A stretch of 27,620 nucleotides of DNA from a virus, in the IMG/VR virus record IMGVR_UViG_3300025120_010343, positions 1 through 27,620 of that record; one strand, written 5' to 3'. The notes beneath the pieces were generated by a model, which was not told the origin of the DNA, did no database searches, and saw only the letters and a program-made list of their open reading frames with translations. The number at the start of each line of letters is the position of its first letter. Positions within the stretch are counted from its first letter, which is position 1. Position numbers and translations under genes: made by a program. Of the stretch, positions 1 through 27,620 are shown one piece after another.

Positions 1-790
1 CAGATGTGTGCCAACTTTTTCTGCTGGGTCTCATCCAAGTGTAGTCTGACTTCAATGTGCTCATTATCTGTTGTTGTAGTATTTCTCTCCAGTCCATCTT
101 AGGCTCTGTGAGATCCTTGACCAGTCTTTGTAAAGCACCTGGCAGATTACTTGCACCTGTGCTCTGTGCCGCACTCACCATTGCTTCTTTTACTTCGTCT
201 CTGATCTTCTTTAATTCTTCTTTGGTGTACACAGGTTTGCCTTTGCCACCTTTCTTGCCGTCCTTGCCTTGTCCTTCGCCACCTTCTTTACCCCACTCCT
301 GGTGATCGTCCATTAGTTCACCCATCTTCTCCAGGAACTTCTTACCGTTCTTCTTGGCAGTCTTAAACAAGTCATCGTATATTCTTTCTGATGCCCAGTC
401 CTTGTACTTGTCATCCTGGAAACCCTTGTTCTCACCTTTCTTGCCTTTGGGCATGTCACCTATGTTGCTATCTTTCAATATCTGGTTAACGGCATAGTCC
501 GCCGCTATGTTCCAAAGTTGTGGATCTCTGTCACCAATCCTCACAAGCATGTGTTCGAATACATTGTGTAGAACCTCATGTCCAAACAAGAACTCTGTTT
601 CTTTGGGTGTCAGTGAATCTATGAACTTTGTGTTGTAGAAGAAGTGTCTACCATCTGTGCCTGCTGTCGGACACCAGTCGTCTGCGTTCACAATTTTCAG
701 TCTTGTTGCAAGGTTGCCAAAGAACGGATGCTTCAGTAGTAAGGCAATCCTTCCTGTGACCAGTTTGTCTATAATTCTTTGATCTTGCAT
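1..790 (-). CDS. VWA/DUF2201-type metallopeptidase-like protein, C-terminus beyond window
   Basis: Open frame from an ATG at 790 running off the left edge (263 codons visible, no stop). Residues 71-80 read HEVLHNVFEH, a zinc-metallopeptidase-like HExxH motif with a following EH, and residues 93-102 read WNIAADYAVN. That combination is typical of the DUF2201 N-terminal domain found before a VWA domain. A Lys/Gly-rich linker follows at about 165-186. The VWA part would lie beyond the window and is inferred. The start overlaps the upstream stop by one base (TAATG), and a MoxR ATPase is two genes upstream; MoxR plus VWA pairs act as chaperone or metal-insertion systems. The target here is unknown. 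The family is fairly sure from the motif and partner; protease activity is not established. Confidence 0.75.
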   Translation of the reverse strand, partial: MQDQRIIDKLVTGRIALLLKHPFFGNLATRLKIVNADDWCPTAGTDGRHFFYNTKFIDSLTPKETEFLFGHEVLHNVFEHMLVRIGDRDPQLWNIAADYAVNQILKDSNIGDMPKGKKGENKGFQDDKYKDWASERIYDDLFKTAKKNGKKFLEKMGELMDDHQEWGKEGGEGQGKDGKKGGKGKPVYTKEELKKIRDEVKEAMVSAAQSTGASNLPGALQRLVKDLTEPKMDWREILQQQIMSTLKSDYTWMRPSRKSWHTS

Positions 791-1005
791 TATGCTATAC
801 CCCACTCGATTGATCTTGCTTCTGTCTCAGCACTCTCCTTTGAATCAAAGTATCCATCAGTGTATTGTTCATCAATCTCATATTGGCCATTTACCTTTTT
901 GTATCTGTCTACTCTCCATGTGTCTCCTATCTGGAAAACTCTTGAAGCAAACAATCCAGTTGGTTTGTGTTCTTTACGTCTGTTGATGTGTTTGTACAGA
1001 TACAT
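790..1005 (-). CDS. small hypothetical protein between MoxR and VWA genes
   Basis: A 71-residue charged protein with no family I recognise. The central part (IGDTWRVDRYKKVNGQYEID) alternates aromatic and charged residues as in a small beta-sheet fold, and the C-terminus (SKESAETEARSIEW) looks helical. Both ends overlap neighbours by one base in TAATG junctions, so it is probably translationally coupled within the MoxR-VWA operon. No signal peptide or membrane segment is visible. A role as an accessory to the ATPase/VWA pair is only suggested by position. Confidence 0.7.
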   Translation of the reverse strand: MYLYKHINRRKEHKPTGLFASRVFQIGDTWRVDRYKKVNGQYEIDEQYTDGYFDSKESAETEARSIEWGIA

Positions 1006-2111
1006 TATTTAGACTCCATAGCAGTTATGACATACTTGCCAAACTTCTTATGGAACCTATCAAATGATTTCAACTTGCTAGGATCGAACGGAAGTTTGTA
1101 GTTTGTCAAGGCAATCTTGGCACCCATCACAACCAACTCTGTTTCGAAGTTGTCCATCATGTAATTGAAGAACCTGTCCGCTTGTTCATTCCAAGTCTTG
1201 TCTTTCTTCTCGTGTGCCTGTTGTAGTTCATAACACAAAGAAACTGTTAGGGAGTACATTGCTGATATCTCCTTGCTCTTAAGGTCTCGGACCTTGCCGC
1301 TCAATATATCAGATGGGTTAGGTAACTGACCGCTAATTTTACGATGATTCATAAACTTAACGGCCAGGCCTTCTCCTACGCAACCTGCTACGAGGTCAGT
1401 GAGCGTACTTTCTGGCAGGTCATCTGATAGAAGTTGGGATACGAAACTCCATGATCTAGGAGTTGCGAATGATCTAGAGCTACCTCTAGGATCAAAGTCG
1501 TATAAATCTTGTTTGGCGAATGTGCAGTAACCTACGACATCTGCGTGTACGTGTTGGTTGGTTGCCCATTCCATCCAGTCTTCGAAGTCCACTCTTAACT
1601 CTACGTGGACAAATCTGTTTGCCAATGGAGCCGGCATTCTGTAAGTGACACCCTTGTCACTGTCTCTGTTACCTGCCGCCACAATTGAAACGCCCTCTGG
1701 TAGGTGATACTGTCCTACTCTTCTGTTTAGTATAAGTTGATAAGCCGCCGCCTGTACAGCCGGCGCCGCCGAGTTCAACTCGTCCAAGAAAACGATTGCA
1801 GTAGACTTGGGATCAGTTGGCAGTTCTGCCGGACTTGCCCATACCATGTTGTTCTCTTTTGCGTTGTAATAAGGAATACCTTTGATATCTGTTGGTTCCC
1901 ATAAAGGAAGCCTGATATCAATAACTTCTCTTCCTTCTGAATCTGCAATTTGTTTCACGATATCGGATTTTCCAATGCCTGGTGCACCCCACATCATTAT
2001 GGGTCTCTGTAATTTGATACAATGTGTTAATGCTGATTTCGCCTCGTTAGGTGAAACTGTTCTGTTCTGACTGCCTATTGCCGCCTCTTTGTTTTTATTA
2101 GCTCTTGCCAT
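1005..2111 (-). CDS. MoxR-like AAA+ ATPase
   Basis: A 368-residue AAA+ ATPase. Walker A is GAPGIGKS at residues 42-49 and Walker B is AIVFLDEL at 105-112, followed by a sensor-1-like AAGNRDSD stretch. The frame extends to 2120, but that first codon is GTG. The ATG at 2111 has AGGAG eight bases upstream and is the better start. MoxR ATPases usually remodel or activate proteins together with a VWA-domain partner, and such a partner-like gene lies two genes downstream (790 to the left edge). A near-consensus sigma70 promoter with a normal leader precedes it. The phage substrate is unknown. It could be annotated simply as a phage AAA ATPase, but the P-loop context is clearly MoxR-like. Confidence 0.85.
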   Translation of the reverse strand: MARANKNKEAAIGSQNRTVSPNEAKSALTHCIKLQRPIMMWGAPGIGKSDIVKQIADSEGREVIDIRLPLWEPTDIKGIPYYNAKENNMVWASPAELPTDPKSTAIVFLDELNSAAPAVQAAAYQLILNRRVGQYHLPEGVSIVAAGNRDSDKGVTYRMPAPLANRFVHVELRVDFEDWMEWATNQHVHADVVGYCTFAKQDLYDFDPRGSSRSFATPRSWSFVSQLLSDDLPESTLTDLVAGCVGEGLAVKFMNHRKISGQLPNPSDILSGKVRDLKSKEISAMYSLTVSLCYELQQAHEKKDKTWNEQADRFFNYMMDNFETELVVMGAKIALTNYKLPFDPSKLKSFDRFHKKFGKYVITAMESK

Positions 2112-2145
2112 TTTGTACACTCCTGTTTAAAATGTTTATAATACG

Positions 2146-2173
2146 ATTATAGCAGGAATGTGTTATGCGTCAA
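2146..2173 (-). promoter_or_regulatory. sigma70 promoter for the MoxR-VWA operon
   Basis: Minus strand: TTGACG (2173-2168), a 16-base spacer, then TATAAT (2151-2146) with a TGC extended -10. About 34 bases separate the -10 from the MoxR ATG, leaving room for the AGGAG ribosome site. Read by eye; no transcript data. Confidence 0.75.
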
Positions 2174-2203
2174 CCTAGTGATTGTGGCGTAAAAGTCGCA
2201 GTT

Positions 2204-2599
2204 TTACTGACTTTTTTGTTCGTCCATTTTGCTCATTGCACGGGCAAGTCCGTATTTTGTGATATCTCCGGCAAATAACATTAATTGTAATGCCATTTTT
2301 TCCATGGTAACAATGATTTTTTTCTTGTCAACGTAGTAAGGACAGTCAACGAATTCGTCTAACCATAGGTATGTTTGTGGTGTGAATATTACTTTTGCAG
2401 GAAACTTGATATCGTAGGTCTTAAGATCTAACTTTTCCATGGCATCAAGTCCCATCTTTGTGAGACGGAGCGATCTTGCTTGGTAACTTTCCCTAACATT
2501 CTGCCACCATGCGTAGTAGTTGTTCTTAATGGTTTCGTCATGTATTGGTTGTTCCAATAATTCCATGAAAGTTCGGGTATAGGCTGTTTTGCGATCCAT
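2204..2599 (-). CDS. conserved phage hypothetical protein (131 aa)
   Basis: A 131-residue, mostly helical and charged protein without a recognisable catalytic motif. Notable stretches are YYAWWQNVRESYQARSLRL (about residues 28-46) and a C-terminal helix with KYGLARAMSKMDEQ. It begins 11 bases after the preceding stop and is the last gene before the MoxR promoter region. A short hairpin (GTAAAA/TTTTAC) overlaps its stop codon but lacks a downstream U-tract. Function unknown; likely a small early protein of T4-like marine phages. Confidence 0.65.
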   Translation of the reverse strand: MDRKTAYTRTFMELLEQPIHDETIKNNYYAWWQNVRESYQARSLRLTKMGLDAMEKLDLKTYDIKFPAKVIFTPQTYLWLDEFVDCPYYVDKKKIIVTMEKMALQLMLFAGDITKYGLARAMSKMDEQKSQ

Positions 2600-2610
2600 A
2601 GTAAAGTTAA

Positions 2611-2898
2611 TTATCTAGAGAATTTTTCGCCGGATTTTAAAAGGTACACACCAAACTTGTCTGTGTTGTGTTGTGCGTTCAATTTCTTGGCTAGGTTTTC
2701 CGCGTGTCCTGGGTTTGAGAAAGAGACTTTTTTGTACTTTGGACCAGGATAGTTTGCCACCAAACTAGACGATTTAAGGTTAATGGGTTTGCCGTCATAG
2801 AACACTGCCCAAATACCCTCGGCCGCCAGGACCTCATCCATTTTGAAGGTGGATTTGTTGCTGTGTTGCAACAGCACTGTTGGTTTCGGTCTGCTCAT
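2611..2898 (-). CDS. conserved phage hypothetical protein (95 aa)
   Basis: A 95-residue protein starting MSRPKPTVLLQHSNKSTFK, with the conserved-looking segment EGIWAVFYDGKPINLKSS near the middle and a basic C-terminal half. It has AGAGGAA as a ribosome site about six bases before the ATG. The small beta-rich look and the phrase YPGPKYKKVSFSNPGHA suggest a compact fold, but I do not recognise a function. It lies 43 bases after the hydroxylase-like gene and 11 bases before the next gene, so probably the same transcription unit. I believe similar proteins occur in T4-like cyanophages, from memory only. Confidence 0.7.
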   Translation of the reverse strand: MSRPKPTVLLQHSNKSTFKMDEVLAAEGIWAVFYDGKPINLKSSSLVANYPGPKYKKVSFSNPGHAENLAKKLNAQHNTDKFGVYLLKSGEKFSR

Positions 2899-2941
2899 AA
2901 GAATTCCTCTTTCAATATGTATTTACCAAAAATCTGTGTGC

Positions 2942-4207
2942 TTACTTGTCGCCGTGAATTATGATATGGTATCTAGGAACGTTGCTGTCGTTAACTACGG
3001 CGTGGTGATTTACGAGGTTCATTTGATAAGCAACGCCTGGCTGGAATTTTAGTAGGCCATGATTCTGTAGGTAGAATTTACAATCTTTCGGATTGTTTAT
3101 TGCTACGTTTACCGGTCCTAATTTGCTTTGGGTCTGGTCTCTGTGAACATTGATAAAACTCTTGGGCAGTAGACACATGACTCTGACCCTTTGGAAACTT
3201 TTGTAGCCAAGAGATTGAAGCCATGCAACGGTCACTGGCATGTGTTCCAATGCCTCGGGCGTCCAGTCATGCCCAAAGAAATCTGGATAGTGACTGTCCT
3301 CTTTTGTTCTTTTGTATGATTGCCCATGTATGCAGAAGGCCCTCCATCCTATACCCGAGTCTGACCTGTGCATCCTCAAGAATTTTTTGATGCCTTGTAT
3401 CTCTTCGTATATGTCTTTCACAGGTACATCCAATTCTATTTTTTCACAGGGAGGAATTCCATCCTTTGATGCCTGTGGTCTAGCACCTTTTACGAATGCT
3501 TTGGTGCTGGGGGATAACAAATTGTAGGCACTGTCCACGTAACACTTGGCAAAGTAATATTTGAAATCAAATATATTTGAAATTAACGCTTTACCGAGAT
3601 ACACATTAGGCAGTTGTGCAATAAGGTTTCCAATCTGTACCTTTACAGTTTTTTCTGAGTCCCATTTCCATTGCGGATCATATTTGTTTACAAGCATTTC
3701 AAAATTATCATTGATCTTTATAATGAAATTGTCTTTGTCCAAAATTAATTCTTTATTTGAATTTTGAGTTTCATCTAAATTGACGTGAAAATGAATAATT
3801 TTGTTTTTTGTTATGAAGTTATATACAAATTCACCATAATTTTTTCCATCCCACTCTTGTAACAACGAATTAATGAATGATACTTGCACTTTGCTTATAT
3901 CAAATATATTAACATTGCCTTTTTGAAACATCCAATGAACACCGCCGCCTGTCATATGCACATCTGTTTTTAATTTTATCATTTCATTGTTAAAAATCCA
4001 CAGGGTGTTTTCTATCATATTACAGTAATCGTCGAAATTCACGCCGTATGGAAGACTTGCATCGTACTTTTCGGCATCACTAGGTATGTCGAAATCGTCC
4101 CAGTCCTCAACTATTCGGATATCTTTGTTAAGAGGTGCTCCCCATTTGTCAAATGCCTTATCGGCATATATTTTATTGAACTCTGGTCCGTCTTTTATGA
4201 CAATCAT
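2942..4207 (-). CDS. aspartyl/asparaginyl beta-hydroxylase-like 2OG-Fe(II) oxygenase with extra N-terminal domain
   Basis: A 421-residue protein. The C-terminal ~130 residues carry an aspartyl/asparaginyl beta-hydroxylase-like double-stranded beta-helix. H355-x-D357 (in NVHRDQTQ), a second histidine at 401/402 (NHHAVVN) and R412 would bind Fe(II) and 2-oxoglutarate. The N-terminal ~250 residues (with GGGVHWMFQ and NIFDISKVQ) are not assigned and are longer than the minimal hydroxylase domain needs. It overlaps the upstream hypothetical gene by ATGA, so the two are probably made together. The substrate is unknown; it could be a host or phage protein or a small molecule. Confident in the C-terminal fold, not in the reaction. 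Confidence 0.7.
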   Translation of the reverse strand: MIVIKDGPEFNKIYADKAFDKWGAPLNKDIRIVEDWDDFDIPSDAEKYDASLPYGVNFDDYCNMIENTLWIFNNEMIKLKTDVHMTGGGVHWMFQKGNVNIFDISKVQVSFINSLLQEWDGKNYGEFVYNFITKNKIIHFHVNLDETQNSNKELILDKDNFIIKINDNFEMLVNKYDPQWKWDSEKTVKVQIGNLIAQLPNVYLGKALISNIFDFKYYFAKCYVDSAYNLLSPSTKAFVKGARPQASKDGIPPCEKIELDVPVKDIYEEIQGIKKFLRMHRSDSGIGWRAFCIHGQSYKRTKEDSHYPDFFGHDWTPEALEHMPVTVAWLQSLGYKSFQRVRVMCLLPKSFINVHRDQTQSKLGPVNVAINNPKDCKFYLQNHGLLKFQPGVAYQMNLVNHHAVVNDSNVPRYHIIIHGDK

Positions 4208-5010
4208 GATTCTATTCTCACAAATTTAAAGCCTGTTAGATCTTGTTTGTTGTTTGTGTGTGCTAACATAGGTGCACTGTATTGATGTATTTCGGAATAA
4301 TCATTTATTTGATATTTCTCCATCCATGATATTTTATATTGATCGAACCATTCCAAAAAGTCTGGTGTAAACTTACTAGGTGATACATCTTTTAGGCTTA
4401 TAAAGAATTTGGCCCTAAATGTTGTGTGAGGTTTACATAATTCGTTCACACGTTTTTGATTGTTTGGCTCTTTGTCTGTGTAGTATGCAAATGGTTTCTT
4501 CCCTAGCTCTGACCATGGAAGGTATATATTATTTTTTTCAATCTTATCTGCATAGTATGAATGACAATCAAACTGCTCGGTCAATGGGCCTTCATTAACG
4601 CCCCAACCAATTACTATTCCCGCTATTTCTTTAGAAACATTCTCATTGTAATGAATTGAATGATGAAACTTATACAATATTTCATTGTTTTTTAATCTAG
4701 ACAGTGATTCGTGGTTGTCTTCGTATATTTTGTGTAGTTGATTGAGTTTGCTTTGATCAAAGTTTTTAATATCGATAGGCTCTAATTTTGCAAATCTACA
4801 AAAGTCATTGTAAATCTTTTGAATGTTAGATACATCAACAGTTCTTGATTCGATAGGGTCAACGTCAATTCTTTTTAAATGTTTTATTTTCTTTGCCCAC
4901 TTCTCCGCAACAGGTGAATCTTGCAGTGTGTACTCGAGATCAACCTCTTCATTCTCTTGATTGCTTAAAATTATTTTAAAGTTATTCTTCTGCACTGAAG
5001 TTACCACCAT
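4204..5010 (-). CDS. hypothetical protein (268 aa) coupled to the hydroxylase gene
   Basis: A 268-residue soluble protein, rich in Asn, Lys, Asp and aromatic residues, with no motif I recognise. The segment EIAGIVIGWGVNEGPLTEQF (about 123-142) is the most hydrophobic part. The C-terminal half has several Trp/Tyr-rich stretches. It overlaps the upstream small gene by 29 bases and the downstream hydroxylase-like gene by four (ATGA). This tight coupling suggests a shared role with the hydroxylase, perhaps as partner or substrate, but that is inference. Its AT-rich, Asn/Lys-rich composition resembles the adjacent hydroxylase gene more than the rest of the window, so the pair may have been acquired together. 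Confidence 0.65.
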   Translation of the reverse strand: MVVTSVQKNNFKIILSNQENEEVDLEYTLQDSPVAEKWAKKIKHLKRIDVDPIESRTVDVSNIQKIYNDFCRFAKLEPIDIKNFDQSKLNQLHKIYEDNHESLSRLKNNEILYKFHHSIHYNENVSKEIAGIVIGWGVNEGPLTEQFDCHSYYADKIEKNNIYLPWSELGKKPFAYYTDKEPNNQKRVNELCKPHTTFRAKFFISLKDVSPSKFTPDFLEWFDQYKISWMEKYQINDYSEIHQYSAPMLAHTNNKQDLTGFKFVRIES

Positions 5011-5239
5011 CCATTTCTAAGTTTATGGTTTGGGCTTCCTTGGCACTTTTAAGAGCTTCTATGATTTCTTCCTGTATGGTTACCATACGTGTCATCACTT
5101 GTGTGAGACTGTCAGCGAGTTGATCTGCTTCTTTGGCAGGAAGAACTATTTGGCGCTCACCCTTTTGGCGTAGCGTACGAATCCTACCTATCAGATCCTC
5201 AATTGGACGTGTTTGTATCTTGGAATTCTTTGACGGCAT
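4982..5239 (-). CDS. small helical/coiled-coil hypothetical protein
   Basis: An 85-residue protein that looks almost entirely helical. Residues from about 37 to 72 (AKEADQLADSLTQVMTRM onward) have heptad-like spacing of hydrophobic residues, consistent with a short coiled coil. The start lies inside the 3' end of the upstream gene (41-base overlap) and its 3' end overlaps the next gene by 29 bases. No enzymatic motif. It could be a small oligomeric regulator or inhibitor; function unknown. Confidence 0.6.
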   Translation of the reverse strand: MPSKNSKIQTRPIEDLIGRIRTLRQKGERQIVLPAKEADQLADSLTQVMTRMVTIQEEIIEALKSAKEAQTINLEMDGGNFSAEE

Positions 5240-5711
5240 TATTTAAAACCTGTTGCATTTCTATTTTAGTTTTCATTGGTCCTCTGTATTCATATCTCGA
5301 AAGCGTTATCATTTTTGGACAGTATGCTTTTCTCCATCCCTTTTCAAAACAAATTATGTAGTAACCTGCACAGAACTGACTTTTTGATTTCGGTGTCTTT
5401 GTATACACTGGTAGTTGTTTCTGCACATCAAACATAGGATTATAAGGATGTTGCGAACATGGGTATCCATGCACATCATAGTTGTCTACTGGTGCTTCTT
5501 CCTTGGCTTTCTTAATATTCGACTCATCAAACATGCCAAATCCAAATTTGGTGAACAGGCTCTCCTGTGTATGGAATACTTGCCTGTTGTCTTGTTTACT
5601 TAGGAATATCCATCCATTGTCTGCCTGTTTCTGTAGGGTGCCTAATTTTTGACCGTTTTCTTCCATTATCCAGAATTTGTCTTTGACTAGGGTCTTTGCT
5701 CTCACTGTCAT
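5199..5711 (-). CDS. conserved phage hypothetical protein (170 aa)
   Basis: A 170-residue protein starting MTVRAKTLVKDKFWIMEENG. The N-terminal ~50 residues look like a small beta domain (FWIMEENGQKLGTLQK). The C-terminal half contains YPCSQHPYNPMFDVQKQLP and FCAGYYIICFEKGWRKAYCP, with four cysteines in total, but no clear zinc-finger spacing. It overlaps the upstream RNase H gene by ATGA, so the two are translationally coupled. It could be an accessory factor of replication or repair by context only. I do not recognise a named function, though it resembles hypotheticals I associate with T4-like cyanophages. Confidence 0.7.
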   Translation of the reverse strand: MTVRAKTLVKDKFWIMEENGQKLGTLQKQADNGWIFLSKQDNRQVFHTQESLFTKFGFGMFDESNIKKAKEEAPVDNYDVHGYPCSQHPYNPMFDVQKQLPVYTKTPKSKSQFCAGYYIICFEKGWRKAYCPKMITLSRYEYRGPMKTKIEMQQVLNNAVKEFQDTNTSN

Positions 5712-6697
5712 GATACTAACCTCGCATTAAAAGGCTCAACATATAGTTGTGCCTGCTCACTAATTCTATTTAAATCATATTTGCCACAGAACCTCATGAA
5801 TCTGATTCCAACTTGGTCTATGCTTTTGCTCTCAGCCTTGGCCTGTGCGATTGTTTGATCAAGTTCTTCTACTATGGCCTCTGGTTGTGCGTGTAGATCC
5901 ACTAGTGCCCTGTTCCTTTCGTAGTCTTCCATTACTCTGTGCTCGTTGCCGTCATGATCCACCCATTTGCTCAACATAAGATTGTTCCATGTGTATCCTT
6001 TCTCGTTGCGATCAGCATAAGCCTCCTGCAATCCTATCTTGTTCTTTGTGCCTTTTGTTCGGACGCCTGGATACGCACTGAATATGTTGTCACTCGGGTC
6101 ACCTCTCATGGCCTTTTCAAACACTATCCATTCTGTGTCTGGTGCAGGCTTTGGTGCTTTTAATTTTTTGTCTATCACAGGCTTGCCTGTTTTTGCATCA
6201 AACCATCCTTCATGTGTCAATGTCGTTTCATTAACACCGTTGTATTGTTTCACACGTGGCGTTATCAACTGGTTCAAGTCCTTGTCAGTGCTTATGATTA
6301 CATGATCCTGCTCCGGATGTTTGTCTATCCAACGTGCGATTAGATCATCTGCTTCCGTTCTCGGATTACGAAGTACTGTTGCGTTTGTTTTTGTTTTGAT
6401 AAAATCACAGAAGTCATCATACACTTCCCAGAATACTTCATTCTCTTCTTTTTCTTTTTCGGTCATGGCATCAGCCATTTCTTTACGATTTCTCTTGTAG
6501 GGGGCGTACATGTCTTTCCTGAATGACCTTCCCTCGAGACAAAATACTACATGTGTCCCTCCAAAGTCTTGCCATGCCTTCTTGATTGAATTCATCATTA
6601 TGTGTATAGCCATGCCCACCTTCTCAGATGTATCGCCTCTGATAACGTGTCTTGCCCTGAAGAATGTATTTGCGGTGTCTACTAAAATGTGTGTCAT
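5708..6697 (-). CDS. rnh: RNase H / 5'-3' flap exonuclease (FEN family)
   Basis: A 329-residue member of the phage 5'-3' exonuclease/FEN family, which removes RNA primers and flaps during lagging-strand synthesis. Metal-binding residues are visible: D7 in ILVDTANTFF, the RKDMYAPYKRNR helical-arch segment (60-71), EADD (115-118), STDKD with D138 and D140, and GDPSDN with D200 and D203. The length is close to T4 RNase H (about 305 aa). It starts a gene cluster that continues leftward through hypotheticals. The ATG has no Shine-Dalgarno site; a TAGACA/TATTAT promoter ends only eight bases before it, so the transcript may be nearly leaderless. T4 RNase H and T5 D15-type exonucleases share these motifs, so the exact type is inferred. 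Confidence 0.88.
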   Translation of the reverse strand: MTHILVDTANTFFRARHVIRGDTSEKVGMAIHIMMNSIKKAWQDFGGTHVVFCLEGRSFRKDMYAPYKRNRKEMADAMTEKEKEENEVFWEVYDDFCDFIKTKTNATVLRNPRTEADDLIARWIDKHPEQDHVIISTDKDLNQLITPRVKQYNGVNETTLTHEGWFDAKTGKPVIDKKLKAPKPAPDTEWIVFEKAMRGDPSDNIFSAYPGVRTKGTKNKIGLQEAYADRNEKGYTWNNLMLSKWVDHDGNEHRVMEDYERNRALVDLHAQPEAIVEELDQTIAQAKAESKSIDQVGIRFMRFCGKYDLNRISEQAQLYVEPFNARLVS

Positions 6698-6705
6698 ATG
6701 TTATA

Positions 6706-6734
6706 ATAATAGCACATAAACTTAAAAGTGTCTA
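6706..6734 (-). promoter_or_regulatory. sigma70 promoter immediately before rnh
   Basis: Minus strand: TAGACA (6734-6729), 17-base spacer, TATTAT (6711-6706) with TGC just upstream as an extended -10. Only eight bases remain before the rnh ATG, too few for a normal leader plus ribosome site. The -35 overlaps the 3' end of the sulfotransferase gene. Confidence 0.6.
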
Positions 6735-7441
6735 TCATCATCTAACCATTTTTCCATGGTTATAGTCTTTATGTAATTGTTGTTTGCTAGGTTTAAGCAT
6801 ATTTTGTGTATTTTGTCTTTAAATTTGCTCCTGAATGATTGCACTTCATCTTTACCAATCTTGTACTTGCCAGTGAATATAGGTGTTGGATCTATATCTT
6901 TGCATTCTGGAAGGGTCATTTCTTTACTGTATTTTTGGAAAAATTTTACAGGATTTTCTTGTAAATCATCGTATAAAAAAATTTGTGTATTTGGAAATGA
7001 TGAGATCCATCTGTCTATTATTTTACTGTAGGCAGATAATGTATCAGTTTGTAAAAAATCTTCTGTCCACTGAACAAGGTCTTTGTTGTGTTCATAAGGT
7101 CTTTGTTCGCCACCGGTTGCACCTAGTTTAGAGAAATAATAATATGACACAAGTTGTTCGAAAGGATTCCTAAGTATTATGGATACCAGTGATGATTTGA
7201 TGGTGTTAACCAAAACTATATAGTTGCGACCTAGTTTGTAGAGATTAGGATTAAAATTTGCCGAATAGTCATATTCGCTATACTTAGAAACATACTGATC
7301 AAAACTTTGATCTTTTTCTATTAAATTGACTTCTTTAGGTATGTTCTCTTGGTCAAACCAAGATTGTTTTTCGATTTGTTTGAATAGCCAGGTAGTTCCT
7401 GTTTTTGGGAATCCTATGTTAAGCAGGTGTAACTTCTTCAT
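6722..7441 (-). CDS. PAPS-dependent sulfotransferase-like protein
   Basis: A 239-residue sulfotransferase. The 5'-phosphosulfate loop is GFPKTGTTW at residues 10-18, and the 3'-phosphate site is LRNPFEQLVSYYY with R91 and S99. These enzymes move sulfate from PAPS to a hydroxyl or amine of a sugar, lipid or protein. The frame continues upstream to a GTG at 7465, but the ATG at 7441 places the P-loop near the N-terminus as in the family, so I chose it; the purine-rich GGTGGGGATAAG before it is a weak ribosome site. It lies 14 bases after a 44-aa membrane protein. The acceptor is unknown; host surface glycan is a guess. No signal peptide or membrane segment. Confidence 0.82.
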   Translation of the reverse strand: MKKLHLLNIGFPKTGTTWLFKQIEKQSWFDQENIPKEVNLIEKDQSFDQYVSKYSEYDYSANFNPNLYKLGRNYIVLVNTIKSSLVSIILRNPFEQLVSYYYFSKLGATGGEQRPYEHNKDLVQWTEDFLQTDTLSAYSKIIDRWISSFPNTQIFLYDDLQENPVKFFQKYSKEMTLPECKDIDPTPIFTGKYKIGKDEVQSFRSKFKDKIHKICLNLANNNYIKTITMEKWLDDDRHF

Positions 7442-7455
7442 CTTAGAAGATGAAC

Positions 7456-7590
7456 TTATCCCCACCAGTTCTGTGTGAACTTAGGAAGTTTCTTTTTGAT
7501 AGGAGCCCATATTGCCGTTTCGGCTTTGCCTATGAATTTTGGCCTCGGAACCATCCAGCCTATCAGTACTCCAAGTAAAAAATAACCCAT
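7456..7590 (-). CDS. 44-aa membrane-anchored small protein
   Basis: A short ORF starting MGYFLLGVLIGWMVPRPKF and ending KKLPKFTQNWWG. It has one N-terminal hydrophobic segment (residues 2-14) followed by a basic, aromatic tail, as in single-pass phage membrane peptides. The ATG shares its A with the TAA stop of the upstream gene (TAATG), the same junction used repeatedly in this window. The frame fills an otherwise empty 148-base gap between two genes. Function unknown; membrane interaction or holin-like or superinfection roles are possible but unsupported. Confidence 0.65.
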   Translation of the reverse strand: MGYFLLGVLIGWMVPRPKFIGKAETAIWAPIKKKLPKFTQNWWG

Positions 7591-7922
7591 TATGAAACCT
7601 CTGTCTTCCCGTCGTCTCTTCTGTTGATCTGTACATAACCAGAACCAGTGACGTCAATGCCTTGTTCGTTACCGATAGTCTTACACAGTGTCTGGAACCA
7701 TCTATCAACAATCTCTTCTTCACTGCCACCTTCGTAGCCAGACTGTTTCAACATGTTTACAAATTCATCATTCCAGTCTAATTCAAAGAAACCGTTTCTA
7801 GGATTCTCAGGGTTAACATTTAGATTAAGAACTTTTACTATAGGCTCTTCACTCTTTTTTGTTTTAGAACCTTTTTTGTTCTTTTTCTTTATAGTTGTTT
7901 TTGCTGTTTTTTTAACTTTCAT
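7590..7922 (-). CDS. conserved phage hypothetical protein with Lys-rich N-terminus
   Basis: A 110-residue protein. The first ~25 residues are a strongly basic Lys/Thr tail (MKVKKTAKTTIKKKNKKGSK) likely to be disordered or nucleic-acid-binding. The remainder is an acidic compact domain with NPRNGFFELDWNDEFV and EEEIVDRWFQTLCKTIGNEQG. I associate the second part with hypotheticals of T4-like cyanophages, from memory. It is the first gene of a short unit (this gene, 44-aa protein, sulfotransferase). A perfect TTGACA-17-TATAAT promoter ends six bases before its ATG, so the mRNA is predicted to be leaderless. Function unknown. Confidence 0.75.
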   Translation of the reverse strand: MKVKKTAKTTIKKKNKKGSKTKKSEEPIVKVLNLNVNPENPRNGFFELDWNDEFVNMLKQSGYEGGSEEEIVDRWFQTLCKTIGNEQGIDVTGSGYVQINRRDDGKTEVS

Positions 7923-7928
7923 ATGTGT

Positions 7929-7957
7929 ATTATATATGCTTGATTTATCTTTGTCAA
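7929..7957 (-). promoter_or_regulatory. consensus sigma70 promoter with near-leaderless start
   Basis: Minus strand: TTGACA (7957-7952), 17-base spacer, TATAAT (7934-7929), both boxes perfect consensus. Six bases separate the -10 from the ATG at 7922. The -35 begins directly after the queE stop codon. No ribosome site can fit in the predicted transcript. Confidence 0.85.
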
Positions 7958-8857
7958 TTAAGTTCCTATTGCATTACCAAATAGATACACATGCACTCTG
8001 GCCGCCACATTGTATCCTCTTTTGAATGCCTCTTCTGCCACTTTACCAGCAGTTGCAGTTTGTTCTTCCTCCCTTGCACCTGTGGGCATTATCCACACTG
8101 GCCAATCTATGCCTGCTTCTCTGAATTTCCTAACAGTGTTTTCAAGTTCTTCCCACTCTCTCCTACTTGCTCCTACTACAAATTTTAATTGTCCTCTGTT
8201 GCTACACTCGGCATATTCTTTGACATTCTCAGGTTTGATTGCTTTTTCTGTTTTCTCGCCTGACACGGTGAACAGTTTAGGACTTACACTGAAAAATATT
8301 TCTTCTGGGATATCTTTCACCCATTGTTTGAATGGTTCTGTAAGTTTCTGTGTGCCATTTGTTTCGTAAGTCATCGAACTTGGCAAGTTTGCCCTTTTTT
8401 GTAATGCTCTGTATATTCCAATACTTGCGGCCTGTCCTGTTATCATTAACGGTTCGCCTCCTGTGAAACACAAATGCTGGTGCTGTCTGGAGTTTGGATG
8501 TAGGAATAAACCATTAATGTTTGTGTCTGTTTTTAGTATGTCTACAATTTTATCTGCTAGTACCGTGGGTGTTTCGTGTCCCATTAACTTCTTAAATTTC
8601 TTTGCCCAGGTGTAACTTGAATCACAGCCCTTGTCCCATACAGGCAAGTCTTCCACCTTCTTTATACTGTCAACATCAAAGTCCTCAAATGGCAGTTCAT
8701 ATGTGGTTGGATCTGTAGGATCCTTTTGACCAAATCCATTACACTGCAGATTACAAAGGAAAAATCTTATCCATGCTGTTGGAATGCCTGTATAGTTGCC
8801 TTCACCTTGTATGCTGTGAAATATCTCCGAATAATAATATTTTTTTTCTTCTACCAT
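7958..8857 (-). CDS. queE: 7-carboxy-7-deazaguanine synthase (QueE), phage variant
   Basis: A 299-residue radical SAM protein matching QueE, which converts 6-carboxy-tetrahydropterin to 7-carboxy-7-deazaguanine. It starts with the QueE-like YSEIFHSIQGEGNYTGIPTA (9-28) and has CFTGGEPLM and the later YETNGTQ segment. The iron-sulfur cysteines are unusual: C35 and C39 are in LCNLQC, but the third, in GCDSSYTW, is C78. This gives CX3CX38C instead of CX3CX2C, an insertion of about 36 residues. The ATG overlaps a 49-aa ORF by seven bases. Together with FolE, a YhhQ-type transporter and a DpdA-like protein elsewhere in the window, it points to 7-deazaguanine DNA modification rather than tRNA queuosine only. 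Confidence 0.87.
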   Translation of the reverse strand: MVEEKKYYYSEIFHSIQGEGNYTGIPTAWIRFFLCNLQCNGFGQKDPTDPTTYELPFEDFDVDSIKKVEDLPVWDKGCDSSYTWAKKFKKLMGHETPTVLADKIVDILKTDTNINGLFLHPNSRQHQHLCFTGGEPLMITGQAASIGIYRALQKRANLPSSMTYETNGTQKLTEPFKQWVKDIPEEIFFSVSPKLFTVSGEKTEKAIKPENVKEYAECSNRGQLKFVVGASRREWEELENTVRKFREAGIDWPVWIMPTGAREEEQTATAGKVAEEAFKRGYNVAARVHVYLFGNAIGT

Positions 8858-9000
8858 ATCTCTGGTAATATTTTTTTTGTTGATTCTACTAGTTCTTGTA
8901 TTTTAAACTTACTGTCATCATCTGTCAACTCCACCCATATGATCTTGTTGTCTTCTATTACGATTTTCCATTTACCGTCGGGAGAAATATTACCAGACAC
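8851..9000 (-). CDS. 49-aa small protein with GTG start, upstream of queE
   Basis: A short frame with a GTG start that overlaps the upstream TAG stop (TAGTG) and a TAG stop seven bases inside queE. The peptide starts with SGNISPDGKWKIVIEDNKI after the initiator, then continues IWVELTDDDSKF and a short Lys-containing helix ending ILPEIW. It looks like a small beta-hairpin plus helix. It precisely fills the space between the cupin gene and queE, and the one-base overlap is the same style as other junctions here. Function unknown. Confidence 0.6.
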   Translation of the reverse strand: MSGNISPDGKWKIVIEDNKIIWVELTDDDSKFKIQELVESTKKILPEIW

Positions 9001-9395
9001 TATTTTTTCTTATTTTTGTCTAATCTTACCACTTTACCGTCAGGGTCTTTTAGATGTCCAACTGATTCCCTTTTGATATCTAGAGGTGAGAAGTGTGCCC
9101 AGTATAGTTCAAATGCAACACCATCATCTAGGCCTTCGAACGAGTGGTACAGGCCTGGTTTAACTGCTGTGAAGTCACCGGGATTTAAAATTGTTTCATC
9201 AATGAGGTCGTAATCTTTTTGCCATACTTTGATCTTTAGTTGGCCAGACATGCAATAAAAACCATTCCATTTCCATTCATGCAGGTGTTTAGAACATACG
9301 CCGCCTTTTTTGTAATCTATTCTGTGAAACTCCAAGGCATTATTTGCGAGTATGGTTTCTGTTTCACCCCAAATTTTTCCTGCTTTGTTTGTCAT
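9000..9395 (-). CDS. cupin-domain protein
   Basis: A 131-residue single-domain cupin. The first cupin motif is GGVCSKHLHEWKWNGFYCMSG (31-51), with H37 and H39 as metal ligands. The second is PGDFTAVKPGLYHSF (72-86) with H84. The family's usual metal-binding glutamate position is taken by a W/N-containing stretch, so metal binding is likely but the set is incomplete by eye. Many such phage cupins resemble sugar isomerases or small-molecule binders; no substrate can be assigned. It heads the unit cupin, 49-aa protein, queE. The basic C-terminus (RLDKNKKK) is a family-atypical tail. Confidence 0.8.
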   Translation of the reverse strand: MTNKAGKIWGETETILANNALEFHRIDYKKGGVCSKHLHEWKWNGFYCMSGQLKIKVWQKDYDLIDETILNPGDFTAVKPGLYHSFEGLDDGVAFELYWAHFSPLDIKRESVGHLKDPDGKVVRLDKNKKK

Positions 9396-9401
9396 ATTAT
9401 A

Positions 9402-9430
9402 ATTGTACTATTATTTAGATGGAAAGTCAA
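9402..9430 (-). promoter_or_regulatory. sigma70 promoter for cupin-queE unit, near-leaderless
   Basis: Minus strand: TTGACT (9430-9425), 17-base spacer, TACAAT (9407-9402). Six bases (TATAAT) then lead to the ATG at 9395. The -35 begins two bases after the hairpin that ends the previous unit. If the second TATAAT were the -10, the start point would fall inside the gene, so TACAAT is preferred. Confidence 0.7.
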
Positions 9431-9431
9431 G

Positions 9432-9452
9432 GGGGGAGTAAAAAACTCCCCC
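9432..9452 (-). terminator. terminator-like hairpin after yhhQ and the 27-aa ORF
   Basis: A perfect 8-bp inverted repeat (GGGGGAGT/ACTCCCCC) with a five-base T loop in the minus-strand transcript. It lies seven bases past the 27-aa ORF stop and directly before the cupin promoter. The sequence after the stem is CTTGACTTT rather than a clean U-run, so it may be a weak intrinsic terminator or an mRNA 3'-stabilising hairpin. Confidence 0.6.
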
Positions 9453-9458
9453 AATGTT

Positions 9459-9542
9459 TTATATTAATGAAAATACTAACACAGCCGTTATGGCAAGTAT
9501 TACTGCAACTATGCCGGCGCCTGTATAAACTTTGTTCATCAT
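9459..9542 (-). CDS. 27-aa single-pass membrane peptide
   Basis: A short frame beginning MMNKVYTGAGIVAVILAIT and ending VLVFSLI, consisting of a short polar start and one hydrophobic segment of about 18 residues. The ATG at 9542 comes one base after the transporter stop; a second ATG follows at 9539. The following hairpin closes the unit. A free-standing membrane peptide coupled to a transporter gene could be a small regulatory subunit, but this is inference. Very short, so a chance ORF cannot be excluded. Confidence 0.5.
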   Translation of the reverse strand: MMNKVYTGAGIVAVILAITAVLVFSLI

Positions 9543-9543
9543 A

Positions 9544-10152
9544 CTATTTGAGTTTGTAAGTCTTCTGTAGTCTGTTCAGCAATAATCCGTATGCTGGTAA
9601 GAATACAAGTAGTCCCACGGCAATCTTGATCACAACCTGTGATCCTGCAATCTCCATCCAATTTAATGCCATGTACTCGTCTGCACTGTTGTTGAATGCA
9701 ACTGCAAAGAATGTGTACGTGTCAATTATGTTGGCCGCGATTGTTGATACCGCTGGTGCTAACCACCAGTTCTTGCCATACGTTTTTGATTCCCTAATGT
9801 ACTGGAATACATAAACGTCTAGCAAAGTACCCACTGCGTATGCTGTGGCACTTGCGAAACCAATTCTCATGGCAACCGATTGCGGTGCCCCTTCTGCCAA
9901 TACAACTGCGATGGATCCGATTATTGCTAATGGATAAGCCGCCGCGATTGTGGCCCTTGCTATGTGTTTACCCAATAGTCTGACAGTCAAGTCAGTCGCT
10001 ATCACTACTAATGGGAATGTGAATGCCGCCCACGTCAATTTGACACCAAGTATTTCTACTGGTATGGCCACTAACGCATTTGAAACAATGATTACTACCA
10101 CATGTAATAATACCAATTTCATCAGCATTGATTTATCTACGTTTTTGAACAT
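9544..10152 (-). CDS. yhhQ: YhhQ/VUT-family queuosine-precursor transporter (preQ0/preQ1 importer)
   Basis: A 202-residue integral membrane protein with about six hydrophobic segments. It matches the YhhQ/DUF165 (VUT_1) pattern: FPLVVIATDLTVRLLGKHIA (about 46-65), VGTLLDVYVFQYIRESKTYG (about 106-125) and WWLAPAVSTIAANIIDTYTF (128-147). Acidic and polar residues within the membrane segments (TDL, LLDV, IIDT) are characteristic. The family imports 7-deazaguanine bases such as preQ0 and preQ1. Start chosen at 10152 with TAGGAG five bases upstream. It has its own promoter and a normal leader. With FolE, QueE and the DpdA-like protein in the same window, it could supply the modified base during infection. 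Confidence 0.85.
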   Translation of the reverse strand: MFKNVDKSMLMKLVLLHVVVIIVSNALVAIPVEILGVKLTWAAFTFPLVVIATDLTVRLLGKHIARATIAAAYPLAIIGSIAVVLAEGAPQSVAMRIGFASATAYAVGTLLDVYVFQYIRESKTYGKNWWLAPAVSTIAANIIDTYTFFAVAFNNSADEYMALNWMEIAGSQVVIKIAVGLLVFLPAYGLLLNRLQKTYKLK

Positions 10153-10185
10153 TTAATCTCCTATAGGTTAATTTAAATGTCCGTA

Positions 10186-10214
10186 ATTTTAACAGTATTT
10201 TGAAATAAGGTCAA
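10186..10214 (-). promoter_or_regulatory. sigma70 promoter for yhhQ
   Basis: Minus strand: TTGACC (10214-10209), 17-base spacer, TAAAAT (10191-10186) with a TGT extended -10. A 33-base interval holds the TAGGAG ribosome site before the ATG at 10152, so this is a conventional leadered promoter. Confidence 0.75.
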
Positions 10215-10227
10215 TACAACCTTTAGT

Positions 10228-10692
10228 TTATTTGTCCCAGTCTTCCCATGGGAATACGATCCAAGCGGGTACTTCGTCTTTGTTTATTTCGTATCCGTGG
10301 TAATCTACTTCGACCTTGCTAGGCTTATTGTGTATAAGTGCGGCAAATCTTATTCTGTCTTCGTGCTTGCCAAAGTTATCTAGTATGAATTGGAACGTTG
10401 CACCTGAATCATTTATATCATCTATTATCAATATTTTTTTCTGGAAGGCGAACGCTTTCTCTAGTGTTGTAAGGTTTGGCTTTGCTTGGTGATCTCTCAA
10501 CCTAATATCTAAAACCTCATGAGCAGTTTTTAATCTGTGAGATAGATAGACACCTGGTATACACCCTCCTCTGTTGATTCCTAATATTATACTAGGCATC
10601 CAATTAGAATGCACCATCTTGTCTTCTATCTGTATCAATGCGTTACGCATCTGTCCTGTGGTAAAATAATTCTTTTTAACTTCTTCGCTCAT
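10228..10692 (-). CDS. Gpt-like purine phosphoribosyltransferase
   Basis: A 154-residue type I phosphoribosyltransferase. The PRPP loop is ILIIDDINDSGAT at 87-99, and NRGGCIPG (40-47) matches the first-loop region of xanthine-guanine PRTs. The C-terminal AWIVFPWEDWD resembles the WIxxPW base-binding end of E. coli Gpt, and the length is similar (Gpt is 152 aa). Expected reaction: guanine, xanthine or hypoxanthine plus PRPP to the nucleotide. It overlaps the upstream membrane-protein gene by ATGA and sits in the unit with guaC and folE. It could salvage guanine released by DNA base exchange (inference). Purine specificity cannot be proven from sequence alone. Confidence 0.8.
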   Translation of the reverse strand: MSEEVKKNYFTTGQMRNALIQIEDKMVHSNWMPSIILGINRGGCIPGVYLSHRLKTAHEVLDIRLRDHQAKPNLTTLEKAFAFQKKILIIDDINDSGATFQFILDNFGKHEDRIRFAALIHNKPSKVEVDYHGYEINKDEVPAWIVFPWEDWDK

Positions 10693-11021
10693 ATTCCAAA
10701 ATAATAATTCGTTAAGCCTAACACTAATAATGTAATTAAAACAACGTTTAAAACTAACAATGCTCTATCATGCCATAGATATCCAACCCATGCCCAGCCT
10801 ATAGTTCCAAACAGACCAAACCACATATCCACCTGAGGCATTGTTCCAACACTTCTAGCCACCGTTGCGAACAATATAAGAAATACTGATATCCATTTTA
10901 CATACCAAGACAGGTCGCCTTTTGGTGTAACTTTCTTGATCACCCTAGAAGAATTTAACTTCTTAATTTTTTCGTCTAGTTTCTCTTTGATCGGTTCGAT
11001 GTTATTTGGTGTATTGCTCAT
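10689..11021 (-). CDS. small membrane protein with three hydrophobic segments
   Basis: A 110-residue protein with a charged, cytoplasm-like N-terminus (about 1-35) followed by three hydrophobic segments: ISVFLILFATVARSVG (about 44-59), MWFGLFGTIGWAWVGYLW (about 66-83) and LLVLNVVLITLLVLGL (about 88-103). A Pro-Gln pair lies between the first two. The order is reminiscent of small half-transporters but I cannot assign a family. It overlaps guaC by 20 bases upstream and the Gpt-like gene by four bases downstream, so it is tightly embedded between two purine genes. A purine or base-transport role is only suggested by location. Confidence 0.75.
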   Translation of the reverse strand: MSNTPNNIEPIKEKLDEKIKKLNSSRVIKKVTPKGDLSWYVKWISVFLILFATVARSVGTMPQVDMWFGLFGTIGWAWVGYLWHDRALLVLNVVLITLLVLGLTNYYFGI

Positions 11022-12051
11022 ATACCCTGTTGATTACGTTATGTGTTGTTACGAAACTTGCACACTTGGCCATGTCTTTGAGTTTTCTTGCACCAATGTA
11101 TGTACAAGCACTTCTTACTCCGCCTAGTATATCTTCTAAAGTTGGTTCAACAGGTCCTCTATGGGGCAAAGATATTAATCGACCCTCGTTGCCTCGATAC
11201 CCATCTTTACGTTTGCCATGTACTTCACGTGCTCTATCCGAGCTCATGCCATAAAATTCTACTCTGCCATCTATTACTGGCTGTTCCGACTCGTCATGTC
11301 CGGCTAACATACCGCCAATCATCACCATGTGGGCTCCGCCACCGAATGCTTTTGCTATGTCTCCTGCATGAACACATCCACCGTCAGCCATTATATGTCC
11401 ACCAACACCGTTTGCGGCGTCTGAACAGTCAACTATTGCCGAGAATTGTGGTACACCTACTCCTGTCATTGTCCTTGTGGTACATACTGACCCTGGACCG
11501 ATGCCTACTTTGACTACGTCAGCACCGTTTATAATTAGTTCTTCTACCATCTCTGGCGTTACCACGTTACCTGCTACTATAACCTTTTCGGGATATTCGT
11601 CTCTGACCTTCTTAATAAAGTCTACGAAGTTTTGATGGTATGCATTTGCAACGTCAACGGTAATCATCTTGACATCAGGAAACATAGTCAATACTTCTTG
11701 CATGTTCTTGTAATCTTGTGCTTCTGGATCCCACATAATATTTGTTCCTGTACACACTGACACCGACTGCATTCTCAATCCTGTGCCGGCGGCCGCCTTC
11801 CATTGTTCTGGTGTTGTTGTCTTTGTGATCACGGTCATCATCTTATGCTTCTGCATTTCTTTTGCCATGGAGAATGTGCCAACACCGTCCATGTTACTTG
11901 CAAATATGGGAAGGAAATCCATAACCTTGCCTGAGTTACGAAAGGTAAACTTACGTGTCATGTCGACATCTCTTCTTGAACTTAATGTAGAACGTTTTGG
12001 TTGCAACAAGACATCATCAAAATTTAATTTTGGATCAGTGTTAATTCTCAT
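11002..12051 (-). CDS. guaC: GMP reductase (IMPDH/GMPR family)
   Basis: A 349-residue TIM-barrel protein, the size of E. coli GuaC, with no CBS-domain insertion, which argues against IMP dehydrogenase. The catalytic loop GIGPGSVCTTRTMTGVG has C190, and MADGGCVHAGDIAKAFGGGA (221-240) matches the phosphate-binding region. The reaction is NADPH-dependent reductive deamination of GMP to IMP. GGAAGAGA precedes the ATG, which overlaps the upstream hypothetical gene by 11 bases. In the unit glycosyltransferase-galE-folE-guaC-gpt, it would interconvert guanine nucleotides that FolE (GTP) and the Gpt-like enzyme (guanine) also use. A phage GMP reductase is unusual, as it lowers the GMP pool. Confidence 0.9.
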   Translation of the reverse strand: MRINTDPKLNFDDVLLQPKRSTLSSRRDVDMTRKFTFRNSGKVMDFLPIFASNMDGVGTFSMAKEMQKHKMMTVITKTTTPEQWKAAAGTGLRMQSVSVCTGTNIMWDPEAQDYKNMQEVLTMFPDVKMITVDVANAYHQNFVDFIKKVRDEYPEKVIVAGNVVTPEMVEELIINGADVVKVGIGPGSVCTTRTMTGVGVPQFSAIVDCSDAANGVGGHIMADGGCVHAGDIAKAFGGGAHMVMIGGMLAGHDESEQPVIDGRVEFYGMSSDRAREVHGKRKDGYRGNEGRLISLPHRGPVEPTLEDILGGVRSACTYIGARKLKDMAKCASFVTTHNVINRVYEQYTK

Positions 12052-12388
12052 TCTCTTCCTTCTCTTTTGTTTTACAAATTTCTAACACACTTTTGTAATG
12101 TTCGTATGCTTGATTCAACGCAGGATACTTTTCTCGCATATCCATTTCGTCAAACATGTCTAACTGTCCAAAGTCGTGATTATAGGAAAATCCTGTGTCT
12201 AATGTGTCGACTGTTGCCGTTTTGACAACTACGCCTGTGTTCAAATCAGGGCCAATGTCGTCATCTATCGGATTTAACGTATATGAGAAATCACCTGTGT
12301 ATTGGATACCGTCCGAACTCATTTCTATTGCGTCCGATTGCATATTTGCTTGTTCTTTTTTTAATTTTGTTTTGCTTTTCTTAACCAT
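12041..12388 (-). CDS. acidic hypothetical protein (115 aa)
   Basis: A 115-residue protein with a short basic start (MVKKSKTKLKKEQ) followed by a long acidic, low-complexity-like region rich in Asp, Thr and Gly and a helical C-terminus ending CKTKEKEENEN. No motif recognised. The AAGGG ribosome site is very close to the ATG, and it overlaps folE by eight bases and guaC by eleven. It separates two purine/pterin enzymes, but nothing in the protein suggests the same pathway. Confidence 0.7.
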   Translation of the reverse strand: MVKKSKTKLKKEQANMQSDAIEMSSDGIQYTGDFSYTLNPIDDDIGPDLNTGVVVKTATVDTLDTGFSYNHDFGQLDMFDEMDMREKYPALNQAYEHYKSVLEICKTKEKEENEN

Positions 12389-13094
12389 GGCCCTTCATAC
12401 TCATACAAATTTTATAGAACTCGTCCCTTGTTGCCGGATCTTCTTTGAACGCACCTAGCATTATTGCAGTTGTCATGTCTGACTCATGCTCTCTTACACC
12501 TCTGTGTGTCATACAATGGTGTTCCGCTTTTACTACAACTGCAAGGTTCTCTGTTTTTGCATATTTCTTTAATTCATCTGCAATCTGTGTTGTCATCTCT
12601 TCCTGTATTTGTGGTCGCTCTACAATGTGATGCACAATCCTATTAAATTTACTCAATCCGATCACCTCTCCGTTGGGAATAATACCTACCCATGCCTTGC
12701 CAACAATGTTCTGGAAGTGATGGGCACACGTTGATCTAATTGATATTGGACCACTGGTATACATACTCTTGTAACCCATGTTAGGGAAACTTGTAACCCT
12801 CGGTGCTGGTTTGAATCTGCCTCCGAATGTTTCTCTGATGTACATCTTTGCCACACGTTTTGCAGTTTCGTTTGTGTTATGATCGTTTTCTGTGTCGATA
12901 ACAAGACTGTCTAACACCCCTTGTAATTTTTCCTGTACTTCTGCCTGTAATAGATCCATCTCACCATCTTCTATGTATTCGGAGATGTTGTCATTGGAAT
13001 GGAATCTTTTTCCTGCTTTCTTAAGTCTTTCTTTTATCTTTTTGCTGATTGGCCCTTCCGGTACCCAACTGTCTTTTAAAATATCTTCGCTCAT
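12381..13094 (-). CDS. folE: GTP cyclohydrolase I
   Basis: A 237-residue FolE, converting GTP to 7,8-dihydroneopterin triphosphate, the first step to tetrahydrofolate and to 7-deazaguanines. Zinc ligands are C123 and H126 (in RSTCAHHF) and C194 (in EHHCMTHRGV). GIIPNGEVIGLSKFNRIV (138-155) and VERPQIQEEMTTQIADEL (158-175) are the conserved substrate and oligomer segments. An extra N-terminal ~45 residues precede the family core. The ATG overlaps the galE stop (TAATG). With queE in the same window it most likely feeds preQ0 synthesis. Distinguished from QueF by the CxHH...EHHC zinc site and overall length. Confidence 0.92.
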   Translation of the reverse strand: MSEDILKDSWVPEGPISKKIKERLKKAGKRFHSNDNISEYIEDGEMDLLQAEVQEKLQGVLDSLVIDTENDHNTNETAKRVAKMYIRETFGGRFKPAPRVTSFPNMGYKSMYTSGPISIRSTCAHHFQNIVGKAWVGIIPNGEVIGLSKFNRIVHHIVERPQIQEEMTTQIADELKKYAKTENLAVVVKAEHHCMTHRGVREHESDMTTAIMLGAFKEDPATRDEFYKICMSMKGHG

Positions 13095-14131
13095 TATTGT
13101 ATTTCCTTCTTGTGTGTCTTGTTATACCATTGTACAGCAGTCGCTACCACGTTGTCAATAGAACTCTGTGTAGGCTCCCATCCTAATACTTTCCTTACCT
13201 TGTCTATGTCTGCCACCAAGTACGCAGGATCTCCAGGCCTATTGTCGTGAATCTCTATGTTCAATTTGCCTGTGTGTTTTTGCACAGTGTCTAGCAATTC
13301 TTTGTTAGATGCCGGAGCACCTGAACCTAAATTGAATACCTCTGCTACTTGATTTTTAGAAGCGTAATTCAAGGCCTTGACGTGTGCGTCTGCCAGATCC
13401 ATCACGTGTACGTAATCTCTGACACAAGATCCGTCTGGCGTGTCGTACTTGTCCCCAAACATCTTGAATGTCTTGCCTTGTCTTGCGGCATCAATGGCTA
13501 ACGGTATGATGTGTGTTTCTCTATCTCTTAATTCGCCAACTTCTGCTTCTGGGTCAGCACCAGCGGCATTGAAATATCTCAGTCCTACAGATGAAATATT
13601 GTATGCTCTCAAATAATCTTTACAGATCATCTCCATCATAAATTTACTGCCACCATATGCACTAATTGGATTTGGAGTGTCTGACTCTTTGCATTTCCGA
13701 AATCCTGGATCTCCGTATGTGGCCGCACTTGAACTGTACACAAATGTCTTAACTCCACACTCTATCAATTTGTCCAACAACGCCACTGTGGCTATAACAT
13801 TGTTCTTGTAGTATTCCGACGGATTCTTTACAGACTCTGCCACTGAGGCACTGCCGGCAAAGTGTATGCAACTTGTTATGTTGAACCTTTTTATGATCTC
13901 CTCCAACCGTTCTATCTCTTGTGGAAGGTGTATATCAAAACTTGGACCAAAGTTAACGGGTTTAAACTTGGTCTTCAAATCTCTGTCTATGGTTATCGGT
14001 GTGAAGCCATTCTTGGCCAAATGTTTGCAAGTGTGTGATCCCACATACCCGGCTCCGCCCGTGACCAATACGGCTTTGCTCAGTCCCTTAATACTTGGGT
14101 TCTGATACTGTGTTTCTGTAGTGTTGTCCAT
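13094..14131 (-). CDS. galE: UDP-glucose 4-epimerase
   Basis: A 345-residue extended short-chain dehydrogenase. The NAD site is TGGAGYVGSH (24-33), and the catalytic pair is Y159 and K163 in YGGSK, after VYSSSAATYGDP with the active-site serine/threonine region. The later RYFNAAGADPEAEVGE and SCVRDYVHVMDLADAH segments are typical of GalE. The open frame extends to a GTG at 14149, but the ATG at 14131 has GGAGAAGAG directly upstream. It overlaps the upstream glycosyltransferase gene by 44 bases. GalE would supply UDP-galactose, presumably for that glycosyltransferase. The N-terminal ~18 residues exceed the usual family start. Confidence 0.9.
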   Translation of the reverse strand: MDNTTETQYQNPSIKGLSKAVLVTGGAGYVGSHTCKHLAKNGFTPITIDRDLKTKFKPVNFGPSFDIHLPQEIERLEEIIKRFNITSCIHFAGSASVAESVKNPSEYYKNNVIATVALLDKLIECGVKTFVYSSSAATYGDPGFRKCKESDTPNPISAYGGSKFMMEMICKDYLRAYNISSVGLRYFNAAGADPEAEVGELRDRETHIIPLAIDAARQGKTFKMFGDKYDTPDGSCVRDYVHVMDLADAHVKALNYASKNQVAEVFNLGSGAPASNKELLDTVQKHTGKLNIEIHDNRPGDPAYLVADIDKVRKVLGWEPTQSSIDNVVATAVQWYNKTHKKEIQ

Positions 14132-15257
14132 CTCTTCTCCATTGTTCACCCTTGCCTGTCATAATGTCAATCATCCTGTCGATCGTACCGTTGGTCCAAT
14201 CGGATAACTTACCTATACTAGGGGATGGTTTGTCTAATAGTACGCCCAGTTTGTCCATTGCGTCTTGCTGTGACCATGGCACGTACATTCTTGTGTGGTC
14301 ATTTGCGAACGTCTCCGGAAATGATCTGTATGCCGGAAATAGTGTGTTACAACCAAGTGAGTCTGCTTCACTCACTGTGTTGGACACCCAATCTTGTAAT
14401 GCACAGTTGAACATACATCTTGAGTCTGCTAGTATTTCGTAGTACTCGTTCTTCTTAAGATTTTCGTGTATGGTCAGTATGCCGTCTTTTGCTAAATGTT
14501 TTGCCTCGTCAACATAGTATTGGTTGTTAGATCTTAAAGGACCACCTTGGCATATTGCGAATTCCACATGTGGGTGTAGCTCTTTGTATTTGGTTGCTAG
14601 GTCCATGTAGAACTGTGGTTGTTTCTCTTGATCCCATCTTGCACCAAAAACAACTCTCTGTTTTCTTAAGAAGAAAGGCTTCCTGTCTGGAACCCTGCCT
14701 TGTACTTCTTCTTTGCCAAAACTTAGACCTGATATATTGTATATGGGAGCAGACCAGTTTGCTATCCTCATGTGTGCCACCATCTCCTCGTTGGTTGCAA
14801 GTATTCTTACATTTGGAATCTCGTTACACATCTGTTCATACATACTCATCCATTTGCTCATGCCCCAAACGTGAACAAAGTCATCTGGATCTATGGCCTG
14901 TGCAAGGCACCTCAGATATATTGTTGGTCTGTGTTTGGAATCAACTTGATTCAATATATAAGGCAGTGATTCCATACCTGGTTGAAACATATCCTCAAAG
15001 AATATGATATCGTCACTTGTAACTTCACCGTTCCTCATCATTTGAACAAGATTCATTAATTGGCTCATTCCAAAGTATGATCTGCCGTGTGCGTCTAGCA
15101 CCTGTCCAACACTAATCGCTTTGGTGTCGTCTATTGTTGTCCCCGGTACTACGGCATAGTTTATGCCTCTCTTTTTATAAGCACGTTCAGTCCAGTCTTG
15201 TAATTGTAAAGTGTATCTGCCTTCGTATGGCTCTAAGCCCATGTAAAAAATTTTCAT
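14088..15257 (-). CDS. GT-B glycosyltransferase-like protein
   Basis: A 389-residue protein with two Rossmann-like halves. The C-terminal half has VVFGARWDQEKQPQFYMDLA, then FAICQGGP, then ADSRCMFNCALQDWVSNTVSEA. This matches the nucleotide-sugar domain of GT1/GT4-type glycosyltransferases, which have an R..xxK step and a C-terminal acidic residue. The N-terminal half has no strong motif. It is followed by galE, suggesting a UDP-sugar donor. The acceptor could be DNA, phage protein or host envelope; none is shown. It is the first gene of its unit, and a TATAAT promoter ends five bases before the ATG. Confidence 0.72.
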   Translation of the reverse strand: MKIFYMGLEPYEGRYTLQLQDWTERAYKKRGINYAVVPGTTIDDTKAISVGQVLDAHGRSYFGMSQLMNLVQMMRNGEVTSDDIIFFEDMFQPGMESLPYILNQVDSKHRPTIYLRCLAQAIDPDDFVHVWGMSKWMSMYEQMCNEIPNVRILATNEEMVAHMRIANWSAPIYNISGLSFGKEEVQGRVPDRKPFFLRKQRVVFGARWDQEKQPQFYMDLATKYKELHPHVEFAICQGGPLRSNNQYYVDEAKHLAKDGILTIHENLKKNEYYEILADSRCMFNCALQDWVSNTVSEADSLGCNTLFPAYRSFPETFANDHTRMYVPWSQQDAMDKLGVLLDKPSPSIGKLSDWTNGTIDRMIDIMTGKGEQWRRDGQHYRNTVSEPKY

Positions 15258-15262
15258 ATCTT

Positions 15263-15291
15263 ATTATAACACAGTTATTCCCACTTGTCAT
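15263..15291 (-). promoter_or_regulatory. sigma70 promoter with leaderless start before glycosyltransferase
   Basis: Minus strand: ATGACA (15291-15286), 17-base spacer, TATAAT (15268-15263) with TGT extended -10. Five bases separate the -10 from the ATG at 15257, so transcription should start at or within a base or two of the A of ATG. The -35 lies inside the 3' end of the SET gene. Confidence 0.75.
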
Positions 15292-15595
15292 TAAAATCAT
15301 TATACAAAGTGTATTTGGCCGTTAGTTCTTCTCCTTTCTTAATTGGTTTTGTTGTAATTAGGTATTTTACTGGCAATTGATGCCAAAATCCTGCAACGTT
15401 TTTGCAATTCGGATTGTCGGAATGGTTATAGAAAGCACCTAAGGCCGTCCTTATATTTCCGTGCGGAAAGTTTTTGTTCAGCACGTGTACAATGCCAAGA
15501 ACTATATCTGCGTTGAAATCCTTCGTTGCAAAAAGTCCAAGACCTTGGACCTTTGAGTGCTTGATTGTTAATCCGTCTGGTAGTGGTTTATACAT
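15275..15595 (-). CDS. SET-domain protein (putative protein-lysine methyltransferase)
   Basis: A 106-residue minimal SET domain. It has GLGLFATKDF (18-27), LGAFYNHSDNPNC (52-64, the NHS core that binds SAM) and LITTKPIKKGEELTAKYTLY (79-98, with the catalytic-type tyrosine). SET proteins methylate lysine side chains using SAM. The frame extends to a TTG at 15640, but the ATG at 15595 has AAGGA six bases upstream and gives the right SET start. It overlaps the 58-aa upstream ORF by eight bases. Its target is unknown. Smaller than typical bacterial SET proteins but similar to minimal viral ones. Confidence 0.82.
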   Translation of the reverse strand: MYKPLPDGLTIKHSKVQGLGLFATKDFNADIVLGIVHVLNKNFPHGNIRTALGAFYNHSDNPNCKNVAGFWHQLPVKYLITTKPIKKGEELTAKYTLYNDFNDKWE

Positions 15596-15764
15596 CTTTT
15601 TTCCTTTTCTTTCTTTCTTCTGGAGACAAGCAAGAGTCAAAAAACGAACCTAATGAGGCTTCATTGTATCTTTTACTCTTTTTCTTTGTCTTGAAGATGT
15701 CGTCATAGTTAGACCTGTATTTAGAATTGGAAGGCCTAGACTTTCCGTCCCAACTACCCGGCAT
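15588..15764 (-). CDS. 58-aa basic small protein
   Basis: A complete frame starting MPGSWDGKSRPSNSKYRSNY and ending in the basic tail EERKKRKKDV, with a middle segment DDIFKTKKKSKRY and ASLGSFFDSCLS. It starts 11 bases inside the peroxiredoxin 3' end and ends eight bases inside the SET gene, filling a 158-base gap. It is highly basic with no hydrophobic segment, so a nucleic-acid- or ribosome-binding peptide is possible. AAGGAC upstream is a plausible ribosome site. Function unknown. Confidence 0.65.
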   Translation of the reverse strand: MPGSWDGKSRPSNSKYRSNYDDIFKTKKKSKRYNEASLGSFFDSCLSPEERKKRKKDV

Positions 15765-16290
15765 TGTCCTTCAAGTATTTGATCATTGTGTTCACGTCAG
15801 ACACCGTAAAAGGATCATCGTCGTCACTGGCGTTGTTCTTGCCTGGTTCCTCAAATACTTTAGCAACTTCTCCATTTTCCACAAGCATAGAGTATCTCCA
15901 AGATCTCATTCCAAAGCCTTGCCCTGGTTTGTTCACAAGCATACCCATTCCCTGAGTAAACACGCCTTCGCCGTCTCCGATTGCTTTTACTTTCTTCACA
16001 TTTGTGTCTTTGAACCAAGCGTTCATTACGAATGCATCATTTACAGATAGGCAGTACACCTCGTCTACGCCTGATGCTTTCAATTCATCATACTTTGCCT
16101 CATATCCTGGCACCTGTTGTGAACTGCAGGTTGGTGTAAATGCTCCTGGCAGTGCAAACACTACAACCTTCTTGTTGTCAAAAATTTCTGTGGTATCCAC
16201 GTCTTTCCATTCGCCGCCTATGAACGTGCAACCGCCAACCTCGTCTGTGTCACCTGTTCTTGTTTTAAAGTTTGTGTATGGTACTCTCAT
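15754..16290 (-). CDS. peroxiredoxin (Prx5/AhpE-like thiol peroxidase)
   Basis: A 178-residue thioredoxin-fold peroxidase. The active site is PGAFTPTCSSQQVPGYEAKY (48-67) with peroxidatic C55 and the T52 pair. VYCLSVNDAFVMNAWFKD and FGMRSWRYSMLVENGEV are typical of the Prx5 group, and the length is right. It reduces H2O2 or alkyl peroxides using a thiol donor. GGAGAGA lies eight bases before the ATG. It probably protects the infected cell from oxidative stress; no reductant gene is in the window. A metabolic gene of this kind was most likely captured from a host. Confidence 0.92.
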   Translation of the reverse strand: MRVPYTNFKTRTGDTDEVGGCTFIGGEWKDVDTTEIFDNKKVVVFALPGAFTPTCSSQQVPGYEAKYDELKASGVDEVYCLSVNDAFVMNAWFKDTNVKKVKAIGDGEGVFTQGMGMLVNKPGQGFGMRSWRYSMLVENGEVAKVFEEPGKNNASDDDDPFTVSDVNTMIKYLKDNAG

Positions 16291-16291
16291 G

Positions 16292-16621
16292 TTATGTTCT
16301 CTCCTTGATTAGTTTGACTGTTCCGTCGTTAGTGTGTTTTATTTTGTGATTGTTTTGAATGGCAAGTTGTAGGAATGATTCGTATTTCTCTTCCTTGACC
16401 ATCAGTGTTATACATTCATCAAGGTCTTGTCCTACATCTTCATATCCTGCGTATGCCCAGATAAAATCCCTGCCATACTTCATGCCAAGGTTACCTGCCG
16501 TTGTGCAGATGTTTGCCACTGCATCAACTGTGTCATATCCAGCATTCAAGCCACCACCATCTACGGGCAAGTGTCCCATTCTAGTTGTTGCTCTCTTCTG
16601 TTGTATATGAATCTCTTTCAT
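16292..16621 (-). CDS. hypothetical protein (109 aa)
   Basis: A 109-residue soluble protein with the segments MGHLPVDGGGLNAGYDTVDA (15-34) and YGRDFIWAYAGYEDVGQDL (49-67), and a basic C-terminus. The Gly-rich DGGGLNAG stretch might be a loop or a small-ligand site, but it matches no family I know. The ATG shares its A with the upstream TAA (TAATG). It lies between the possible T-fold gene and peroxiredoxin. Function unknown. Confidence 0.65.
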   Translation of the reverse strand: MKEIHIQQKRATTRMGHLPVDGGGLNAGYDTVDAVANICTTAGNLGMKYGRDFIWAYAGYEDVGQDLDECITLMVKEEKYESFLQLAIQNNHKIKHTNDGTVKLIKERT

Positions 16622-17061
16622 TATATTCCGCCCATGACTGGTTTTTCGTAAACTGCATGGCTTCCATTCTCGCCATCTTCACTAACGTCTATTTCAATTT
16701 TTCTACCTGGATATCTTTTTGTTATTGCTACATATAAATCATCTGATATCATTTCACAACTTTTAAAATCAAGTTTCATTGTACCATCTGCGTACATGTT
16801 CTCCATCCATCTTTTGAACTGTATGAATTCTATGTCTCTATCATCATGGAATACTTCTATTGCTACTTTAAAATGGAATATGTGTCTGTGAGGATGTCCT
16901 AAAAAACTCACATCATACTCATCACCTGTTGCTAATTTTGGATCATCCAGTGCCGCAGGATACTTGTGGATCCCTTCTTTACGGAAAGTTACCCATATCA
17001 TTTTAGTCCCTTTGTTTGCTTGTTCTTTTAGTGCTTGATTGTGTTGGTGCTCATTATCCAT
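16621..17061 (-). CDS. conserved phage protein, possible divergent QueD-like T-fold
   Basis: A 146-residue protein with a strong AGGAGG site before its ATG. No clear named family by direct motif. In order it shows GIHKYPAA (a lone His about residue 32), LGHPHRHIFHFKVAIEV, DIEFIQFKRWM, CEMISDDLYVAI and IDVSEDGENG. This parallels the QueD/6-carboxy-tetrahydropterin synthase pattern: AAHRL, then LHGHxxxVxV, then DFxxLK, then PTSExLA, then the VxET loop. The catalytic Cys before HGH is not in place, so activity is doubtful. With folE and queE near, it might fill the missing QueD step or be an inactive T-fold. The function is inference only. Confidence 0.45.
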   Translation of the reverse strand: MDNEHQHNQALKEQANKGTKMIWVTFRKEGIHKYPAALDDPKLATGDEYDVSFLGHPHRHIFHFKVAIEVFHDDRDIEFIQFKRWMENMYADGTMKLDFKSCEMISDDLYVAITKRYPGRKIEIDVSEDGENGSHAVYEKPVMGGI

Positions 17062-17579
17062 TTGTCCTCCTGTATTGGTTCATCTTGTTTGTATTCTTTC
17101 CATGATGTGAAACCTGAAGCCTGTTTAAAATGGTTCATTGTCATGGTCCAAACGCCTGGATTGGTTTTGTTAAAATCAACATCATCAACTTTAATACATA
17201 GTTGATCGTCCTCTTCCGAATCTGGAAATATAATTGAACAGAATGGTATAAATTTTTTATTGGTCCAAAGCATTTGAAATTTTTCTTTGACCTGCTTGTG
17301 TATGCTGTAGTCGTAATCTACTGTCACGTAATAACCAGCCTCGATCAATCTTTTCATTTGTGCAAGTTGCATTCCGTGGTTGTGCATATATGATCTGTTT
17401 GCACCAAAATATATTGCTTCTGCGTTCACAGATTCTGCTGTGTTTTTTATCTGTTCAAAAGTAAGATCATTTCTTGCCAAAAAAAGTGTTTGTTTACCAA
17501 GTGCTGGAGTGTGTTCTACTTCAAGTCCTGAAAAAACACCTACACTTTCGCTCTTGCCTGTCTTGTAATCTCTGTCCAT
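17028..17579 (-). CDS. conserved phage hypothetical protein (183 aa)
   Basis: A 183-residue soluble protein. Early strands include VFSGLEVEHTPALGKQTLFL and AEAIYFGANRSYMHNHGMQL, then AGYYVTVDYDYSI and FCSIIFPDSEEDDQLCIKVD, giving an alternating alpha/beta look. No catalytic motif is recognised. It overlaps the next gene (QueD-like) by 34 bases, so the two are likely functionally linked. It is the first gene of its unit: a perfect TTGACA-17-TATAAT promoter ends six bases before the ATG, with no ribosome site. Confidence 0.7.
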   Translation of the reverse strand: MDRDYKTGKSESVGVFSGLEVEHTPALGKQTLFLARNDLTFEQIKNTAESVNAEAIYFGANRSYMHNHGMQLAQMKRLIEAGYYVTVDYDYSIHKQVKEKFQMLWTNKKFIPFCSIIFPDSEEDDQLCIKVDDVDFNKTNPGVWTMTMNHFKQASGFTSWKEYKQDEPIQEDKWIMSTNTIKH

Positions 17580-17585
17580 GTTCTT

Positions 17586-17614
17586 ATTATAATACTTTTA
17601 ATTTATTTTGTCAA
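17586..17614 (-). promoter_or_regulatory. consensus sigma70 promoter with leaderless start
   Basis: Minus strand: TTGACA (17614-17609), 17-base spacer, TATAAT (17591-17586), both exact consensus. Six bases (AAGAAC) separate the -10 from the ATG at 17579. The -35 overlaps the last codons of the DUF465-like gene. Confidence 0.88.
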
Positions 17615-17806
17615 TGTCGCTCTAGCCCTTACTATGGCGTCCTTGATCATTAGTTTAGTTCTTTTTAGTCTACTAAGGATATCCTTGCTTTCGGTACTCC
17701 TGTCCTTACGTCTGTCCTTGGTAAGTTGTGTTACCTTTTTGTCGAGATATGCGTGTTCTTCTTCTAGTTTCTTCAGTTTTTTACTTCTTCTCTTTGTTAG
17801 TCTCAT
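17603..17806 (-). CDS. DUF465/YdcH-like small helical protein
   Basis: A 67-residue, highly basic, all-helical protein. The pattern LEEEHAYLDKKVTQL (about 14-28), then SRLKRTKLMIKDAIVRAR (about 45-62), matches the DUF465/YdcH family (L..EH..LD..I..., then LKK.KL.LKD.I). These form antiparallel helical hairpins; the function of the family is poorly known. AGGAGG lies five bases before the ATG. It overlaps the radical SAM gene by 26 bases and ends the clamp-dpdA unit. Confidence 0.65.
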   Translation of the reverse strand: MRLTKRRSKKLKKLEEEHAYLDKKVTQLTKDRRKDRSTESKDILSRLKRTKLMIKDAIVRARATLTK

Positions 17807-18971
17807 TTTCTCCTCCTAGTTGTTGTAGTTCTGGTAATACATCAAAAAGTTTTTGTCCTCTTAATCGGTCTAATATTGCCATTCTTTTTAAGAACTCGTC
17901 TATGTGTTTTACATTATTTAGATTTTGTTCTAAGAATTGTTTGGTTTGTATCAAACTTTGCTTTAATCCACCAGAAAGAATATTGTTATGTTTTTCTTCC
18001 TGCAGGAACGGTCTATTTAGGAAATTTTTAATATCGCTGATACATTTCTCCTTCATAAATCTAGGAGCATATATAGGATCTAAATAACTAGGATCGGTCA
18101 CCAATTGGAACCATATTCCTCCAAATGCTATTCCGCAGTTTTCTATGTAATTAAATATTTCGTTTAGCCTTGTCATGTTAAGCCATTGTATAGTTGTGTT
18201 TAAAGATACTCCTCGACCAATGTTCCTTAGATTTTTGTCTACGGTGTTCCAATCACTAGGATACCTGATGTACCTCGCCAGGTCTTCAACTGCATCTACA
18301 GACACGTTGTATGAGACACTCTTAAAATTTTGTCCTATTTCTATAAACTTTTTATTGATGTTCGTGGCATTGGTTGTAAAGATAAGTTCTACCTCCTTGC
18401 TACGCCCACTTGAAACAATCTTGTTGATGTAGTCTAGGTTACGTTTTATGATTGTAGGCTCTCCTCCGGTCATGAATACCCTCTTCACGTAAGGAAGCCA
18501 TTGATCTAATAGTTCCCATGCGCCATCGTCTAGCTCTATTACTTTTTGTGTCGGAGTGTCAATCCAATCCTCTTCGGGGTTGTCAAGTATCTCACCTGCG
18601 ATCTGACTGCTCCAATCACTGATACACATTCTGCATTGAAGATTACATAAATTGCCTAGTCGTAGGTCTAGGTAAAATGGTTGCTCCATCTCCTTGTTAT
18701 GCTTTGCACCTGCCACATGATGTGAATATATTTCGTTGCTATGCTGTCTTAGACTACTATAACCTCTGTCCTCTTTCTTCCAACATATACTACAACCTTT
18801 GTCACGAACATTGTTTAACATGTTTTTTTGTATGTTTTTTAGTTGGTTAGAGTTCCAATATTGTTTTTTTGAATTTAATTTTATTTTGCCTGTGTATGCA
18901 CAACAAGGACTTATTATTTGTGGAGTTACAAATGCATGGACAAATGGCAAAATACAAAAATTATCTGCCAT
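17781..18971 (-). CDS. radical SAM protein with extra N-terminal cysteines (twitch-like)
   Basis: A 396-residue radical SAM enzyme. The SAM cluster motif is CNLQCRMC with C109, C113 and C116, followed by FMTGGEPTI (GGEP 169-172). Extra cysteines at C6, C23, C24, C60 and C63 come before the cluster and may bind an auxiliary cluster, as in twitch/SPASM proteins. The substrate is unknown. It starts five bases after the DpdA-like stop, and the two are coupled; it could act on the same DNA base, on a tRNA, or on a peptide. The DUF465-like gene overlaps its end. The radical SAM fold is sure, the chemistry is not. Confidence 0.85.
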   Translation of the reverse strand: MADNFCILPFVHAFVTPQIISPCCAYTGKIKLNSKKQYWNSNQLKNIQKNMLNNVRDKGCSICWKKEDRGYSSLRQHSNEIYSHHVAGAKHNKEMEQPFYLDLRLGNLCNLQCRMCISDWSSQIAGEILDNPEEDWIDTPTQKVIELDDGAWELLDQWLPYVKRVFMTGGEPTIIKRNLDYINKIVSSGRSKEVELIFTTNATNINKKFIEIGQNFKSVSYNVSVDAVEDLARYIRYPSDWNTVDKNLRNIGRGVSLNTTIQWLNMTRLNEIFNYIENCGIAFGGIWFQLVTDPSYLDPIYAPRFMKEKCISDIKNFLNRPFLQEEKHNNILSGGLKQSLIQTKQFLEQNLNNVKHIDEFLKRMAILDRLRGQKLFDVLPELQQLGGENETNKEKK

Positions 18972-18976
18972 ACCTT

Positions 18977-20425
18977 TTACTCGAATAAAGAACTAAAATT
19001 GTTTGTGCCCTTACCACCACCTGTGGCTCTAGCCCATCTGTTGCCTCTTATGTCTGCCAGGTAACTTGATGCGTTTGAGATCACGTCCATCGGCTTCTCA
19101 CTTGTAAACACTTCTTCTACCAATGTGTTAAAGTACAGTATGTTCCTAGGAACGTAAATGCTTGGCTCATCGGTCTTGTCACTTGCTTTTGTTTTACGCC
19201 AATGTTTCACTTCTGGTCTGTATTTTCTCGATTCTATGTCGTTTAGATCGTTTGCTATCTGTATTGCTCTAATTTGGTTGTATACATTGTGTGCCATCAT
19301 TAGTACATAACTGAAACTGTCCCAACTGGTCGCCCCAATCTTGCCATTCTTATTGACATCCTGCTCACCATACCAACACACGTCTTTCATCTTCAACCTA
19401 CGTCCTATGCCACTGTCAAATGGAAATTGTATGTCTGATCCTTTCAGTGTTTTATCATCCGGCGCCTTGTCCATAACAAATGACCATCTATCAGGGGTAA
19501 ATGAATTATGTGTGTAAACTAAACCGTTTGCAGTTGATAAGAATGCAGATGCACTGTCAAAACTTATTGTGAAGTTAGGATTGATATGTTTCCTAACTTG
19601 CCTCTGTACCTGTGTAAGATAACAACCCCAATCCATCTGTGATGTGCCAAGTACGTGCATCCAATCCTTGCCATCTAGTTTCTTCTCATCTCTCATTATT
19701 ATAAGTCTTTTCAGCATGACTTCCATATCACACATGTTGATACCGCCCATGGCCCAGCCTTCGAATTCAAAGTCTTTTACTGCGTCATACCATATCTGTG
19801 CAGTGTTCCAGTCATCACCCTGTAGCACGTTCAATAGTTTTGTTTGTCCTAGCCTGTTCTTTTGGAAGAACTTGTTGTTGTATATCGTTCCGTCTAGTGT
19901 GTCTTTGAAACTTGTTAATCCTGTTTTAGGTGAGTTAAGATCATCCGCCGCCCATGTTGGCACGTCAAGTGTCATTGCCCAATCACTGGTTAGTTCTAAC
20001 CAATTAAGTATATCTGATCTTACTTTGTTTGCTTTGTTACCTTCAAAATCTTTCCAATCAAACTTGATTACACCTTTTCCTATCTGGTATCCACCCGAGT
20101 CACCTACTATTGTGCTGAACTTCCTATCTCTGTTGACGAACATGTGATCTCTCTCATTGACTTTGCCCATGTCCAGGCAGGCGTGACCTGCCGAGTAAAG
20201 TGCTGTGGGATAGGTGAACATTCCTTTGTCTGGATTGATAAAATTCAATCCTTCGACGCCATTCTCAAATCCTTGTGGGATTCTCTCTTCTGATATGTGT
20301 TTGCCTTCTGAAACTCTCTGCTTACTGATAAACGTATTGTAGAAGTTTGAAATAGCAGGCAAAAACACTGCGAAGTCTCTGCTCAACTTCCCTAAGTGTT
20401 CTTGCTTACCATTCTGTGTCGTCAT
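18977..20425 (-). CDS. dpdA: DpdA-like DNA guanine transglycosylase (TGT-family paralog)
   Basis: A 482-residue TGT-fold protein. Family signposts in order: VGDSGGYQIG (107-116, base-binding D109, like DSGGFQ of TGT), LDVPTWAAD (153-161), LNVLQGDD (198-205, like the VQG loop), WAMGGI (224-229, like AIGG), HVLGTS (257-262) and SFDSASA with D290 at the position of the TGT nucleophile. The C-terminal zinc CxCxxC of tRNA TGTs is not present. This supports a DpdA role: exchanging guanine in DNA for preQ0 or a relative. The C-terminus reads TNNFSSLFE, closely resembling the polymerase end (TNTFNKLFDF). It directly follows the sliding clamp gene (TAATG). Confidence 0.82.
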   Translation of the reverse strand: MTTQNGKQEHLGKLSRDFAVFLPAISNFYNTFISKQRVSEGKHISEERIPQGFENGVEGLNFINPDKGMFTYPTALYSAGHACLDMGKVNERDHMFVNRDRKFSTIVGDSGGYQIGKGVIKFDWKDFEGNKANKVRSDILNWLELTSDWAMTLDVPTWAADDLNSPKTGLTSFKDTLDGTIYNNKFFQKNRLGQTKLLNVLQGDDWNTAQIWYDAVKDFEFEGWAMGGINMCDMEVMLKRLIIMRDEKKLDGKDWMHVLGTSQMDWGCYLTQVQRQVRKHINPNFTISFDSASAFLSTANGLVYTHNSFTPDRWSFVMDKAPDDKTLKGSDIQFPFDSGIGRRLKMKDVCWYGEQDVNKNGKIGATSWDSFSYVLMMAHNVYNQIRAIQIANDLNDIESRKYRPEVKHWRKTKASDKTDEPSIYVPRNILYFNTLVEEVFTSEKPMDVISNASSYLADIRGNRWARATGGGKGTNNFSSLFE

Positions 20426-21162
20426 TATTGCGCCTGTGCTGGTATGATGTATTGATACTTGCCCAATCCTGAATCAACGGAGACCTGCATCGCACCCTCG
20501 TTAGAGAAGTGTAATGTGACCTTTGCGGAATCAGATAGTTTAAGTATTTGTAGCACCTGTCCTACTGGCCAACTCCAACCTTTGTTAAGTGTTCCCTTAA
20601 CGTCGGTTGCGAACACAAACTCACCACCATGCGATGCCTGATCACCGAAAGTGAAAATCAAGTTTCCATCCTCAGTTCTTACAACGAATGAATTGTGTTC
20701 TGTGTTTGCAGTTGCCTGGAAGTTGAATCTTTGCACACTTGCCACGCTTGGTTCAATCTCAACGTCCCACTTAACACCTTTAAACTTCACTGTCTTAAGT
20801 TTCTCGTTGATAATCTCAGCGTTCATGAATCTGTAGTCGTTCTTAAAGTCACCCTTTTCATTCTCGAAATGGATTCCTGTAGGAACCGTTGCTCCAGCTC
20901 TCTCACCGGACAACACAGTTATGTTCGCCTTCTCCTTGTACTCCGGACACTTCAAGTGTATGTCTAGTTTGCCCATCTGAGGCATACCAAACGTTCCTGT
21001 CATCTCCGTCTGTGGCTTGTGGAAAGACCCTTGTAGGATAACAGATCTGTCTTCAGCCATTGAATCGATGACAGTCTCTTTGTCGTCGCCAGTGATTTTT
21101 ACAAGATCCAAGAATCCCAGTCCATGCGTATGTTTAACGATGTCTTTTAAGATGTCTATCAT
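20425..21162 (-). CDS. sliding clamp (gp45-like DNA polymerase processivity factor)
   Basis: A 245-residue beta-rich protein with repeated strand patterns. The clamp-like end reads KVTLHFSNEGAMQVSVDSGL then GKYQYIIPAQAQ, like the final strands of T4 gp45-type clamps. The length fits (T4 gp45 is 228 aa). The protein would form a trimeric ring that tethers polymerase and other proteins to DNA. It is the first gene of the clamp-dpdA-radical SAM unit, just downstream of the polymerase-methyltransferase unit. The gene symbol is left open because the similarity is from fold pattern and context, not a single diagnostic motif. Confidence 0.72.
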   Translation of the reverse strand: MIDILKDIVKHTHGLGFLDLVKITGDDKETVIDSMAEDRSVILQGSFHKPQTEMTGTFGMPQMGKLDIHLKCPEYKEKANITVLSGERAGATVPTGIHFENEKGDFKNDYRFMNAEIINEKLKTVKFKGVKWDVEIEPSVASVQRFNFQATANTEHNSFVVRTEDGNLIFTFGDQASHGGEFVFATDVKGTLNKGWSWPVGQVLQILKLSDSAKVTLHFSNEGAMQVSVDSGLGKYQYIIPAQAQ

Positions 21163-21171
21163 AATGTTTGT

Positions 21172-21200
21172 ATTGTATAGTATATTTAGACCTTAGTCTA
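21172..21200 (-). promoter_or_regulatory. probable sigma70 promoter before the clamp gene
   Basis: Minus strand: TAGACT (21200-21195), 17-base spacer, TACAAT (21177-21172). Nine bases separate the -10 from the ATG at 21162. The match is weaker than at the other promoters, and the interval leaves only two or three bases of leader. The -35 overlaps the methyltransferase stop. Confidence 0.5.
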
Positions 21201-21987
21201 GTGTTATTTCAGAAACTTTATACACCACAGGATTTTGTTTACCAGGATTCTTGAATATGGCATAACTGGCTCCTGGTCTGAACTGATTCATCTCAACTAC
21301 TTCATATCCCTCGTCCTCGATCATCTGGATCATAGCAGTCTTGGTATTGTAGTTCCAATAGCCTCTTTTTGCAAGATCTAGTTCTTGATCATAATGGCAG
21401 TCAGCGTATTGAATAAATCCGTAGCCTCCTGGTATCAGCACTCTCTTGATGTCATGCAGATACTGTTGCACATGTACTTGTGTGAAGAATACAAATGTGT
21501 CCCAACTGAATACAAAATTACAACTCTTCTGTGGTATGTTGCTACATTCTGTGTTCCTTGTACGATAGAACTTTAAGTACTTGTGATGTTTGCGATTGAA
21601 CATCTTCCTAATTGTTTTCTCCCTGTCTAGCACGTCCAAGAAGTAGTTAAGTCGCCATGCTCTGAAATCCATTGAAAACATACCATTACCCGGTCCTATC
21701 TCCAGGCTGTTGTATTTGCTTGACCTTCCAAACTGGAATATTTTACTCTGCAAAAATCTTTGTAAAGTAGGATCTATGGTGGGGCTCACTTTTTTTTCTG
21801 CTAGATCCTTCTCGAACCATTCCGGTGTCTTGTCTAATCTATTAATGACAGACTTGTTGTTTGCGTCAACAGCCAATGCCACGTCTTTTAGTATCCTTAG
21901 ATTTGTGTTTATCAACTCTTGTAGATCTTCCTTTTTGACCTTCTCTAATTTTTCAATCAATAGTTTTATTTCTTCTATGCTTAACAT
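21193..21987 (-). CDS. class I SAM-dependent methyltransferase
   Basis: A 264-residue protein. The SAM motif I is LEIGPGNGM at 95-103, and a GGYGFIQYAD segment sits in the place of the central strands. The N-terminal ~85 residues are helical (LLIEKLEKVKKEDLQEL) and differ from a bare MTase. Substrate unknown; proximity to the polymerase and clamp genes suggests DNA, nucleotide or replication-protein targets, but none is shown. The gene starts three bases after the polymerase stop, with no own promoter visible. Confidence 0.8.
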   Translation of the reverse strand: MLSIEEIKLLIEKLEKVKKEDLQELINTNLRILKDVALAVDANNKSVINRLDKTPEWFEKDLAEKKVSPTIDPTLQRFLQSKIFQFGRSSKYNSLEIGPGNGMFSMDFRAWRLNYFLDVLDREKTIRKMFNRKHHKYLKFYRTRNTECSNIPQKSCNFVFSWDTFVFFTQVHVQQYLHDIKRVLIPGGYGFIQYADCHYDQELDLAKRGYWNYNTKTAMIQMIEDEGYEVVEMNQFRPGASYAIFKNPGKQNPVVYKVSEITLD

Positions 21988-21990
21988 AAT

Positions 21991-24654
21991 TTAAAAATCA
22001 AAAAGTTTATTAAATGTGTTTGTGGTCTCTGTGCTCTGCACGTCCCAATCCAACACACCTATAAGGTTATCGATCTTTTGATCTAGTATAGTGCTTTCCA
22101 TTGCATCGCCATCAAATGGAAGTTCCTTGAACCATTCTGGAATACGTAATTCATCAACTGGGTATGCAATACTCGTGTAGCCCAATGGATTGTTTTTAAG
22201 TTTGCATACAATTACTTTTGCACCATCTGTTATTGGCATGCTGTATTTGTCACCATACATGTCCCTGCACCTGTTCCAATTCATGCTGGCTCTTACGTGT
22301 CCAGGCATGTTGGCTTTGCCTTTGGCTTCTTCCGCCGCTGTGTACTTGGTCATGTTGTTTGCTCTCTTGGGAGAACCTTTCTCCCAACCTGGCCTTGCTT
22401 TGAAATCTGCTCGAAATTCACTGATCTTTTCTAAAACTTCTTTCTCATCTTTACCTTGCAGAACCATGTACAAGAGATCACTTAAGAAGTCCTGTACAAA
22501 TACAGGTGTGTCTGAACGTTTTAGGTCAAGGCCCATTGCTTTCATCTTACCTTCTTTGCCTTCTGTGTCAGTACGTGTGCCTTCTTTGTCATAATACAGC
22601 ACAGCGTATCTTTTCTTTGTGATAAACAAACCTTTAGATGCAACGAGCTCACGTCCAGCCGCTATCACTTCACCTCTTGTGCTTGGCGTGTGAAATGCTT
22701 TGGTCATAAATGCTTTGAATGATCCGTTAACCTCATCTGCTATTCTGTCGTATAAGCCCACCACGGAATCCTTCGTCCATGGAATCGTGCCATTGCTAAT
22801 TTCTTTTTGTAATGTTTTATACGCAGAAAAGTAAACGGAATCTGTGTCTCCGTACACAATACTTTCACCTTTGTGATCATACTTGCCTGCAATAATCTCA
22901 TTAGTTTTACTTGCCATGTGTTTTGTTATACATCTTCCTGTCAGTGTAACAGATTGTCCTATCCTGATGTCAAAAAATCTACATCCTGGGTTAAGGATCG
23001 CTCCATATAGACTGTTTAGGTTAATTTTCTTAACAAGTTGTCTCTTATCCCAATATTCTCTTTCTATTTCGTTGTCACCACAATCACGCATCTTTTTCTG
23101 CATTTCTTGTCTTTCTGCATACCAACGTTTTAGTAGTCCTGGGATGATTGCTTCATGCTCGTAAGTAAATATTGTGCCATTGGCACTCAACATCCATTTG
23201 TTGTTGCCGTCGAATACAACTTCATAAAGTTGTGCGGCACTCATACGCACACTGGTCTTGTCTTCCCAGTCAACAATTATCTCAGTGCCTTTCTCTTGAT
23301 TCATTACTGCTTGATACTCCCAACTGCCAAACTGACTGTCCCAAGCCGCCGCGAATGATTTCTTGGCATGTTTCGCCCTGTTGATCTCTGCTGAGGTTAT
23401 TACAGGTCTTATCTGACCTACAATGGTCTCTGGTCCCATGTTCAGTGCTCTAATCACACTAGGATACAGTGAGTTTATGTCAACAGATCCTATCCAGTCA
23501 TGTATTCCTTTTTGTGGTGTCGCCACGTGGGCTCCTGCCGCCGGTTGGTTTTCCTCACCATCTTTTTTGTACTTCCTGCCAGGAACCTGCATTCCACGTC
23601 TGTGTGCTTCGTTCACGATTGCCTGTTCTGTAACTGCGACTGCACCCATTGTTGTCTGTAGTAGTACAGTGTTTTGGTGTGCGATCTCATTGGCAAGTTC
23701 TATGAATTTTAACTTCTTCTCAAGTTTGGCCAGCAGTGCGGTGTCCTGTCTGTTGTACTCTATGAACAACCCAAAATCGTTTTTGTACAAGTGATCCAGT
23801 GAGCCCTCATACACAGTTTTACGTTCGCCTAACTCGTGTTCACCTATTGCGTCTAGTCTGAAACTGTGTCGTTCTTCATATGTGTACTTCCTATATAATT
23901 CTAATAGATCTAAATGCACCCTACCTACAAGGTCAAAACTTAATTGCTCCCTACCGTACTTTTCAAATACTCTCTTCTTTGGCTTCTCGCCCCAGAAACA
24001 CAATCTTCTTGTGTCGTCACCACTTAGAACTTTTTGTATTCTTCCCACAGTGTAAGGGATATCATAACCTTCACTGTTCCAACCCGACAGTATGTCAGCA
24101 TCATCTACTAGTTGTAAGAACGCATCTAGCATGTCTTTTTCTTTCTCAAACAACATAGTGTTGTCGAATCTTTTCGTAAGTTCTTCGGCATCTTTCATAC
24201 TGATTGTTTTTGGTGGTACAGCAAATGTGACCAGTTGATCCGTCCAGCTCATGTAACAACTTATGGCAGTTATGGGCATGAACGGATCATCCGTTGTTGA
24301 ATAACCTCGATCTGGATCGAAGTCTACCTCAATATCAAAGAACATAACGTTCAATTTTGGAGTTTCCTTACCTAAGTAATTCTCTTCCAAACACCTGAAC
24401 ACGGGATTGATATCGTGTTCATAAAGTTGCTTGTTTGATCTTATACGTTGCTCTTTTATGAATTCTTTATTTGTTTGGCACATCACTCTCTGCAAAGGTT
24501 CACCGGTCATGCCTCGGTGTTTGCCCCTTGCGTCTGGATGGTAGAACACGTATCTTGCGTCGTACTCCACGAACACACGACCTTTCTTTGGGTCACGTTC
24601 TACAACGTATATCTTGTCCTCGTCTTTCTTGTATAATGCGTCTATGTAACTCAT
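21991..24654 (-). CDS. family B DNA polymerase (T4 gp43 type)
   Basis: An 887-residue replicative polymerase with proofreading. Exo I is FFDIEVD (D107, E109), Exo II ILSGWNSEGYDIPY (188-201) and Exo III EYNRQDTALL (D304). Motif A is VDINSLYPSVIR (D392), motif B KKINLNSLYGA (542-552) and motif C YGDTDSVYF (601-609). The C-terminus TNTFNKLFDF resembles the sliding-clamp-binding tail of T4/RB69 gp43. The frame reaches 24723, but the ATG at 24654 overlaps the upstream stop by ATGA, so I prefer it. All catalytic carboxylates are present. Length is close to T4 gp43 (898 aa). Confidence 0.95.
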   Translation of the reverse strand: MSYIDALYKKDEDKIYVVERDPKKGRVFVEYDARYVFYHPDARGKHRGMTGEPLQRVMCQTNKEFIKEQRIRSNKQLYEHDINPVFRCLEENYLGKETPKLNVMFFDIEVDFDPDRGYSTTDDPFMPITAISCYMSWTDQLVTFAVPPKTISMKDAEELTKRFDNTMLFEKEKDMLDAFLQLVDDADILSGWNSEGYDIPYTVGRIQKVLSGDDTRRLCFWGEKPKKRVFEKYGREQLSFDLVGRVHLDLLELYRKYTYEERHSFRLDAIGEHELGERKTVYEGSLDHLYKNDFGLFIEYNRQDTALLAKLEKKLKFIELANEIAHQNTVLLQTTMGAVAVTEQAIVNEAHRRGMQVPGRKYKKDGEENQPAAGAHVATPQKGIHDWIGSVDINSLYPSVIRALNMGPETIVGQIRPVITSAEINRAKHAKKSFAAAWDSQFGSWEYQAVMNQEKGTEIIVDWEDKTSVRMSAAQLYEVVFDGNNKWMLSANGTIFTYEHEAIIPGLLKRWYAERQEMQKKMRDCGDNEIEREYWDKRQLVKKINLNSLYGAILNPGCRFFDIRIGQSVTLTGRCITKHMASKTNEIIAGKYDHKGESIVYGDTDSVYFSAYKTLQKEISNGTIPWTKDSVVGLYDRIADEVNGSFKAFMTKAFHTPSTRGEVIAAGRELVASKGLFITKKRYAVLYYDKEGTRTDTEGKEGKMKAMGLDLKRSDTPVFVQDFLSDLLYMVLQGKDEKEVLEKISEFRADFKARPGWEKGSPKRANNMTKYTAAEEAKGKANMPGHVRASMNWNRCRDMYGDKYSMPITDGAKVIVCKLKNNPLGYTSIAYPVDELRIPEWFKELPFDGDAMESTILDQKIDNLIGVLDWDVQSTETTNTFNKLFDF

Positions 24655-24932
24655 TGTATGAATACTTTGTATAATCCTATTGTGTTCATTATTGTGAACC
24701 ATCCTGTAAGACATGCAATCCAAACTAACCTACGTCTGAATCCTGCCCAACACATGGTACTAGATCCTAGCCAGTACAATGGGAATACTACACTCATTAT
24801 AGGCGATGGTGATGTGAAAGTCAATACTGCAGATCCGGCCACTGTTACTACTACAGAAAATAGTTCTAGATAGAATGCTGTTGAATCTGTGTTGTAACTG
24901 GTTACCCAAAATTCTTTGAGTAATTTTATCAC
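24651..24932 (-). CDS. small membrane protein
   Basis: A 93-residue protein with a GTG start overlapping the upstream stop (TAGTG). It has three hydrophobic segments: FYLELFSVVVTVAGSAVLTF (about 20-39), IMSVVFPLYWLG (about 45-56) and RLVWIACLTGWFTIMNTIGL (about 68-87). It sits between a DNA-binding protein gene and the polymerase gene and overlaps the polymerase ATG. It may anchor replication components at the membrane, but nothing in the sequence proves this. Confidence 0.72.
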   Translation of the reverse strand: MIKLLKEFWVTSYNTDSTAFYLELFSVVVTVAGSAVLTFTSPSPIMSVVFPLYWLGSSTMCWAGFRRRLVWIACLTGWFTIMNTIGLYKVFIQ

Positions 24933-25189
24933 TAAAGTTTTCCGGCTGTGTTTAGAATGCTCTCCAGTGTGTCCATTTCGTCAGCGATGTTCTGGTAGTT
25001 GCCCTTGTGTGCAACTGATATCGCCTTGTTGATCAGTGCTGGTTTCAATTCCAATTCCTCTGATATTGCTTTTACTGTGTCTTTCAATCCACCTTTCAAG
25101 TCCTCTACCTCACCTAGTACCTGTGAGCCCTGTGAAATGATCTGGATCAATTTCTGCTTTTCAGCATCGTTAAAGTTTCTTACTGCCAT
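24932..25189 (-). CDS. DsbA-like dsDNA-binding protein (late transcription factor type)
   Basis: An 85-residue, all-helical protein. The central segment GLKDTVKAISEELELKPALI is the part I associate with the T4-like cyanophage DsbA family (double-stranded DNA-binding protein near late promoters), and the size is right (T4 DsbA 89 aa). The match is from pattern memory. AGGAGA lies six bases before the ATG. It heads the unit leading to the polymerase. A 14-bp palindrome lies in its promoter, consistent with regulated expression. Confidence 0.7.
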   Translation of the reverse strand: MAVRNFNDAEKQKLIQIISQGSQVLGEVEDLKGGLKDTVKAISEELELKPALINKAISVAHKGNYQNIADEMDTLESILNTAGKL

Positions 25190-25214
25190 TTGTTTCTCCT
25201 GTTGTTATCTAACA

Positions 25215-25243
25215 AGTATATAACAGATTTCTGTTGAATGCAA
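25215..25243 (-). promoter_or_regulatory. sigma70 promoter for dsbA-polymerase unit, with palindrome
   Basis: Minus strand: TTGCAT (25243-25238), 17-base spacer, TATACT (25220-25215). A perfect inverted repeat AACAGA-AA-TCTGTT lies within the spacer (25222-25235) and could be an operator. A 25-base leader holds AGGAGA before the ATG. Confidence 0.72.
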
Positions 25244-25260
25244 ATATTTTTTATAATTTT

Positions 25261-26154
25261 TCAAGACCTTAATTTGGTTGTGGTACAATGAAACACAAAC
25301 CGTCTCTGATATGTTGGTATGGTTGGTTTTTTACCGTTTAGTGTGCAATTTCTTTGCCGACTCCAGTGTTTGACATACCAACCATAATAGTCCAAAGCCT
25401 CCACCCAAAAGGACAAATTAGTTTTTGCTCTCAGGCAAGTTTTGCCATCTTGCCATCCGGTGCCGCCATAATGATATCCCTGGCTACGGTATAAGACAAG
25501 CATCGGCTCTCGAACGTTGAACGTCCTGTCCTCAACACACTCCGGTTGAGGTAAGCCTGTCAGTTGATCAGTCATGATTAAATCACGGACTCCTGCTTTG
25601 TTTACATTTTTGAAGAACTCAACGTGGCAGTTCGTCCAACTCAAACATTGGAAAGCCACAACGGTATCAAATTTGCTAAGATATTCACGGGTAAGATCGT
25701 TTACATCTTTAGTCTCAACTTTTATATTGGATTTGAATTTATGTTTGATCTTCGCACACATATCAGTGTTTTGCTTATGTACGTCCACGGCTGTGACACT
25801 GGCCGCTCCCATTTGCTCCATCGCAAACGCCAGGTCGCCATACCCACACCCTACGTCTAATACGTGTTTGCCTTTGATACAGTCAACATAAGGTAGTAAT
25901 TGAGTACCTGCTTCGAAGTATGCTCGATATTGGGCTATCTCATCGCCAAATTTAACAATTTTTGCTTTTTCCAAATTGCCCTGTTTTTTTAATTCAAACG
26001 GAGTAATCCGCAACGCCTTACGATCATACAACGTATCGGTGTAATCAAAGTAACCTTTTGGCCATATATTATGGGCCTCCTCCTGTACAACGTTCACAAC
26101 TGTTTCAGGTTCTCTCAATAGATCGTAGATGTGATACTTGTCAAGGGAACTCAT
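25261..26154 (-). CDS. class I methyltransferase, possible CmoB-like partner
   Basis: A 297-residue SAM methyltransferase. SAM motif I is VLDVGCGYGDLA at 98-109 and acidic motif II is TAVDVHK, followed by FDTVVAFQCLSW. The frame extends to a TTG at 26193, but the ATG at 26154 overlaps the CmoA-like stop by ATGA. CmoB, which transfers the carboxymethyl group to tRNA U34, has the same VGCG...AVGID plan and a similar C-terminal LKxW helix. That comparison is suggestive only. Pairing with a CmoA-like gene supports it. Confidence 0.7.
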   Translation of the reverse strand: MSSLDKYHIYDLLREPETVVNVVQEEAHNIWPKGYFDYTDTLYDRKALRITPFELKKQGNLEKAKIVKFGDEIAQYRAYFEAGTQLLPYVDCIKGKHVLDVGCGYGDLAFAMEQMGAASVTAVDVHKQNTDMCAKIKHKFKSNIKVETKDVNDLTREYLSKFDTVVAFQCLSWTNCHVEFFKNVNKAGVRDLIMTDQLTGLPQPECVEDRTFNVREPMLVLYRSQGYHYGGTGWQDGKTCLRAKTNLSFWVEALDYYGWYVKHWSRQRNCTLNGKKPTIPTYQRRFVFHCTTTKLRS

Positions 26155-26819
26155 TTTATTGCGATTGCTCCTATGAATGTATGGTTTTGCCAAAAGCGAT
26201 CAATTTTACTAAATCCTGCACTCATTGCCTGTGTTTTGATCTCGTCCCAGGTGTTAGGTTTCAGCATGTGTCTAAGAAGTTTTTCTTTTTGCATTATTTC
26301 ATTACTAACAAAATTTTTATTTTTGAAATCATAGTAATTAAATGTCAACATGTCCTGGATCATTGGATTGTCACAAGTTATTTTTTCAGCAAAGATGAAT
26401 GCACCTCCAAGATTGAGTCCTTGATAAATCTTAGTGAGAACTTTTTGTCTATCTTTTTTTGGTATAAACTGAAGTGTAAACAGGCTGGTCACTAAACTGC
26501 AATTCTCAAAAATGTAATCTTGCACATCTCCATGGAAAAATTTAAATTTTTTACGTGCCTCTAAGGCTTTTCTAAAACCATCTGCAATTTCTACGCCTGT
26601 GTAGTTTGCATTTTTGCAATGATCATGGTTTCCTTGGAACAGCATATCTGTCAATTTACCTGTGCTACACCCTACGTCAACTATGTTGGTCTTGTCTTCA
26701 ACGAAGTATCTCGAAAGTGCTACCACGTCATCTAGTAATTGGTCATAATTTCTTATGCTTTTCTGTATATGTGTGTCAAATCCGCCAGTGACGTGTGAAA
26801 AAGTAAAGTCTTCGTTCAT
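26151..26819 (-). CDS. CmoA-like SAM-binding protein
   Basis: A 222-residue class I methyltransferase-fold protein resembling E. coli CmoA, which makes carboxy-SAM from SAM and prephenate. Conserved parts are DVGCSTG (48-54), LFTLQFIPKKDRQKVL then KIYQGLNLGGAFIFAEKI, and FNYYDFKNKN before EIMQKEKLL. In E. coli CmoA the equivalent EISQKR carries an arginine thought to bind the carboxylate; here the residue is Glu, so carboxy-SAM synthesis is doubtful. The frame reaches a TTG at 26828; the ATG at 26819 is preferred. A weak TATAAA box lies about 30 bases upstream. Confidence 0.7.
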   Translation of the reverse strand: MNEDFTFSHVTGGFDTHIQKSIRNYDQLLDDVVALSRYFVEDKTNIVDVGCSTGKLTDMLFQGNHDHCKNANYTGVEIADGFRKALEARKKFKFFHGDVQDYIFENCSLVTSLFTLQFIPKKDRQKVLTKIYQGLNLGGAFIFAEKITCDNPMIQDMLTFNYYDFKNKNFVSNEIMQKEKLLRHMLKPNTWDEIKTQAMSAGFSKIDRFWQNHTFIGAIAIK

Positions 26820-26864
26820 AATCTGCAATGATTATGTACTTAATAGATTTTATAGGATTGCAAA

Positions 26865-27620
26865 TTATTTTTTGGCTTTTTTCTTTTTGGTATTGACGTT
26901 TATCGCTTTACCACGTCTGGCAGGATTTGGATCTTTTCTTCTTTTCCTTTTGGCCGCACTTGCCCGACCTTTTTTACCCAGTGCGTATGCTTTCTTGGCT
27001 GGTAAGCATTTGGGTTTACCCTCGCCTTTGCTCTTGCCACCACATGCACCTCTAATTTTTCCTTTTGGTCCAACTCTTACCCATTTGTCTTTGAACCACT
27101 TCTTAAGATTTTCATTTAGCGACTCATCTAACACAATGTCTCCGCAGTTGACACAAAAGTCAACGTGTTCTCTTTTAACACAGTTTGGTACTCTTTTACC
27201 AAACATAGTCTTCATGCCTTTTTTCGTGTAACCTTTCCAACATCTGGTGCCTTCGTCTACTAGTGTATTAAGATCATAGTTTGGATTGATCGCACCGTGT
27301 TTCATCTTGGCTATCATGTCCATTTGCATCGCCACCATAAAATCGTAATCACTAACATCATTTGTCCTGTGTGTGTAAATTTTCACTAGAACCTCATCAT
27401 AGAACACACCTAGGTCAGCATGGTGGTCTAGTTTCTCTTGAGGCTTTATTGTGTTGATCAGAAATCTAATCACTTCGAAGTAATCTTCAAACTTGTATCT
27501 TTTCTGCAGGCTGTTGTCCTTGTACTCCCAGTCTGGAAGGAACTTTGCCCGCAATCTCTCTATTTCTTCTTTGGGAAGATTGAGATACTCTCTGTCGGAT
27601 CCTTCTTGTATTTCGTTTAT
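26865..27620 (-). CDS. pterin-4a-carbinolamine dehydratase-like fusion, N-terminus beyond window
   Basis: Open to the right edge with no start codon required in the window; the first Met-compatible codon inside (27554) is TTG within the conserved domain, so the gene runs on. The N-terminal part matches PCD: YKFEDYFEVIRFLINTI, then EKLDHHADLGVFYDEVLVKI, then THRTNDVSDYDF (the usual HHP is HHA). A middle segment has TRCWKGYTKKGMKTMFGKR and CVNCG, a possible zinc knuckle. The C-terminus is basic, with GPKGKIRGACGGKSK and CLPAKKAYAL, similar to small DUF5872-type phage tails. PCD dehydrates 4a-hydroxy-pterins; the phage role is unknown. The complete gene has three parts. Confidence 0.75.
   Translation of the reverse strand: MNEIQEGSDREYLNLPKEEIERLRAKFLPDWEYKDNSLQKRYKFEDYFEVIRFLINTIKPQEKLDHHADLGVFYDEVLVKIYTHRTNDVSDYDFMVAMQMDMIAKMKHGAINPNYDLNTLVDEGTRCWKGYTKKGMKTMFGKRVPNCVKREHVDFCVNCGDIVLDESLNENLKKWFKDKWVRVGPKGKIRGACGGKSKGEGKPKCLPAKKAYALGKKGRASAAKRKRRKDPNPARRGKAINVNTKKKKAKK

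Follow-up and report, generated by a model that had tools for sequence, protein, structure and literature searches.

Putative sliding-clamp-binding tail on a DpdA-like base-exchange enzyme encoded next to the clamp gene of a marine phage

The stretch of DNA analysed here (the window: 27,620 nt, positions 1 to 27,620 of IMG/VR virus record IMGVR_UViG_3300025120_010343) carries on one strand the genes for a family B DNA polymerase, a candidate sliding clamp and a DpdA-like protein, together with three genes related to 7-deazaguanine metabolism (Table 1). At the junction CAATAATGACG, the clamp stop codon and the dpdA start codon have the A at 20425 in common: the one-base TAATG overlap reported in the first-pass annotation was borne out by translation and a check of the sequence. 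Of 204 loci, 98 have TAATG where the clamp gene stops, and 201 have the clamp gene upstream of dpdA in the same orientation. That polymerase, clamp and dpdA form one gene block suggests that dpdA is co-expressed with replication genes. FolE is encoded in 23 of 26 related records; QueC was found in Vibrio phage 2.275.O only, among the related records examined.

Table 1. Features at the dpdA-like locus, in window coordinates.
Feature	Position	Strand	Remarks
QueE-like radical SAM enzyme	7958..8857	-	phrog_2076 E 7.5e-54; weak QueE NCBIfam matches
preQ0/preQ1 (YhhQ-type) transporter	9544..10152	-	PF02592; NF008406 E 1.4e-56
FolE, GTP cyclohydrolase I (first step to preQ0)	12381..13094	-	PF01227 E 3e-47
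dpdA-like gene, 482 aa	18977..20425	-	predicted TGT fold; third phage DpdA-like family
DpdA-like C-terminal TNNFSSLFE	18980..19006	-	putative sliding-clamp-binding tail on flexible GGGKG linker
TAATG one-base overlap, clamp stop/dpdA start	20425..20425	-	
Sliding clamp gene, 245 aa	20425..21162	-	PCNA/gp45-type fold (predicted); phrog_12062, unknown function
Family B DNA polymerase (gp43-type), 887 aa	21991..24654	-	PF00136, PF03104; phrog_262 E 1e-195; ATG at 24654 most likely start, in line with first-pass coordinates; listed TTG ORF begins 24723
Polymerase C-terminal TNTFNKLFDF	21994..22023	-	presumed clamp-binding tail, by analogy with T4/RB69 gp43 (PMC2988020)

The sequence libraries searched hold no named family for either the DpdA-like protein (no match in Pfam, PHROG, NCBIfam or PF01702) or the clamp candidate, so the identities assumed in the first-pass annotation needed testing, which was done by fold comparison. 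The monomer model of the clamp candidate (AF2 pLDDT 91.5) has PCNA as its top Foldseek matches in the PDB (E 4.7e-12, TM about 0.7, 13–15% identity), which supports a PCNA/gp45-type fold, presumably assembled as a trimeric ring on DNA. For the DpdA-like model (AF2 mean pLDDT 86.7), the best 50 PDB matches are all tRNA-guanine transglycosylases (TGT; E 2.1e-8, probability 1.00), with modest global TM-scores (0.4–0.5). A TGT-like active-site pattern (DSGG[FY]Q, LD.P, IS[FY]D..S) is present in the family, throughout which D109–G112, Q114, D154 and D290 are invariant; their putative roles are assigned from TGT. The predicted folds thus agree with both the “probable clamp gene” and the “DpdA-like” enzyme of the earlier annotation. 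With a predicted TGT fold and a fitting gene context and no sequence-model match, the protein is filed as DpdA-like, a diverged family; BLAST and profile comparison gave no convincing link to nt-1 DpdA2 or to the DpdA of Enterobacteria phage 9g. The probable activity of this marine phage enzyme is the exchange of guanines in DNA for a base that gives protection.

The DpdA-like translation ends in ...GGGKGTNNFSSLFE and that of the polymerase in ...STETTNTFNKLFDF; translation of both genes confirms that the two tails, TNNFSSLFE and TNTFNKLFDF, match as had been claimed. We scored a profile of polymerase tails against whole DpdA sequences. Among 145 homologues, the best match falls within 60 aa of the C-terminus in 139, and at under 80% identity it does so in 28 of 31. 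A score of at least 12 in this section is reached by 96 of the 145 DpdAs versus 7 of the 4584 other ORFs on the same strand. The peptide is unchanged in all 68 copies of NNFSSLF, with codons varying synonymously. Comparison of C-termini shows that related phages do not lack the tail, which persists to about 30% identity; in distant relatives it is sometimes internal, ahead of an acidic extension. The DpdA of PA5oct (41% identity) has NSNSFNSLFD, and that of Vibrio phage 2.275.O (28% identity) has LNNNDLFGW, with ANNTDLFDW in its polymerase; scans with only the PA5oct or only the Vibrio DpdA as query gave no viral contigs. Weak motifs alone are kept in a few homologues (L146, L189, L191 and L195), and the Phosso DpdA end retains only ...KIVEGLF. 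A Phosso neighbour, annotated as a structural protein, was considered as the clamp and rejected: the Phosso clamp sits elsewhere, at 149 kb, where it adjoins polymerase, FolE and QueE.

Structure prediction does not bury the tail in the DpdA fold: residues 469–482 are predicted to be disordered (AF2 pLDDT below 50), and the linker before the tail is hypervariable. Moreover, the DpdA and polymerase tails encoded on one contig vary together (DpdA/polymerase pairs include VLNEFFEF/ALQAFFEF, VMNEFFEF/TMQQFFEF and SSLFG/DTLFG), with permutation P values of 5e-5 (17 lineages) and 0.0016 (11 lineages) that are optimistic because the tested lineages share ancestry.

Comparable ends occur in two further groups of DpdA, both without BLAST-detectable similarity to the window family. 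In T4-like DpdA2, 51 of 60 distinct tails end in the SLEDLF-x type, like gp43 (DpdA2/gp43: TTLDELFE/PSLDDLFE in ACP17, NSLDDLFG/SSLEDLFGW in Marzo, ASLDSFFD/STLDDFFS in BUCT-ZZ01, QSLEELFG/SSLESLFG in X1). Exact matching between the two proteins is not universal: in one DpdA2 group the ending is SLPEDF, against TLDDLF in the single gp43 sequence read from that group. In DpdA of the 9g type, the gene of which adjoins an annotated beta-type clamp gene, an LF or FF ending is found in all 14 sampled; it is exactly C-terminal in 12 of the 14, against a background of 31 of 3911 ORFs, and 11 of the 14 have a Q just ahead of [LF]F. The consensus of the bacterial beta-clamp-binding motif is QL(S/D)LF (PMC9690074), which the 9g-type ends resemble in sequence, usually with Q closely before a terminal or near-terminal [LF]F. 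(A PF02767 search missed even the annotated 9g clamp and is without power to say which phages lack a clamp.) No tail was seen in the inspected C-termini of nt-1, KVP40 and pf16 DpdA2, nor in the DpdA of mycobacteriophage Typha and Cellulophaga phi3ST:2 or the Roseovarius MAG homologue; since some DpdAs do without the tail, the chemistry does not require it.

The following explanation, taken as a whole, is in our judgement probably correct. The DpdA-like TGT-fold enzyme would act as a phage DNA guanine transglycosylase, replacing guanine in DNA with a 7-deazaguanine such as preQ0. The phage FolE and QueE-like enzymes, along with the host pathway or uptake through the transporter, would supply this base. 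Its N-x-F-x-x-L-F-acidic end, borne on a disordered linker, would copy the tail by which the polymerase holds the clamp and dock on the phage clamp in the same hydrophobic pocket. The clamp would then carry DpdA along newly replicated phage DNA, where modification would take place. Within this explanation we infer that the tail physically binds the clamp, that the enzyme of this phage acts on DNA and not on tRNA, and that its action is timed with replication. The earlier proposal of base exchange tethered to the clamp by putative binding is upheld by conservation, disorder, co-variation and the two further DpdA families, and at sequence level the support for a putative tethering of phage DpdA to the clamp is strong; base exchange may in turn be coupled to replication. 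Tails in three DpdA families suggest that these phages modify their DNA by riding the replication machinery. Clamp tethering is likely to be general among phage DpdAs, which would place 7-deazaguanine base exchange in the tool-belt of the replisome; at least three sequence-divergent families have tails that appear to fit their own clamps: NxFxxLF where the clamp is PCNA-like (marine and jumbo phages), SLEDLF with gp45 in T4-like phages and QxxLF with the beta type.

Alternatively, the tail binds the clamp and mainly recruits DpdA to phage DNA, e.g., through clamps left on DNA or late-transcription complexes, rather than timing base exchange to the fork. We regard this as possible, though unlikely: late transcription in T4 likewise makes use of the clamp (PMC2988020), and the share of modification by T4 alpha-glucosyltransferase is reportedly set by expression level and not by clamp affinity (PMC13216743); the gene block hints at co-expression with replication, yet it does not separate the two readings. 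Considerably less credible is a generic hydrophobic C-terminal element for packing or oligomerisation that resembles a clamp motif by chance or convergence; the motif is short and TGT enzymes act as dimers (PMC6884629), but the tail is predicted to be disordered behind a hypervariable linker, it tracks the partner polymerase tail, and its form follows the clamp type in three families. It is equally improbable that the protein modifies tRNA, its link to the clamp being operon position only, for although its fold matches are tRNA enzymes and no sequence family names it DpdA, a clamp-binding tail makes little sense on a tRNA enzyme, the gene is grouped with replication genes and FolE/QueE much as in 9g, and 9g DpdA places 7-deazaguanine in DNA (PMC6884629).

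No account known to us explains how phage DpdA locates its DNA target, why guanine replacement is partial or when in the infection modification occurs. A clamp-binding tail on a clamp-docked DpdA would be a simple answer to all three; in 9g, up to 27% of dG is replaced (PMC6884629). The tail may also serve as a sequence mark for diverged DpdAs and, in phage genes that lack annotation, for further modification enzymes or nucleases that ride the clamp.

In the literature searched, we found no description of a clamp-binding tail on a base-exchange enzyme. Among the closest known systems is 9g, in which insertion of preQ0/G+ into DNA by DpdA is verified (PMC6884629). Like the window DpdA, the 9g enzyme belongs to the TGT superfamily, has FolE and other preQ0 genes close by, is encoded adjoining clamp and polymerase genes, and ends in a clamp-like motif (LQDLFDE). 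It differs in length (317 versus 482 aa, with no detectable BLAST similarity) and in pairing an annotated beta-type clamp with a QxxLF-like tail, where the window pairs a PCNA-type clamp with NxFxxLF. The DpdA2 of nt-1 and T4-like phages is likewise TGT-related with preQ0 genes alongside, and its T4-like homologues mostly end in the SLEDLF type; nt-1 dpdA2, unlike the window gene beside the clamp, lies apart from the clamp-loader and polymerase genes. The T4 gp43, gp55 and gp33 clamp tails are hydrophobic–acidic and interchangeable, one being internal in a fusion (PMC2988020); like the DpdA tail, they are short C-terminal peptides on a variable linker. T4 alpha-glucosyltransferase binds the clamp gp45, but this binding reportedly does not chiefly account for the predominance of alpha-glucosylation (PMC13216743); a shared gp43-like tail was rejected for it, its C-terminus being FKEQFDIITK. 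As proposed for DpdA, it is a phage DNA-modifying enzyme on the replication clamp, although enzyme and base are unrelated, and the DpdA tail would carry this precedent over to an entire class of DNA hypermodification.

The first-pass annotation had claimed that the DpdA-like protein shares its C-terminal tail type with the gp43-type polymerase, and both tails read exactly so in the translations. Equally exact is the one-base overlap that it had described, the stop codon of the clamp-like gene and the dpdA start codon forming TAATG.

Features of the window and of other contigs carrying dpdA homologues
Feature	Coordinates	Strand	Transcription order	C-terminal end
Family B polymerase	24654-21991	minus	first	TNTFNKLFDF
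Methyltransferase-like protein	21987-21193	minus	second	
Clamp-like protein (245 aa)	21162-20425	minus	third	
DpdA-like protein	20425-18977	minus	fourth	TNNFSSLFE
Twitch-domain radical SAM protein (NF033640), directly 3' of dpdA	18971-17781	minus	fifth	
FolE	within window			
QueE-like enzyme	within window			
preQ0/preQ1 transporter	within window			
GMP reductase and purine phosphoribosyltransferase-like gene, flanked by FolE and the preQ0 transporter	10228-12051			
Small protein, weakly similar to DsbA (T4-type late transcription DNA-binding protein)	24932-25189			
PA5oct DNA polymerase, annotated in two pieces with a Hef-like homing endonuclease gene between	L081:1608-6834			
Small protein 3' of dpdA	L209:11512-12138			STFQNLFAYDN
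Related small protein 3' of dpdA	L181 (~10399)			NNTTLFE
Related small protein 3' of dpdA	L123 (~8752)			RRNLFEGL
GIY-YIG/T5orf172-like protein (weak Pfam match)	L200:10218-10805			NEFNSLFDVEES close to C-terminus
134-146 aa protein of a family without known function	L116:13148-13549			THFDSLFEVIQ
Same family	L095 (~12566)			EMFYSLFEEQE

Pfam and NCBIfam have no match for the DpdA-like protein or for the clamp-like one, and the latter falls in a PHROG of unknown function. AlphaFold2 models, built on alignments of homologues from contigs, were good (pLDDT 91.5 for the clamp, 86.7 for DpdA). With Foldseek, the clamp model matched PCNA (E 4.7e-12, TM about 0.7, identity 13-15%), and the top 50 matches of the DpdA-like model were all tRNA-guanine transglycosylases (TGTs; E 2.1e-8, prob 1.00, TM only 0.4-0.5). 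The TGT-like active-site patterns DSGGYQ, LDVP and ISFDSAS are kept across the family; FolE is encoded by 23 of 26 related records, and close to dpdA of Vibrio phage 2.275.O lie FolE, QueC and QueF-like genes. Fold, active-site patterns and preQ0-pathway genes make a DNA 7-deazaguanine role the natural, if unproven, reading, and DNA the putative substrate in this phage. The inserted base could in turn be a substrate of the radical SAM protein encoded downstream.

All complete DpdA copies (80 contigs, 77-98% identity) end in [TK]NNFSSLF[ED], at times followed by GG or GA, and synonymous codons vary among 68 copies of NNFSSLF. At 55-61% identity and below, a variable glycine-rich linker precedes the motif and an acidic extension of ~25-45 residues often follows it, an internal placement reminiscent of the T4 gp55-gp33 fusion, in which the clamp epitope still functions internally (PMC2988020). 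When whole DpdAs were scanned with a profile built from polymerase tails only, 139 of 145 proteins (28/31 non-redundant) had their best match within the final 60 residues, and strong matches occurred in 96 of the 145 versus only 7 of 4584 other ORFs. Residues 469-482 are disordered in the predicted structure, so that the tail lies outside the predicted DpdA fold and is not buried within it, which would have counted against the first-pass annotation.

Where the polymerase tail differs, the DpdA tail of the same contig tends to differ likewise (DpdA/polymerase: VLNEFFEF/ALQAFFEF in L150, VMNEFFEF/TMQQFFEF in L151, GFGAFFEE/TLSTFFEF in L186, MFSSLFG/LFDTLFG in L148 and LNNNDLFGW/ANNTDLFDW in Vibrio 2.275.O). 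Matched pairs are more similar than permuted pairs (P = 1e-4 for 31 lineages, 5e-5 for 17, 0.0016 for 11), these values being optimistic as lineages share ancestry. DpdA and polymerase are unrelated proteins, so their co-variation does not follow from common descent alone.

Sufficient sequence upstream of dpdA was present at 204 loci. In 201 of them the clamp gene precedes dpdA on the same strand, at ≤150 nt in 133 and with TAATG in 98; the other three are two diverged, Phosso-like loci and a homologue from a Roseovarius MAG. Blocks of dpdA, clamp and polymerase genes also occur in MAGs that bear the labels Rickettsiales (L220) and Pacearchaeota (L222); these are probably contigs of phages that were binned along with host genomes.

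Comparable tails are present in two further DpdA families, which the first-pass annotation did not mention. T4-like DpdA2, without BLAST similarity to the window's DpdA-like protein, has a gp43-like ending, mostly SLEDLF-x, in 51 of 60 distinct tails, which come from viral contigs and from reference phages (DpdA2/gp43: TTLDELFE/PSLDDLFE in ACP17, NSLDDLFG/SSLEDLFGW in Marzo, ASLDSFFD/STLDDFFS in BUCT-ZZ01, QSLEELFG/SSLESLFG in X1); the tail is absent from DpdA2 of nt-1, KVP40 and pf16. In the 9g-type family, whose activity is published (PMC6884629), dpdA adjoins clamp and polymerase genes, at times separated from them by one or two small genes (9g, Seurat, BA3, EC151, PSASB_03, BcepGomr, RHEph06, Yong-L2-223), and in Dp-1 lies a few genes from dnaN; the clamps are as annotated, the Pfam beta-clamp model detecting none in these phages. 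A terminal [LF]F is common to all 14 sampled 9g-type DpdAs and forms the very last residues of 12 (background 31/3911 ORFs), with Q 2-4 positions before it in 11 and an otherwise hypervariable preceding stretch. These ends resemble the bacterial beta-clamp motif QL(S/D)LF (PMC9690074). Typha and phi3ST:2 have neither tail nor adjoining clamp gene.

Tail-like ends also occur in other proteins (Table). On visual inspection, the small proteins 3' of dpdA resemble restriction endonucleases of the MvaI/BcnI type, and they are possibly clamp-riding nucleases; the 134-146 aa family is another candidate clamp client.

The simplest account of the tail, its predicted disorder, conservation and co-variation, the synteny and the recurrence in other DpdA families is that DpdA would be a client of the phage clamp. 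Its tail would dock in the pocket that the polymerase uses, and the docked enzyme would therefore act on recently replicated, clamp-bearing DNA. A DpdA-clamp link was not found in the open-access papers searched. T4 alpha-glucosyltransferase, which binds gp45, is a precedent for a clamp-binding enzyme as proposed here; its modification level is reportedly set by expression and not by clamp binding (PMC13216743), so that coupling of DpdA action to replication, which we infer, is not to be assumed. The types of parts are already known; their combination, and its recurrence in three enzyme families, appear to be new.
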